DNA of 64,000 bases from Terriglobales bacterium (GTDB taxonomy: Bacteria > Acidobacteriota > Terriglobia > Terriglobales > Acidobacteriaceae), in the NCBI GenBank assembly GCA_025936825.1, contig JAICSO010000012.1, positions 62,001-126,000 on the forward strand, read 5' to 3'. The notes under the pieces are model-generated. The model made no database searches and had not been told where the DNA came from. It saw only the letters and a program-made list of their open reading frames with translations. Positions 1 to 64,000 of the stretch are shown in pieces. A program made the position numbers and the translations under genes. Positions within the stretch are counted from its first letter, which is position 1; the number at the start of each line of letters is the position of its first letter.

Positions 1-1
1 G

Positions 2-454
2 CCGGCGTTCTATAACTACAAACCATCGGCGCGTCGAGGATATTTGTTTGACGACGTCTCACCGCTCTTCGCTTTCGGCTATGGCCTGAGCTACACGACC
101 TTCTCGATCAAAAATGTCCGGCTGGAAAAATCAAAGATCAAGCGCAACGGATCGACGCGTGTATTCGCCGACATCACCAACACCGGCAAGCGCGAAGGTT
201 GTGAAGTCGTGCAGATGTACATCCGCGACGTCGTCAGTTCTGTCACTCGGGCGGTGAAGGAATTGAAAGGTTTCGACAAGGTAACGCTGCGTCCGGGTGA
301 GACGAAGAAGGTTGCGTTCGACATAACCCCCGATTCGCTCGCGTTCTATGACATCAACATGAAGTACGTGGTCGAGCCCGGCGAGTTCACGATCATGGTC
401 GGTAACTCTTCGCGCGACGAAGATCTGCAGAAGGTCACGCTGACGGTGAGCTGA
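2..454 (+). CDS. C-terminal part of a GH3 glycosidase (fibronectin type III-like domain), truncated by window start
   Basis: Open reading frame from base 2; FGYGLSYTTF...VQMYIRDVVSSVTRAVKELKGFDKVTLRPGETKKVAF is typical of the GH3 C-terminal Fn3-like domain. Confidence 0.88.
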   Translation, partial: PAFYNYKPSARRGYLFDDVSPLFAFGYGLSYTTFSIKNVRLEKSKIKRNGSTRVFADITNTGKREGCEVVQMYIRDVVSSVTRAVKELKGFDKVTLRPGETKKVAFDITPDSLAFYDINMKYVVEPGEFTIMVGNSSRDEDLQKVTLTVS

Positions 455-483
455 ACTCAACATCAACGAATAAACGAGGCGCC

Positions 484-1989
484 ATGCCTGAAACCCAACA
501 ATACGTCCCGGTAAAAGAAAAAGTCGGCTACGCGATGGGCGACATCGCCACCAACTTCTTCTTTCAGTCCATGATCCTGTATCAGACCCGCTTCTACACC
601 GACACTGCGGGACTTTCCGCCGGCGCGGTCAGTTACATGCTTTTCATTCTGCGGATCGTTGACGCCTTTGTTGACCCGTTCGTTGGCGGCTTGTCCGATC
701 GTACCCAATCTCGCTGGGGGAAATTCCGCCCCTGGATTCTCGGGACTGCCTTGCCATTCGGGCTGATCTTCTGGCTCACCTACGTTACACCCGATTTCGG
801 CCCCAGCTCAAAGCTAGTCTACGCGTACATCACCTACTCATTATTGATGATGATGTATTCCGCGAATAACACTCCGTATTCCGCGTTGATGGCGGTAATG
901 ACGCCCGACTCCAGCGAACGTAGCAGCATTGCCAGCTACCGTTTTGTGGGGGCGTTGATCGGCCAGTTCATCATCCAGGGCCTGCCGCTTCCGCTGGTGG
1001 CGAAGATAGGTCAGGGCAATTCGGCCAAGGGGTGGGCGGTTACTATGTCCATCTTCGCGGCCCTGATTGTGATTCTGAACCTGATCACATTCCTCAGCAC
1101 CAAGGAGAGATTGCAGCCGCCTCCAGGAGACAAACACTCCGTATGGGCCGATGTTAAGGACGTATTTAGTTGCGGCCCCTGGGTCGCCATGTTCGTCCTG
1201 ACTCTACTGGTTTTTACCATGCTGGTGGTTCGCGGGAGTTCGACCAATTATTTGTTTGCTTACTACCTCGATCATGGACAAATTCGAGAATTTCTCAGCA
1301 AGTTTGGGCTAGCTGAGGGAGCCAGCATTTCGGGGATTTGGGCTTCTACACTGAACGCCTTCGGGCTGCTGATCAAGCCCGACGGTTCCAATGCCGCTGA
1401 CGTTGCGTTCAGTTTGTTCTTCGTCGTCGGCAGCATCGTTCAAATCGTCGGCATCATCTTCTCTAAGCCACTCGCCGACCGTTTCGGCAAGAAGCCGGTT
1501 TTCATCGCCGGCGTCGCGGTCACAACAATTGCAACCGTGTGGGTATTCTGGGCCACTCCGTCGTCGATTGAGATGCTCTTCGCATTAAGCATTCTCTGGG
1601 CCGTTGGGTGGGGACCAACAGTTCCACTGCTCTGGGTAATGATCGCCGATGTGGCTGACTATTCCGAGTGGAAGAACTATCGACGCGCGACGGGATTTAT
1701 GTTCGCTGGAATCCTTTTTGCTCTGAAGGCGGGGCTCGGAATTGGCGGCGGACTCAGCGGGCAAGTGCTCAAGTGGTATGGATACGTTCCCAATGTTGCC
1801 CAAAGTGAGCGCTCTCTGCTCGGCATCCGTTTGGGCTCGAGCATTTTTCCGGCAATTCTTTTGGGTCTGGTCATCGTCTGTCTCTTCGCTTATCCGATCA
1901 GCAAATCGTTGAACGCCAAGATTCAGGATGACCTCACCGAGCGCAGAAAGAAATACGCAACCATGAACGCGCAAGCCACTTCTTCATAA
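484..1989 (+). CDS. MFS sugar symporter, GPH (glycoside-pentoside-hexuronide) family
   Basis: 501 aa polytopic protein; GDIATNFFFQSM, DAFVDPFVGGLSDRTQSRWGKFRPWIL motif typical of GPH/MelB-XynP-like symporters. Confidence 0.88.
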   Translation: MPETQQYVPVKEKVGYAMGDIATNFFFQSMILYQTRFYTDTAGLSAGAVSYMLFILRIVDAFVDPFVGGLSDRTQSRWGKFRPWILGTALPFGLIFWLTYVTPDFGPSSKLVYAYITYSLLMMMYSANNTPYSALMAVMTPDSSERSSIASYRFVGALIGQFIIQGLPLPLVAKIGQGNSAKGWAVTMSIFAALIVILNLITFLSTKERLQPPPGDKHSVWADVKDVFSCGPWVAMFVLTLLVFTMLVVRGSSTNYLFAYYLDHGQIREFLSKFGLAEGASISGIWASTLNAFGLLIKPDGSNAADVAFSLFFVVGSIVQIVGIIFSKPLADRFGKKPVFIAGVAVTTIATVWVFWATPSSIEMLFALSILWAVGWGPTVPLLWVMIADVADYSEWKNYRRATGFMFAGILFALKAGLGIGGGLSGQVLKWYGYVPNVAQSERSLLGIRLGSSIFPAILLGLVIVCLFAYPISKSLNAKIQDDLTERRKKYATMNAQATSS

Positions 1990-2000
1990 TCGGGGGTGAT

Positions 2001-3251
2001 ATGTCGTTCTTTGCCACGAGAGCTTCGAGAGAGATGCGCGCACGCGAAGGGCACGACTTCAGTCGTGCCGATAGATCTCCGAATAATCCGATTCCGAGCG
2101 GGCTTCAGCCCGCGAGGAATCTGCAGTTCACCTGCTCGCAACAAAGGGTCGCGATCTTCATTGCACTCCTCTGCACGTCCATCCTCGCCACTGCCCAACA
2201 GCCCACGCTGAAACAAGCATACGACGGCTGCTTTGTGGTCGGCGCAGCGCTCAATCCGTCTCAATTCACCGAGAAGAATGAGAAGGAATCTGCGCTCGTC
2301 AAAGCGCAATTCAACAGCACTACTCCCGAGAACGTGCTGAAGTGGGAAGCCATTCATCCTCAGCTTGACTCCTATAATTTCGCTCCCGCCGACCAGTACG
2401 TCGACTTCGGTCAAAAGAACCACATGTTCATCATCGGCCACACCCTCGTCTGGCATCACCAAACGCCGAAGTGGGTGTTCGAAGACGAGAAGGGAAATCC
2501 GGTCAGCCGCAAGGTCCTCCTGAAGCGCATGCACGATCACATTACGACCGTTGTCGGCCGCTACAGGGGCCGGGTCAAGGGATGGGATGTTGTCAACGAA
2601 GTTATCGACGAGGACGGCAGCCTCCGCAAGAGTCCCTGGTTCAACATCATCGGCCCCGACTACATCGAGAAGGCCTTCGAGTACGCGCACAAAGCCGATC
2701 CCCAGGCTCAGCTCTACTACAACGACTACAACCTCGAGACTGAAGCCAAGCGCAAAGGTGCATTGGAACTGGTCAAGAAACTCAAAGCCAAGCACGTGCC
2801 CATCACCGGCGTTGGTTTGCAGGACCACGTGAATCTTGACGGCCCTAGCCCCGACGAGATCAACGCAGCCATCGACGACTTCGGAAAACTGAGTATGAAA
2901 GTCATGATCACGGAACTCGACGTTACCGTTCTGCCGTGGCCGACTCCCCAGCAGACGGCGGATCCATCAGTGAGGGTGGCGTCCAATCCTAAACTGAATC
3001 CCTATCCCGACGGGTTGCCCGATTCCGTTCAGCAGCAGCTTGCAAAGCGCTATGGGGATCTATTTCATGCCTATGCCAGTCACTGCGGAGTGGTCACGCG
3101 CGTCACTCTGTGGGGTGTGAGCGACAAGAGTTCATGGCGGAACGGTTGGCCGATCCCAGGCCGTACCGATTATCCACTCCTGTTTGATCGCAATGACGAG
3201 CCCAAGCCCGCTTTCAACGCGGTGATCGAGGCTGCGCCCAAGAAGCCGTAG
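2001..3251 (+). CDS. Endo-1,4-beta-xylanase, glycoside hydrolase family 10; annotated N-terminus reads through a repeat and is probably too long
   Basis: GHTLVWHHQTPKWVF, WDVVNEVIDEDG, MITELDVTV match GH10 signatures; signal-peptide-like stretch VAIFIALLCTSILATAQQ. Confidence 0.92.
   Translation: MSFFATRASREMRAREGHDFSRADRSPNNPIPSGLQPARNLQFTCSQQRVAIFIALLCTSILATAQQPTLKQAYDGCFVVGAALNPSQFTEKNEKESALVKAQFNSTTPENVLKWEAIHPQLDSYNFAPADQYVDFGQKNHMFIIGHTLVWHHQTPKWVFEDEKGNPVSRKVLLKRMHDHITTVVGRYRGRVKGWDVVNEVIDEDGSLRKSPWFNIIGPDYIEKAFEYAHKADPQAQLYYNDYNLETEAKRKGALELVKKLKAKHVPITGVGLQDHVNLDGPSPDEINAAIDDFGKLSMKVMITELDVTVLPWPTPQQTADPSVRVASNPKLNPYPDGLPDSVQQQLAKRYGDLFHAYASHCGVVTRVTLWGVSDKSSWRNGWPIPGRTDYPLLFDRNDEPKPAFNAVIEAAPKKP
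2046..2118 (+). repeat. Two-hairpin GGCACGA element inside the 5' end of the GH10 ORF
   Basis: aagggcacgacttcagtcgtgccgatagatctccgaataatccgattccgagcgggcttcagcccgcgagg. Confidence 0.92.
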
Positions 3252-3324
3252 CAACGCGAGACAACAGTCATTCGACCTGATACCCTCCTTTTCAGCAGCG
3301 GGCGGAGCAGGCGCTCTTAGTGAG

Positions 3325-3414
3325 CGTCAGCCGCGAAGCGGCGCCAGAATAGAGCCCGAGGGCGTGAGCCCTGGGTAGTATTAACAAAGAACAGCCCCGA
3401 AGGGGCGAAAGAAT
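3325..3414 (+). repeat. Three-hairpin element, in the 5' leader of the M20 peptidase gene
   Basis: cgtcagccgcgaagcggcgccagaatagagcccgagggcgtgagccctgggtagtattaacaaagaacagccccgaaggggcgaaagaatg. Confidence 0.9.
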
Positions 3415-3417
3415 GGG

Positions 3418-4767
3418 TTGCTCATGGTTCCAATCACGCGGATTTTGCCCCTGATTACCCTTGCTGCGGTCACTGTATGTGTGTTCGCCGAGAGCGACGC
3501 GAACGATGTTAACGCCGTCTTTCCTGACGCCCGCGCACTCTACCTCGATCTTCACCAGCACCCGGAACTCTCAAATCACGAGGCCCAAACCGCCGCGACC
3601 ATGGCCGCCAAACTCCGCGCTCTCGGCTATGACGTTACCGAACATGTGGGTGGAACCGGAGTCGTGGCGCTTCTCAAGAATGGCGCTGGCCCAACCGCCA
3701 TGCTGCGCACCGAACTTGACGCGCTTCCCGTCGAAGAAAAAACTGGCCTTTCTTATGCCAGCAAAGTTCGCACCAAGGATGATTCCGGCGCCGATGTTCC
3801 TGTCATGCACGCCTGCGGCCACGATGTCCACATGGCAGCGCTCTACGGCACCGCTGCAATCATGGCTCGCACAAAATCTACCTGGCACGGCACATTGATG
3901 TTGATCGGCCAACCTGCGGAGGAAACCATTGGCGGCGCAATCGGAATGGTGAAGGACGGTCTATTCACGCGTTTTCCGCGGCCCGACGTAGCCATCGCCC
4001 TGCACGTCTTCAACGAGTTGCCAGCGGGAAAGGTTGGTGTTGTGCCGGGGATCTATGACTCCAACGACGACTCTCTCCGCCTCACCATCTACGGAAAGGG
4101 CGGCCACGGGGCCCGCCCGGATACCACAGTCGATCCCATCGTGATCGCCGCTCGAACCATTCTGGCCTTGCAAACCATTCCTTCACGCGAAGTGAAGCCT
4201 GGAGAACTGGCGATCATTACCGTGGGATACGTCCACGCCGGCACCAAGAACAACATCATCCCCGATCAGGCTGAACTCGGATTAACTGTGCGTACCTATA
4301 AGCCGGAAGTCCGGACCCAGGTGTTGTCCGCTATTGCACGTATTGCTAAGGCTGAAGCAGAAGCTGCCGGAGCACCACGCGAGCCCTCGATCGTGAAATA
4401 CGAAACCACCGACGCTGTCTATAACAATCCTGCGCTGGCTGAGAGACTAAGGGTTCCTCTGGAAGCCGCACTGGGTCACGACAATGTCAGTGTCGAGGCG
4501 CCAAAAACGGGTTCCGAGGACTTCTCTGTCTTCGTCGAGCAGGGAATTCCCGGTTTTTACTTCAATCTCGGTGGCGCTTACCCCGATAAATTTGCCGAAG
4601 CCAAGGCCGCAGGTGTGCCGCTGCCGTCCAACCACTCTTCTCTCTTCGCACCTGACCTCGATCCCGCTTTGCGCACCGGCATTACCGCCGAAATCGCCGT
4701 GCTGCAAAACCTCTTCAGTTCCTCGCCGGAAGACCTGAAGAAACTGACCGCGGAAGCGCCGCGCTGA
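3418..4767 (+). CDS. M20 family metallopeptidase/amidohydrolase with N-terminal signal peptide
   Basis: LHQHPELSNHE, HACGHDVHMAALYGTA, PAEETIGGA, GKGGHGARPDTTVDP motifs of the M20 aminoacylase/amidohydrolase group. Confidence 0.92.
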   Translation: MLMVPITRILPLITLAAVTVCVFAESDANDVNAVFPDARALYLDLHQHPELSNHEAQTAATMAAKLRALGYDVTEHVGGTGVVALLKNGAGPTAMLRTELDALPVEEKTGLSYASKVRTKDDSGADVPVMHACGHDVHMAALYGTAAIMARTKSTWHGTLMLIGQPAEETIGGAIGMVKDGLFTRFPRPDVAIALHVFNELPAGKVGVVPGIYDSNDDSLRLTIYGKGGHGARPDTTVDPIVIAARTILALQTIPSREVKPGELAIITVGYVHAGTKNNIIPDQAELGLTVRTYKPEVRTQVLSAIARIAKAEAEAAGAPREPSIVKYETTDAVYNNPALAERLRVPLEAALGHDNVSVEAPKTGSEDFSVFVEQGIPGFYFNLGGAYPDKFAEAKAAGVPLPSNHSSLFAPDLDPALRTGITAEIAVLQNLFSSSPEDLKKLTAEAPR

Positions 4768-4834
4768 TGGCGAATAGCTTCCTTACATTCGCGTTGATCG
4801 GTCGCCCAAACTCAGAACAGCTTTCCCATCCGGA

Positions 4835-5099
4835 TCAGCTTCGCCGGAACTCCCGAACAATCCCTCTCCACAACGGAGCGCCTGTAATCCCAACCAGAAG
4901 GAAGGCGGCGAAAAGGACCACAGCATCAAGGCTGGCGCGGCCTTCTCTTGCCCAATAAACATCCCGAAGGTTCAGCCACAGCGCAAATTCATCCAGCGTG
5001 AGCGCCGCTGCCGCACCGTAAAAAACGCAAAGCAGCCGGCGTGCCGCCAGTCTCCACGACTTGGCTTCTCCTCCCGCATCGATCATCACCCGTAGCCAA
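4835..5099 (-). pseudogene. C-terminal part of the same membrane protein in a shifted frame (frameshift or overlapping split gene)
   Basis: Frame of ORF 4835..5368 reads VMIDAGGEAKSWRLAARRLLCVFYGAAAALTLDEFALWLNLRDVYW...VLFAAFLLVGITG, contiguous with the upstream ORF end at GGGTGATGATC. Confidence 0.45.
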
Positions 5100-5388
5100 C
5101 CAAGAGCAGCAGCAAAATGCCCCACACCAGATGATGGATATGCCTTCCGCCCATGTGAATGTCGTGAAAGGGCCCGACATTGTTGTGAATCGACCAGGTC
5201 AAGGCCCGGACTCCGGCAAACGTCAGGAAGAATGCGATGGATGAGAGAAGGATGCGTCGACGTGGTGTGTCGGGAATGTGCCGGTGGAGCAGTTCGCCCG
5301 CGCGCGTCCAATGGAGCAGGCCGACGATTGCCGCCGAGACAGCAGCTACGAATATGAATACGATCCACGCACCGGTCATAACAACCAC
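5086..5388 (-). CDS. Integral membrane protein, N-terminal part (see frameshift/split finding)
   Basis: 100 aa hydrophobic ORF; HNNVGPFHDIHMGGRHIHHLVWGILLLLLVGYG; the next frame continues with a second plausible membrane segment. Confidence 0.6.
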   Translation of the reverse strand: MVVMTGAWIVFIFVAAVSAAIVGLLHWTRAGELLHRHIPDTPRRRILLSSIAFFLTFAGVRALTWSIHNNVGPFHDIHMGGRHIHHLVWGILLLLLVGYG

Positions 5389-5475
5389 GCCGGACTATTT
5401 TGTAGCACGAATCAAGTTAGTAAAAAGTGGGAAGCATGCTCGTTTGCGAGAGCTGATTCGAGATGGGGACTTACT

Positions 5476-6228
5476 TTAAGAGGCTGCCGGAGTAGCTATC
5501 CGTTCCTTTTGCTGCTCTTCCTGCAACATGAACTCCAGCACTTCCTGAGGTACCGGAGCCTGCCAAACGGGTGCGAATGACTGCCGATGCAGGGGAGATG
5601 GCCCATGCTCGCGTAACGCCGCAAGGTGTTTGGGAGTGCTGTATCCCTTGTTCGACTTGAGACCGTACACCGGAAACACCGGATCCCACTCGGCAATCAT
5701 CCGGTCGCGCTCAACCTTGGCCAGGATGGACGCTGCCGCGATCGATGCCGACAGCGCATCCCCATGAATGATTGCGCGCTGAGGAATTTCGAGGTTTAGC
5801 TTCATGGCATCGATCAGAAGGTGATCGGGCGCTGGCTGCAGTTTCTGCACCGCCTCATGCATGGCCAGCTTGGAAGCGTGGTAGATGTTGATCTGATCGA
5901 TGCGAGCCGAGTCCACCGCTGCGATCGACCAGGCAATCGCGTGCTCGCGAATGCGCTCCGCTAGAACTTCGCGGCGTTCCGCGGGAAGCAACTTCGAATC
6001 GCGTAATCCCCGAATTCTGTAACTCGAGTCGAGCACCACGGCTGCGGCCACGACCGGCCCGAAGAGCGATCCGCGTCCAACTTCATCGACTCCTGCCACC
6101 AGCGTCGCGCCCGCGGCCCATGCGAGCTTCTCGTACTTGAGCGTGCAGCGCAGTCGCTTCAGCAGGCGCAGCTTGGCTGCCGACGGCGAAATCTCGTTAT
6201 CTGGGCGAGGTTGAGTACGCGTGGCCAC
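5476..6228 (-). CDS. rnhB: Ribonuclease HII
   Basis: VAGVDEVGRGSLFGPVVAAAVVLD, LRDSKLLPAERRE, SIAAASILAKVERDRMI motifs. Confidence 0.95.
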   Translation of the reverse strand: MATRTQPRPDNEISPSAAKLRLLKRLRCTLKYEKLAWAAGATLVAGVDEVGRGSLFGPVVAAAVVLDSSYRIRGLRDSKLLPAERREVLAERIREHAIAWSIAAVDSARIDQINIYHASKLAMHEAVQKLQPAPDHLLIDAMKLNLEIPQRAIIHGDALSASIAAASILAKVERDRMIAEWDPVFPVYGLKSNKGYSTPKHLAALREHGPSPLHRQSFAPVWQAPVPQEVLEFMLQEEQQKERIATPAAS

Positions 6229-6283
6229 TAAAAGGATGTTGGCCCACTTCGCCCTGTGTGTGCAAGAGGAAAAACTCGTGTGG

Positions 6284-6303
6284 GTCGGACATTCTTGTCC
6301 GAC
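6284..6303. repeat. Perfect 8-bp stem hairpin GTCGGACA-TTCT-TGTCCGAC between rnhB and the phosphatase gene
   Basis: Direct reading of the inverted repeat. Confidence 0.55.
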
Positions 6304-6320
6304 AAATAGCCAAGCAAGGC

Positions 6321-7532
6321 CTAGGCCACTTTAATCAGCATGCACGTAATATCGTCGTGCTGAGGCGTGGATCCAACAAATGCATTCACATCGAAGATCA
6401 TTCGGTCGAGAAGTAGGTCCGGTGTCATTCCTATATTCCCGTTCAGAATAGCTAACATGCGCTGCTCGCCATATTCCTCACCGGCGTGATTCACGGCTTC
6501 AACCAAGCCATCAGTGAAGATGATCAGCCAATCTCCGCTCGCCAGGGTGACTTCCCCGGATGCATAACTGACATCCTGCTGAATCCCGAGGGGCAAACCG
6601 CCGGCATCAAGCCGCTCGACCACCCCAGAACCTCGACGCAGCACCGGATTGTTGTGTCCCGCATTGATGTATTTCAGTCGACGATTGTCAGGCTCATACT
6701 CCCCGATGAATGCGGTCGTAAATCGCAATCCGCCCTGGCTGTTGCAGCAGGCGTAGTTGTTCATGCCTGCGACCAGTTGCGGCAGCGCACATCCCGTAGA
6801 CGACAAAGTCTTGAGGCTTGCTTGAAACGTGGCCATGAGCAACGCTGCCGGAATGCTTTTCCCGGCCACATCCGCGACCGCCAAGAGCAGCGTTTGTTCT
6901 TGCGGTGTGAGCGCTTGCCGCGGAAAAACGTCGTAATAGTCGCCCGCAACAGTGTTCGCCGGGCGAGTGGAGAACGCGATCGTCAGCCCAGGAACCAAGG
7001 GAGGAGTGGCAGGCAACAGCCAGCTCTGGATGTCGCGTGCGATCTCAAGATCCCGCTTCATCACCACGCGATCCGCAATCTCCAGGATGAGCACAATGAA
7101 CAGCGCCACCCCGCCCCAGAACTGAAAATTGGGCGTCACGATCTGGATGTCGTGCTTGCCCTCAAAATGAACACCGCCACTGGGCAGGATGAGCAGCACA
7201 ACCCCGATCAAGAGTAGGATCCTGCGCGCCGGCGTGAGCTTCTCCAGTACAGCCCACATGAACGCCTTCAGCTTTTGAATGAAAGCCCGCCCTTTCGGCT
7301 GGCCCGTAGGTTGTTCAATATCAAAGTCGCGCTGATAGAACTTGTAGCCGCTCTGCGCATCGCGTTTGAACTGCGACCACAGTTCCGTCATTTCCATTCC
7401 TGCGGTCACGCGTTGCCAGAACCGATCAAGATTGTTCAATGCGCGAGGGCGCCCGTTGTGCGGTGGAGGCGCATTGCCTGGCCGTTGCCAATCGCCCCGC
7501 GGGTCGGGCGTAGATGTCTGCTGGTTCGGCAT
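6321..7532 (-). CDS. PP2C-type SpoIIE/RsbU-like serine phosphatase with membrane segments
   Basis: DIQSWLLPATPP, VAGDYYDVFP, VADVAGKSIPAALLMA, YINAGHNNPVL, FTDGLVEAVN, DDITCMLIKV. Confidence 0.92.
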   Translation of the reverse strand: MPNQQTSTPDPRGDWQRPGNAPPPHNGRPRALNNLDRFWQRVTAGMEMTELWSQFKRDAQSGYKFYQRDFDIEQPTGQPKGRAFIQKLKAFMWAVLEKLTPARRILLLIGVVLLILPSGGVHFEGKHDIQIVTPNFQFWGGVALFIVLILEIADRVVMKRDLEIARDIQSWLLPATPPLVPGLTIAFSTRPANTVAGDYYDVFPRQALTPQEQTLLLAVADVAGKSIPAALLMATFQASLKTLSSTGCALPQLVAGMNNYACCNSQGGLRFTTAFIGEYEPDNRRLKYINAGHNNPVLRRGSGVVERLDAGGLPLGIQQDVSYASGEVTLASGDWLIIFTDGLVEAVNHAGEEYGEQRMLAILNGNIGMTPDLLLDRMIFDVNAFVGSTPQHDDITCMLIKVA

Positions 7533-7613
7533 TTTGAGGGATGCCGAATTATAAAAGGAATGGAGGGTAAGGAGCCACGATGGACGTTGCGATTAAGGCC
7601 GTGCTTCGTTCAA

Positions 7614-7877
7614 TTACTTCAGCGCTGCGAGTCGCGCTCCCAGACGCGATTTGTACCGTCCGGCGGTGTTCTCGTGCAACACGCCCTTCTGAATGGCCTT
7701 ATCGAGCGCGGAGACAGTCTTGCGGTAGGTCTGCTCAGCAGCAGCCTTGTCACCCTTAGCCAGAGCTTCTCGCATATCGCGCAGGGCGGTACGCAGCCGC
7801 GAAGTGTTGCCGCGGTTGCGTTCGGTGCGACGTTCGGTCTGGCGGGCGCGCTTAAGCGCAGAGAAATGGTTTGCCAT
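7614..7877 (-). CDS. rpsT: 30S ribosomal protein S20
   Basis: [35 protein letters not shown]-terminal [18 protein letters not shown]. Confidence 0.95.
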
Positions 7878-8176
7878 TTACGTAAATGCCTTTGTTTTGA
7901 GATGTCCGGGGACTATGCAGGCCTGCCGGAGGATCGAAGTATCATTTTACGAGACTCTGGGTGCTACGTCAAAAACATCCATCCAGCATCTTCTCAGCCG
8001 ATTGACTCCCGCTCTGCCCCAGCAGTACGCTTTTACAGAACTGTTATCTACCTACCTCATGGGGCGAAGTACAATCCGGAACAGGGGCTCGAAAGTAGCG
8101 TCTCCGGCTGCTCTTACGCATCTAATCACTGCCCGAACCGGCGCTTCTGCGCCCAGGAGTTTCCATAAGAAGCTGA

Positions 8177-9232
8177 ATGAAGAAGAGTATTGAGATTAGC
8201 CCGAATATCGAAACGCTTTTCGGCACCAGGGACGAGAACCTGCACGTCCTCGAAGATGGCCTCAACATCAATATCGACCTCCGCTCCGACTCGCTTGAAC
8301 TCGAAGGCAGCCCTCGCGATGTAGCCCGCGCCGAGCAAGTTTTCTCTGATTACAACGAACTACAGCGCTCGGGTCACGTTTTCAACAATGGCGACCTGAA
8401 CAGCATGCTCCGCGTGCTGGTGGCTGACCCCAAGGTCACTTTGCGGGGTTTGGCGGAAGCTGGACGCCAACGTGCTTTTGGTCGGCGTACGGTTCAGCCA
8501 AAGAGCACGAATCAGCGGAAGTATCTTGACGCGATTGAGTCGCACGACATGGTTTTCGGCATTGGGCCCGCAGGAACAGGGAAGACTTATCTAGCTGTCG
8601 CCATGGCCATTTCTGCGCTGGTGGCGAAGAAGGTGAATCGCATTATTCTCGCTCGGCCCGCAGTCGAAGCCGGCGAGCGGCTGGGGTTCCTGCCAGGAAC
8701 GTTGCAGGAGAAAATCGATCCGTATCTGCGCCCGCTGTACGACGCTTTGTACGACATGTTAGACCCGGAAAAGGTCGATCGTTATCTCGAAAAGAATGTC
8801 ATTGAAATTGCCCCGATCGCTTTTATGCGGGGTCGCACATTGAACGACTCGTTCGTCATTCTTGACGAGGCGCAGAATACGACTTCAGAACAGATGAAGA
8901 TGTTCGTTACGCGCCTGGGCTTCAACTCCAAGGCAGTGATTACTGGCGATATAACCCAGATCGACCTCCCGAATGCGCGCCGCAGCGGATTGCTCGAGGC
9001 CATCGACGTACTCAAGAATGTGCAGGGTCTCTCGTTCGTGTACTTCGATGAATCGGATGTAGTGCGCCATCATCTGGTGCAACGGATCATCCGAGCGTAC
9101 GACGAACACAAGACCAAGGTCGAAGAACAACAGCAGTTAGAACTGCTCGACGCAAAGGCGGCCGGGAACGGCAGTTCGGTGAAGAGCGTTCCCACACCGG
9201 AAGCAGGGATTTCCACTGAAACAGCGCAATAG
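8177..9232 (+). CDS. phoH: PhoH family ATPase
   Basis: [69 protein letters not shown]. Confidence 0.96.
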
Positions 9233-9277
9233 AGTCGAGTCAGTCCAGATGGCTGCGCCCTCTTTTCTTTTCGTCGA

Positions 9278-9760
9278 ATGAAGATGTCACCAACGGTGGT
9301 GCTGAATCGGCGCGTTCCGGGATTGAGTGAGCGCGGATTGTCGAATTTTGTCAGCAGCGCTTGCCGCGCAGCCGGACTGAAAGGCACTCCGACGCTCCTG
9401 GTTACGAACAGCCGTCGCATGCGCCAGTTGAACGCGCAGTTTCGCGGCAAGGACCGCGCGACCGACGTGCTTTCGTTTCCATCCCCGATCTTTGTTGAGG
9501 GTTACGGCGGCGACATTGCCGTTTCGGCTGACATCGCGGCCCGCAATGCCCGGGTGCTCGGCCACTCCACAGCCGCCGAGGTGAAGATCCTGGTTCTGCA
9601 TGGAGTTTTGCACCTCGCGGGGTATGATCATGAAAGTGATAACGGCCAAATGGCAGAGAAGGAGCTGCGGTTGCGGCGAAAGCTTGGGCTCCCGGCCGCG
9701 CTTATCGAACGTGCCGCGGTGAAGCGCCGCACTGCAGCGAACCTCCGATCACGCACATGA
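9278..9760 (+). CDS. ybeY: Endoribonuclease YbeY (rRNA maturation)
   Basis: RDRATDVLSFP, VLHGVLHLAGYDHESD zinc motif H-x3-H-x5-H; follows phoH. Confidence 0.95.
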   Translation: MKMSPTVVLNRRVPGLSERGLSNFVSSACRAAGLKGTPTLLVTNSRRMRQLNAQFRGKDRATDVLSFPSPIFVEGYGGDIAVSADIAARNARVLGHSTAAEVKILVLHGVLHLAGYDHESDNGQMAEKELRLRRKLGLPAALIERAAVKRRTAANLRSRT

Positions 9761-11022
9761 ACCTGGCTATCGCCATTTCGCTGCTGGTTCTGCTCGCTTT
9801 ACTCACCCTCTCTTCATACGTGGAGCGGGTTTACACCGAGATCGGCAAGTTTCTTTCCCGCGAATTCCAGGACAACATAGACAACTTCGAGCAACTAGTC
9901 GAGCCAAAGTTGAAGGTGAGCCGCTCGCGAGCTGCGCTTTCGTTTGCTGTATTGACTCCATTACTGATGGCGGCGATTGCATTGCTGGTCGGCTTTAGTA
10001 TCTTCCGCCACGGCGACTGGTCGATTGACGAAGTGTTGGAAGCCGCGTTGTCGTTGCTGCTGATTGTCATCATCTTCAATCGATTTCTGCCGTTCGTCTT
10101 CTTCTCGCGAACCGACGGCAAGTTTTTGGTGCCTTGGACCCCGCTGTTGCGCGCGCTCATCTACTTGATCTTGCCTATTACGCTTGTGCTCGGCTTCCTG
10201 CAATCGGTGACATCCCTAACCAGGGAGCATGCCGATCAGGAGCCAGAAACCCAGGCCGAGGCTGTCGATGCGCTCATCGAAGCCGGCGCCGAAGAGGGCA
10301 TTCTCGACGAGAGCAATCGCGACCTCATCCAGTCGGTCGTTCAGTTCAGCGAAAAGACCGTTCGCGACGCGATGAAGCCGCGGCCCGAGATGGTGGTGGT
10401 TCCCGCCGATACCAGCGTTGAGAAGTTCATCGAGTTGTTGCGCGTGAGGTCTTTCTCGCGAGTTCCTGTCTTTGAAGGAAGTATCGACAATATCGTGGGT
10501 CTGGCTTACGCCAAGGATGTCCTGCAGGTTGCCGATTCCGAAGCGCACGCACGCCGCGTTGATTCGCTGATGCGCAAGGACCTCTACTTCGTTCCAGAAA
10601 CCAAGCTGGCCGCCGATCTTCTTCGGGAGATGCAGAAGAACAAAATCCGCATGGCAATCGTAATCGACGAATACGGTGAGGTCGCCGGCCTGGTTACTAT
10701 TGAAGACCTCGTCGAGGAGATCGTTGGTGAAATCAGCGACGAACACGAGGCTTCACAGGTGGTTCGCGAAACCGAAACATCCTACGTCGTGCCCGGGAAC
10801 ATGGACGTTGACCGCCTCGAGGAACTGCTTGGCGTTCGGCCGGAGCGTCGAGGCGCGGCCACGGTCGCAGGCTTCGTCAGTGAACTGGCCGGTCGCATTC
10901 CGCAAAAGGGAGAAGTGATCACGCAGGATGGTTTACGCCTCGAAGTGCTGCAGGCCAGTGAGCGCCGTGTCGAGCGGGTGCGGGTGTCGTTATCGCATCC
11001 CGAGGAAGTGAAGTCCGCTTAA
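9757..11022 (+). CDS. Hemolysin-family/CorC-type transporter-associated protein with CBS domains
   Basis: CNNM-like transmembrane N-terminus, [17 protein letters not shown] and [31 protein letters not shown]/CorC motifs. Confidence 0.92.
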
Positions 11023-11025
11023 ACC

Positions 11026-11964
11026 ATGCCTTTCCGCTCTGGTTTCGTTTGCATCCTTGGCCGCCCCAATGCGGGCAAGTCCACTCTGTTGAATGGGCTT
11101 GCCGGCGAGAAGCTCGCGATTGTCAGTCCGAAGCCGCAAACCACGCGTAATCGCGTGCTTGGCGTTATTCATATTCCCAAGAAAAAAGGGAAGTCTGGCG
11201 CGCAGGTGGTTCTGATTGATACGCCCGGAGTGCACCGACCCGATTCGAGCCTGGGCAAGAAGATGATGTCGGAGGTGCGCGAGGCGCTAAACGGCTGCGA
11301 CCTCGTCCTCCTGATTGTGGATTCAACGCGAAAAGACGAAGACCAGTTCTTATTTAAGTTGCTTGCCAAATCCCACACGCCAATTTTCCTGCTGCTGAAC
11401 AAGATCGACCTCCTTGGCGGTGAGAAGCGCAAGCTACTTCCGCTGATCGAGCAATACGCGAAACTGCATGGCTTTCGCGAGATCCTCCCCATTTCGGCCA
11501 AGAAACGCGAAGGTCTGGAAGTGCTATTAGAAAAGGTGGTGGAGTCGCTTCCAGAAGGGCCGCCATACTTCCCTGAAGACCAGATCACCGACCAGCCGGC
11601 CCGTTTTATGGTTTCAGAACTGATTCGCGAGCAGGTCCTGATGAATACTGCCGAAGAAGTGCCGCACTCGGTGACGGTACTGACTGAATCGTTTGAAGAA
11701 CTGCCGAAGCTGACGCGCATTGCGGCGGCAATCTACTGCGAACGCGAAGGGCAAAAGCGCATTCTTATCGGCCACCAGGGACAGATGTTGAAGAAGATCG
11801 GCACGGCCGCGCGCCTGGAAATCGAAAAGATGCTCGGCACCAAGGTTTTCCTGGAGCTATTCGTGAAGGTCCGCGCCAACTGGCGCGAAGCCCGCGGCTT
11901 TGTCGAAGAACTCGATTGGCGCAAACAGCTGGAGCATCTTGTTTCACCTGACCAAGAAGGCTGA
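11026..11964 (+). CDS. era: GTPase Era
   Basis: GRPNAGKSTLLNGLAGEKLAIVSPKPQTTRNR, DTPG, NKIDL, KH domain with ILIGHQGQMLKKIGTAAR. Confidence 0.97.
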   Translation: MPFRSGFVCILGRPNAGKSTLLNGLAGEKLAIVSPKPQTTRNRVLGVIHIPKKKGKSGAQVVLIDTPGVHRPDSSLGKKMMSEVREALNGCDLVLLIVDSTRKDEDQFLFKLLAKSHTPIFLLLNKIDLLGGEKRKLLPLIEQYAKLHGFREILPISAKKREGLEVLLEKVVESLPEGPPYFPEDQITDQPARFMVSELIREQVLMNTAEEVPHSVTVLTESFEELPKLTRIAAAIYCEREGQKRILIGHQGQMLKKIGTAARLEIEKMLGTKVFLELFVKVRANWREARGFVEELDWRKQLEHLVSPDQEG

Positions 11965-11972
11965 AGCCTCAG

Positions 11973-12024
11973 GTCAAGAGCCAACAGCCAACAGCCAGGA
12001 GCCAAGAGCCAAGAGCCAAGAGCC
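11973..12024. repeat. Heptad tandem array: gtcaaga gccaaca gccaaca gccagga gccaaga gccaaga gccaaga gcc
   Basis: Exact period of 7 nt over 7 units, in the convergent era/epimerase gap. Confidence 0.95.
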
Positions 12025-12027
12025 TTT

Positions 12028-12984
12028 CTACGCTCCCGCTGCTTTCTGCTGTCCCCGGTACCAGTCCACCGTCCTCCGCAAGCCTTCTTCGAAGCTCACC
12101 AGAGGTTTGTATCCCAGATCCTTCTCCGTCCGCGATAGATCTGCTAGTGAATGCTTCACATCGCCTGACCGCTCCGGCCCATACTTCAGTTCGCCCTTGT
12201 ATCCGATGATCTTCTTCAGTATCTCAAAGGTCTCGTTCAGATCCACGCGCGTTCCAGTCGCCACATTGAAGACTTTTCCTGCGGCTTCGGCAGCTGGAGC
12301 TTTTGCTGCAAGCAAATTTGCGGACACGACATTGTCGATGTAGGTGAAGTCCCGGCTTTGTTTGCCATCGCCGAAAGCAGTTGGCTGCTCGCCGGCCAGC
12401 ATCTGCGTAATGAATTTCGCTAGCACGCCGGAGTACGGCGAACTTGGGTCCTGCCGCGGCCCGAAAATGTTGAAGTAACGCAGGCAGACCGTCTCCAGGC
12501 CGTAGCAGCGATAAAAAGAAGTCATGTAGTACTCGCTGGCCAGCTTCGCCACGGCGTACGGCGAAATCGGATTCGGCGACATGCCTTCATGCTTCGGCAG
12601 AGTCGGCGTGTCCCCGTACGCGGACGACGAAGCCGCGTAAATCACGCGCTTCACCTTCGCGTCCTTAGCGGCGATCAGAACATGCATGGTGCCGTCCACA
12701 TTGGCGCGATTGCTACCTAGAGGATCAAGGACCGACTTCGGCACCGAAGGTATGGCCGCTTCGTGATAGATGTAGTCCACTCCGCGGCAGACCTGGTGCA
12801 ACCCGTCGAGATCCGCCAAATCCATTTCGCGGAAATCAATCTTGTTCAGGATTTCTGTGATGTTCTCGCGCTTGCCGGTAGAAAAGTTGTCAATGCCGCG
12901 CACCTGGTCGCCCTGCGCCAGCAATCCGCGCGCAATCGATGAACCGATGAAGCCGGCAATTCCCGTGATCAGGTATTGAGCCAT
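12028..12984 (-). CDS. NAD-dependent epimerase/dehydratase (UDP-glucose 4-epimerase-like, extended SDR)
   Basis: MAQYLITGIAGFIGSSIARGLL Rossmann motif, YAASSSAYGD, SPYAVAKLASEYY; start chosen at MAQYL inside the longer ORF 12028..13068. Confidence 0.9.
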   Translation of the reverse strand: MAQYLITGIAGFIGSSIARGLLAQGDQVRGIDNFSTGKRENITEILNKIDFREMDLADLDGLHQVCRGVDYIYHEAAIPSVPKSVLDPLGSNRANVDGTMHVLIAAKDAKVKRVIYAASSSAYGDTPTLPKHEGMSPNPISPYAVAKLASEYYMTSFYRCYGLETVCLRYFNIFGPRQDPSSPYSGVLAKFITQMLAGEQPTAFGDGKQSRDFTYIDNVVSANLLAAKAPAAEAAGKVFNVATGTRVDLNETFEILKKIIGYKGELKYGPERSGDVKHSLADLSRTEKDLGYKPLVSFEEGLRRTVDWYRGQQKAAGA

Positions 12985-13187
12985 GCTTTCAATATACCGA
13001 ATCACCGCGTCCGGCTTGCAATTCCAAAGGTAATGACTGTCGTAATCTCGCTTTGACTCTGTCCGCAATCAAACCTTTGCAATCTGCAATAGGCGAGTAC
13101 AACTCCGTGATTGACACGCGTTGTCCCAGCCCTTAGCATGCCCTCTCATACGCGCAACTCCTTTGATCAGGCGCGACGAGTGTAGAC

Positions 13188-14201
13188 ATGAGCCTTCGTG
13201 ATTTCATTTCCAAACAATTCATTGATGTAATCGAATGGGTTGAGCCCGGTGATGGCATTCTTGCCTACCGTTACCCCATGCAGGACCGCGAGATCCAGAA
13301 CGGTGGCAAGCTGACTGTTCGCGACTCCCAAATGGCAGTGTTCGTGAATGAGGGCAAGGTGGCGGATGTCTTTGGCCCGGGTTTGTACACGCTCAACACG
13401 CAGACTCTGCCCATCCTCACTTACTTACGCAACTGGGACAAGGCATTCAAGTCTCCCTTTAAGTCGGACGTCTATTTTTTTTCGACTCGCCTCCAGACGA
13501 ATCAGCACTGGGGCACGCCCAACCCGATCACGATTCGCGACAAGGAGTTCGGCGCGGTGCGGCTGCGCGGCTTCGGCATTTACACCTATCACATTGCCGA
13601 TCCTAAGGTGTTCTATACGAAAGTTAGCGGCACGCGTGACCTATACTCAGTGCCGGATCTCGAAGGGCAGTTGCGCAACACCATCATCGGTCGCCTCACC
13701 GACACCTTTGCCAACAGCCAGGTGCCGTTTCTCGATATGGCGGCCAATCAGGTTGAGCTCGCCGACAAGATTTCCGGCCAACTCAAGCCCGGCTTCGTGG
13801 AACTCGGGCTTGCCCTCGACAACTTCGTGGTCGAGAACCTCTCGCTACCCGAAGAATTGCAAAAGATCCTTGATCAGCGCATCAGCATGAACATGGTGGG
13901 CGACATGGGGCGCTACACCCAGTTCGAAGTGGCGCAATCCATTCCGACGGCAGCGGCGAATGAAGGCAGCGGCGGGGTTGGCCTTGGCGCAGGACTGGGG
14001 GCCGGTGTGGCCATGGGGCAGGCCATGATGGACGCAATTAAGCAGGCGCGCGCAGGAGCAGGCAGCGAACCATCTGCACCGGCAGGTGCCGCTCCCGGAG
14101 GAGCTGCGCCAGCGGCCGATACCAAGTTCTGCATGAATTGCGGCAAGCCGATTCCGCGGGCGAGCAAGTTCTGCCCCGAGTGCGGACACGCACAGCAATA
14201 G
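13188..14201 (+). CDS. SPFH-domain (virion core protein-like/YdjL-YdjI type) protein with C-terminal zinc ribbon
   Basis: VIEWVEPGDGILAYRYPMQDREIQNGGKLTVRDSQMAVFVNEGKVADVFGPGLYTL; C-terminal CMNCGKPIPRASKFCPECG. Confidence 0.87.
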   Translation: MSLRDFISKQFIDVIEWVEPGDGILAYRYPMQDREIQNGGKLTVRDSQMAVFVNEGKVADVFGPGLYTLNTQTLPILTYLRNWDKAFKSPFKSDVYFFSTRLQTNQHWGTPNPITIRDKEFGAVRLRGFGIYTYHIADPKVFYTKVSGTRDLYSVPDLEGQLRNTIIGRLTDTFANSQVPFLDMAANQVELADKISGQLKPGFVELGLALDNFVVENLSLPEELQKILDQRISMNMVGDMGRYTQFEVAQSIPTAAANEGSGGVGLGAGLGAGVAMGQAMMDAIKQARAGAGSEPSAPAGAAPGGAAPAADTKFCMNCGKPIPRASKFCPECGHAQQ

Positions 14202-14217
14202 TTTTTCGCGTTGAACT

Positions 14218-14604
14218 ATGAGTGGGATTGAGTGGGTTGTCGATGCGCAGGGGTGTAGTGCGGAATCTTTACGGGACCCCGAACTCCTTCGCCGACTTTT
14301 CGACAAGTTGATCGTCGACCTGCGGCTGCGTCCGATCGGCGCCACGCAATGGCACCAGTTTCCGGGCAGCGGCGGTATCACTGGCCTGTGCTTGCTCTCC
14401 GAATCTCACCTTGCCTGCCACACATTCCCTGAGTACGGCTCGCTATGCCTGAACTTATTCTGTTGCGTCCCCCGCGATGCCTGGGATTTCGCGTCACGGC
14501 TTGAGGAGATGTTCTCCGCCACTTCCGTGCAGGTTCGCGTCGTCGAGAGATCGTACAGTGCGGCCGAGGCTCTCGTAGCCGGAATCGGAGGCCGCGCCAG
14601 GTGA
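14218..14604 (+). CDS. S-adenosylmethionine decarboxylase-like protein (SpeD family)
   Basis: GITGLCLLSESHLACHTFPEYGSLCLNLFCC matches the SpeD core around the processing Ser (ESH..HTFPE). Confidence 0.85.
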   Translation: MSGIEWVVDAQGCSAESLRDPELLRRLFDKLIVDLRLRPIGATQWHQFPGSGGITGLCLLSESHLACHTFPEYGSLCLNLFCCVPRDAWDFASRLEEMFSATSVQVRVVERSYSAAEALVAGIGGRAR

Positions 14605-15230
14605 CACAGCCCACCGCCAATTGCCCCAACTGCGGCGCGAAGATTACCTTTCGCTGGTCGGCTAGCGTGCAGACTGTTTGCGAATACTGCAAATCCATCC
14701 TGGTCCGCACGGATGTCGATCTGCAAAAGGTCGGGCAAGTCGCCGACCTGCCACCGAACAGTTCGCCGATTCAGATTGGCACCGAAGGCATCTATGGCCC
14801 ACACTCCTTCGTTGCGATCGGCCGAATCATCTACGAGTACGACCAGGGCAACTGGAACGAATGGCACTTGATGATGAACGACGGCACCAGCGGCTGGCTG
14901 TCCGACGCACAAGATGAGTACGCGGTGACCTTCGCAGCGCCGGGCCGCAAGTTGCCGAAAGAGTGCGAGGTCGGCCAGCAATTCGCGTGGGACAACAATC
15001 CATACACGGTCAGCACCATCACCAAAGCGCATTATCGCGGTGTCGAGGGCGAACTCCCATTTCAGTATTGGGACAAGGCCGATGTGGTTTTTGCCGACTT
15101 AATGTCGATTACAGGCAAGTTTGCGACGATTGATTACAGCGATGACGAACCGGCGCTTTATCTCGGGGAATACGTCGACTTTGACAGCCTGAAGCTGAAA
15201 AATCTCCGCAGTTTTGAGGGGTGGGCGTGA
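14601..15230 (+). CDS. DUF4178 protein with N-terminal zinc ribbon
   Basis: CPNCGAKITFRWSASVQTVCEYCKSILV; GPHSFVAIGRIIYEYDQGNWNEWHLMM; 4-nt overlap with the speD-like ORF. Confidence 0.8.
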   Translation: MTQPTANCPNCGAKITFRWSASVQTVCEYCKSILVRTDVDLQKVGQVADLPPNSSPIQIGTEGIYGPHSFVAIGRIIYEYDQGNWNEWHLMMNDGTSGWLSDAQDEYAVTFAAPGRKLPKECEVGQQFAWDNNPYTVSTITKAHYRGVEGELPFQYWDKADVVFADLMSITGKFATIDYSDDEPALYLGEYVDFDSLKLKNLRSFEGWA

Positions 15231-16585
15231 GTTCCAGCGGCCCAACTCCTGCCGGGAATCCGCAAGTTAAGGCGCTGAACTGTCCTAGTTGCGGCGCCGC
15301 GCTGACCCTGCGCTCGTTCAGTCAGGCAGTAACCATCGTCTGCGACCACTGCCATTCCATTCTTGATGCCCAAGATCCGCGCCTCAAAATCCTGCAGAAG
15401 TTCAACGTCGAGACCGGTGAGGACCCGCCACTCATCCCGCTTGGCAACCGCGGTACCATCCGTGGCGCGCAATACGAGGTCATCGGATTTCAACGCCGCA
15501 CGATTATTGTCGACGGCACTCCCTACAGTTGGCACGAGTACCTCCTCTTTAATCCATTCAAAGGATTTCGTTATCTCACCGAGTACCAGGGCCACTGGAA
15601 TGACGTGAGTGTGTTGCGCGCGCTCCCGATCACCAGTCCCGGTGCCAGCACGCTGAACTACTTGGGAGAAACCTACCGTCATTTCCAGACTGCCACGGCT
15701 GAGACCAGCTATGTGCTGGGCGAGTTCCCCTGGCAAGTACGAGTGGGTGAATCGGCTGAGGTTTCGGATTACGTCGCGCCGCCCCGCGTTATTTCCAGCG
15801 AGAAAACTGGCAAGGAAGTTACCTGGTCAATGGGCGAGTACATGACCGGGAGCGATGTTTGGAAGTCATTCAAGCTGCCAGGCAGTCCGCCAGAAGCGAT
15901 CGGAGTGTATGAAAACCAGCCCTCGCCGCTAAGTGCGGACGTCACTTCCGTCTGGCGCATGGTTGGCATTTTCCTGGCGCTTCTGGTCGTGCTGATCATT
16001 GCGTTTTTTGCGATGGCACAAGATCAGCAGGTCTTTTCACAGTCATACACGTTCAACACCAACAATCCGAAGGGAGAAGCGTCGTTCGTTACAGACGTAT
16101 TCGAGTTGAAGGGGCACACCTCCGATGTGGAACTCGAGTCCTCCGCCGATGTCAACAACAACTGGATTTACTTCAACTACGCTCTAATCAACGAGGACAC
16201 TGGACACGCCTACGACTTCGGCCGCGAGGTCAGCTATTACCACGGCTACGATTCCGACGGATCGTGGTCGGAAGGTGGGCAAAAGGATTCCGTCACCATT
16301 CCCAGTGTTCCGCCCGGGCGTTACTACCTGCGGGTTGAGCCCGAGACTGACTATTACCACGGCACGATCTATTACTCCGTCACACTCCGGCGCGATGTTC
16401 CGCAGTTGAGCTTCTTCGGGCTGGCCGCACTCGCGTTGTTGATTCCAGCAGGATTCATTACTTGGAGATCGATGAACTTCGAGCACCTCCGCTGGGCCGA
16501 GAGCGACTCCGGAGATCCGTCCTTGTTGGGCGCGGTAGAAAAAATCAGAGACTCGATGCAAGGGGACGACGACGATGATTCGTAG
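15221..16585 (+). CDS. DUF4178 protein with N-terminal zinc ribbon and transmembrane segments (paralog of the preceding gene)
   Basis: CPSCGAALTLRSFSQAVTIVCDHCHSILD; GAQYEVIGFQRRTIIVDGTPYSWHEYLLFNPFKGFRYLTEYQGHWNDV; two hydrophobic segments. Confidence 0.82.
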   Translation: MGVSSSGPTPAGNPQVKALNCPSCGAALTLRSFSQAVTIVCDHCHSILDAQDPRLKILQKFNVETGEDPPLIPLGNRGTIRGAQYEVIGFQRRTIIVDGTPYSWHEYLLFNPFKGFRYLTEYQGHWNDVSVLRALPITSPGASTLNYLGETYRHFQTATAETSYVLGEFPWQVRVGESAEVSDYVAPPRVISSEKTGKEVTWSMGEYMTGSDVWKSFKLPGSPPEAIGVYENQPSPLSADVTSVWRMVGIFLALLVVLIIAFFAMAQDQQVFSQSYTFNTNNPKGEASFVTDVFELKGHTSDVELESSADVNNNWIYFNYALINEDTGHAYDFGREVSYYHGYDSDGSWSEGGQKDSVTIPSVPPGRYYLRVEPETDYYHGTIYYSVTLRRDVPQLSFFGLAALALLIPAGFITWRSMNFEHLRWAESDSGDPSLLGAVEKIRDSMQGDDDDDS

Positions 16586-16760
16586 CGCGCTGTTGATCTA
16601 TGGAATTGCGGTTCTCTCGGCCTTTTCCTTGGCCGAGTACCGGGGCTGGAGCCTGAACCGCGTCAGTGAGATTCCAAACGTACCCCGGTCCGTGCGCGAC
16701 AACCCAGGCTCGTATCGTTCCGTTTATGGCTACTACCACCATTACACAGGAGGGAAGTGA
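16575..16760 (+). CDS. Small membrane-associated hypothetical protein in the SPFH/SpeD/SpeE operon
   Basis: 61 aa; overlaps the preceding ORF end and ends 4 nt into the next ORF; hydrophobic N-terminus. Confidence 0.65.
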   Translation: MIRSALLIYGIAVLSAFSLAEYRGWSLNRVSEIPNVPRSVRDNPGSYRSVYGYYHHYTGGK

Positions 16761-16969
16761 TGGGCATTCAATTGACGAACGTGGTGAATGCGATTGTGTA
16801 CGCGGGCATTGGCATTGTGATCTTTGGCCTCGCGTTCCTCATCATCGACAAGTTCACTCCGTACAACCTCTGGAAAGAAATCGTCCAGGAACACAACACG
16901 GCGCTGGCCATTTTGCTTGGGGCCATGTCGCTCGGCCTCTGCGTAATCATTGCGGCGGCGGTCCATTAG
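16757..16969 (+). CDS. DUF350-family small membrane protein
   Basis: VVNAIVYAGIGIVIFGLAFLIIDKFTPYNLWKEIVQEHNTALAILLGAMSLGLCVIIAAAVH. Confidence 0.82.
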   Translation: MMGIQLTNVVNAIVYAGIGIVIFGLAFLIIDKFTPYNLWKEIVQEHNTALAILLGAMSLGLCVIIAAAVH

Positions 16970-16972
16970 ACT

Positions 16973-18469
16973 TTGGGAATCCTGCTTTTCATTACCGTTT
17001 TGCTGATCGCCGCCTGTGGGCTCATTTATGAGCTCATCGCCGGCACGCTCGCCAGCTATCTGCTCGGGGACAGCGTTCTTCAGTTCTCTACGATCATTGG
17101 CTGCTACCTGTTTGCCATGGGGGTCGGCAGCGCGATCTCTCGCTACATCGATCGGGGCCTTGCCTATCGGTTTGTCTGGATCGAACTGTTACTTGGCGTG
17201 ATCGGAGGTTTTTCTTCGGCCCTGCTATTTCTCGCCTTCGCCTACACCCAAGGATTCCAGCTTCTGATGTACGCATTGGTTGTGGTCATCGGAATTCTCG
17301 TAGGTCTCGAAATCCCGCTGCTGATGCGGATTATCCGCGGACGCTATCACTTCCGCGACGTGATCGCACACGTTCTGACCTTCGACTATCTGGGCGCCCT
17401 CGGCGCTTCGCTGCTGTTTCCCATCTTGCTGGTGCCATACCTCGGGCTTGTACGCTCGGCGATACTTTTCGGGATCTTGAATGTAGCCGTCGCCTTGTGG
17501 AGCACTTTTCTCTTTGCAAATCAATTGCCCCGGGCACAGGTTCTGCGTGGCATTTCCTTCGTCGTACTGTGTGGCTTGGGCTTGGGTTTTGCCGAGGCGA
17601 AGAAGATCACAATCGCCGCCGAAGACAATATTTATGCCGACGAGATTATTCTGGCTCGTGATACCCGCTACCAGCACATCGTTCTCACTCGCTTCAAAGA
17701 CGACATCCGGCTCTTCCTGAACAGTCATCTGCAATTCAGTTCTCGCGACGAGTACCGCTATCACGAAGCGCTCATCCATCCAGGATTGTCCGCAGTGCCT
17801 GTACCGCGCCACGTTTTGGTGTTGGGCGGAGGTGACGGGCTGGCGGTCCGCGAAATTCTCAAATATCCGCAAGTGGAGACGATCACTCTCGTCGATCTCG
17901 ATCCCGAGATGACGCACCTGTTCTCCACGCACCCCATGCTGACTGCGCTCAATCAAAAGTCATTCCTCTCGCCCAAGGTTCACATCATCAATGCCGACGC
18001 ATTCCCCTGGGTGGACTCGAACACCGACAGCTTCGATTTCATTGTGATCGACTTCCCCGATCCCACGAACTACTCGCTGGGCAAGCTCTATACGACGACT
18101 TTTTACAAGGCAGTAGCCCGTCACCTGAGCGCGCAAGGATTCATGGTGGTCCAGAGCACGTCTCCCATGTTCGCGCGCGACTCGTACTGGTGCATCGCGA
18201 ACACGATTCACGATGCCGGCTTGCAGACCTATCCTTACCACGTTTATGTGCCCTCATTCGGAGAGTGGGGATTCGTGCTCGCTGGAACCCACAGTTACTC
18301 GCCGCCAACGACGCTTCCGTCTGGACTGCGCTTCGTCGATGCTCAAGGTTTACCTGCACTGTTTCAGTTTCCGCCCGACATGTCTCCCATGCAGGTCCCC
18401 TCGAATCACCTGAACGATCAGGTTCTGGTCCGCCTCTACGACAAAGACTGGAAGGACATCAGCCATTGA
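16973..18469 (+). CDS. Membrane-anchored polyamine aminopropyltransferase (SpeE-like)
   Basis: N-terminal polytopic region, then HVLVLGGGDGLAVREILKYPQVETITLVDLDPEMT and DFIVIDFPDPTNYSLGKLYTTTFYKAVARHL. Confidence 0.92.
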   Translation: MGILLFITVLLIAACGLIYELIAGTLASYLLGDSVLQFSTIIGCYLFAMGVGSAISRYIDRGLAYRFVWIELLLGVIGGFSSALLFLAFAYTQGFQLLMYALVVVIGILVGLEIPLLMRIIRGRYHFRDVIAHVLTFDYLGALGASLLFPILLVPYLGLVRSAILFGILNVAVALWSTFLFANQLPRAQVLRGISFVVLCGLGLGFAEAKKITIAAEDNIYADEIILARDTRYQHIVLTRFKDDIRLFLNSHLQFSSRDEYRYHEALIHPGLSAVPVPRHVLVLGGGDGLAVREILKYPQVETITLVDLDPEMTHLFSTHPMLTALNQKSFLSPKVHIINADAFPWVDSNTDSFDFIVIDFPDPTNYSLGKLYTTTFYKAVARHLSAQGFMVVQSTSPMFARDSYWCIANTIHDAGLQTYPYHVYVPSFGEWGFVLAGTHSYSPPTTLPSGLRFVDAQGLPALFQFPPDMSPMQVPSNHLNDQVLVRLYDKDWKDISH

Positions 18470-19980
18470 GCCTCTCGCGGCGGAAGTTCCTGCAATCCTC
18501 CAGCGCCGCACTGGTCGGGTTATCGCTCAAGAGTGATCGGCCAATAGCCGGCTCCTTCGTAAACGACTCCTTCCAGCAGGGCCATCTGCTGCGCGATCGC
18601 GCCAGCTTTCCTGCGCCCAAGCAAAAGCTGAAAATTCCTGTCGTTATCGTTGGCGGAGGCATCGCCGGACTCAGCGCAGCGTGGCGCCTGAACAAACGAG
18701 GATTCAAGGATTTCGTTCTTCTCGAAATGAACGATCAGGCCGGGGGCAATTCCCGTTGGGGGGAGAACGAGATCACCGCGTATCCGTGGGCTGCGCACTA
18801 TGTTCCAGTTCCCGGACCGAAGGCAATTTACGTCCGCGAACTGTTCGAGGAACTCGGAGTCTTCAAGAACGGCAAGTGGGAAGATCGCTATCTGTGCTTC
18901 GCGCCCCAAGAGCGCCTGTTTATGTACGGCCGTTGGCAGGACGGTATTGAGCCAGCAGTTGCGCTCACCGCGAAAGATCGTGAGCAATTCCAGCGTCTCG
19001 AAGATCAGATCCACCAATTCCGCGCGACCGGCAAATTTACCGTCCCTATGGAAGTTGGGTTTTCCGACTCGACCGCTGCCCACGATCAAATGTCGTTTGC
19101 CGACTGGCTCCGCCAACATCACATGGATTCCAAGATCCTCAACTGGTACATGAACTATTGTTGCCGCGACGACTACGGCGCGACCACCGATCAGACTTCC
19201 GCGTGGGCGGGAATCCAGTACTTCGCCTCGCGCGAGTCGGAAGAGAAAGGCCCACTTACCTGGCCGGAAGGCAATGGCTGGATCGTGCGTCGACTGCTGG
19301 AGAGAATCGGCCAGTTCGTCCGCACCGGACAGATGGTCCGCCAAATTGTGCCCGAGAAAGCTGGCGCAAGCGTGTTCGCAGGTGATACGCAATATCAGGC
19401 CGAGTTCGTCATCTTTGCCGCTCCTACGTTCCTCGGCCCATACCTGATCGAAGGCATGCCTCGATTGCACGACTTCGAGTACTCACCCTGGCTCACGGCG
19501 AATCTCACGCTGGACCGAATCCCGGCTTCCTACGGTGGCGATCCCACCTGGGACAACGTCTTCATGGAATCCCCAACCTTGGGCTACGTGGACGCCACGC
19601 ACCAGAGCCTGCGCACGCACATCGATCGCACGGTCTGGACGTTTTATTGGGCGCTAGCGGAAGGAAGTCCCGCGCAGAATCGGCAATTCCTGCTCGACCA
19701 CGATTGGAAATACTGGAAGGACGCTATCCTTCACGACCTGGAGCGCGTGCACACCGACATTCGCCAATGCGTTTCGCGCATCGACATCATGCGTTGGGGA
19801 CATGCCATGGCGAGGCCAAAGCCTGGTGCGATATATTCCGCCGAGCGCATGAAACTCCGAAAACCGCAAGGTCCACTTCTGTTCGCCAACTCCGACCTCA
19901 GCGGCTTCTCCATCTTCGAAGAGGCGCAGTACCGCGGCGTGGCGGCCGCAGAAGCGGTTTTGCGCAGGCTGAGTTCGTAA
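18466..19980 (+). CDS. Tat-type FAD-dependent amine oxidase-like oxidoreductase
   Basis: SRRKFLQSSSAALVG Tat-like signal; IPVVIVGGGIAGLSAAWRLNKRGFKDFVLLEMNDQAGGNSRWG dinucleotide-binding motif; TTG start overlaps the previous stop. Confidence 0.85.
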   Translation: MSLSRRKFLQSSSAALVGLSLKSDRPIAGSFVNDSFQQGHLLRDRASFPAPKQKLKIPVVIVGGGIAGLSAAWRLNKRGFKDFVLLEMNDQAGGNSRWGENEITAYPWAAHYVPVPGPKAIYVRELFEELGVFKNGKWEDRYLCFAPQERLFMYGRWQDGIEPAVALTAKDREQFQRLEDQIHQFRATGKFTVPMEVGFSDSTAAHDQMSFADWLRQHHMDSKILNWYMNYCCRDDYGATTDQTSAWAGIQYFASRESEEKGPLTWPEGNGWIVRRLLERIGQFVRTGQMVRQIVPEKAGASVFAGDTQYQAEFVIFAAPTFLGPYLIEGMPRLHDFEYSPWLTANLTLDRIPASYGGDPTWDNVFMESPTLGYVDATHQSLRTHIDRTVWTFYWALAEGSPAQNRQFLLDHDWKYWKDAILHDLERVHTDIRQCVSRIDIMRWGHAMARPKPGAIYSAERMKLRKPQGPLLFANSDLSGFSIFEEAQYRGVAAAEAVLRRLSS

Positions 19981-20062
19981 CCATTCAGCAGGTTTTAACC
20001 CACCGCTGTACCTGCGCAGGAAGTTGACGAGACCCCGACCCCCAGTACAATGAAAGCAGCAC

Positions 20063-20139
20063 GGGCGCGTAGCTCAGGTGGATAGAGCATCTGCCTTCTA
20101 AGCAGAGGGTCGCAGGTTCGAGTCCTGCCGCGCCTACCA
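20063..20139 (+). tRNA. tRNA-Arg (anticodon TCT), CCA encoded
   Basis: GGGCGCG..CGCGCCT acceptor stem, anticodon loop CTTCTAA, GGTTCGAGTCC T-arm, ACCA end. Confidence 0.96.
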
Positions 20140-20335
20140 TTGCTGCGCCCTTAGACGTTCCCTACTGCATAATTCCTATAACCAATCTACAGGTTCTCCC
20201 TTGCAACTCACACCCGCCTAAATTCGTCTATCCAGCGCACGTGCCTTTTCGCCGCGAACACAGCGCACGTCACTCCCACATGCTTGAACGCTTGTAGGCG
20301 CGCCGCCTTCGTGACACCTTCAAGGACGAATCAGC

Positions 20336-20521
20336 ATGGAACTCACTGTGCGTCATCACATTGAAAATCTTGAACGCAGGATCCAGCAACTTGGGACAGA
20401 GTTGATGAATGCCCGCGATCACTCCCGTTTGAACGATCTCGAAACTGAAATTCGTGTTGCCAATCTCGCCCTCGAGCACTATCGAGAGGCTTTGCGCCTT
20501 GAGTCGACACTCGGGAAGTAA
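20336..20521 (+). CDS. Small hypothetical coiled-coil-like protein
   Basis: 61 aa amphipathic ORF MELTVRHHIENLERRIQQLGTELMNARDHSRLNDLE. Confidence 0.5.
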   Translation: MELTVRHHIENLERRIQQLGTELMNARDHSRLNDLETEIRVANLALEHYREALRLESTLGK

Positions 20522-20623
20522 AATTGCCGTCCATCTGGGTTCTGAGGGAAACGTTCTCCCATTACATTGCATCTCAGAGCACTTGCACCGCTAAAGTTTA
20601 TCTGCTGCATCCACAGTTGTATG

Positions 20624-22003
20624 CCATTGAGCGAAGTCACTTCGGTTGCCGGATTCGGCGAAGGCGCTAATACCCACTCCGCCCACCGGGTCCAGTTCTA
20701 TAACCACGACGGATACCTGATTTCGTCCGTTGTCGAACACCTATCCAGCACATTGCTACGCGGCGGAGTAGGACTGGCATTTGTTACCGAGCCTCATCGA
20801 GAGCAGATTTGTGAGCGACTGCACCTTTCCGGTGTTCCGTCCGAAGTAGTGGAAGCTCATTGCATCCTGGTGGACGCAGCCTATGGGCTGTCCTGCTTCA
20901 TGCGTGGCACAGCGCCGGATCGGCGGCTCTTTAATTCCACGCTAGGCGATTTCCTGGCGCCGCATTCCACGGCTGCTGCACAAGGGGTCGCGGCTTTCGG
21001 CGAAATGGTGGCTCTGCTTTGGGCGGAAGGTAAATACGACGCCGCCATCCAACTTGAGCAGCTCTGGACGGATTTCACCGACCAGCATGCCGTGCAATTA
21101 CTTTGCGCCTATCCTCTTTCTTACTTTTCTCGTGCGGATGACGGCAAACGTTTCGCTCAGGTCTGTGCGCACCATTCCTCTGTAATCCCGGCAGAAAGCT
21201 TCATCTCGGGAATTGTCGAAGAGGACCAGGCTCGTGAAGTCGCCGAACTTCAGCAGCGGGCCGCGGCCCTTGCCAAGGAAGTCGAGGCCAGAAAGCACGC
21301 CGAAGCGCGCCTGCGCGCAAATCAGGTCGAACTCGAATCCATTGTCCAGCAGCGCACCGCTGCTTTGCGCAAACTCTCCCTTCAACTTCTGAAGTTGCAG
21401 GACATCGAGCGCCGCCGGGTGGCACGCGAACTCCATGAGTCCGTCGGCCAAGACTTTGCTGGTCTGAAAATGAACTTGGATCTGGCAAGGCATTTTCCGC
21501 ACAACACCGAGCTCTGGGACAAGTGCGACCAACTGCTCGAGCATTGTATTCACGAGGTGCGCACTCTTTCGAACTTGCTGCACCCACCCATCATTGAAGA
21601 CGCCGGCCTGCCGTCTGCCGCTGAATGGTATGTACAAGACTTTGCAAAGCGCAGCGGTATCCGGGTGAGCTTCCATGGCCTGGACGCTTTAAGTGTTCTG
21701 TCGGATCAATCTCGGCTTGTGGTCTTCCGGGCGCTGCAAGAGAGTCTGATCAACATCTACCGTCACGCCCGGGCAACGCACGCTGAGGTCTCATCCAGCA
21801 GCGAAGAGAACTCGATCACTTTGACAGTTGCCGACAACGGCGTCGGCATGGATCTCAAGAAAGTTGAGCAATTCAATAGCTCCGGAGCAAGTACGGGTGT
21901 CGGACTCACCAGCATTCGAGAGCGCGTTCGCGAACTGGGAGGACACTGCCACATCACCTCGAGCCCCCAGGGCACAAGCCTTACCATTTCTCTGCCCAAA
22001 TAG
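20624..22003 (+). CDS. MEDS (DcmR-like sensory) domain histidine kinase with HisKA_3/HATPase
   Basis: HRVQFYNHDGYLISSVVEHLSSTLLRGGVGLAFVTEPHR (MEDS-like); RRRVARELHESVGQDFAGLKMNLD; GVGLTSIRERVRELGG; start chosen at MPLSEV inside ORF 20567..22003. Confidence 0.85.
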   Translation, partial: PLSEVTSVAGFGEGANTHSAHRVQFYNHDGYLISSVVEHLSSTLLRGGVGLAFVTEPHREQICERLHLSGVPSEVVEAHCILVDAAYGLSCFMRGTAPDRRLFNSTLGDFLAPHSTAAAQGVAAFGEMVALLWAEGKYDAAIQLEQLWTDFTDQHAVQLLCAYPLSYFSRADDGKRFAQVCAHHSSVIPAESFISGIVEEDQAREVAELQQRAAALAKEVEARKHAEARLRANQVELESIVQQRTAALRKLSLQLLKLQDIERRRVARELHESVGQDFAGLKMNLDLARHFPHNTELWDKCDQLLEHCIHEVRTLSNLLHPPIIEDAGLPSAAEWYVQDFAKRSGIRVSFHGLDALSVLSDQSRLVVFRALQESLINIYRHARATHAEVSSSSEENSITLTVADNGVGMDLKKVEQFNSSGASTGVGLTSIRERVRELGGHCHITSSPQGTSLTISLPK

Positions 22004-22051
22004 TAGAACTCTCTCTGGACCCCGATGATGCAGAAAGAAGATGTCTAACGA

Positions 22052-22510
22052 GTGTTGAGCGATCCGCTTGCGCAAGAGCTAATCCAGTCAGGTATTCCGG
22101 CGCGATTGGCATATGTCGGCCCCGACGGGTTTCCGCGGGCGATTCCCATTGGCTTCCATTGGAATGGCTCAGAGTTTGTGGTCTGCACCGTTCCTCACGC
22201 GCCCAAAGTGCCGGCTCTGCAGGCAAACCCGAAAGTCGCGTTTACGGTTGATACAAACGCGTTTCCACCCCACGTCTTGCTGGTACGAGGGACAGCTTCG
22301 ATCGAGGTCGTCGATGGCGTACCGCCCGAATATTTTGCTGCCGCCAGAAAAAGCATCGCACCGGACCAGTGGGAAACTTTTGAAGCGCAGGTACGTGGGA
22401 TGTACAAGCAGATGGCGCGCATCAAAATCAACCCACTTTGGACGAAGTTGCTGGATTTCGAGACCCGGTTTCCAACTCCAATCGAGAAATTGATGCGCGG
22501 ACAGAAGTAA
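22052..22510 (+). CDS. Pyridoxamine 5'-phosphate oxidase-family (split beta-barrel FMN-binding) protein
   Basis: IPARLAYVGPDGFPRAIPIGFHWNGSEFVVCTVPHAPKVPALQANPKVAFTVDT. Confidence 0.8.
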   Translation: MLSDPLAQELIQSGIPARLAYVGPDGFPRAIPIGFHWNGSEFVVCTVPHAPKVPALQANPKVAFTVDTNAFPPHVLLVRGTASIEVVDGVPPEYFAAARKSIAPDQWETFEAQVRGMYKQMARIKINPLWTKLLDFETRFPTPIEKLMRGQK

Positions 22511-22522
22511 GAAGATTCGCGT

Positions 22523-23065
22523 GTGAGAAGATGTTTCCGGAGCACGGAAAGCTTGGTCCTCGTCATCATGGGAGTGGTCGGTTCCGGCAAGACCACGGTC
22601 GGGACGTTGTTGGCTGAAAAACTCGGTTGGGAATTCTCCGACGCCGACGACTTTCATCCGGCTGAAAACATCCGCAAAATTAGCGAGGGAATTCCCCTGA
22701 TCGACGCCGATCGTGCGCCTTGGCTCGCGGCGATGCGCCAGGCCATCCAGAGATGGCAAAAAGAAGGGAAGAGCGTTGTCCTCGCCTGCTCAGCGCTTAA
22801 GCATTCCTACCGTGAGGAACTGCGTGCAGGTCATGTCCGGTTCGTCTACTTGAAAGGGGACGCCCAGCTAATTGGGCAACGTCTCCACGCGCGGCGGGGC
22901 CATTTTGCCAACGATTCTATCCTTGAAAGTCAGTTTGCCGATCTTCAAGAGCCACATGACGCGATCGCCGTCAGCATTGCTCAAACTCCCGAGGCGATCG
23001 TCGCCGAAATAATTGACAAGCTGAAAAGGGCGCCGGTGTCGTATCCTGATGCGGCGCAAAAATGA
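22523..23065 (+). CDS. gntK: Gluconokinase
   Basis: VLVIMGVVGSGKTTVGTLLAEKLGWEFSDADDFHPAENIRKISEGIPLIDADRAPWL, CSALKHSYREELR. Confidence 0.92.
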   Translation: MRRCFRSTESLVLVIMGVVGSGKTTVGTLLAEKLGWEFSDADDFHPAENIRKISEGIPLIDADRAPWLAAMRQAIQRWQKEGKSVVLACSALKHSYREELRAGHVRFVYLKGDAQLIGQRLHARRGHFANDSILESQFADLQEPHDAIAVSIAQTPEAIVAEIIDKLKRAPVSYPDAAQK

Positions 23066-24369
23066 GCTCCCCAATCCCCAATACTGCTGTTGCCTCCGGT
23101 GATCTCGAATCCGTAGTAGTCCGCAAGCTGCTCTGGCGACTGCTGCCCTTCCTGTTCCTGCTCTATATCGTCAATTACCTCGACCGCATCAACGTCGGCT
23201 TTGCCGCGCTGCAGATGCGCACGCAACTTGGCTTCAGCGACGAGGTATTCGGCACTGGATTCGGTATTTTCTTCTGGGGCTACATGCTTCTCCAGGTGCC
23301 TAGCAATCTTGCCCTGGCGCGTGTAGGAGCACGGCGCTGGATGTCGGGAATCATGGTTGTGTGGGGGATTGTCTCCTGCCTAATGATTACGGTGCGCTCG
23401 CCCCACAGTTTTTACGCGATGCGTTTCATCTTGGGAGCTGCCGAGGCAGGATTTTTCCCTGGGATCATCCTTTACTTGAAGAACTGGTTTCCAGCGACCG
23501 CCCGCGGACGAGCTGTGGCCCTATTTATGACTGCCAACCCTCTCGCGGGTGTCATCGGTGGACCGATTTCCGGGGCACTGCTCAATCTGCATCATTTCGG
23601 CCTCTCCGGTTGGCAATGGATGTTCATCCTGGAGGGATTTCCCGCCGTGTTGCTGGCCGCAACTGTGCTCTTCACTCTGAAAGATCACCCACGCGATGCG
23701 ACGTGGCTCGAGGAACACGAGAGGTTGTGGCTCACTGTCGTCCTGGAAAACGAGCATCGGGAAACGGTAAAGGTCAGTCGCTCGGATTTCTGGGGCGCTG
23801 TTGTCAACTGGCGCATCTGGCTGCTGATGATTGTCTACTTTGGCCTGACCGCCTCCGCATATGGTCTGATTCTCTGGCTGCCCAGCTACATCAAAAGCCT
23901 CTCCCATCTGGGAAATTTTGGGATCGGCATTGTTTCGGTAATCCCGTACGTTGTTACCGCGCTCGCAATGGTAGCCGTCGGCGCAAGGTCCGACAAATCG
24001 CGCAAGCACCGCATGTACCTGGCAGGCTCAGCGTTCTCGGCTGCCGTGTTTCTTTTCATTGCAGCACAGACTGGCTCGATCGTCTCCGGATTGGCATTCG
24101 TCACCCTGGCGCTGGCCGCTACCTTCTGCATGCAAGGGCCTTTCTGGGCTACAGCTACCTCCCTCATGAGCGGAACCGCGGCTGCAGTGGCGATTGCGCT
24201 GATTAACTCCTTTGGCAATCTCGGAGGATATTTCGGGCCGTACATCATTGGTGCCAAACGCAGTTCGGGTGCTGGGTTCCGCGGTGGCATGCTGGTAATT
24301 ACCGCGAGTCTTGTTCTGGCGGGCATTTTGTCTCTCGTGGTTCGCCAGCGCGGCCAACGCCCTTCGTAG
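23062..24369 (+). CDS. MFS transporter, anion:cation symporter type
   Basis: YIVNYLDRINVGFAALQMRTQLGFSDEVFGTGFGIFFWGYMLLQVPSNLALARVGARRWM. Confidence 0.9.
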   Translation: MSSPIPNTAVASGDLESVVVRKLLWRLLPFLFLLYIVNYLDRINVGFAALQMRTQLGFSDEVFGTGFGIFFWGYMLLQVPSNLALARVGARRWMSGIMVVWGIVSCLMITVRSPHSFYAMRFILGAAEAGFFPGIILYLKNWFPATARGRAVALFMTANPLAGVIGGPISGALLNLHHFGLSGWQWMFILEGFPAVLLAATVLFTLKDHPRDATWLEEHERLWLTVVLENEHRETVKVSRSDFWGAVVNWRIWLLMIVYFGLTASAYGLILWLPSYIKSLSHLGNFGIGIVSVIPYVVTALAMVAVGARSDKSRKHRMYLAGSAFSAAVFLFIAAQTGSIVSGLAFVTLALAATFCMQGPFWATATSLMSGTAAAVAIALINSFGNLGGYFGPYIIGAKRSSGAGFRGGMLVITASLVLAGILSLVVRQRGQRPS

Positions 24370-24452
24370 CTGGCCCAACTTCCTTTACAATAAAGTGCTC
24401 CTGTACCATTCCGGTCGCGGGTGTGCGAGGCTACCCTGGTCGGAACTAGAAT

Positions 24453-26834
24453 GTGGAACTCAGTCCCGCTAGGGACATTGCGCTTTCTCGAACTACCAGG
24501 TCGAAATTGGTCCAACAGAATCCCAATTCCAAGTACGTCTTCTGGCGCGCCGAAGGCAGCCTGCTGGAGTTGACCGCTGTCCGGACCGTGGCGTTCTTTA
24601 CTTGGAATGCTCAGACTTTCAATGAGCGCGGTTGGCGCCGCGGTTCGGTTCTGCTAACTGCTTTTGCGCGGCCCTTCCTATATGCCATCAATCGCCGGTT
24701 CGCCACACGGGTGCTCTACGCCGTATTGCGTGGGATCAGCCGCGACCGTCTCGACCTTCTCGGAGAAGAGTTTTTCCAGTACAAGTTAAAGCCTCACTTG
24801 AAGGAAGAAGGCGTGCGGAGAGTGAAGGAGTTGGTGGCCTCAGGAACCGAGGTCATCCTGCTGAGCCATGGTCTGGACCACGTGATCCGTCACTTGGCCC
24901 AACACCTTGGCGTGAAGCACATTGTCGCGAACCGTCTCGAGTTCCGCGATGGCATTGCTACCGGCCGCCTGATCGATCCCGTCGTTCGACCTCGAGGAGT
25001 ATTTGCACGGCTCGCTTCAAAGGCCGACGGCACTCGCACCATGGCGCAGGTCGCCGCCGACCTCGGCTTCCACAATGCCCGGAGCGTCTCCACGGTTACG
25101 CAACCTGCCGAGCGAGTGACCCCGTCGCTGGAACGCCCGCTGGTCGACTTCGACGGCACGCGCCAGACCTCACCCCTTTCGGTGCGCTCCGCTCTTCGCG
25201 GCAGGCACGTAATGCTGATCGGCGTGACCGGTTTCATCGGCAAGGTATGGCTGGCCAATACCCTGATGGATCTCCCCGACATCGGGAAGATCTATCTACT
25301 GATCCGCCGCCAGAAGTCCAACCCCGCGCAGAAGCGCTTTCAGAAATTGGTTGAAGATTCGCCTGTATTCGATCCGCTTTACGAGAAATATGGATCGAAG
25401 CTGTTGCAGTTCATCAACGACAAGGTCGAGGTGGTCGAAGGCGACGTCACTCAACCAGGACTCGGGATCGATGCTGAGGTTTCCGCCGGGCTGCGTTCCA
25501 AACTTGATCTGATCATCAACAGTTCTGGACTCACCGATTTCAATCCTGACCTTCGAGACGCGCTGGCGACCAATGTGGACGCCGCGGTCTACGTCACTGA
25601 ATTCATTCGCCAGTGCGATCATGCGGGCTTGCTGCATCTCTCGACCTGCTACGTCGCGGGCGCTCGCGATGGCCGTGTGTTCGAGAACGTTCGGCCGGAC
25701 TACACCCCTGCGGGCGTGACCAACTTCGATGCTGAACTCGAGTGGCAGTCGCTCCACAAGTTAGTTGACGACACAGAGCGCCGCGCCGAAGGACCTGAGG
25801 TAACGGAAGAATTGCGCCGTCAGGCCGTGGGCAAGGAGCACGCGGCCAAGGATCTCCAGGGCGCTGCGCTGGAGAATCAGATTAGGAAGAACCGCGTTCG
25901 CTGGCTGCGCAATGAGTTGACCGAAGCGGGGAAGCGCCGCGCCAACGAGCTTGGCTGGCCGAATACTTATACCTTGAGCAAGAGCTTGGCGGAGTCGCTG
26001 CTGGTAAAACACGGCTCGGGACTTCCGATTGCCATCGTCCGTCCCGCGATTGTCGAAAGCTCCACCGCGCAGCCGTTCCGCGGATGGAATGAAGGGATCA
26101 ATACCTCGGCTTCGCTGTCATATCTGCTCGGAACGACTTTCCGGCAACTCCCCAGCAATGAGCGCAAGCGCCTCGACATTATCCCAGTCGATGATGTCTG
26201 CCGCGGCATGACTCTGATTGCCGCAGCGGTAATCGAACGACGCCATGATCAGGTGTACCAGCTGGCCACTTCCGTCACCAACCCGTGCGACATGCGGCGC
26301 TCCATCGAGCTTACGTCTCTTGCGCACCGCAAGCACTATCGCGCGCAGGAAGGGATTGAATACTGGTTGCGTCTGCGTCTCGATGCGATTCCGGTTTCCA
26401 AGGAGCGCTACAACCGCATGTCGGCTCCCGCGCAGCGGGCGGTCGTGAAGGCAATTCAGACGATTGCATCGCCGCTTCCACTCAGGAAGGCGCCGCTTGC
26501 GAAGGCGGAACGCAGTTTGGAAAGAGTCGAGAAGCTGATTGAGCTGTTCGAGCCTTTCATCCTGCTCAACGAGCACGACTTTGTCGCCGAGAACGTGGAG
26601 AAGCTGTCGCACGCGCTGGTTCCCGAGGAACGCGCGCAGTTCGGTTACACCACCTCTTCGCTCGACTGGTACGAGTACTGGATCAACATCCACATCCCGG
26701 CGCTGCGCAAATGGACTTATCCGCTGATCGAGGGCCGTCCGCTGGAGCCGCGGCCGCCGCGCAACCTGCAGACACCCAACGAAGCTGAAACCGTTAAAAC
26801 CGGAGCGAACGGAGCAACGTGGCGATATTCCTGA
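24453..26834 (+). CDS. HAD-like N-terminal region fused to a NAD_binding_4 / fatty acyl-CoA reductase-like domain
   Basis: [73 protein letters not shown]; start uncertain. Confidence 0.82.
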
Positions 26835-27952
26835 CCGGCTCGACCGGATACATTGGCGCGCACATCGCCGCCAACCTGCTGCAGAATTTCGGCGCCCCCA
26901 TCAATGTGCTGGTGCGCGCGAAGGATCCACACGAAGCCGAAGAGCGGCTCTGGCACTCGATGCAGCTGCATTTCGATTTCAAGACTTTCTACGAGTACCT
27001 GCAGACTGGCATCCGCATTTATCGAGGCGATCTGACCACCGAGAAGTTTGGTCTCTCGCAAGAAGATTACGAGCGCCTGGTTCACACGACGGATTCAGTC
27101 ATCCATTGCGCGGCATCGCTGAACCGCAAGTCGGAGAAGAGTTGTTTAAACGTTAACCTTCGTGGAACGCTTGAAGTCATCAAGCTTGGCCAGCAGGTGG
27201 ACTACTACCACGGATTGCGGCGCTTCAGCCACGTGAGTACGGTGGCGGTTTGCGGAAGGCGCCAGGATGAGTTGGTCACCGAGGACAACTCGGTCGACTG
27301 GAACCGCTCGGATTACGATCCTTACGCCCGCACCAAGAAGTTCTGCGAGCACATGATCCGCCAGCTTCTGCCGGAAGTGCCCAAGACGATTTTTCGCCCC
27401 AGCATTGTTCTCGGCGACAGCCGCCGCGCCGAAACCACGCAGTTCGACATGGTTCGTGCCTTCGTCTTCCTTGCGGGACTGCCCGCGCTGCCGCTGCGCT
27501 CGAAAGATCGCGTGGACATTGTCAACGTCGACTTCGTGGCGGACGCCGTCGCGACCCTGCACATGAAGGAAAAGACGAACTACGACACCTACCATCTTTC
27601 GTCCGGCCGCGACTCGCAGACATTCAAGCAGATCACGGCTTCGCTGGCTGCTGCCCAAGGCAAGCGCGGCCCAGTTTATCTCCCCTTCGCGCAGAAGCCG
27701 TTTTCCGGAACCGTCGACATGCTCGCCAATCGCAAAAGCACGGTTGGACACATCGCAGCGCTGATGAAAGTCTTCCTGCCGTATCTGACCTTTAACACCG
27801 TTTTCGACAACACGCGCGTGACCACGGAACTGGGCCGCAAGCCGGTGCCGTTTTCGCAATATAGTTTTCCCTTGTTGAAATTTAGCCGCGAAACCAATTT
27901 CACCTATCCGTATCAGGCCTGGCCGGCCCAGGTCGGAGGCTCCGCCGCATGA
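26819..27952 (+). CDS. NAD_binding_4 / SDR-family reductase
   Basis: [61 protein letters not shown]; overlaps the upstream ORF. Confidence 0.82.
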
Positions 27953-29358
27953 TGGACTTCATGTTGCAGGCCTGGGTCAGCTCAATCATTGAACGAAAAA
28001 AAGCCGCGTGGGTGCTGGGCAAAGGCGAGCGTTGGGCGCCGGGCAAGAAACTGAAGCTGCTCTTCGCTGGATACAACGGCGCGCGCAACATGGGCTCGGA
28101 CGCTCGCGTCGAAGAGATGATTCGACAGTTACGCCATGTGCTCGGCCCGGAGAACGTCGAGTTCAGCGTCATGAGCCAGAATTTCAAGCTCACTGAGGGA
28201 TACTTCAAAGACACACGCCAAGTTCATCTTCCCGACATCTTCCCGCCGTTCCTTGCCAATGAGGTTCCTCAGAATCATGGCGTCGTGGCTTGTGAAGGCT
28301 CGATGTTCAAAAGCAAATTCGCCAACGCCCTTGCCACCATGATGATCGGTTCTCTGGGGATTGCGGCAGCAGAGAACAAGCTTTCTGTGGGCTACGGCGC
28401 GGAAGCCGGGCACATGGACACACCGATTCGGAAGATGTGCGCGCGCTTCTGCAAAGACTCTCTCGTCATTACGCGCAACGAAGAATCCCGCACGATCTTG
28501 CGCGAACTCGGGGTTCCGACCGAACTTGGAACCGACACCGCCTGGACCTTCGAGCCGCGCGCGCCCGAGTATGGACGGAAAGTTCTCAGCGATCACGGCT
28601 GGGACGGCCGCAAGCCTGTCCTGGTCATTTGCCCGATCAATCCGTTCGAGTGGCCGGTGCGCGCTGCGGTTGGCAAGTTGATCGCGATGAAGACGACGGG
28701 AGCGCACAAATCGAGCCACTACCGCGGCCCCTACTTCCACAACTCTGGTCCGGAGGCAGATCGCAAGTATGCGCACTACCTCACCGCAATCGGAAACGCA
28801 GTCGACGCTTTCCGCAAGCGCCACGATGTTTTCGTAATCATGGTTGCAACCGAGCGCTTGGACGCGCGCCCCGCAAGAAAAATTTCAGAGCGGTTGGGCG
28901 GAGTTCCTATCCTGACCTCCGATGACTACAACATGTACGAGATCGTCAGCATTTTGCGCGCATGCCACCTGATGGCGTCATCGCGTTTTCACGGGATCGT
29001 GACGTCCATGCCAGGCTTGGTGCCGTCGTGTGGCATCACTATGGACGAGCGCATCCGCAACCTGATGAAGGATCGTGGGCATGAACATTTGCTGATGGAA
29101 GTGGATGATCCGGACCTGGAGCCCAAGTTGCTCGCGGCGTTGGAACACCTGGCGGCCAATGGCGAGAAGATTGCCGACGGGATTGGTCGTACGGTTGTAA
29201 AGAATTTGAAGTTGATGGCGCGCATGGGCGTTTACTTCGAAGAAGAGGTGCACAGCCGCTATCCCGAATTCACGACGCGCAAGGGCCAGTGGGGCTGGGA
29301 AGATTACCTCCCGCCCATGGACGCCGGCCTGCATCGCCTGGTCGGGATGTATAGCTGA
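27949..29358 (+). CDS. Polysaccharide pyruvyl transferase family protein
   Basis: [59 protein letters not shown] overlap with the upstream gene. Confidence 0.8.
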
Positions 29359-29361
29359 GCG

Positions 29362-29442
29362 AATTTCAGATTGTAAATTTCAGATTGCAGATTGAAGTCC
29401 AAGCATTCTGAAATCTTCAATCTGAAATCTTCAATCTGAACT
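29362..29442. repeat. Heptad-type inverted repeat: TTTCAGATTG-based arms around a short spacer
   Basis: aatttcagattgtaaatttcagattgcagattgaag / attctgaaatcttcaatctgaaatcttcaatctgaa read as opposing arms with 7-nt periodicity. Confidence 0.93.
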
Positions 29443-29447
29443 GAATC

Positions 29448-31106
29448 GTGTCCTTTCTCGATCAAATCTTTGCGCGGCTCGAAGCGTCTGCTGATCAGGC
29501 GCTCCTGACCGAACTGCACGATTCTGGCACGATCGCATTTACCGGCAGCGACCTGCTTGCGAAAATTTCCCAAGCCCGCGCATTCCTGGCGGCGCGCGGC
29601 CTCAATAAGGGTGATCGCGTTGCACTCCTCGCCGCCAATGGCGTCCATTGGATTGTGATGGACCTCGCGATTATTGCGGAGGGCCTGGTCGTGGTGCCGC
29701 TCTACTCGAGGCAAGCGCCGTCCGAACTCGTCACCATGATGAAGGACGGCTCGCCCGCGCTAATCTGCTGCGGGGATGCGGCACTACGGGACTCAATCCT
29801 CCAGGTCTGGTCGCAGGCGCCGGCGCAAGCGCTGTTTGACGAGATTTTCGCCAACGAAAGCACGACGGCGGCCGAGGCGCCCGCTCCGTACCAGCACGCC
29901 GATTCTGACCTCGTTGCGATCATCTACACCTCAGGCACCTCCGGCGAAGCCAAAGGCGCAATGATCAATGCCGGCAACGTGGGCCACATTCTGCAGTGCA
30001 CGTCTGAGCGCCTCGACCTCCTGATGAACCGTCGCCCAGGGCAGGATCGTGTGTATCAATGGGCACCGCTGAATTTTGCGGCCGCATGGATCACGACCCT
30101 CACCGGTCTTCTCCGTGGAAGCACCACATTCATGAACACCGACCTGAACCGTCTGGCGAGAGAAATTCGCGAGGTTCAGCCCGACTACTTCGTCAATGTC
30201 CCCGCCCTCCTCGAACGCGTCCGCCGCGCGGTGGACGAGCAAATCTGGAAGACCGGTGGCATCGTCAGCACGATTTACACCAAGGCCAAAGCCGCTTACA
30301 TGCGCAAACATGAGGGCAAAGCCAGCGCTGTCGGCTCAGTCTGGCTTGCGATGGCTAATAACCTCGTGTTCCCGACCATCCGCAAAAAGATGATCGGCGG
30401 CAACATCAAGGCGCTCATTTGCGGATCGGCGCCGCTCAACCTCGAAACCCAGCTTTACTTCATGATGCTGGGCATTCCGGTTTTGCAGGTGTACGGCCTC
30501 ACCGAGACCACAGCCATCTGCACCATGGACGACCCGCGCAGCTTCGAACCGGGCCGCGTCGGCAGCGCCGTGCCGGGAGTCGAAATGAAGCTGGGTGAGA
30601 ACGACGAGATTCTTGTGCACGGACCCAACGTGTTTCCCGGGTACTGGAATCGTCCCGAAGAAACTGCCAAAGTTCTGCGCGACGGCTGGTTCCATACCGG
30701 CGATCAGGGCGAAGTCAGCGCGGCAGGGAACTGGAAGATTTCCGGTCGCATCAAGAACCTGATCATCCTCAACTCCGGCCACAACATCGCTCCCGAGCCG
30801 ATTGAAGACGAGTTGCTCAACCTGCTTCCCACCGCGCAGCACGTCGTGCTCGTCGGCAATGGCCGCAGCTATCTTTCTGCTATGGTTACGGGAAGCGTGA
30901 ACGCCGAGCAGGTGCAGGCAGGAATCGACGCTGTGAATCCGTCTCTGCCGCATTACAAACAGATACGCGCATTTCGGATCACGGACGAGGCGTTTACGCC
31001 GGAGAACGGCCTGCTGACGGCCAATGGCAAGCTTAAACGCGACGCGATCGCACTGCGCTTCAAACAAGATATCGAGGAGATGTACGCAGTAAAGAAAGCT
31101 GTTTAG
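29448..31106 (+). CDS. AMP-dependent synthetase/ligase (long-chain acyl-CoA/acyl-ACP synthetase type)
   Basis: IIYTSGTSGEAKGAMI, VYGLTETTAICT, GWFHTGDQGEVS, GRIKNLIILNSGHNIAPEPIEDEL. Confidence 0.92.
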   Translation: MSFLDQIFARLEASADQALLTELHDSGTIAFTGSDLLAKISQARAFLAARGLNKGDRVALLAANGVHWIVMDLAIIAEGLVVVPLYSRQAPSELVTMMKDGSPALICCGDAALRDSILQVWSQAPAQALFDEIFANESTTAAEAPAPYQHADSDLVAIIYTSGTSGEAKGAMINAGNVGHILQCTSERLDLLMNRRPGQDRVYQWAPLNFAAAWITTLTGLLRGSTTFMNTDLNRLAREIREVQPDYFVNVPALLERVRRAVDEQIWKTGGIVSTIYTKAKAAYMRKHEGKASAVGSVWLAMANNLVFPTIRKKMIGGNIKALICGSAPLNLETQLYFMMLGIPVLQVYGLTETTAICTMDDPRSFEPGRVGSAVPGVEMKLGENDEILVHGPNVFPGYWNRPEETAKVLRDGWFHTGDQGEVSAAGNWKISGRIKNLIILNSGHNIAPEPIEDELLNLLPTAQHVVLVGNGRSYLSAMVTGSVNAEQVQAGIDAVNPSLPHYKQIRAFRITDEAFTPENGLLTANGKLKRDAIALRFKQDIEEMYAVKKAV

Positions 31107-31108
31107 AT

Positions 31109-31180
31109 TCCTTCGTGTACCATCGTGCCCTTTGTGGTTGGTAACTTCTCTCACCACGCAGGACACGAAGGTGCACTAAG
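31109..31180. repeat. Imperfect inverted repeat, CCTTCGTGTACCATCGTGCCCTTTGTGGT / ACCACGCAGGACACGAAGGTGCACTAAGG
   Basis: Arms pair across a short spacer; same CACAGAGG/ACACGAAGG style as 32257 and 40700. Confidence 0.8.
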
Positions 31181-31194
31181 GAAAACCGAGCAGA

Positions 31195-31998
31195 ATGCAC
31201 AGTTACAAAGGCAACGCGATTTCGTGGGAACTGGCCAACGGCGTCATTGAACTGGCGTTGCACCGTGAGCCTTGCAACGAACTCGGAACGAAATCGCTGG
31301 ACGAATTCGAAAAGTTCCTCGCCGCTCTGCCTGACATGGAAGAGCATGCCCATGCGCTCATCATTCATAGCGAGTTGAGTTCCGGATTCTCCGCAGGCGC
31401 CGATCTCCGTGAAATTTACTTTTCCACTCAGGGCATGGAAAAACAGGCGGCTGCGGCGCACGTACGGCAGCTGCTGGAGCGCGTTCACCATGTCATGAAC
31501 ACGCTCGATGCCTGCCCGCTCACCACGATCGCTGCAGTTCATAGCGTGACCTTTGGCGGCGGGCTTGAGCTCGCCCTCACCTGCGACATGATCATCGCGG
31601 ACAAGACAGCGCGTTTTTGCTTCCCCGAACTGCGTCTCGGGCTGATCCCCGGTTTCGGTGGAATCCCTCGGCTGAAGCGGGATCTCGGCAATGCCGTAGT
31701 CCGCGACCTGTTACTTACGGGGCGCAGTTTCAATGTCACCAAAGCGCAGCAGATTGGGTTGGTCAGCCAAGTGGTAGCGGAAGGGCACGCGCTGAGAGTC
31801 GCGCGAGGCACAGCGGCGCAGCTTACTAAGTTTGACCGCGGCGCCGCCGCCGAGGCCAAGAAGTTCATCAAGCCGATTCCATACGACGAGCTTCGCCGCG
31901 AGATTGACATTTTCTGCGAGCTGTTCGCGCTGCCTGCGACCGAGCGCGGCCTGAAGAAATTCGTTGAAAGCAACGACGCCCAGCCGTATTTGCCATAA
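31195..31998 (+). CDS. Enoyl-CoA hydratase/isomerase family protein
   Basis: SAGADLREI, AAVHSVTFGGGLELALTCDMIIADKTARFCFPELRLGLIPGFGGIPRL crotonase motifs. Confidence 0.92.
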   Translation: MHSYKGNAISWELANGVIELALHREPCNELGTKSLDEFEKFLAALPDMEEHAHALIIHSELSSGFSAGADLREIYFSTQGMEKQAAAAHVRQLLERVHHVMNTLDACPLTTIAAVHSVTFGGGLELALTCDMIIADKTARFCFPELRLGLIPGFGGIPRLKRDLGNAVVRDLLLTGRSFNVTKAQQIGLVSQVVAEGHALRVARGTAAQLTKFDRGAAAEAKKFIKPIPYDELRREIDIFCELFALPATERGLKKFVESNDAQPYLP

Positions 31999-32000
31999 TA

Positions 32001-32249
32001 ATGACCATGCGAACTCCGCAACAGACCACCGAAGAAATCCTTGACCTCGCCGCCGCGCAGTTCAAGGTGCCGCGCGAGAGCCTTTCGCCTGACGACGACT
32101 TCTTCAAGAAACTCGGCATCGACAGCCTGCAAGCGCTGAGCCTTCTTACGCGCCTCGAACAGCATTTCAACGTGGAACTGCCGGACTACGAACTGCAGGG
32201 CGTGACCGATTTCCGCACTCTCGCCGAACGGATCCAAAGTAGGCTGTAA
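32001..32249 (+). CDS. Acyl carrier protein
   Basis: 82 aa; DDDFFKKLGIDSLQALSLLTRLEQHFNVELPD with the GIDSL phosphopantetheine site. Confidence 0.94.
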   Translation: MTMRTPQQTTEEILDLAAAQFKVPRESLSPDDDFFKKLGIDSLQALSLLTRLEQHFNVELPDYELQGVTDFRTLAERIQSRL

Positions 32250-32256
32250 AATCAAT

Positions 32257-32380
32257 ATTCACCACGGAGACACGGAGCCACAGAGGAAGAGAATCGTGTC
32301 TTTGTCGTGGACGCTGGGGCATCCGGGAACCCACTCAATCACGTAGTAGTTCTCCGTGTCTCTGTGTCTCCGTGGTGAAA
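32257..32380. repeat. Octad-type inverted repeat: TTCACCACGGAGACACGGAGCCACAGAGG ... TCTCCGTGTCTCTGTGTCTCCGTGGTGAAA
   Basis: Arms of period 8 in opposite orientation with ~60 nt spacer. Confidence 0.92.
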
Positions 32381-32420
32381 TAGGTGTGAGAGGCTCCAGA
32401 CCACCCGATCACCCGATAAG

Positions 32421-34130
32421 ATGATCGATCTCGACCAACACTCATCGCTCGGCTCGGCGCTTCGCGAAGCGCTCGACACCTTCGCCAATGAAACTTGCCT
32501 GATCGAAGCCGATCGCGACCGTGAGCGCACGCGCCTCACATATTCCGACTTCAACCACATGGCGCTGCCGCTAGCTCGCGCCTTGCAGGACGCCGAGTTT
32601 CGCCCCAACGACCGCTGCGCCATCATCATGACCAATCAGTCCAAGTGGCTGATTTCGGCGTATGCGCTGCTCTATACGGGTGGCGTGCTGGTCCCGCTGG
32701 ATTACAAGCTCACAGCCGGCGAGCATCTGGAACTGTTGGCCCATTCCAAAGCGAAGTTCCTGATTATCGAGTACCACTTGTGGCGCGCCATTACCCAGCA
32801 TCCAGAATTCGCCAATCACAAGGTGAAGATTGTTCTGGTGACAGAAGCGCCGCCAACCGCGGATCTCAAAGGTGGTTTTCGTTGGGAGGAATTTCGCCGC
32901 AAAGGTGATCCCAACTTCATCAACCGCAAGCGCGACGATTGGGCCTGCATCGTCTATTCCTCCGGCACCGGGGGCCGTCCAAAGGGCTGTGTTCTCACTC
33001 ACAACAATTACCTGGAGCAGTGCAAGTCGCTTACCGCCTGGTATCCCTTCTGGCCGGGCGTGCGCTACCTCAGCATTCTTCCGACGAACCACGCGATCGA
33101 TTTCATGGTCGGGTTTATTGGTCCGTTTGTTTGCGGAGCCTGTGTGGTGCACCTCCGCACGCTGCGCCCAGAGTTCGTGCGCGACGCATTCGTTCGCTAC
33201 AAGATCACGTACGTCAGCCTGGTCCCGCTGGTGCTGAAGAACCTCGAGCGAGGAATTCGAGGTAATTTCGAGAACCTTTCCCCGTCGAAGCGCTTCATCC
33301 TCGACCGCCTGATTTCGTTGAACAAACTGCTCACGCGCAAGCGCCCTAACGTTCCGCTGAGCCGCAACCTACTGCCGCAAGTTCACAAAGCGTTCGGCTG
33401 CGAACTCCTGGCCCTCATCACCGGGGGTGCGTTCATTGAGCCTTCGACCATGCAGTTTTTCTACGACCTAGGGATTCCGGTCGCGAATGGCTACGGCCTC
33501 ACCGAAGGCGGCACCGCGCTGACTCTGAATGACTTGAAACCATTTCGTGCTGACACAGTGGGCAAGCCGCTTCCGGGCGTTGAACTTCGTATTCTCAATC
33601 CTGATGCGGATGGCATCGGAGAAGTCGCTGCCAAGAGCGCAACCGTGATGTCGCATTATCTCGATGACCCCGAACTCACCGCCGAAACCATCGTCGACGG
33701 TTGGCTTCTCACCGGCGATCTCGGCCGCTTTGAAGGTACGGGGCACCTCCAGTTGTTCGGTCGCAAGAAGAACATGATCGTCACCGAAGGCGGCAAGAAC
33801 ATTTATCCCGAGGACATTGAATCCGCCTTCGAAGGAATTGAGATCAAGGAGCACTGCATCTTTGCGGCCAACTTCATCTGGCCGCAGAAAGAGCTTGGCA
33901 AGGAAATGCTTGTGCTGGTGCTGCACCCCGACCTGAACCAGGAAGTCACGACCACGATCCTCGATGACATCTCCGCGCGCAATCGCCGCCTGCCGGATTT
34001 CAAGCGCGTCGGCGGCTACTTGGTCTGGGACAAAGACTTTCCTCGCACCGCGTCCATGAAAATCAAGCGCAACGAACTGGCGGAGCAGATTCGAACATCA
34101 GTGGAAAGTAGCGCAGTGAAGGCACTCTAG
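32421..34130 (+). CDS. AMP-dependent synthetase/ligase (second in cluster)
   Basis: [81 protein letters not shown]. Confidence 0.92.
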
Positions 34131-34247
34131 TTTCCTTCGTGGGGTTCGATGATTCGTGGGAGCGAAGCTTTCATAAGCGGACTGCGGTTCCAGATCTGTG
34201 GGTTGAGCGGAACTTCCACGCAGACGCTCAAATCCGAAGGATCGGCC

Positions 34248-34318
34248 CAGCTTAGCCCAGGACGGAGGCCCTGGGTTGCCGAACAAATATGTAGTAGTCC
34301 CGGGGGGACGGCACACCG
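34248..34318 (+). repeat. Degenerate copy of the three-hairpin element, in the 5' leader of the lipid kinase gene
   Basis: cttagcccaggacggaggccctgggttgccgaacaaatatgtagtagtcccggggggacggcac aligns with copies at 3325, 39269 and 47342. Confidence 0.75.
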
Positions 34319-34321
34319 AAC

Positions 34322-35236
34322 GTGGAGTTGCGACTCACATCCCGCTATCTCGCCATCGTCAATCCCGCTGCTGGAGGCGGAAAGACGCGTAGCCTCCTTG
34401 GCCCAGCGCTCGAAAAACTCAAAGCCTCCGGAATCGAAGTTGATGTTCGAGAGACCTCCGCTTCCGGCCACGCGAACGAAATTGCTCGCGATGCCTGGCG
34501 CGAAGGCTACCGTAAATTTATTTCCGTCGGTGGAGACGGCACCTCGTACGAGATCGTGAATGGGCTTTTTCCGCTCAGCGATCGCAGCGAGAAGCCCACT
34601 CTCGCCTTTCTTCCGCTCGGCACCGGCAACTCATTTCTGCGTGATTTCAGCGACCGCGGCGTTGAGTACGCGATGGAATCCCTCATCGCCGGCCGCTCGC
34701 GCTACTGCGACGTGCTCCGCCTAACGCACAAAGACGGCGTGCTGCACTACATCAACATCCTGAGCATTGGCTTTTCCGCAGATGTCGCCACGCTGCGCGC
34801 CCGCCGCTTCAGCCATTGGGGCGAACTCGGTTATCAGATCGCAATTTTCCTGACGCTCGCCCGATTCCGCCGCCGGGCCTTTCCGCTGAAGGCCGACGCC
34901 GATCACCAAATCGATAACCGTCGCTGCCTGTTTCTGACCTTCAACAACAGCAAATTCACCGGCGGCACCATGATGATCGCGCCCACCGCGGAGACCAACG
35001 ACGGCTTGATCGAATTTGTTCGATGGGGCCCGATTGGCCGCGTCGGATTGATTCGCAACCTGCCCGGCCTCTATGACGGCACCCACATCCAGCATCCGCT
35101 GGCAGAAGTCCGCAAAGTCCATCGGGTTGACTTCCAACTCGATGGACCAGTTGATGTGATGATCGACGGCGAAGTCGTCACTCTGCATTGTCAAACTTTA
35201 GACGTGCTGCCATGCGCGCTCACGGTCGTGGTATAA
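34322..35236 (+). CDS. Diacylglycerol/sphingosine kinase-family lipid kinase
   Basis: YLAIVNPAAGGGKTRSLL, FISVGGDGTSYEIVNGLF, LAFLPLGTGNSFLRDF. Confidence 0.92.
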   Translation: MELRLTSRYLAIVNPAAGGGKTRSLLGPALEKLKASGIEVDVRETSASGHANEIARDAWREGYRKFISVGGDGTSYEIVNGLFPLSDRSEKPTLAFLPLGTGNSFLRDFSDRGVEYAMESLIAGRSRYCDVLRLTHKDGVLHYINILSIGFSADVATLRARRFSHWGELGYQIAIFLTLARFRRRAFPLKADADHQIDNRRCLFLTFNNSKFTGGTMMIAPTAETNDGLIEFVRWGPIGRVGLIRNLPGLYDGTHIQHPLAEVRKVHRVDFQLDGPVDVMIDGEVVTLHCQTLDVLPCALTVVV

Positions 35237-35251
35237 GAACGGAATCTGCCC

Positions 35252-35680
35252 ATGTCCAAACTGAGCGAACAACGCGAGCAAGAAGCCTCAACTCCCGAGA
35301 AGAAAGGTCCGCGCTGGCTCTGGATCCTGATTGCGATTGGTGTTCTTCTCGGCGCCTGGGCGGCCTACGATTACCACTCCTACAGCAAGGTCAGCACGTT
35401 AGATAACTTCGCAAAATGTCTCAGTTCCAAGGGATTCCACATGTACGGCGCGTGGTGGTGTCCGCACTGCACCGAACAGAAGGAATCATTCGGCTTCGCG
35501 TTTCAATACGTGGCTTACACCGAGTGTGGCATTGAAGGTCAGACGCACAGCATGAATGAGCAGTGCAAGAGCGCCGGCATCCAGCATTTTCCGACTTGGC
35601 AGTTCCCGGACGGGCACCGCGAGGAAGGTGTCTTGCCGCTTCCAACTCTGGCAGAGAAGAGCGGATGCAAACTGCCGTGA
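35252..35680 (+). CDS. Membrane-anchored thioredoxin-like protein (VKOR-associated type)
   Basis: One N-terminal TM; FHMYGAWWCPHCTEQKESFG, GIQHFPTWQFPDG. Confidence 0.87.
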   Translation: MSKLSEQREQEASTPEKKGPRWLWILIAIGVLLGAWAAYDYHSYSKVSTLDNFAKCLSSKGFHMYGAWWCPHCTEQKESFGFAFQYVAYTECGIEGQTHSMNEQCKSAGIQHFPTWQFPDGHREEGVLPLPTLAEKSGCKLP

Positions 35681-36126
35681 CTGCACCGTCGGCAGGTAGA
35701 ACAAGCAGAATCTATCCGGCGATCGCGCTGCTCGCTTTTGCCGGAATACTTGTTTCGTCGATCTCTCTCTACCACCACTTCAGCAAATCCAAAACGTCGT
35801 TCTGTGATATCGGGCAATCGTTCAACTGCGATCTGGTGAACCGCAGCGAATACTCCATGTTTCACGGGATTCCAGTAGCCCTGCTCGGAATCCTCGGCTA
35901 CTTGCTCATCCTCGCGCTTGCGACCGTGTATCGCGAGAAGGCCGAAACTCCGTTCATCCTCGCCGGCACTACACTTGCCGGCCTCGGATTTGCGCTCTAT
36001 CTCACATACATCGAGGCGTTCGTGCTCCACGCCTGGTGTATTCTGTGCCTCAGTTCGCTGGCACTCGTTGCCATTGCGTCCATGCTCAGCGTTTGGAACG
36101 CAGCCAAAGCTCTCAAAGCTCAGTAA
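35665..36126 (+). CDS. Vitamin K epoxide reductase (VKOR) family protein
   Basis: FCDIGQSFNCDLVNRSEYSMFHGIPVALLGILGY, AWCILCLSS (CxxC); overlaps the Trx-like gene. Confidence 0.9.
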   Translation: MQTAVTAPSAGRTSRIYPAIALLAFAGILVSSISLYHHFSKSKTSFCDIGQSFNCDLVNRSEYSMFHGIPVALLGILGYLLILALATVYREKAETPFILAGTTLAGLGFALYLTYIEAFVLHAWCILCLSSLALVAIASMLSVWNAAKALKAQ

Positions 36127-36524
36127 ATCCAGGCTGGTTTGCCGTCCTTGTCACGAAACGTATAAGTCTCGTCGCCGTGCTTTACCGCCCGCGCAAAGAT
36201 CGTCTGCACGCCTTCGAACTCGGTCTTCCAGCCGGTAACCTCGATGGTGTCGCCCTTTTGCAGGTGCATGTCCACGAGCTTGACGAAGTCGGTGGTGGCC
36301 AGGTGGACTTCAATCACCTCTCCACTTTCCAACTTGAACATGATGTGCGAGCCCATTCCCCCGCTCACTGGACACTGCCGATCCTTCAAATCATCGACGG
36401 TGCCCTTGTAAACCGCTTCGGCGGCCGCATTGTATTTTGGGGCCTTGGGCGATGGATTCGGCTTGGGGGCAGTCTGCGCAACCGCAAGCGACGCCAGCAC
36501 GAAGATTGCAATCAGGAGTCTCAT
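36120..36524 (-). CDS. Secreted hypothetical protein
   Basis: 134 aa; signal-peptide-like MRLLIAIFVLASLAVAQ. Confidence 0.7.
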   Translation of the reverse strand: MRLLIAIFVLASLAVAQTAPKPNPSPKAPKYNAAAEAVYKGTVDDLKDRQCPVSGGMGSHIMFKLESGEVIEVHLATTDFVKLVDMHLQKGDTIEVTGWKTEFEGVQTIFARAVKHGDETYTFRDKDGKPAWIY

Positions 36525-36886
36525 AAGTTCCTCCTACAGCGCCTTCCTGACTCTCTGCGTCTATCATCGGCCCACCCGCCAACACCCGCTGTGATGGCGG
36601 TCACAATGCGCTGTGCTCGCAACCCTGACTATCGAGGCCTTGCGCTGCGAGTCGAAGGTGGGTGGCCCACCCCCGCCTGAGGAGCGAAGTTCTAGTTTCC
36701 GGTGCTGACAAGTCATTTGGAATTGAGAATTGGCAACCGGCCACACCTCCACCCAAATCGATTTGCTACTGCGGAATTTTGAATGTTAAAAAAGGCGCTC
36801 ACATTTGCCCGCGCCCTCTGCCGCTGATAACATTATTTGTTTCCCTTCAATTGCAATTCGCAGTCATACATTCATACGGAGGCCAC

Positions 36887-37894
<1,008 letters not shown>

Positions 37895-37898
37895 AAAT

Positions 37899-37988
37899 CA
37901 GTGGCTAGTGGCTAGTGACTAGTTGTCAGTCTCAGCGGTAGCGCGAAAAACTGACTGCTAATCATTAGCCACTAGTCACTAGCCACTT
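37899..37988. repeat. Heptad-type inverted repeat: AGTGGCTAGTGGCTAGTGACTAGT ... ATTAGCCACTAGTCACTAGCCACT
   Basis: Period-7 arms (AGTGGCT/AGTGACT) in opposite orientation between gap and pgk. Confidence 0.95.
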
Positions 37989-38005
37989 CCTCAAAGAGGC
38001 CCATC

Positions 38006-39217
38006 ATGTCGAAATTATCTATTCGCGATCTTCCGCTTAATGATCATAGGATTTTCATGCGGGTCGATTTCAACGTCCCGCTTGACGACAACGGCCGCGT
38101 AACTGACGACACCCGCATCAAAGAAACACTTCCCACAATTGAGTATGCGCTGCGCCACGGCGCGCGCCTGATTCTTGCTTCCCACCTTGGACGTCCAAAG
38201 GGCAAGCCCAATCCGAAAATGAGCCTGAAGCCGGTGGCCGAGCGGCTGCGCATGCTGCTCGACAGGAACCTGGCTTCGAGCGAAAACGTTGGCTTCTGTC
38301 CTGACTGCGTAGGGGTTGAAGCCGAGGAAATGGCAGGCAAGCTCGAAAAAGGTCAGACGCTGCTGCTCGAGAACTTGCGTTTCCACGCCGAAGAAGAAGC
38401 CAACGACGAGAAGTTCTCGAAACAATTGGCTAATCTTTGCGACTACTACGTGAACGACGCTTTTGGCACCGCGCACCGCGCGCACGGGTCGACAGTGGGC
38501 ATCACCAAGTTCACGCAGAAGTCTGCGGCGGGCTTGCTGATGGAAAAGGAACTCGATTACCTCGGCAAGGCCATGCAGCATCCGGAGAAACCGTTTGTGG
38601 CGATTCTTGGCGGTGCTAAAGTCAGCGACAAAATTGCCGTGATCGAGAACCTGCTGAAAAAAGTCGATACCCTGATCATCGGCGGCGCCATGGCCTACAC
38701 CTTCCTGAAAGCCCAGGGCGTGCAGGTAGGGAAGTCGCGCGTGGAGGAGGACAAACTCGATCTCGCCCGCCAGATCCTGGCTGATGCTAAGGCGAAGAAC
38801 GTGAAGTTTCTGTTGCCAGTCGATCACGTTGTCGCCGACAAGCTCGACGCGAGTGCAAAGGCCCAGAGCATAGGCAAGGGACAGCCAATTCCTGATGGCC
38901 TGATGGGACTCGACATCGGTCCGGAGTCGGTCGAGATCTTCTCTGAAGAGATTGGCCGCGCCGCGACGATTGTTTGGAATGGACCGATGGGCGTGTTCGA
39001 GATTCCTCAGTTCGCCAAAGGCACGTTCAAGGTGGCGCGGGCTGTGGCGGAGAATGCCGGAGCAACGTCGATTATCGGCGGCGGAGATTCCGTTTCTGCT
39101 GTAAAGGCAGCGGGAGTAGCGGACAAGATCTCGCACATCTCGACCGGAGGCGGCGCTTCACTCGAGTTCCTCGAAGGCAAAGTGCTGCCCGGGGTGGAAG
39201 CGCTGACAGACAAGTAG
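38006..39217 (+). CDS. pgk: Phosphoglycerate kinase
   Basis: [68 protein letters not shown]. Confidence 0.97.
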
Positions 39218-39268
39218 GCTGGTTGGGGCTCTGGCGTCGTTCTCGAAGACGGACTGCTTTCGTAGGAG

Positions 39269-39371
39269 GCGCACCAGCTCCGCAGGAGCGGAATATAAAT
39301 AGCCCGGGGGCGTAAGCCCCGGGTAGGTTGTTTGTACACGCGAGTCCCGAAGGGACGGCACAAGAAGAAGC
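39269..39371 (+). repeat. Three-hairpin element, in the 5' leader of the macro-domain gene
   Basis: agctccgcaggagcggaatataaatagcccgggggcgtaagccccgggtaggttgtttgtacacgcgagtcccgaagggacggcac; three successive stems. Confidence 0.88.
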
Positions 39372-39374
39372 ACG

Positions 39375-39998
39375 GTGCGAGAAATCAGAATTCATCTCAT
39401 TTCCGCCCCAAAAAAGGCCCTTGAAATTTGCGGCCCTGCGGACATTACAACGGAGCAAACAGAAGCCATTGTGAACGCCGCAAACTCCCATCTCATAGGC
39501 GGTGGCGGCGTGGACGGCGCCATCCACGATGCGGGCGGACCCTCGATTCTGGCCGAATGCCGGGCGTATGTTTCGAGGCACGGCAATTTGCCTCCCGGAA
39601 AGGCGATGCTTACCTCCGGCGGCGATCTCCCGGCGAAGTTTGTAATTCACACCGTGGGCCCGGTTTATCGTGGTGGTGAGCACGGCGAAAAGGAACTACT
39701 GGCAAGCTGCTATTGCGAATCGATTCGGCTCGCCGACGTGCACGGGATCAGTTCGCTGGCATTTCCCGCAATCTCGACCGGAGCTTACGGATACCCGCTG
39801 CACGAGGCTGCGGCCGTGGCGGTGAAAGCGGTCTTGGACACACTCCGAGCCGCGAAGTCTGTCGAGCGAGTTCGGTTCGTGCTGTTCGACCACGGCGCGA
39901 CCAAGGCATATACGCGTGCGGCTGAGAAGTTGCTGCATGAGCGAGGTCGGGGCGACTACGCAATCGACAAGGTTGTTGCACCAGAATCTGACGCATGA
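39375..39998 (+). CDS. Macro domain protein (ADP-ribose/O-acetyl-ADP-ribose processing type)
   Basis: ADITTEQTEAIVNAANSHLIGGGGVDGAIHDAGG, ISSLAFPAISTGAYGYPLHEAA. Confidence 0.93.
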   Translation: MREIRIHLISAPKKALEICGPADITTEQTEAIVNAANSHLIGGGGVDGAIHDAGGPSILAECRAYVSRHGNLPPGKAMLTSGGDLPAKFVIHTVGPVYRGGEHGEKELLASCYCESIRLADVHGISSLAFPAISTGAYGYPLHEAAAVAVKAVLDTLRAAKSVERVRFVLFDHGATKAYTRAAEKLLHERGRGDYAIDKVVAPESDA

Positions 39999-40759
39999 TC
40001 TTCTTCGACATCGACGGTACCCTGATCGACCATCTCAGCGCCTCCGCCGCTGCAAGCCTGGCGCTTTACGATGAATATCCCGGCCAGATTCCGTTCTCGC
40101 GTGCCGAGTTCCCTGTGGTCTGGGAATCGATCATGGACGTTCACTACAACCGCTTTACACGCGGCGAAATCTCTCTGTGGGAACAGCGGCGCGCGCGCAT
40201 CCGCGATTCCTTTGGCTCCCCGGAAATGACCGACGCCGAAGCCCACGAGAGATACTACGTCTTTATCCGCGAGTACGAGAACCTCACCCGTGCCTACGAC
40301 GACGTCGCCCCTTGTCTGGAAAAGTTAGCCGGCCATAAGCTCGGCATCATTTCAAACGGTGTCGGCGATCAGCAACTAGGCAAGCTCCGCCGCGCCGGGA
40401 TTGTCGACCATTTCACGGTCATGGCCTTTCCTGAAGACACAGGCTTCGGCAAGCCGCATCCCAGTATTTTTCAGGAAGCCTGTCGTCGCGCCGGCGAAGA
40501 TCCTCGCCACTGTATTTATGTCGGCGACGATCTGATCAACGACATTCACGCTAGTCACGCGCTTGGCATTCGTCCCATCTGGGTCGATCGCGTGGGAAGC
40601 ACAACCAGCAGCGTTCCAGCTCAAAGGATTACGTCGTTAATCCAACTCGCCGAAGTGCTGGAAGGATTAACTGATACAAGCTGCTTGAAAGAAACCGCCT
40701 CACCACAGAGGACACAGAGTCCCACAGAGGAACTGCCACAGAGGTCTGTTCCACAATGA
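39995..40759 (+). CDS. HAD family hydrolase (YjjG-like)
   Basis: MIFFDIDGTLIDH, LGIISNGVGDQQ, GKPHPSIFQEAC, CIYVGDDLINDI; the C-terminal ~25 aa are encoded by the repeat at 40700. Confidence 0.9.
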   Translation: MIFFDIDGTLIDHLSASAAASLALYDEYPGQIPFSRAEFPVVWESIMDVHYNRFTRGEISLWEQRRARIRDSFGSPEMTDAEAHERYYVFIREYENLTRAYDDVAPCLEKLAGHKLGIISNGVGDQQLGKLRRAGIVDHFTVMAFPEDTGFGKPHPSIFQEACRRAGEDPRHCIYVGDDLINDIHASHALGIRPIWVDRVGSTTSSVPAQRITSLIQLAEVLEGLTDTSCLKETASPQRTQSPTEELPQRSVPQ

Positions 40760-40809
40760 AATTCCTCTGTGGCGTTCCTTCGTGTACCTCTGTGCTCTCT
40801 GTGGTAAAG
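40700..40809. repeat. Octad-type inverted repeat: CACCACAGAGGACACAGAGTCCCACAGAGG ... CCTCTGTGGCGTTCCTTCGTGTACCTCTGTGCTCTCTGTGGT
   Basis: Opposing arms of CACAGAGG-type units between the HAD gene and tpiA; left arm overlaps the HAD ORF end. Confidence 0.92.
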
Positions 40810-40853
40810 GTTTTGTGCTTCTGTGTTGAAAAATCTTAATAAAGGACTCGTTC

Positions 40854-41606
40854 ATGGCTCGTAAGAAGCTAATCGCCGCAAATTGGAAGATGTACAAGAA
40901 CCCGGAGCAATCGAAGCAGTTCTTCACCGATTTCCTGCCGATGGTGCAAGGCCACGATCGCGACGAGATCGTCGTCTGCCCACCATATGTAAACCTGCAC
41001 GCCGCTCTCGAAGCTGCAAAGGGATCGCAGGTCGCCATCGGCGCACAGGATGTCTACTGGAAGGAAGAAGGCGCCTTCACTGGGGAAATTTCCTCGACCA
41101 TGCTTGTTGCGGTTGGCTGCACCCACGTGATCATCGGACACTCCGAGCGCCGCCAGTACTTTGGCGAGACTGACGACAGCGTCAACCTGAAGCTGAAGGC
41201 CGCCCTGGAGCACGGACTCACTCCCATCGTTTGCGTCGGGGAAGTGCTTGAAGAGCGCGAAGCGGGACTCACCGAAGATGTTCTTCGCCGCCAATGCGTG
41301 CGGGCGTTCAATGCCCTCTCCGCAAGGAAGGCGGCGAAGTTGGTCATCGCTTACGAACCAGTCTGGGCCATCGGCACCGGAAAGACTGCCACGCCGCAAA
41401 TGGCTTCCGACGCGCACGTGATCATTCGAGCCGAGGCCGCGAAGGCGTTTGGCGACGATTTTGCCGCGGCGCTGCGCATTCTCTACGGCGGCTCGGTGAA
41501 GCCCGACAACGCACACGCACTCATGGCTGAAGACGAAATTGACGGCGCCCTGGTCGGCGGCGCCAGTCTGGATCCAAAGTCGTTTACCGCGATTGTGAAG
41601 TACTGA
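40854..41606 (+). CDS. tpiA: Triosephosphate isomerase
   Basis: KKLIAANWKMYKN, IGHSERRQYFGETD, AYEPVWAIGTGKTATP, ILYGGSVKP. Confidence 0.97.
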   Translation: MARKKLIAANWKMYKNPEQSKQFFTDFLPMVQGHDRDEIVVCPPYVNLHAALEAAKGSQVAIGAQDVYWKEEGAFTGEISSTMLVAVGCTHVIIGHSERRQYFGETDDSVNLKLKAALEHGLTPIVCVGEVLEEREAGLTEDVLRRQCVRAFNALSARKAAKLVIAYEPVWAIGTGKTATPQMASDAHVIIRAEAAKAFGDDFAAALRILYGGSVKPDNAHALMAEDEIDGALVGGASLDPKSFTAIVKY

Positions 41607-41613
41607 AGGCAAG

Positions 41614-41634
41614 TTGCTAGTGACTAGTGGCTAG
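41614..41634. repeat. Single-arm heptad fragment TTGCTAGTGACTAGTGGCTAG
   Basis: Same units as 37899 and 48510. Confidence 0.85.
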
Positions 41635-41812
41635 CATCCCTGGTTCTGCGTCATCCCGAAATCCCGCGCTTTCACCAGCGGGATGAGGGATCTCGTGTGC
41701 ACCCCGTTGCTCCTTGTGGACTTACCCTCTACTACGTCATCGCGAACACCACGACGAGAGAAATCCTGCGTGCAGCACCGCTGAACGCCTTGTCACCACC
41801 CAAGAGGTACTG

Positions 41813-42322
41813 CTAGCTGATCTCTTTCGCATACTCAATTAGCGTCATGCCGAAGAAATCGGAAATCTTGCCCGTGCGCCGGAAACCGTTCCGCTCATAA
41901 AACCGCATTGCTGGGATCAACGGTTCCGTCGTATCCAGCGTGACGCGCTTGCAGCCGCGTTGTTTCAACTCAGATTCCGCACGCTCCAACAACTCCTTGG
42001 CGATACCGCGCCCTTGCCATTCCGGCAACACACTCATGCCCCGCAAGTGACCTTCTGCGTCGCCAATCACGCCGCACGCGATGGTTCCGACGATCTCTGA
42101 TGAGCCTGTTTCGGCGACGAAGACGACCATATCCCTCAACCTCTGATCCAGCAACTCAGGGTTGAGCACGGTGTCTTCGAAAGCTGCGGGCGTGTAGAGG
42201 GTCTGATACGGTGCAAAAGCGCTTCGAAGGCACACAAGAACGCCATCTCGATCTTGCGCCACGGCCCGTCGGACGCGAACGACCAACGACGAACGGCCAA
42301 CGACGGCGTTCACCTCAGCCAC
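41813..42322 (-). CDS. GNAT family N-acetyltransferase
   Basis: [56 protein letters not shown]; start uncertain because the 5' end lies in a heptad array. Confidence 0.88.
42279..42306. repeat. Heptad array acgacca acgacga acggcca acgacgg at the GNAT/dapD junction
   Basis: Four 7-nt units read directly. Confidence 0.8.
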
Positions 42323-43143
42323 TCTTCCAACTCCACACCCTTATCCGTCTTCTCGTCGCGATATTTCACGATCACAGGCGTGTAAAGCGAAATGCCCCAT
42401 TCGGCAGCCTGACCCTTTTTGACGGTACGAGAGCCGGGAACCACGACAGCCCCTTCCGGGACCTCAAGCGTGCCGTTCTCTCCTGCGCGGACCACCTGGC
42501 CGTGAACTAAGTCATAGAGCGGCGTCGATCTGGTGAGGATTGTTCCTGCCCCAAGTACAGCGCGTGTGCGCACCAGAGTTCCTTCGTATACACCGCAGTT
42601 TCCACCGATCAGAACGTCGTCTTCAATGATCACCGGGGCAGCATTTACAGGCTCGAGAACACCGCCAATCTGGGCGGCGGCGCTTACGTGCACGCGCTTG
42701 CCGATCTGGGCGCAGGATCCCACCAAGGCGTGAGAATCGATCATCGTGCCTTCATCTACATAGGCGCCCACGTTGATGTACATAGGCGGCATGCAAATTA
42801 CCGAAGGAGCTACATACGCTCCGGTCCGAACCGAAGACCCGCCGGGAACCACTCTCACCCGATCTGCAGCAGAGAACTTCCGGGCAGGGAAGGTGTCCTT
42901 GTCCACAAAGGAGAGACATTCCCCACTGCTCATCTGTGCCAACTCGCCTAGTCGAAACCCAAGCAGGATCCCCTGTTTGACCCAGACATTCACCTGCCAG
43001 TGCCCGTCCTTCTTCTCTGCTGCCCTGATCTCGCCCCGGGTCAGGGCCTCCCGAAATTGCTCGAAGATGGGCCGAGCGCTCCGGTCTCCGGATGCCGTGG
43101 GAAGACTAGCAAGTCTTTCAATTTCTGCGCGTATTGTGCTCAT
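42310..43143 (-). CDS. dapD: 2,3,4,5-tetrahydropyridine-2,6-dicarboxylate N-succinyltransferase
   Basis: [51 protein letters not shown], left-handed beta-helix hexapeptides. Confidence 0.94.
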
Positions 43144-43303
43144 GGAAAACGAAAAGTATATCGAATGATCCTGGTTCGGGTATCAAACCGGCCCAAAGTA
43201 CTTACCTTAAGCCCCACAACAACTTACCTTGAGAAAAATTGCTGGCCATCAGTTTTTCTCGGCATCTTAACAGTCCTTTAACAGCATCATACTCCCGCTC
43301 GGA

Positions 43304-43690
43304 TTGTGCTCAGGGGGAACACAAGGTATGAAGGAAAAGTCCGGTGTTGGACAGGTAAATCCAACCGCAGTAGCCGCTACCGTTAGAACAGTCATTGACC
43401 ATCATCAAACGAAATTGAATGCTGCCGAGGCGCAGTCCCCGGCATTGCCTTCTCTTCAACCCAGAAATGTTAACTATGCTGTGGCGGACCTATTCGGCCG
43501 GTGTTTCCTGAGGGTCTGCTATTGGGTGGACGTATTCTCTTCCATGAGAAGGCGTGGCGAGCCGTTGCCCTATGTCCCGTTCACACATCAGCCAATACGC
43601 TCTTTGGCGGCAATGCAGCCCACCCAAGGGCTAATAGAAGCTGAGTCAGCGGGGAAGGCGATTGGAACCCCACCGGTAGCAAGCGCCTAA
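43304..43690 (+). CDS. Hypothetical protein (uncertain ORF)
   Basis: 128 aa ORF in an otherwise empty gap; no recognised domain; start may be M at 43328. Confidence 0.3.
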   Translation: MCSGGTQGMKEKSGVGQVNPTAVAATVRTVIDHHQTKLNAAEAQSPALPSLQPRNVNYAVADLFGRCFLRVCYWVDVFSSMRRRGEPLPYVPFTHQPIRSLAAMQPTQGLIEAESAGKAIGTPPVASA

Positions 43691-44820
43691 ATGCACTTGC
43701 ACTCGCTGCGAATCAGGACATTCGGCAGCGTCTGCGTGACATTCCGCGCCTCACCTAGCGACGAGTAAGGGCCATGCCACCGCGCATGATTGGCGGAATG
43801 CCCCGAGGGCCGGGCTTTGCCGCCGTTGCATTGTCCACAGTTGGCGCGGTGAAGGACGGCCTTGTGCGGACCGGCCGCCCAATTCTCATAGACGAAGAAG
43901 CTTGGCGTATTCGGAGTGGCAGCCGCGGCAGTCGCTTTGGCAACCAGTCCTAGGTCGCCCGCAATCCTTTGTAGCTTTGACCGCGTATCGCGTCTAACCG
44001 GGATCATCGGCAAGCGATACACCTCTTCGATCCTGCCCATCATCGCCAGCACCGCTTTCACCGGCATGGGGCTGGACTCGATGAAATTCGCCTGCATCAG
44101 CGGCAAATATTTACGGAATACCTGTCGCGCTGTACCCCAATCATTATTCAGCGCGGAGCGAATGATGGCAGTCATTTCCGCCGGGATTTCATTGGCAGCA
44201 ACAGAAATCAAGCCTACCCCACCGACCGATATCACCGGCAGCACGGTGGCATCATCGCCCGAGAGCACCGCGAAGTCAGGACGCACTGCCGCGCAGATTT
44301 CCGCCACTTGGGTTAGATTGCCGCTCGCTTCCTTCACGCCGGCGATATTCGGAATCTCAGCCAGGCGCGCGACAGTACTCGGCTCCAGGTTCGCTCCGGT
44401 CCGTCCAGGAATGTTGTAAAGCATAACCGGCTTGCTTACCGCTTCGGCGATCGCTTTAAAGTGCTGGTACTGTCCTTCCTGAGTTGGCTTGTTGTAATAC
44501 GGAGACGCAGTAAGAATTCCATTCACGCCTTCTCGCGAACTCAGTTCCTGCGCTTTGGCGACAGCGTCTTTCGTATTGTTCGATGTTGCGCCCGCGACGA
44601 TCGGCACTCGTCCGGCTGCGACTTCAATCGTGACATCGATGACGCGCAGCCACTCTTCGTGCGTGAGGGTGGGCGTCTCGCCAGTCGTGCCACAGGGCAC
44701 AAGGAAGTCAATCCCCGACTCGATCTGCCACGAAACAAGATTCCTTAACGCTTGCTCATCAATCGAGCCATCTTGATGAAACGGAGTAACTAGTGCTGTG
44801 CCGCATCCGCGAAATTGCAT
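43687..44820 (-). CDS. dapA: 4-hydroxy-tetrahydrodipicolinate synthase with ~75-aa Cys-rich C-terminal extension
   Basis: GCGTALVTPFHQDGSIDE, VPCGTTGETPTLTHEEW, YYNKPTQEGQYQHF, LYNIPGRTG; extension FFVYENWAAGPHKAVLHRANCGQCNGG...RWHGPYSSLGEARNV...RSECKCI. Confidence 0.93.
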   Translation of the reverse strand: MQFRGCGTALVTPFHQDGSIDEQALRNLVSWQIESGIDFLVPCGTTGETPTLTHEEWLRVIDVTIEVAAGRVPIVAGATSNNTKDAVAKAQELSSREGVNGILTASPYYNKPTQEGQYQHFKAIAEAVSKPVMLYNIPGRTGANLEPSTVARLAEIPNIAGVKEASGNLTQVAEICAAVRPDFAVLSGDDATVLPVISVGGVGLISVAANEIPAEMTAIIRSALNNDWGTARQVFRKYLPLMQANFIESSPMPVKAVLAMMGRIEEVYRLPMIPVRRDTRSKLQRIAGDLGLVAKATAAAATPNTPSFFVYENWAAGPHKAVLHRANCGQCNGGKARPSGHSANHARWHGPYSSLGEARNVTQTLPNVLIRSECKCI

Positions 44821-44871
44821 GTAGAAAGGATAACGCGGAAAGCGGGCAGACGGAAACTGCCCGGAGACGAC

Positions 44872-45552
44872 TTATACCTCGCGCCAGATGTCCTTGAACT
44901 CGTAGAAGCCCTTCTTGCCCATCAGCCATTCCGCTGCGCGAACCGCTCCTTCGGCGAAGCCCCGACGGGATTTAGCGTCGTGGCAAAGGTAAATCGTGTC
45001 AGCCGCCGACTCCAGCGTGAGCTCGTGCATTCCGACAACGTCGCCTTCGCGGAATGAAGTGATCTCCACTTCTGCGTCGGAGGCATTTTGCAGAATCTGC
45101 TGCATCGTCGCGGCAGTACCCGACGGCGCATCCTTCTTAGTCACGTGGTGGCGTTCGTAGATGTGGCCGGCATAGCCCTGCTTCAGCGCCGGAGCAACGG
45201 TTTTCACCAGCTCGAAAAACATGTTCACGCCAACCGAGAAGTTGGAACCAAATACAAACCCTGTGCCCCGCCGCTCCACCTCGGCCTTGATGTTGGGGAT
45301 TTGATCGTACCAGCCGGTGGTCCCCACAACCATGTTTTTGCCGTTCTCAATGCAGGCGGAAATGTTGTCGAGCACGCAATGCGGCGCGGTGAAGTCTACG
45401 ACCACGTCAAATCCAGCAAGCCGATCCTTCGTCAGTCCTGCCGCATTTGCGTTGTCATTCTCAAGCACCACATCAACTGTGTGACCGCGTTCCATCGCGA
45501 CGTCGCGCACCAGCGATCCAGTTTTGCCGATTCCAAGGAGAAGGATTTTCAT
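44872..45552 (-). CDS. dapB: 4-hydroxy-tetrahydrodipicolinate reductase
   Basis: MKILLLGIGKTGSLV, VVDFTAPHCVLDN, VVGTTGWYDQ, YERHHVTKKDAPSGTA. Confidence 0.92.
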   Translation of the reverse strand: MKILLLGIGKTGSLVRDVAMERGHTVDVVLENDNANAAGLTKDRLAGFDVVVDFTAPHCVLDNISACIENGKNMVVGTTGWYDQIPNIKAEVERRGTGFVFGSNFSVGVNMFFELVKTVAPALKQGYAGHIYERHHVTKKDAPSGTAATMQQILQNASDAEVEITSFREGDVVGMHELTLESAADTIYLCHDAKSRRGFAEGAVRAAEWLMGKKGFYEFKDIWREV

Positions 45553-45652
45553 GGATGGGAATAGTGTAATCGGGATTGCTCCTGTTCTATTTCTTCTCCT
45601 GTGGAGATCGCCTGGCTGTGACTAGTAGGTATTGAAGCCACCCCATAAACCA

Positions 45653-45767
45653 TGTCATTCCGAGAAGCGCAGCGACGAGGAACCTGCTTTTCGCCGGCAG
45701 CGGTGGAGGAGCATCGGAACAGCAGGTTCCTCGTCCTTCCGCTGCGCGTCACTCCTCGGAATGACAT
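45653..45767. repeat. ~115-bp MITE-like inverted repeat: TGTCATTCCGAGAAGCGCAGCGACGAGGAACCTGCT ... AGCAGGTTCCTCGTCCTTCCGCTGCGCGTCACTCCTCGGAATGACA
   Basis: Long imperfect arms with ~30 nt spacer, in the lysC/dapB gap. Confidence 0.92.
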
Positions 45768-45798
45768 CCATTTGCGAATGTTATTCGTGAATAAAACC

Positions 45799-47184
45799 CT
45801 AGGCGAATATTTCCGGATCCAGCTCCGCGAAGAACCGCTTGTGCAGCCGCTGAATCACGCTCGGAACCTGGTCTTCGTCGATCACGAACGTCAGGTTGAT
45901 CTCCGACGCGCCTTGCGAAATCATGCGTATCTTCACATCAGAAAGTTCGCCGAAAACGTGCGCGGCGATGCCGGGGATTTCCCGCAGGCTTTGCCCCACC
46001 AGGCAAACAATTGCCTTGCGTCCTTCGTATTTCACGTCTGCGAGCTTCGCCAAGTCCGCGGCCAGCGCGGGAATCGACTCGTTCGAATCCACAGTCAGCG
46101 AAACGCTCACCTCTGAAGTCGAAACCACATCCACCGGAATACGGTGCCGATCGAATGCCTCGAAGATTGATTTAAGAAATCCGTGAGCCAAAAGCATGCG
46201 CGGCGCGGCCACGTCCACAATCGTGATCCGCTTCTTGGCCGCAATTGCCTTGAAGAAATTCTTGCAGTGCGGCGCGCGCGCCGTGATGCGAGTTCCTTCA
46301 CAGGAGGGATTGCGCGAGTTCAGGATGTAGACCGGAATGTTTTTCTGAATGGCGGGCAGCACAGTCGCGGGATGCAAAACCTTCGCCCCGAAATATGCAA
46401 GCTCCGCGGCTTCCTCGAAGCTGATGGTCTTGATCCGGCGCGCATCGGGGCAGATGTTGGGATCGGTGGTCATCATGCCGTCGACGTCGGTCCAGATTTC
46501 GATTTTGTCAGCGCTGAGCCCGGCGCCCACGATTGCCGCCGAGAAATCCGATCCGCCGCGGCCGATCGTCGTCGTCACGCCTGCTCGCGTTGCGCCGATG
46601 AAGCCGCCCATCACCGGCACTTCCCCGCGATCGACCACGGGGGCAACAAACTCCCTCAGCCTGGCATTGGTGTCGTCGAACAGCGGGGAGGCGCGCATGA
46701 AAGTCTCGTCTGTCACGATGCAGTCACGAGAGTCCACGTGTGCCGCCGGAAGATTATGAGCAGAGAGCGCTGCTGTCACGAGTTTGCTGGACAACACCTC
46801 GCCGAACGCAGCCACATGATCGGTGGTTCGCGGCGTGAGTTCGCCGACGGCGGCAATTCCTCGAAGCAATTCTTCTAACTCTTCGAACTCCGAGCCCAGA
46901 TCGCTGTGAAATTGCGTGAAAAGAGCGGTGCCGAGCAGTTCGCCGGCGGTGTTGTAATGCCGTTCGCGGCACTCGCGAGCTAGGATAAGCGCCCTCTGAC
47001 GATCTCCATCACCTGCTGCGCGCGCCATCTGCAGCAATTGGTCGGTGACCTTCGCCATAGCGCTGACAACCACGATTGGCCGGTGCGGCAAGCGGCCACG
47101 GACGATCTCCGCGACTCGGGCGATCGCCTTCGAGTCGCCGACTGACGTCCCGCCGAATTTCATGACGACGCAGTGAGCAGCCAT
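45799..47184 (-). CDS. lysC: Aspartate kinase
   Basis: VVMKFGGTSVGDSKAIARVAEIV, VMGGFIGATRAGVTTTIGRGGSDFSAAIVGAGL, two ACT-like regions. Confidence 0.95.
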   Translation of the reverse strand: MAAHCVVMKFGGTSVGDSKAIARVAEIVRGRLPHRPIVVVSAMAKVTDQLLQMARAAGDGDRQRALILARECRERHYNTAGELLGTALFTQFHSDLGSEFEELEELLRGIAAVGELTPRTTDHVAAFGEVLSSKLVTAALSAHNLPAAHVDSRDCIVTDETFMRASPLFDDTNARLREFVAPVVDRGEVPVMGGFIGATRAGVTTTIGRGGSDFSAAIVGAGLSADKIEIWTDVDGMMTTDPNICPDARRIKTISFEEAAELAYFGAKVLHPATVLPAIQKNIPVYILNSRNPSCEGTRITARAPHCKNFFKAIAAKKRITIVDVAAPRMLLAHGFLKSIFEAFDRHRIPVDVVSTSEVSVSLTVDSNESIPALAADLAKLADVKYEGRKAIVCLVGQSLREIPGIAAHVFGELSDVKIRMISQGASEINLTFVIDEDQVPSVIQRLHKRFFAELDPEIFA

Positions 47185-47204
47185 TAGCGTTTAGCTGTTA
47201 GCTT
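47184..47204. repeat. Heptad array ttagcgt ttagctg ttagctt, beside the lysC start
   Basis: Three TTAGCNN units with exact 7-nt period. Confidence 0.75.
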
Positions 47205-47341
47205 GACCCGCAATTTTAGCAGGCGCTCTCGACAGAGTTGCTTGTGGGAGCAGGCGTTGTCGAACTCTAACCTCGAGACACTATCTGAAATTTAGGCGGA
47301 ATAGGAGTTAGCTCCCATGCGTGAGCGCGATTCGACATAGA

Positions 47342-47425
47342 AGCCGCCAAGCGGCGCAAGAATAAAGCCCCGGCGTAAGCCCGGGGTTAGGAGATTAGAG
47401 GAACCAGCCCCGAAGGGGCGAAAGA
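47342..47425 (+). repeat. Three-hairpin element, 3' of asd
   Basis: gccgccaagcggcgcaagaataaagccccggcgtaagcccggggttaggagattagaggaaccagccccgaaggggcgaaagag. Confidence 0.9.
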
Positions 47426-47443
47426 GCCCAAGCGGTGATATAC

Positions 47444-48496
47444 CTAGTCCAGGTATCCCTCTTCTTTCAACAGCTCCGCATTCAGCAGCGCCGCTCCCGC
47501 CGCGCCGCGGATGGTGTTATGCGAGAGCACGGTGAACTTCCAGTCGAGCACGTTGCACGGACGCAGGCGTCCCACTGTCGTCGTCATCCCGTGGCCGAAG
47601 TCCACGTCAAAGCGCGGCTGTGGGCGATCGCTGGCATTCACATAGCGGACCGGAATCTCCGGCGCCGTGGGCAACTTCTTCTCCTGCGGAATCGCGCGGA
47701 ACGAGGACCACGCCTCCAGAATTTCCTCCGCGCTCGCCTTCTTCTTCAACTTGATCGAAATGGACTCGGTGTGTCCGTCTTCCACCGCAACCCGGTTGCA
47801 CTGTGCGCTCATCTTGAAAGGAGCGGGAATAATGCCAGCACCATTCAACTTGCCGAGAAGCTTCTGCGTCTCCTCCTCCATCTTCTCTTCTTCTTTCGAG
47901 ATGTAGGGAATGACGTTGCCAAGAATGTCGAGCGAAGCCACGCCCGGATATCCGGCGCCGCTCACAGCCTGCATGGTCACCGCCATAACAGTTTCCAATT
48001 CGAACTTCTCATGCAACGGCTTGAGCGCGAGCACCAGCCCGATCGCCGAGCAATTGGGATTGGTCACGACGAACCCGCCGTTCTTCCGCCGGTACGACTG
48101 GCATTCGATTAGCTTCACGTGATCGGGATTGACCTCGGGAATCACCAACGGCACATCCTTCACCATGCGCAGCGCGCTGGAGTTGGTGATCACGGCGTGA
48201 CCCGCCTCGGCAAAGCGAGGCTCAAGTTCAGCGGCGATGCCGGAGTCCAAAGCGGCAAAAATAATCTTGGGGGCGCCGTCCGGCTTGGCCGGAGCGACAA
48301 CCATCTTGGCGACATTCTTCGGAATAGACGTCTTCAGACGCCACCGTGCCGCCTCCGCGTAGGGCTTACCTTCGGAGCGGTCCGAGGCCGCCATCCACGC
48401 TACTTCAAACCACCGGTGATGCTCCAGCAACTGGATAAACCGCTGCCCGACGATGCCGGTGGCACCGAGAATACCTACAGGAATTTTGTTTGGCAT
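47444..48496 (-). CDS. asd: Aspartate-semialdehyde dehydrogenase
   Basis: IPVGILGATGIVGQRFIQLLEHH, VTNPNCSAIGLVLALKPLHEKF, QAVSGAGYPGV. Confidence 0.95.
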   Translation of the reverse strand: MPNKIPVGILGATGIVGQRFIQLLEHHRWFEVAWMAASDRSEGKPYAEAARWRLKTSIPKNVAKMVVAPAKPDGAPKIIFAALDSGIAAELEPRFAEAGHAVITNSSALRMVKDVPLVIPEVNPDHVKLIECQSYRRKNGGFVVTNPNCSAIGLVLALKPLHEKFELETVMAVTMQAVSGAGYPGVASLDILGNVIPYISKEEEKMEEETQKLLGKLNGAGIIPAPFKMSAQCNRVAVEDGHTESISIKLKKKASAEEILEAWSSFRAIPQEKKLPTAPEIPVRYVNASDRPQPRFDVDFGHGMTTTVGRLRPCNVLDWKFTVLSHNTIRGAAGAALLNAELLKEEGYLD

Positions 48497-48509
48497 AAAT
48501 CTAGAGGAT

Positions 48510-48576
48510 CAGTGGCTAGTGGTTAGCGGCTAGGAAAACTCGATGTCACTAGCCACACGTCACTAGTCACTAACAA
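48510..48576. repeat. Heptad-type inverted repeat: AGTGGCTAGTGGTTAGCGGCTAG ... GTCACTAGCCACACGTCACTAGTCACTAAC
   Basis: Same AGTGGCT-type units as 37899 in opposing arms. Confidence 0.93.
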
Positions 48577-48607
48577 CTACACAGGGATAATTTTACAACA
48601 CCGCCAT

Positions 48608-49699
48608 TCATGGCCGTGGCGTGGTTTCGGTTAAGAAGGAGTATTCATTGAGCGGCCCGAAACGCTTTTTCTCTGCGTACATGCGCCATCTGCGCCAAAC
48701 GATGCGGAGGCTCGCCATCACCGGAATCGACAGGTAGACGCCCAGCACGCCCGCGATTTCTCCGCCGGCGAGAACTCCAAAAATCGCAGCCAGCGGGTGT
48801 AACTCCATGGTCTTGCCCATCACGCGCGGCGAAACCACATAGTCCTGAATCAAGCGCCATGCCAGCAGGAAGATGAGCACGACCACCCAGTGCGGATACC
48901 CCGTGAGCAGCGCGACGCCTGTGATTAGCACCGTCGCGACCAGGGGACCAACGACCGGGATGAATTCCAAAATGCCACCTGCGCTGGCCAGCATCAGCGC
49001 ATACGGAACCTTCATCAGGCCGAGAAAAGAGCCATAGGCCACCCAGGACAGCGCCGCCAGCGTCAGTTGCGCGCGAATGAACTGCGCCAACATCAAGTTC
49101 ATATCGCTGATCACGCCCTGGAGGAACTCGCGCTGCGCTTTGCTGTGCATGAACGAGAGCGCCACCCCGCTGAAATTGCGTGCGTCCTTCAGGAAGAAAG
49201 CAGCCAGGATTGGAATCAGGATCAGCAGCCATGATTCCTGCGCCACTTCAGCCAATCGAATTCCAGCGTGCTGGGCAACCTTCAGCAGGTCTCCCGTATG
49301 CGCTTTGAGGAATAGCTCGAGTTGATCTCGCGTCGTCTTGTTCAGGCCATGCTCGACGCCAATGTCTTGCACGATTTGGCCGCTATTTATTCGTTCGACA
49401 AGAGAAGGCAGCGAGTCTGTGAGCTTTTGCGCCTCATGGCCGATGCGTGGCCCAATGAAGAAGAAAAGCGTCCCCAGACCAAGCACGATCAGAAGATAGA
49501 TGATCGCGATAGCACCGCCGCGGCTTTTGGTCCAGCGCTCAATGCGCGACACACCAGGGTCGACAAGGTAGGCGAAGAAGACCGCGAACAGGAAGGCGAT
49601 CAGGGTACGGCGGGCAAAGTACAAGAATGCCAGCCCCATGGCAAATAACAGGACCGTGAAGATGATCCGAGTCGCGCGTGAGTCAATGAGCGCCGTCAT
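48608..49699 (-). CDS. AI-2E family transporter
   Basis: Polytopic; FLYFARRTLIAFLFAVFFAYLVDPGVSRIERW, LEFIPVVGPLVATV, GKTMELHPLAAIFGVLAGGEIAGVLGVYLSIP. Confidence 0.9.
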   Translation of the reverse strand: MTALIDSRATRIIFTVLLFAMGLAFLYFARRTLIAFLFAVFFAYLVDPGVSRIERWTKSRGGAIAIIYLLIVLGLGTLFFFIGPRIGHEAQKLTDSLPSLVERINSGQIVQDIGVEHGLNKTTRDQLELFLKAHTGDLLKVAQHAGIRLAEVAQESWLLILIPILAAFFLKDARNFSGVALSFMHSKAQREFLQGVISDMNLMLAQFIRAQLTLAALSWVAYGSFLGLMKVPYALMLASAGGILEFIPVVGPLVATVLITGVALLTGYPHWVVVLIFLLAWRLIQDYVVSPRVMGKTMELHPLAAIFGVLAGGEIAGVLGVYLSIPVMASLRIVWRRWRMYAEKKRFGPLNEYSFLTETTPRP

Positions 49700-49732
49700 G
49701 GGGCTGGTTCACAGGCGGGAACGGTTCGCAAA

Positions 49733-50485
49733 TCAGTCGCGGACCACCTCGGTCCCGCCGTCATTCAGTAATCGTACAAGCTTGAAGTGATCGTCAAGCC
49801 AAAACGCCCAGTCGCCCATGTCGGAGCTCAGAATAAACTTGCTGAGCTCAACCTGGGATCCGCGAATCGAAACTTTGTCCCGCCCTGCGAACTCGATCGC
49901 CACCGACATGGAGGTCCGGGCATGCGGATTCAGAGCCCCGAACTGCACCTTTTGATGCAATGGGCAGTTCGGCGCACCAGCATTTTGTTTGCATGCAGAG
50001 GCCAGGTATTTCCACGCCAGGATTTCGCGGTGCACGAAGAAGTAATCGTCCAGAATCGTGGTCGAGGCGGGAAGCAGGAAATTCTGGTCATGCGTCTTAT
50101 TGTCGGAGCCATTGGTAAACGTCTCGACCAGAAAGGCGTCATTCGGCGCGACCGACGCCGTCATCTTCTCGGGAGCAGTTTCTTTCCATTCGTAACTACG
50201 GAGTTCTGTGGATGGCGTGAGCACGATTTCCGAAGTCTGGTCTGCAACCTGTTCGCCTTGGCTCGACTTGAATTGCGAAGAAATCCTGCTTCCGGTGGCA
50301 CTCTGTTCGATGGAGAAGGTTTCTGTGGCTACGCGGGTTCCTGACGAAAACACGCCAAAGGAGCCGGAGTCTACCACTTGCCCTCCTGGTTGCTTCTTTT
50401 CTTTATCCTTCGCAGCAGCAATGCTGCCGACGAAGGCGCACACGCAAATCAGCGACAGGACTTTTTTGAACAAACCAGATTTCAC
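49733..50485 (-). CDS. Secreted hypothetical protein
   Basis: 250 aa; signal peptide FKKVLSLICVCAFVGSIAAAKDK; overlaps the aroK stop by 4 nt. Confidence 0.75.
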   Translation of the reverse strand: MKSGLFKKVLSLICVCAFVGSIAAAKDKEKKQPGGQVVDSGSFGVFSSGTRVATETFSIEQSATGSRISSQFKSSQGEQVADQTSEIVLTPSTELRSYEWKETAPEKMTASVAPNDAFLVETFTNGSDNKTHDQNFLLPASTTILDDYFFVHREILAWKYLASACKQNAGAPNCPLHQKVQFGALNPHARTSMSVAIEFAGRDKVSIRGSQVELSKFILSSDMGDWAFWLDDHFKLVRLLNDGGTEVVRD

Positions 50486-51066
50486 TCGGCACTCCTGGGT
50501 TCTAAAGCCAGCCTCAAGGTAATTTCTTCGGCAATGGCAGAGATTTCCTTACCTTTTGTTATCACATGGAGGTCGGCTTGGCGATATGACGAAAGCCGCT
50601 GTTCATATAGTTTCGTGAACTGTTCGGGGTCTCTGCGGAGAGGACGAACCACCTCCGGCTGATCACAGCGGCGAAACAATTCTTCCGCAGGAGCATCCAG
50701 CCAGACCGCTGCTACATACCTCTCGCGCAGAAGCGCGCGAATTCTTTCGACAACGAAAGCTCCGCCGCCGAGAGCGAGAACCAAAAATCTCGAATCGGAA
50801 GCGGCGAGAGTCTCCCCTAGAACACTTAACTCAAGGTCGCGGAAATGCTGTTCTCCGTCCTGCTGGAAAATCTGCGGAATGGCACGCCCTTCGCGGGATT
50901 CGATGAGGTGATCGAGATCGGCGAATCGCCAGCTTAGGCGACGGGCCAATTCCTGGCCCACGCTGGTTTTGCCTGCGCCCATGAATCCAACCAGCGCGAC
51001 GGTGTACACACAGGCCTGCTCGCGCCGCGACCGCGGCAAAACGGTCTCGTCTGTCATGTGCAGCAA
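50482..51066 (-). CDS. aroK: Shikimate kinase
   Basis: VALVGFMGAGKTSVGQELARRLSWRFADLDHLIESREGRAIPQIFQQDGEQHFRDLE, LALGGGAFV. Confidence 0.92.
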   Translation of the reverse strand: MLHMTDETVLPRSRREQACVYTVALVGFMGAGKTSVGQELARRLSWRFADLDHLIESREGRAIPQIFQQDGEQHFRDLELSVLGETLAASDSRFLVLALGGGAFVVERIRALLRERYVAAVWLDAPAEELFRRCDQPEVVRPLRRDPEQFTKLYEQRLSSYRQADLHVITKGKEISAIAEEITLRLALEPRSAE

Positions 51067-51090
51067 TGCTTGTCCAGGAAAACGCCAGCG

Positions 51091-51942
51091 TTACTGGCGT
51101 TTCTTGAGGTGGATTTTACCACTGAAGGACATCAGCTTTACCGAAGAAGCCGCCTTCCCCAGGGTGCCTGAGAAGTAACTCCCAGCCTTGGCGTAGAACG
51201 GCGTGTGCTTCGGTTCGAGGGAGAAATCGCTGTCCACGCGGCCTTGGCTTGAGCGCGCGGTGACATCAATGGAAGCGTAAGCAGGCGCGACCGCCTCGAT
51301 GTTTCCGGCGTAGCTGGTGAAGCTGTACTCGCCTTCTCCGCCGAAGTCCCCAGCGTATTCAATCTTGCCAGTATTCGAGTTCACCGCCACATACGGTCCG
51401 GAGACGGAGGTCAAAGATACGTCCCCCGACATCGACACCACTTCCACGTGGCCATTGCGAACGTTGCTGATGGTCACCGGCCCGTTGAGGGTCCTCACAT
51501 GCACATGACCGTCTCCGCAATTCAGGACTTCCATTGCGCCATTGCCGCCCTCGAGAGCGAGATCGCCGTGCAGGTTCTCCGCGTGTACAGGACCATTTTC
51601 GGAGTGAATGCTCAAACTGGCATCCGCGGGAACTAGCACCTGGTATTCCACCACCCCGCTGTATTGGTCCGCGCCCTGCAGAAGATGAGAGATGATGTCG
51701 ATTCGGTTATGGCTCTGGCTCTGATCGATCTCGACTTTATCGGAATGCAGAATCGCGTTGATGATGACTTCGTGCGGAGCCCCAGCTTTTACCACCACAG
51801 GACCGTAGGGATTGTTAATCGAGATGGCGGGGTGCTTGCCCACCTTGAAGTGCAGGTCTTTGCGACTTTCGCCGGCGGCAAAGGCCACCCCGGCTAGCGC
51901 TAGTACAGTGACGAATTTTGCGGCGCACTTCGCGGTACTCAT
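51091..51942 (-). CDS. DUF4097-type beta-strand repeat (putative adhesin) protein
   Basis: Signal peptide plus repeating GPVHAENLHGDLALEGGNGAMEVLNCGDGHVHVRTLNGPVTISNVRNGHVEVVSMSGDVSLTSVSGPY. Confidence 0.82.
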   Translation of the reverse strand: MSTAKCAAKFVTVLALAGVAFAAGESRKDLHFKVGKHPAISINNPYGPVVVKAGAPHEVIINAILHSDKVEIDQSQSHNRIDIISHLLQGADQYSGVVEYQVLVPADASLSIHSENGPVHAENLHGDLALEGGNGAMEVLNCGDGHVHVRTLNGPVTISNVRNGHVEVVSMSGDVSLTSVSGPYVAVNSNTGKIEYAGDFGGEGEYSFTSYAGNIEAVAPAYASIDVTARSSQGRVDSDFSLEPKHTPFYAKAGSYFSGTLGKAASSVKLMSFSGKIHLKKRQ

Positions 51943-51953
51943 GCTCCCCCCGA

Positions 51954-52619
51954 TCAGTGACTGCTGTCATCCACTACCAACTCGTACAGCATCTGCTTCT
52001 GCTCGTACGCATTCATCAACATTTGCTGCATGTAAACATCATTGGGATCCTGTTGCAATGATTCCTGCGCATCTTCGATGAATGCGTTTGCCTGGTCGAG
52101 ATCGGACCGGAACTTCGCCAGCTGTGCCGGCGGCCGCGCTGCCACTGTACTCAACCACTGCTGATCCTCATGCGACAAGGCAGGTTTGCGTTTCGCGCTA
52201 GCGTTCTTAACCGGAGCAGTTGAGGCGATGGGCTGCTGCACCTGCTTCGCGTCGTCATTGTTCAATCGCGTCGGATGGTACAGTTTCACGACCGCAACCA
52301 CCGCGAGCGCTGCCGCTACGGGCACGAGCCACGCTGCGCGCCAGCGCTGCATGAAACTTGGCTTCGCTTCAACCGGGAGATAAATGGGTTCGGAGCGGCG
52401 GATCAAACCCTCGCTCCGAAGCCGCTCCTCAATTGCATTCCATACCGCAGCGCTGGGTTCCTCTGCTGCGGAAAGCATCTTGGCTTGTGAGGCGATCGAA
52501 TTCAGATCCAGCAGGAGTCCTGAACACGTGGGACACGAGTTCAAATGCGCCTGCTGCTCGGGGGAAGGCTGTCCCTCGACGCATTCCGGCAGATCGCGCT
52601 CAAACTCTAAACAAGTCAT
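51954..52619 (-). CDS. Anti-sigma factor with zinc-finger (zf-HC2) domain
   Basis: MTCLEFERDLPECVEGQPSPEQQAHLNSCPTCSGLL; one TM; start chosen at MTCLEF to avoid overlap with the sigma factor gene. Confidence 0.85.
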   Translation of the reverse strand: MTCLEFERDLPECVEGQPSPEQQAHLNSCPTCSGLLLDLNSIASQAKMLSAAEEPSAAVWNAIEERLRSEGLIRRSEPIYLPVEAKPSFMQRWRAAWLVPVAAALAVVAVVKLYHPTRLNNDDAKQVQQPIASTAPVKNASAKRKPALSHEDQQWLSTVAARPPAQLAKFRSDLDQANAFIEDAQESLQQDPNDVYMQQMLMNAYEQKQMLYELVVDDSSH

Positions 52620-52653
52620 TCCGACCTCTCTCCCCGATACCGCGTCTGGCTCC

Positions 52654-53256
52654 TCATTTTCTGGCCTTTTCAGCTCTATCAACTCTGAGGAGCTCACGTA
52701 ATTTCAGACGAGCCTTGTGCAGCTGCGACTTACTGTTGCCGATGGAGCAGCCGACCATTTCCGCAATTTCGTTGTGCTCGTAGCCCTCGACGTCGTGCAG
52801 TACAAAGATCGTACGATAACCCGGAGGTAGTTCGTCAACCGCTCTTTGCAGCCGTAACCGATCAATCGAACCTGCCAGCCGCTCGTCAGGAGCCCCTGGC
52901 TCCTTCTTGATCGTCCCTTCCTCGTCGCCCTCAAGCGTATCGTCGATAGGAACGATGGGCAGGTTCTTCTTCCGCAGCTGCATCAGGACGACGTTCACCG
53001 ACATCCGATGCAACCACGTGGAAAAGGCCGACTCGCCGCGAAACGTTCCAATCTTTCGGAATAGCTGGAGGAAAGCTTCCTGCGTGAGGTCTTCTGCGGA
53101 CGCCGTGTTTTGCGTCATCCGCAGGCAGAGCGAGTAAACACGCCGTTTGTGCAGGTCGTAGAGGACTTTGAATGCCGCTGCGTCGCCCTGCTTGGCCCGC
53201 TCGATGGCCTCAGCTTCAGTTAACTTTTCGCCTTGTTGTTTTCGCGCGTCGGTCAA
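52654..53256 (-). CDS. ECF-type RNA polymerase sigma factor
   Basis: [107 protein letters not shown]. Confidence 0.95.
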
Positions 53257-53519
53257 GTTGCCTTTTCCGGCCGCAATCGGTGTGATGCGGCGTAAACACC
53301 TTTTCGTTGTACTGCTTGCAAGGACTGGAAGGGTTCAGAAGTTACCCTGGTTTGCTTCCAAAAAACGTAAGAACCTGCTGATTTCTGTATCCTCGGTCGA
53401 AGCCTAATGGGTACGGCGGTTGGCGTCAATGGCCGGACAGTGCTCTCAGTCCCGCCACCAGCCCTAAGTGTTTGATGTCACGACGACTGCTGGAGTTCCA
53501 CACTTCCAAGCCCACCAGC

Positions 53520-55010
53520 TCACGACACTCCCGCCATCAGCTTCTTGGTCGGCCGGATCAGCAGCGCCAGCAGGATCGCTGCAATAAATGGAATCACTGC
53601 GCTGATGCCAAACAGCTTCGGCAGCGGCATCGAGCTGAAATAGGACCCCGCCTTCCCCGCCAGCCATTCGCCAATGCTGGTCGACAGGAACCAGATTCCC
53701 ATCGCAAACCCGGCCGCGCGCGCCGGCGCCAGCTTAGTGAAGGCGCTCAGCCCTACCGGGCTCAGGCACATCTCGCCCACGACCCCGAGGAAGTAGCAGG
53801 TGTTCAACCAATTCGGCGACACTCCCATCCGATGCGACGGCGGCACCAGGATCAGAAAGCTCAAGCCTATAAATACCAGCGCGACCGAAAACTTCGCCGG
53901 GCTCGACGGCTCCCGCTTGCCCAGCTTGATCCACAGCCACGCAAAGAACGGTGCCAGGATCAGCACAAACAGCGGCTGCACCCACTGAAACCACCCGGCC
54001 GGGAACTCATAGCCAAACACGTGCCGGTTGGTATTGATATCCGCAAACAGATTCAACGACGACCCCGCCTGCTCGTACGCCCCCCAAAAGATCGCGGAGC
54101 CGATCGCCAGCACCAACATCGCGCCCGCGCGCTTCCTCTCGATCGCCGACCAGCCTTTACCGAAAATCATCCACCCAAAAACGGCGATGAAAATCACCGC
54201 CAAGGCGACTCCCAGTCCGTTCGAGATCGACTCCGCAGTTGGCTGAATCCAGCCCTTCGAGCTCGCAAAGATCATCGCCGCCACGCCTACCGCCACCAGC
54301 AACGCAATCCCTCCCGCAATGCGCTTCTGCCGCCGATCTTTTGCCGGATCGTCCAGCGGAGTCACGTGCAGCCCCGCCTCGCCCAGGTATTTGCCGGTCA
54401 CCAGGTATTGCACGATGCCAAGAATCATCCCGACGCCCGAAGTGGCAAACGCCAGGTGCCAGTTCACTTTCTCTCCGACCCAGCTCACCAGCAGCGGCGA
54501 AAACGCGCCAATATTGATCCCGATGTAGAAAATGGAGAATCCCGAATCGCGCCGCCGATCTCCCTGCGGATAGAGCTGTCCCACCATGGTGCTGACGTTG
54601 GGTTTCAGCAGGCCGGTGCCGAACATCAGCAAGCCCAGCCCGGCGAAGTACAGCGGTATTCCTGGACTGGCGAGGCAGAAGTCACCGCAGGCAATCAGGA
54701 TCCCGCCAATCAGCACCGCCTTGCGCTGGCCGACAATGCGGTCGGCAAACCATCCGCCGGGCAGGGACATTAAATAAACTGCCGCGGTATAAAACGCATA
54801 GATGTTGCCTGCCTTGGCGTCGGTCATGCCCAGCGCCCCGGTCGCCACCGCGTGCGTCATGTAGAGCATGAGCAGCGCGCGCGTTCCGTAAAAGCTGTAG
54901 CGCTCCCACATCTCGGTGAAGAAGAGCGTGGCCAGCCCGCGCGGATGCCCGAAAAACCGCGTGTCGTATTGTGCGATGGAGTTGGTGGTGGTGGTTGCGC
55001 CGTCTGCCAT
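53520..55010 (-). CDS. POT/PTR family peptide MFS transporter
   Basis: HPRGLATLFFTEMWERYSFYGTRALLMLYMT, GGWFADRIVGQRKAVLIGG, FSIFYIGINIGAFSPLLVSWVGE. Confidence 0.93.
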   Translation of the reverse strand: MADGATTTTNSIAQYDTRFFGHPRGLATLFFTEMWERYSFYGTRALLMLYMTHAVATGALGMTDAKAGNIYAFYTAAVYLMSLPGGWFADRIVGQRKAVLIGGILIACGDFCLASPGIPLYFAGLGLLMFGTGLLKPNVSTMVGQLYPQGDRRRDSGFSIFYIGINIGAFSPLLVSWVGEKVNWHLAFATSGVGMILGIVQYLVTGKYLGEAGLHVTPLDDPAKDRRQKRIAGGIALLVAVGVAAMIFASSKGWIQPTAESISNGLGVALAVIFIAVFGWMIFGKGWSAIERKRAGAMLVLAIGSAIFWGAYEQAGSSLNLFADINTNRHVFGYEFPAGWFQWVQPLFVLILAPFFAWLWIKLGKREPSSPAKFSVALVFIGLSFLILVPPSHRMGVSPNWLNTCYFLGVVGEMCLSPVGLSAFTKLAPARAAGFAMGIWFLSTSIGEWLAGKAGSYFSSMPLPKLFGISAVIPFIAAILLALLIRPTKKLMAGVS

Positions 55011-55100
55011 GGCGAGGAGTCCCCTTGGTGCCCCCGTGGAAGATAGCAGAAGGAGGGCCTTTTCGCACGTGGGGGATCAGCGTGCGGGAGTTCTCGGCTG

Positions 55101-55466
55101 CTAGTTGGGAGGCAGCGAGTACTTCTCCTCGCGTTTCTTGAACGCTTCTGAGCCTCCCTCTAGAACTTGGCACACGCGTTCGCGAATTCCCCAGCAAGCG
55201 GGGTTAGTCGAGGTGTTTTCGAGTGCTCCGCTCGTGTACACGATTCGTGGTTTCCGCGATCCGTCGAAGTCAGCCTCGATCACCTGTTCAGAGTCGGTGT
55301 TAACAACAAGGTTGGGATTGTGAGTGCCTCCGGACGAAAGTGTTCCCAGGCGAAACTCGATATTTGGAAGGATGAGGGCAATATTCTGCAGTTTCCCTAA
55401 CCTCCGCGCCTTTTTCTTTTTCCACGCAATCTTCCCATCATTCATAAGGGGCCGAACCCATGGCAA
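55101..55466 (-). CDS. Hypothetical protein
   Basis: 121 aa ORF divergent from the PDDEXK-like gene; start probably at MNDGK. Confidence 0.45.
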   Translation of the reverse strand: MPWVRPLMNDGKIAWKKKKARRLGKLQNIALILPNIEFRLGTLSSGGTHNPNLVVNTDSEQVIEADFDGSRKPRIVYTSGALENTSTNPACWGIRERVCQVLEGGSEAFKKREEKYSLPPN

Positions 55467-56077
55467 AACACAGCCTTGATGTTTTTGAGCACTGCAAACT
55501 CCGAGGAGAACTCGCCGAGCTGGCTTTTATGTATCGCGCCACCAGCGAAGGCATCACCGTCGCCAAACCCTGGGGCGACAGCCACCACTACGACTGCCTC
55601 GTCCAGTACAAATCGCGTCTGCTGCGCGTCCAGGTCAAGTCCACCTTCCGCCCGCCCCAGGGCAAATACAAGCACACTTACAAGGTCATTGTTGCCAGGT
55701 ATGTACAAGGCAAATCCTTCTATTACACCTCCGACGAAGTGGACTTCATGGTCGCCTTCCTCGCGCCCTGCGACTGCTGGTACATCATCCCCATACAAGA
55801 TCTCCCCAGGCGCCGCGCCATCTGCCTCTATCCCAACGGCACCCGGATCCATGCCGGCGGATTCTACGAGCAGTACCGCGAAGCCTGGCACCTGCTCAAA
55901 GGCGAACAGCCCCCTACCGATATGTCGTCAACGATTGCCGAAATTTCGGCAGCGGCCAACCGGACGTCGGCATTTAGACATGATGAACTCCTGTCCCTCG
56001 TGGGTCAGGAACTGCAGCCAACGTGTGGCTTGCGGGAGGCTTCGCGAAACTCAATCCCGATTCTCAGCAGCGGGTAG
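55460..56077 (+). CDS. PD-(D/E)XK-type endonuclease-like protein (group I intron endonuclease-like fold)
   Basis: LRGELAELAFMYRATSEGITVAKPWGDSHHYDCLVQYKSRLLRVQVKSTFRPPQGKYK fits E...D...V-Q-V-K-S catalytic pattern. Confidence 0.72.
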   Translation: MAKHSLDVFEHCKLRGELAELAFMYRATSEGITVAKPWGDSHHYDCLVQYKSRLLRVQVKSTFRPPQGKYKHTYKVIVARYVQGKSFYYTSDEVDFMVAFLAPCDCWYIIPIQDLPRRRAICLYPNGTRIHAGGFYEQYREAWHLLKGEQPPTDMSSTIAEISAAANRTSAFRHDELLSLVGQELQPTCGLREASRNSIPILSSG

Positions 56078-56191
56078 TGCAGTTTGACTGAACTACAAGC
56101 ATTTCAATTGCGCGCACTACCAAGCAGCGGGATTATTTCGGATGCGATGTTGACTTCAGGTGCCGAAGCGTTGAACAACTATCCGTCGACC

Positions 56192-56258
56192 GGGAAGGGC
56201 ACGAGTTCCACTCGTGCCGAAAAGGCCAACTAAACCGCAACGGCTTTAGCCGCTGAGG
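56192..56258 (+). repeat. Two-hairpin GGCACGA element, cluster copy 1
   Basis: gggaagggcacgagttccactcgtgccgaaaaggccaactaaaccgcaacggctttagccgctgagg. Confidence 0.95.
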
Positions 56259-56276
56259 TCGAAAACACCGTCGATC

Positions 56277-56342
56277 GGGAAGGGCACGAGTTTCACTCGT
56301 GCCGATCAGAGCCCATAAACCCGACGGCTTTAGCCGCAGAGG
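56277..56342 (+). repeat. Two-hairpin GGCACGA element, cluster copy 2
   Basis: gggaagggcacgagtttcactcgtgccgatcagagcccataaacccgacggctttagccgcagagg. Confidence 0.95.
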
Positions 56343-56367
56343 GCCAGCGGCATCTTCGACGAGCCCA

Positions 56368-56433
56368 CCTCAGGGGCTAAAGCCCCGATCAGATTCAATC
56401 TTTTTCGGCACGGCTGAAGCCGTGCCCTTACCG
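56368..56433 (-). repeat. Two-hairpin GGCACGA element, cluster copy 3 (inverted)
   Basis: cctcaggggctaaagccccgatcagattcaatctttttcggcacggctgaagccgtgccctta is the reverse complement of the same architecture. Confidence 0.93.
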
Positions 56434-56546
56434 GTCGTACTCCCGGAAAGAATCACGAAGGGACACACGAACAAGAAACCCATTTTGGCAAAGGGTGGGA
56501 CTCCGCAATCATCATTCGTGCCGACACTCTCGCCACCATCCGTCAC

Positions 56547-56612
56547 GGGAAGGGCACGAGTTTCACTCGTGCCAACCACGTGCGCATCGCCGAGCGGCTT
56601 TAGCCGCTGAGG
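56547..56612 (+). repeat. Two-hairpin GGCACGA element, cluster copy 4
   Basis: gggaagggcacgagtttcactcgtgccaaccacgtgcgcatcgccgagcggctttagccgctgagg. Confidence 0.95.
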
Positions 56613-56655
56613 GACAACGCGCTCACAAAAATCAAGCCCCGACCCCCGCAAAACC

Positions 56656-57231
56656 TTGACCATCGTTATGATCGGGACAGGTCACATTAGTTACCTTGCG
56701 CATTACTTTCTCAAGCCCCATACTTCGATTAAGATGTTGGAAACTGAACAACTTGTGAGCATCGAGCCCCAGGACAGCAGCCCCGAAGCGATTTGTGCCA
56801 CCGTCGCCGCCGTTTTCAAGGTAAGGAAAACAGAAGTGGCCCTGCTGGAAGTGTCTGGCAACGTTCTGAAGTTCCTTTACCCGGCGGAACTCACCAAGGT
56901 GGGGGCGATCCCGCTCTCCAGTTCCGCGGTGGCTGCCCGGACAGCGCGCACCCGCAAGTCCGACCTGTTCAACACCTTTACCCGCGTCAAGCACTCCAGC
57001 GTATTTGAAGTCGTGAAACTGGGCGCCACCAGCGAAGACACTGAGGTCATTCAGAAGCTCATGACGGTGCCTATCCTGAATAGCGACAACCGGGTCATCG
57101 GGGTCATTCAGGTCTCGCGCAAAGCGTACTCGCCCGCGAACGTGGGCGCCGACTTCACCACAGAAGATCTTCGCAAGCTGGAAGCCGTGGCGGTCGACAT
57201 CGCTAAACTGCTGAAGAAAAGCGATCAGTAA
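56656..57231 (+). CDS. GAF domain protein
   Basis: SDLFNTFTRVKHSSVFEVVKL..., VPILNSDNRVIGVIQVSRKAYSPANVGADFTTEDLRKLEAVAVDIAKLL; start uncertain (MLETEQL near 56734 possible). Confidence 0.8.
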   Translation: MTIVMIGTGHISYLAHYFLKPHTSIKMLETEQLVSIEPQDSSPEAICATVAAVFKVRKTEVALLEVSGNVLKFLYPAELTKVGAIPLSSSAVAARTARTRKSDLFNTFTRVKHSSVFEVVKLGATSEDTEVIQKLMTVPILNSDNRVIGVIQVSRKAYSPANVGADFTTEDLRKLEAVAVDIAKLLKKSDQ

Positions 57232-57237
57232 GCCGAC

Positions 57238-57951
57238 CTATTTGCGCGCTCCGAATACTTCCTGCAGCAAGGCTGTGGTTCTCGCCGCCGGATTGCTGCG
57301 AATCTCTTTTTCCTGCTGACCCAGAACATAGAACAATCCGTCCAGCGTCTTGCCCAGGACGTAATCGTCCATGTCGAGCCCTCTCGATTTGAGGATTGGT
57401 CCGGCGAGCGAATTCTTGGCAAGCTGGTCATACTGCTTGATGACGCCGACTTTCAACATGCTGTCGTGCACGATCAGCTGATCGGAACTGGTGCGCCGGA
57501 AATATTCGGTGGCCGCGTTGTCACCGCCGGTGAGGATGCCACGCGCGTCGTTGATCGACATCTTGTAGAGCGCGTCGAGAAATATCTGCTTGGCAAGCGG
57601 CGTGGCCTGCTCGGCAGCGCGGTTCATTCCAACTTCCAGTTGGTCCAGCTGCGGGCCCATTCCCACCAGGCGCAAGCCGCGGCTGGCAGTGCGCAGCTTG
57701 TCAGGAAGGAGAATTTTGATGGCCTCATTCTTTAGGAAGCCGTCAGGCCGGCCGGTCGAAGCGACCGCTTTTCCGGTGCTGACTTTCAGCGCCTCCTTCA
57801 GTCCCGCTGTGATCTTGTCGTTGCTGAGCGAGGAGATGCTGGTGTTGCCTTTGGATTTGGTGATGCTGCGCCAGATCTGATCGAGCGGCGACTGCGCTGC
57901 GGCGGTGCTGACGAGAATTCCTAGTATAAGGAAGGTAGAAAGTCGATGCAT
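57238..57951 (-). CDS. DUF4197-family secreted protein
   Basis: LDQIWRSITKSKGNTSISSLSNDKITAGLKEALKVSTGKAVASTGRPDGFLKNEAIKILLPDKLR. Confidence 0.88.
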   Translation of the reverse strand: MHRLSTFLILGILVSTAAAQSPLDQIWRSITKSKGNTSISSLSNDKITAGLKEALKVSTGKAVASTGRPDGFLKNEAIKILLPDKLRTASRGLRLVGMGPQLDQLEVGMNRAAEQATPLAKQIFLDALYKMSINDARGILTGGDNAATEYFRRTSSDQLIVHDSMLKVGVIKQYDQLAKNSLAGPILKSRGLDMDDYVLGKTLDGLFYVLGQQEKEIRSNPAARTTALLQEVFGARK

Positions 57952-58053
57952 TACATATCCCCTGCGCGTGAAAAGCGTGTGCCCAGAATTGTACTCGCCA
58001 GGATTTCGGACTCAGTGCAAATTTGAAGTGAGGAATTAGGAGAGGAAACTCGA

Positions 58054-58263
58054 TTAAGCGCGGCCTATTCGGCGGAGATTGCGGAGTGCGGCGTCCATTG
58101 CGCAATGATCGCCCAGCGCCGGGTTTCGGATGCTCTGCTCGATGCGGTTCAGAATCGCATTCTTAGCGATGGCGATCCGCTCAGGCAACTTCTTCCGATC
58201 GGTCTCGCGAATCGCGACTTCATAGAGCGATTTCCAGTCGGAACTCGAGTGGCTGGGCTGCAT
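58054..58263 (-). CDS. Small hypothetical protein
   Basis: 69 aa SSDWKSLYEVAIRETDRKKLPERIAIAKNAILNRIEQS; amphipathic, plausible conserved small protein. Confidence 0.55.
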   Translation of the reverse strand: MQPSHSSSDWKSLYEVAIRETDRKKLPERIAIAKNAILNRIEQSIRNPALGDHCAMDAALRNLRRIGRA

Positions 58264-58367
58264 TTGAAGAATCCGTTGAACGAATCGTTACATGTTGCGC
58301 TCTAGGCGGCAATTCCACGAAAGTTGTAAGGGTCAAGAATTTTAGACACGAAAGTACATGTGATTCT

Positions 58368-58399
58368 CGGTGAATAAGCAAAATCGGTGAATAAGCAAA
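58368..58399 (+). repeat. Tandem 16-bp duplication tcggtgaataagcaaa x2 spanning a GTG start codon
   Basis: Direct reading. Confidence 0.95.
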
Positions 58400-58593
58400 A
58401 TAATCAGGACGCTCTCGATTCGGTGGGCCTATGCGCCTCCTGTGAGCACATGCGCCTCATCCAGTCGGACAGAGGGACGAAGTTCTACTTGTGCCGCCTG
58501 TCCGCCACGGATCCGAGCTTTCCGAAGTATCCGCGTCTCCCGGTGCTGCAATGCTCCGGCTACACCCGCGAGAGCGGTGTGCGTGGGTCCTGA
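58387..58593 (+). CDS. Small Cys-containing hypothetical protein
   Basis: 68 aa; LCASCEHMRLIQSDRGTKFYLCRLSATDPSFPKYPRLPVLQCSGY, four Cys in zinc-ribbon-like spacing. Confidence 0.72.
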   Translation: MNKQNNQDALDSVGLCASCEHMRLIQSDRGTKFYLCRLSATDPSFPKYPRLPVLQCSGYTRESGVRGS

Positions 58594-58612
58594 TCACCCG
58601 TGTCGTTTAGGT

Positions 58613-58681
58613 TGTTTCAGGAACGCGCTGGTACACAAGATTTGGGCTGTTTCAGGCACCTGCTGGTGCACAAGATCGGGG
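58613..58681 (+). repeat. Imperfect ~35-bp tandem duplication (TGTTTCAGGNACNNGCTGGTNCACAAGAT)
   Basis: tgtttcaggaacgcgctggtacacaagatttgggc / tgtttcaggcacctgctggtgcacaagatcgggg. Confidence 0.9.
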
Positions 58682-58830
58682 ACAAGAGCGCGGGAAAAAA
58701 TATAGGGGAATTCCCGATTACTACTGGCATTCACTAAAGGAATCTTCACCTTACGCCCGCAACTCACGAAAATGTCAGCATTGCAAGCATTTCGGGGCAG
58801 TTCGGATGCCTCGAGGGGGTTGAACTCACA

Positions 58831-59271
58831 ATGAAAGTCCAACAGATTCTTACACTTGCGCTCTTGACGGCAGTAGCCCTGAGCCCAGCCGCACAAGCTA
58901 AAGAGAAGCATTACCAGTCCGGAAAGCTGCTGCGCATGGATTCAGCGCCTTGCGGGATGGACCAGAAGAACGGCAAGAGCCTCGCCGGCGAAATGCTCGG
59001 AACTGACTCCGCCCACATGAAGACCAAAGAACTCCTCTGCCCTGAGTATGTTTTGGAGACGGAGAAGGTTGTTTACCACATCCGTCCCAAGGACGATAAG
59101 CACCCCGCGCTGCTACCCATTGGCGAGAAGGCGCAGTTCCGTCTCGACAAGGACAAGATGGTGTTGCGCGTTGAAGACATGGACGACAAGGACCGCGATT
59201 ACATCGTCGTGTCCATGACGCCGAATACGTCCTCTGATCGCGACGACTTGAGCCTGGTTAATAGTCGGTAA
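58831..59271 (+). CDS. Secreted hypothetical protein
   Basis: 146 aa; signal peptide MKVQQILTLALLTAVALSPAAQAKEK. Confidence 0.78.
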   Translation: MKVQQILTLALLTAVALSPAAQAKEKHYQSGKLLRMDSAPCGMDQKNGKSLAGEMLGTDSAHMKTKELLCPEYVLETEKVVYHIRPKDDKHPALLPIGEKAQFRLDKDKMVLRVEDMDDKDRDYIVVSMTPNTSSDRDDLSLVNSR

Positions 59272-59292
59272 ATTGCTAGTTGGTTGTCCGAG

Positions 59293-59330
59293 GCGCAGAG
59301 CGAATTGCCAGGCTCTGCGCTTTGTTCTTT
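59293..59330 (+). terminator. Rho-independent terminator
   Basis: GCGCAGAGC - loop - GCTCTGCGC followed by tttgttcttt. Confidence 0.75.
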
Positions 59331-59513
59331 CATCCCTTCTAATGCATTCCCCTCAGCCAATACATTGAAAAACCTAAGGGTTAACAGCCGTGCAGGTGTA
59401 CCCAACCAGCGCCGAAAGCGTCGCATCCAACTTTTCGCCTGCTCCCTGACGGGTGCTGCTTCCAGGGTTTGCGCAGGTGGCATCACATTCTGAGGAGGAA
59501 GGAAGAGGTACCC

Positions 59514-60116
59514 ATGAAACGCACATTTTGGTTCGCGATCTTGAGCGTTTTGCTAGCCGCGCCGTCGTGGCTGGCCGCGCAGGAAAGCCACGGAGATTAT
59601 GATCACGGGAGCGTCGGAATCTTTGCGGATTACTTCCGCTTTGCTCCGACCTCGAATTCGCACACGAATTTTATTGGTTTCGGCGCGCGCGCCGGTTTCA
59701 ACGCCAATCGTTTCGTCGCAATCGAAGGGGAAATGAACTACGACTTCGAGCGCAACTTCACGAATTTCACGAATAACGGCGGCAGCACGTCATTCACAAC
59801 GACCCGGCTGCGTCCGCTGACCGGCTTGTTTGGCCCGAAATTCCAGACCCCGGGTCCGTTCAAGTTCTTTGTGACCGGCAAGGTCGGATTCGTGAACTTC
59901 ACAGAAAGCAACTCCGCGGTGACTCCAGGCAACGTCGGCAATGCGATTTCCAGCGTTGGCGGCCCTGGTACGCACTTTGCGGTATATCCGGGAGCAGGAC
60001 TCGAAGGCTTTTGGGGGCCGTTCGGCTTGCGAGCTGAAGTGGGCGACTCCATTTACTTCGCCAATGGATCACACAACAACCTGCGGATAACGTTTGGGCC
60101 GCAGTTACGGTTCTAG
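59514..60116 (+). CDS. Outer membrane beta-barrel protein
   Basis: Signal peptide MKRTFWFAILSVLLAAPSWLAAQ; alternating strands; ends ...LRITFGPQLRF with terminal Phe. Confidence 0.82.
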   Translation: MKRTFWFAILSVLLAAPSWLAAQESHGDYDHGSVGIFADYFRFAPTSNSHTNFIGFGARAGFNANRFVAIEGEMNYDFERNFTNFTNNGGSTSFTTTRLRPLTGLFGPKFQTPGPFKFFVTGKVGFVNFTESNSAVTPGNVGNAISSVGGPGTHFAVYPGAGLEGFWGPFGLRAEVGDSIYFANGSHNNLRITFGPQLRF

Positions 60117-60139
60117 CGTAACTCTTGAACCCTGAGAGT

Positions 60140-60171
60140 CGGCAACAGGCCAGCCCTGTTGCCGGCTTTTC
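60140..60171 (+). terminator. Rho-independent terminator
   Basis: CGGCAACAGG-ccagc-CCTGTTGCCG followed by gcttttc. Confidence 0.8.
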
Positions 60172-60313
60172 GTTTGTGTCCGGCTTTTGAACCAAAATTG
60201 ATTCTGGCCCGCTGTTTGCTAGCGCCTCCCCCCTCAACACTACTCTTTCAGGCAACCCCAAAGCAGAACTGTTCCTCTTTAATGAGTCTCGATTTCACGA
60301 GCTCTCGACGGCC

Positions 60314-62170
60314 ATGCGCACACGACAAACCTTCGTCTCCATCACTTTTGCCCTCAGTTTCCTGGCACTATGCTCAACCGGCTCTGCACAAGCCGCATCG
60401 CCATGTCCGCTGAGCACCACCAATCCGTCCGTAACTGTTTGTACGCCTACGCCGAATGCGCTGGTGCAGAGCGCAGTCAACGTCGTTGCCGGTACGACCG
60501 ATACAAACACCGTCACAGCAGTGCAGATCTATCTCGATAACAAGCTGTACACGACGGTTCATGCGAACTCCATTAACACGTTCGTGACTGTTCCTATTGG
60601 GTACCACCTGATCACCGTGCAGGGGTGGGACTCGACAGGGGCAACATTCAAGACCAACGTTCCGGTGGCCATGCAGCCGCCATGTGCATTGAACCAGGCA
60701 AACCAGAGCATGACGATCTGTTCACTGGTGCCAGGATCAGTCGTGAGCCAGCCATTTCATGTCGTCGCGGCTGCGAACGACACCAACCCTGTGAAGTCAA
60801 TGACGCTGTTCATTGACGGGGTGGGTAAAGGCGGAATTTCCAATTCTGCGATTCTCGACATGTATGTGAGTAATCTAACCGTCGGTTCTCATTCGATTGC
60901 CGTGCAGGCTCAGGACAGCACCGGAGTGCTGTTCAAGCAGCGCTTCGACATCAAAGTGACCGCTGCCTCGCAAGGGCTAGCGAATCTGAAGCACATCATT
61001 TTCTTCGCGCAGGAGAACCGCGGATTCGACGACTACTTCGGCATGCTGGGGCAGTACAAGGCCTCTCTCGGATTGGCAAATGATGTCGATGGACTGAACC
61101 TCAATGCCGCCATTCCCAATACACAAGGGCAGCTTGTTCATCCGTTTCATTACCAAACCGTCTGCACCGAGAATCTCAGTCCCTCGTGGAACGAAAGCCA
61201 CGCGGATGTGGATGGTGGCCTGATGGATGGCTTTATGAGGAGTTCGACTTCGGTGCCCTCTACGATTGATCCCACCGGCACCCGCGCCATGGGCTACTAC
61301 ACTCAGGCGGACTTGCCTTACTACTACGAGTTGGCGGCGCGGTTTGCCACCAGTGATCGATGGTTCTCGCCGGTTTTGACCAACACAATTCCCAACCGGT
61401 TTTATCTGTTTACGGCGACGTCATGGGGCAATGCGTTTCCGGTAAATCCGCCGTCGGGTGGATTCACGCAGCCGACGATCTTCGACCACCTGGATCAGGC
61501 AGGGGTGAGCTGGCGTTACTACTACCAGGATGGGCCTTCGTCTGCGCTGATCCAGCAGTTCTCGACTTATCGGCGCGACGCGGCCAAGGTGGTGCCGATC
61601 AGCAACTGGGCGACAGACCTTCAGAATCCTTCAACGTTGCCGTCGGTGATCTTTATCGAGCGCGCGGGAGTTTCCGGGCTGGATGAGCATCCGGGCGCCA
61701 ATATTCAAAAGGGAGCGGCGGACGCGGCGAACATCATCAACACCTTCATCAACAGTCCGTCGTGGCCGACATCGGCGTTCATCCTCACTTATGACGAGGG
61801 CGGTGGCTTGTACGAGCATGTCCTCCCCGGACGCGAGATCAAGCCGGACAATTTAGCCCCGATACTGCGATCAACTGACAAGCCGGGCGATTTCAACCAG
61901 ACGGGATTCCGCGTACCGCTGGTGGTCGTCTCGCCATGGGTGAAACCGAGTTTCGTCTCGCATACGACGAGAGATTACACGTCGATCCTGCGTCTGATCG
62001 AAGATACGTTCAATGTCGCGCCGCTGACGCTTCGCGACAAGAACGCGGACAACATGATGGAATTCTTCGATTTCTCAGCAGGGCCTCGTTTGCTGACGCC
62101 TCCACCGCTTCCTGCGCAGCCGACGAACGGGACCTGCAATAACAATCTAGAGAAGGCGCCTGGGTTCTAA
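60314..62170 (+). CDS. Secreted phosphoesterase/phospholipase C-family protein with N-terminal Ig-like repeats
   Basis: LKHIIFFAQENRGFDDYFGML, DRWFSPVLTNTIPNRFYLFTATSWG, FILTYDEGGGLYEHV, RVPLVVVSPWVKPSFVSHTTRDYTSILRLIEDTF. Confidence 0.9.
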   Translation: MRTRQTFVSITFALSFLALCSTGSAQAASPCPLSTTNPSVTVCTPTPNALVQSAVNVVAGTTDTNTVTAVQIYLDNKLYTTVHANSINTFVTVPIGYHLITVQGWDSTGATFKTNVPVAMQPPCALNQANQSMTICSLVPGSVVSQPFHVVAAANDTNPVKSMTLFIDGVGKGGISNSAILDMYVSNLTVGSHSIAVQAQDSTGVLFKQRFDIKVTAASQGLANLKHIIFFAQENRGFDDYFGMLGQYKASLGLANDVDGLNLNAAIPNTQGQLVHPFHYQTVCTENLSPSWNESHADVDGGLMDGFMRSSTSVPSTIDPTGTRAMGYYTQADLPYYYELAARFATSDRWFSPVLTNTIPNRFYLFTATSWGNAFPVNPPSGGFTQPTIFDHLDQAGVSWRYYYQDGPSSALIQQFSTYRRDAAKVVPISNWATDLQNPSTLPSVIFIERAGVSGLDEHPGANIQKGAADAANIINTFINSPSWPTSAFILTYDEGGGLYEHVLPGREIKPDNLAPILRSTDKPGDFNQTGFRVPLVVVSPWVKPSFVSHTTRDYTSILRLIEDTFNVAPLTLRDKNADNMMEFFDFSAGPRLLTPPPLPAQPTNGTCNNNLEKAPGF

Positions 62171-62363
62171 CGGCGCGATTTTTTTTGCCTTTGTCCAAAG
62201 GTGAAGCCATCTTGGCATGGGGGGCCCATGCCGGGCCTCCGCTTGTGGAAAACCTGCTTGTCTTCCTGCACTTACGGCTGTTTGCCGAACCTATGTAGCT
62301 AATACAAACCGTAGTGGTCCCTGCTAAGGTGAACGCAAGCGTCTCAAATCAGATTGAGACAGG

Positions 62364-62687
62364 TTGTGGGCACTCTGGAGGGCTTGCCGGATGTTGCGTT
62401 ATGTCCGATCGAGTTCCGTTGTCTCGCGGGTGATTGCTGAAGAAACCCTGATCGTGCCGGTCCGGCGCGGCGTAGGCGACCTCGCTTCTATCTACAGCCT
62501 TAATCCTGCCGCGAGTTCCATCTGGAATGCCATCTCAGAGCCTCGTACCCAAAATGAAATCATTGAATTGCTGCAGCAGGAATTCGATGCGCCAACAAAA
62601 GCGGTGGTCTCCGACGTGGACGCATTTCTGTCAGAGATGAGTGCGGCTGGCCTGGTTGAAACGACCGAGGTCGAGGTCGCTGCATGA
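62364..62687 (+). CDS. PqqD-family peptide chaperone (RiPP recognition element)
   Basis: YSLNPAASSIWNAISEPRTQNEIIELLQQEFDAPTKAVVSDVDAFLSEMSAAGLVE. Confidence 0.88.
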   Translation: MWALWRACRMLRYVRSSSVVSRVIAEETLIVPVRRGVGDLASIYSLNPAASSIWNAISEPRTQNEIIELLQQEFDAPTKAVVSDVDAFLSEMSAAGLVETTEVEVAA

Positions 62688-63946
62688 CGCTGACGAAGTC
62701 ATCGTACGGCGAGTTTAGCCTCGATCTGCACCAGCGCGTAGGAGAGAAACGTATCCCGATAGAGGTTTCTCTCGAAGTGACGCGACGCTGCCCGCTCGAG
62801 TGCCAGCACTGCTACAACAACCTGCCCATGAGTGATCTTGGCGCGCGTAATCGCGAGTTGAGCAAGCAAGAGTATTTCGCATTGCTGGATGAACTCGCGG
62901 ATATGGGCGTGTTGTGGGTGCTTTTCACGGGCGGCGAGATCTTCGCACGCAAAGATTTCCTTGAGATATACACCCATGCCAAGAGCAAAGGATTTCTGAT
63001 TACGCTGTTTACGAACGGCATCCTGATCAACGAGAAGATTGCCGATTATCTGCGCGAATACCCGCCGTTTGGAATCGAGATCACCCTCTACGGTCGAACC
63101 AAAGAAACCTACGAGACCCTCACCGCCATGCCCGGCAGCTACGACCGTTGCATGCGCGGCATACGACTGCTGTTGGATCGTGGGCTGCCGCTGAAACTGA
63201 AGACTGTAGGTACGAGCATTAACAAACACGAAGTTCGCGAGATGAGAAGATTCGCCGAGGAGGAACTCGGCGTGGAATTCAAGTTTGATGCTCTTCTCAA
63301 TCCCCGTATTGACTGTTCGCGTGCTCCGCTGGGTATCAGGCTTTCGCCGGATGAGGTGGTTTCTCTGGATCTGCAGTGGCAGAAACTGGCGGATGCCCAC
63401 CGACAATCCTTGGATCGAGAATTGGCCTCTCCCAATTACGGCAGCGATGCCGTTTACGGCTGTGGAGGCGGTATAAAAAGCTTCGCCATCGATCCGTATG
63501 GAATGATGAGTATCTGCGTACTCTCTCATCGTGACACCTATGACATTCGCCAGGGCAGTGTTCGCGCCGGGTGGGAGAAATTCTTATTCGAGGTGCGTGA
63601 GAAGAAGCGTACTCGACCTTCGAAATGCATAACCTGTCGGCTTCATTCGGTCTGCAGTATGTGCCCGGCGAACGGTGAACTCGAAAACGGCGATCCGGAG
63701 TCCCCGGTGGAATTCCTATGCGAAGTAGCGCATTTGCGGGCGGCGGCTTTGGGATTCACCGTGCCCGAACACGGGGAGTGTGAATTGTGTAGCGCTGCCG
63801 GGCGTGTCCTTCTGCGGGAGCGTGCCGATCGAGTTTTGGCCGGCAGCGATCTTCCCGCCTGGAATCGGAATTCGACCTTGCTGCCAATATTGAGTAATTC
63901 GGCGGGCATTTCCGCGGGCTGTGGGGGATGCGCGGCGAGTGCGTAG
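62684..63946 (+). CDS. Radical SAM/SPASM peptide-modifying protein
   Basis: CPLECQHCYN (CX3CX2C), LFTGGEIFARKDF, SPASM region CGGGIKSFAIDPYGMMSICVLSHR...CITCRLHSVCSMCPANGELENG. Confidence 0.93.
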   Translation: MTLTKSSYGEFSLDLHQRVGEKRIPIEVSLEVTRRCPLECQHCYNNLPMSDLGARNRELSKQEYFALLDELADMGVLWVLFTGGEIFARKDFLEIYTHAKSKGFLITLFTNGILINEKIADYLREYPPFGIEITLYGRTKETYETLTAMPGSYDRCMRGIRLLLDRGLPLKLKTVGTSINKHEVREMRRFAEEELGVEFKFDALLNPRIDCSRAPLGIRLSPDEVVSLDLQWQKLADAHRQSLDRELASPNYGSDAVYGCGGGIKSFAIDPYGMMSICVLSHRDTYDIRQGSVRAGWEKFLFEVREKKRTRPSKCITCRLHSVCSMCPANGELENGDPESPVEFLCEVAHLRAAALGFTVPEHGECELCSAAGRVLLRERADRVLAGSDLPAWNRNSTLLPILSNSAGISAGCGGCAASA

Positions 63947-63963
63947 ATGTCGAGGGGGCAATC

Positions 63964-64000
63964 ATGAGTGACAACTCGGAGCAGCGGCTCAAGAAAAAGT
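63964..64000 (+). CDS. Start of a further small ORF in the PqqD/radical SAM operon, truncated by window end
   Basis: GAGGGGG Shine-Dalgarno-like run, then ATGAGTGACAACTCGGAGCAGCGGCTCAAGAAAAAG (MSDNSEQRLKKK...). Confidence 0.45.
   Translation, partial: MSDNSEQRLKKK

Follow-up and report, generated by a model that had tools for sequence, protein, structure and literature searches.

A conserved acidobacterial operon joining SpeD and a membrane-fused aminopropyltransferase to a predicted Tat-exported flavoenzyme

Why should enzymes of polyamine type be encoded together with an SPFH protein, two DUF4178 proteins, a DUF350 protein and a flavoenzyme that carries an export signal? By published accounts, proteins in which SpeE is fused to a membrane domain are widespread among bacteria in the company of SpeD and DUF350; to our knowledge no product has been assigned to them. 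The operon described here lies in the genome of a soil acidobacterium, in a window (the whole stretch of DNA that was analysed) of 64,000 nucleotides.

Gene content and layout of the operon

Eight plus-strand open reading frames follow one another almost without gaps between positions 13188 and 19980. The domains of their products were assigned by HMM profile matches to Pfam and NCBIfam, and the original prediction of eight tightly packed, mostly overlapping genes was confirmed in both frames and domains at the positions that it had claimed.

13111..13139, plus strand: candidate sigma-70-like promoter, TTGACA-17-TAGCAT, about 49 nt 5' of the first start codon
13188..14201, plus strand: SPFH (Band_7_1) protein with C-terminal zinc ribbon, 337 aa (PF13421, 255 bits; ribbon at 314-334)
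14218..14604, plus strand: SpeD, class 1b AdoMet decarboxylase, 128 aa (PF02675, 85.7 bits)
14601..15230, plus strand: zinc ribbon and DUF4178, 209 aa, GTG start (HMM match)
15221..16585, plus strand: zinc ribbon, DUF4178 and two transmembrane (TM) helices around a beta-rich domain, 454 aa, GTG start (HMM match)
16575..16760, plus strand: 61-aa single-TM microprotein with the motif VPxSxRxxPGxYR, conserved in position between DUF4178 and DUF350
16760..16969, plus strand: mini-DUF350 with two TM helices (PF03994, 57 bits; ATG at 16760, alternative GTG at 16757)
16973..18469, plus strand: membrane SpeE (mSpeE), N-terminal multi-TM part and aminopropyltransferase domain, 498 aa, TTG start (NF002956)
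18466..19980, plus strand: flavoenzyme (FAO), predicted Tat-exported FAD oxidoreductase, 504 aa, TTG start (PF01593/PF13450)

A gap of 16 nt separates the SPFH gene from speD, which overlaps the first DUF4178 gene by 4 nt; further overlaps join the two DUF4178 genes (10 nt), the second of these and the microprotein gene (11 nt), and the latter and the DUF350 gene (1-4 nt, depending on the start chosen). The mSpeE gene begins after a 3-nt gap and overlaps the FAO gene by 4 nt in the sequence TTGA at 18466. This TTG start is conserved (MSLSRRKFLQ...) and homologues begin at the equivalent joint, and therefore a longer frame of 596 aa was rejected as starting too early. Matches such as the promoter candidate are no more numerous in the region than expected by chance. 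An Rfam scan from 12900 to 20400 returned nothing besides the tRNA, and the reading of the locus as a tRNA-Arg-linked island gained no support, as 13 related loci showed no tRNA near the operon.

Homologues of the SPFH protein are present at the related loci L052-L060, L037 and L061-L063, and the gene was not found at many of the related loci examined. A sequence search of the PDB found no relative of this protein or of DUF4178. The two DUF4178 copies scored 59 and 83 bits, each preceded by a Cys4 zinc ribbon, and in many genomes both genes form a single frame of about 650-700 aa. TM segments are predicted at 247-265 and 396-414 of the second protein, with strands modelled between them by AlphaFold at low confidence (pLDDT 53); Foldseek matches of this model were generic beta-sandwiches, without meaning. 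The product formerly described simply as a small membrane protein turned out to be a conserved one-TM microprotein, which matched no Pfam or NCBIfam family and whose homologue sits at the equivalent place in most related operons. The DUF350 protein, with two predicted TM segments, covers half of the PF03994 profile.

The three enzymes

SpeD retains E62-S63, H68 and C83 when aligned to T. maritima 1tlu, and the catalytic residues are conserved across 28 homologues. Its score against TIGR03330 (66) falls under the cut-off of 75.65, and in most flavoenzyme-bearing operons NLF/NLY-CC replaces the VDLFTCG-like motif near the catalytic Cys. These two features would suit a neofunctionalised arginine or ornithine decarboxylase, and hence a different chemistry, and such shifts of SpeD are widespread (PMC10407285). 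We consider this improbable, as the Ser, His and Cys of catalysis are all retained, an aminopropyltransferase is present in every case, and a canonical-type SpeD replaces the operon type where the latter is missing, either in cis (L039, L061, L062) or in the 22 FAO-positive genomes in which SpeD is located apart from the DUF4178 genes. The latter arrangement fits a need for decarboxylated AdoMet rather than for one SpeD subfamily.

The transferase scores 679 bits against NF002956/PRK03612, the membrane polyamine aminopropyltransferase (cut-off 472), and 126 bits against TIGR00417, the canonical SpeE (cut-off 249.55). It is a membrane fusion, not of the soluble type, with at least six predicted TM segments. 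Residues Y263, H264, E265, D288, D310, D342, D360, D363 and Q394 are conserved, and the catalytic ones are also supported by alignment to solved aminopropyltransferases. Judged by sequence, both SpeD and mSpeE hold intact catalytic sets, in keeping with the earlier proposal that the pair would make an aminopropylated product. Within the membrane domain, E20, E113, R119 and D138 are invariant among 13 diverse homologues. The motifs used to tell spermine from thermospermine synthases do not assign mSpeE.

FAO bears the Tat signal SRRKFLQ, and a Tat motif, often with a lipobox, recurs in its homologues; an FAD Rossmann and Amino_oxidase fold was matched by PF01593, PF13450 and PDB profiles. PAOs, PuO and MAO have without exception a lysine that faces flavin N5 (Lys300 of ZmPAO1; PMC7576179). 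This lysine is absent in all 25 of the FAO homologues aligned, where no column holds K in more than 14 of the 25 and none lies near the expected strand. Around the aromatic sandwich of these oxidases (Phe403/Tyr439), FAO aligns only distantly and its model is poor. Of the predicted Tat amine oxidase-like protein, the Tat signal is thus confirmed; as the N5 lysine is lacking, the label "amine oxidase" is unproven, and the substrate may be a non-amine.

It could follow that the substrate of FAO is a lipid or some other compound that is not an amine, and that the enzyme is functionally separate from aminopropyl transfer and shares only regulation by membrane stress; the top NCBIfam match, HpnE, points the same way although far below threshold (41 bits vs 283). 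We regard this reading as improbable. FAO and mSpeE nearly always adjoin, and their distance matrices are correlated at r = 0.965. Moreover, the best PDB profile matches of FAO are L-amino-acid oxidases, MAO-B, putrescine oxidase and SpdH. Foldseek ranked putrescine oxidase, MAO, NicA2 and SpdH first at a TM-score of about 0.35, which is only suggestive because the AlphaFold model is poor (pLDDT 57).

Distribution and polyamine metabolism

The gene set and its order recur in Acidobacteriota, in Gemmatimonadota (Gemmatirosa), in Novosphingobium and in Burkholderia, and conservation of the neighbourhood therefore extends outside close relatives. The Novosphingobium sp. ES2-1 locus is annotated as SPFH, two DUF4178, a hypothetical protein, DUF350, an aminopropyltransferase, an FAD oxidoreductase and SpeD. 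Among 297 Acidobacteriota genomes (all counts are raw and ignore kinship between genomes), a close FAO homologue was found in 48, every one of which (48/48) also has DUF4178 and SpeD, and DUF4178 occurs in 6 of the 249 FAO-negative genomes. With recurrence across phyla and this 48/48 co-occurrence, which goes beyond chance, the idea of a co-conserved operon has held, and the eight-gene set is a conserved, horizontally spread module. In raw counts, SpeD is present in 53/54 DUF4178-positive genomes vs 46/243 others, and canonical soluble SpeE in 0/54 vs 44/243.

The host genome was checked family by family. It encodes one SpeD and one SpeE-family protein, both inside the operon. Separate genes of an arginine/agmatine route specify an arginase and a pyruvoyl arginine decarboxylase, the latter encoded some 2 kb away from a deoxyhypusine-synthase-like gene; LysA is the only decarboxylase of alanine-racemase fold. 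These checks identified no putrescine-making gene in the host, the sole match to PF00491 being the arginase and not an agmatinase.

Could the operon be a plain polyamine pathway, in which SpeD and mSpeE use agmatine, putrescine, 1,3-diaminopropane or a triamine to make a free, perhaps unusual polyamine that exported FAO trims in the periplasm? The mutual exclusion with soluble SpeE would fit replacement, as mSpeE could simply substitute as spermidine synthase; agmatine is a predicted metabolite given the pyruvoyl decarboxylase; and 1uir, a T. thermophilus aminopropyltransferase, is among the top PDB sequence relatives. The same logic has been proposed for Pseudomonas aeruginosa, where SpeD2 and SpeE2, a thermospermine synthase, would act with the Tat-signal-bearing polyamine dehydrogenase SpdH in a setting of envelope and cationic stress and lead from thermospermine to surface norspermidine (PMC11107197). 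There, however, SpeE2 has 349 aa with no membrane fusion described, SpdH is encoded elsewhere, and DUF350, DUF4178 or SPFH partners are unmentioned (PMC11107197). The plain pathway seems rather unlikely to us: the invariant charged residues in the mSpeE membrane domain would be unexpected with a soluble substrate, and no source of putrescine was identified. Moreover, Li et al. 2019 reportedly saw no complementation of a SpdSyn deletion by the fusion protein or its SpdSyn-like domain, and spermidine was said to be absent.

A two-compartment scheme and its relatives

We favour, at a probability of roughly 0.55, an envelope-associated modification module that is encoded by the operon and spans two compartments. 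Cytosolic SpeD, with its catalytic residues in place, would make decarboxylated AdoMet, and mSpeE, likewise with its catalytic residues, would aminopropylate an amine that is located within the membrane or crosses it and is probably not free putrescine. FAO, carrying its Tat signal and likely lipidated in many species that have the lipobox, would then oxidise the product or a derivative beyond the cytoplasmic membrane. The other five products (the SPFH/zinc-ribbon protein, both DUF4178 proteins, the microprotein and DUF350) may provide a membrane scaffold for this chemistry or its control under envelope stress, a role suggested by domain types and by PspA-linked relatives. A more specific version is doubtful: mSpeE would aminopropylate a lipid or protein of the membrane from the cytoplasm, the multi-TM partners would carry it across, and exported FAO would oxidise it there to a new group that might be reactive.

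Li et al. 2019 are said to have described clusters of class 1b AdoMetDC, an MFS-SpdSyn fusion and DUF350 and to have proposed a polyamine-independent role. The host operon shares with them SpeD adjoining a membrane-fused aminopropyltransferase and DUF350, and shows the same features: a functional-looking class 1b SpeD, a membrane-fused SpdSyn-like domain and a DUF350 neighbour. The core of SpeD, membrane SpeE, DUF350, DUF4178 and band-7/PspA has already been reported, and membrane aminopropylation of a non-polyamine substrate proposed for it, by Ravi et al. 2024 (PMC11237479), who refer to Li et al. 2019. Its PspA/CesT-Tir operons share with ours the membrane-fused spermidine-synthase-like protein, DUF350 and DUF4178, and are also tied to band-7 proteins, polyamine genes and a proposed role in membrane stress (PMC11237479). 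In contrast, the eight proteins here include no PspA, CesT/Tir or lipoprotein; SPFH stands first instead, DUF4178 is doubled with zinc ribbons, DUF350 is shortened to a mini form with two TM helices, and the Tat FAO and the microprotein are added. The ATP-grasp/GSP-synthetase-like operons (the third group of Ravi et al. 2024, and the amidoligase papers) have DUF350, SpeD and a polyamine-oxidase-like enzyme in common with the host operon, and band-7 in one variant (PMC11237479). None of the eight proteins matches an ATP-grasp peptide ligase in Pfam or NCBIfam, as had been predicted, and the aminopropyltransferase fills the place of the transferase. Bacillus subtilis ydjFGHL likewise has a band-7 protein with C-terminal zinc ribbon and a link to envelope stress, but with PspA and a TPM-domain protein and no polyamine enzymes (PMC11237479).

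The operon is therefore a sub-type of described SpeD/membrane-SpeE/DUF350/DUF4178 operons, and the combination of FAO, tandem zinc-ribbon DUF4178, mini-DUF350 and the 61-aa protein is a monophyletic variant, the FAO-bearing mSpeE proteins forming a single clade (support 99/98). In the literature searched, with Li et al. 2019 outside the comparison, this oxidase-bearing variant seems undescribed. Pairing of the transferase one-to-one with an exported FAO should make the product accessible from the cell exterior and give it a testable second modification. Since the only SpeD/SpeE pair of the host lies in the operon, ordinary spermidine synthesis should not mask deletion phenotypes, and the relatives in Novosphingobium and Burkholderia are further candidate organisms for testing. 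If aminopropylation of a lipid or protein followed by oxidation outside were true, membranes would be modified in a way that belongs to no class known so far.

Gene organization and catalytic residues

Eight co-directional genes with spacing or overlap of no more than 16 nt make up the operon, matching the original prediction; the final gene encodes a Tat-exported FAD oxidoreductase (FAO).

13188-19980, operon: SPFH, SpeD, DUF4178, DUF4178, 61-aa microprotein, DUF350, membrane-fused SpeE-like aminopropyltransferase (mSpeE), FAO
18466, TTG, proposed FAO start
20063-20139, tRNA-Arg (TCT), immediately 3' of the operon, where relatives lack it

Pfam and NCBIfam confirmed SPFH/Band_7_1 with a zinc ribbon, an AdoMet decarboxylase family SpeD, two DUF4178 proteins each with a zinc ribbon, DUF350, and mSpeE as membrane polyamine aminopropyltransferase NF002956/PRK03612. 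The microprotein has no family name, and most related operons hold a homologue in the equivalent position. The FAO start should be shifted to TTG 18466: this codon shares the sequence TTGA with the mSpeE stop, and FAO homologues, which carry a Tat signal, also begin at this junction.

Both enzymes that had been proposed to make an aminopropylated product retain their catalytic residues. SpeD keeps the equivalents of Thermotoga maritima Ser63, His68, and Cys83, and mSpeE keeps Tyr263-His264-Glu265, Asp288, Asp310, Asp342, Asp360, Asp363, and Gln394 across diverse homologues, including those of the FAO-free type; Glu20, Glu113, Arg119, and Asp138 are invariant in its membrane part. Most FAO-bearing operons carry the SpeD subform N-L-F/Y-C-C where canonical forms have V-D-x-F-x-C-G. 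Three FAO-bearing loci (L039, L061, L062) possess the canonical form and in 22 FAO-positive genomes SpeD lies apart from the DUF4178 genes, thus the common requirement appears to be decarboxylated AdoMet (dcAdoMet). For FAO, suggested to be amine oxidase-like, Pfam and NCBIfam confirm the FAD amine-oxidoreductase fold, but 25 homologues share no conserved lysine. In PAOs, by contrast, the lysine at position 300 of the maize enzyme (Lys300) never varies, and putrescine oxidase and MAO have it too (PMC7576179).

Conservation and distribution of the operon

Co-conservation extends beyond close relatives. The order from SpeD to FAO is kept in Acidobacteriota loci of about 10 families at 30–60% identity, and the gene set also occurs in Gemmatirosa, in Burkholderia (rearranged), and in Novosphingobium sp. 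ES2-1 (SpeD last). Among 297 Acidobacteriota genomes, compared by Fisher values uncorrected for shared ancestry, 54 possess DUF4178; the 48 in which FAO has a close homologue (E ≤ 1e-199) are all DUF4178-positive. SpeD is present in 53/54 DUF4178-positive vs. 46/243 other genomes; for canonical soluble SpeE, counted from PF01564 matches at E ≤ 1e-40 after removal of mSpeE, the figures are 0/54 vs. 44/243. DUF4178 was found in none of the 20 other listed members of the host's own family.

In the mSpeE tree one clade (99/98) takes in all FAO-bearing operons, and mSpeE and FAO distances are correlated (r = 0.965). The window's group branches with copies from Gemmatimonadota, Burkholderia, and Novosphingobium (97/89 for this branch of 12 rows) and not with the other Acidobacteriota families, and this placement suggests horizontal spread of the FAO-bearing operon.

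Remoter FAO relatives (L075, L076, L077; E ~1e-60 to 1e-90) lie in unrelated neighborhoods of genomes lacking DUF4178. Copies in palsa and other soil MAGs (L055, L056, L060) look broken by internal stops or frameshifts, L060 with a deletion running from DUF4178 into mSpeE, reflecting either decay or assembly error.

Known operons and further variants

Ravi et al. (2024; PMC11237479) reported operons in which a SpeE-like protein fused to a 7TM domain occurs with DUF350 and DUF4178 and which are linked to PspA-CesT/Tir; they suggest that such operons monitor polyamines or aminopropylate other substrates. The consulted part of that paper describes the core operon and contains no description of the FAO-bearing, tandem-DUF4178 form (Li et al., 2019 lay outside the search), which we therefore count as a variant, an apparently undescribed sub-type of known operons. 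In the literature searched, a single paper names DUF4178.

Four other Acidobacteriota loci (L032, L033, L044, L050) hold an FAO-free form of DUF4178, DUF350, and membrane SpeE, with SpeD adjoining or elsewhere, similar to the Shewanella-type operon of that study; DUF350 is large and multi-repeat in the first three. On an Alteromonas mediterranea plasmid (L064), membrane SpeE and SpeD have DUF4178, DUF350, and a TelA-like protein ("toxic anion resistance") as neighbors, a further link to envelope or tellurite-type stress.

An uncharacterized multi-TM protein of ~360 aa without Pfam match adjoins FAO at L042:3266-4333(-) and likewise at L034, L037, L039, L041, L047, L051, L079, L080, L082, and L085. 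It has invariant His in FHFxRQQYGWV, DVAHV, HGxPY, and HYxLD, is found in 25/297 Acidobacteriota genomes (22/25 FAO-positive) and is absent from the window's genome; it may be an additional enzyme or carrier of the system.

Host polyamine metabolism and proposed pathway

The operon contains the host's sole SpeD and sole SpeE-family genes. Elsewhere (L073, host contig C60) the gene for a pyruvoyl arginine decarboxylase has a deoxyhypusine-synthase-like gene ~2 kb away, and the two may form an agmatine-based route to homospermidine or a bis-guanidino polyamine. Arginase is present, no agmatinase-type match was found in the genome, and LysA is the only alanine-racemase-fold decarboxylase; among the enzyme families covered by these searches, no putrescine source was found.

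The closest functional analogy is Pseudomonas aeruginosa SpeD2-SpeE2 with Tat-exported SpdH, hypothesized to form a cell-surface path from thermospermine to norspermidine (PMC11107197). The genes, residues, export signal, and co-conservation are observed, whereas the reactions and the direction each takes, as well as the acceptor and any part played as a scaffold, are all inferred. In the best reading, with a probability of roughly 0.55, SpeD would supply dcAdoMet, mSpeE would transfer its aminopropyl group at the membrane, and FAO would oxidize outside, while SPFH, the DUF4178 proteins, DUF350, and the microprotein would serve as scaffold or in stress control.
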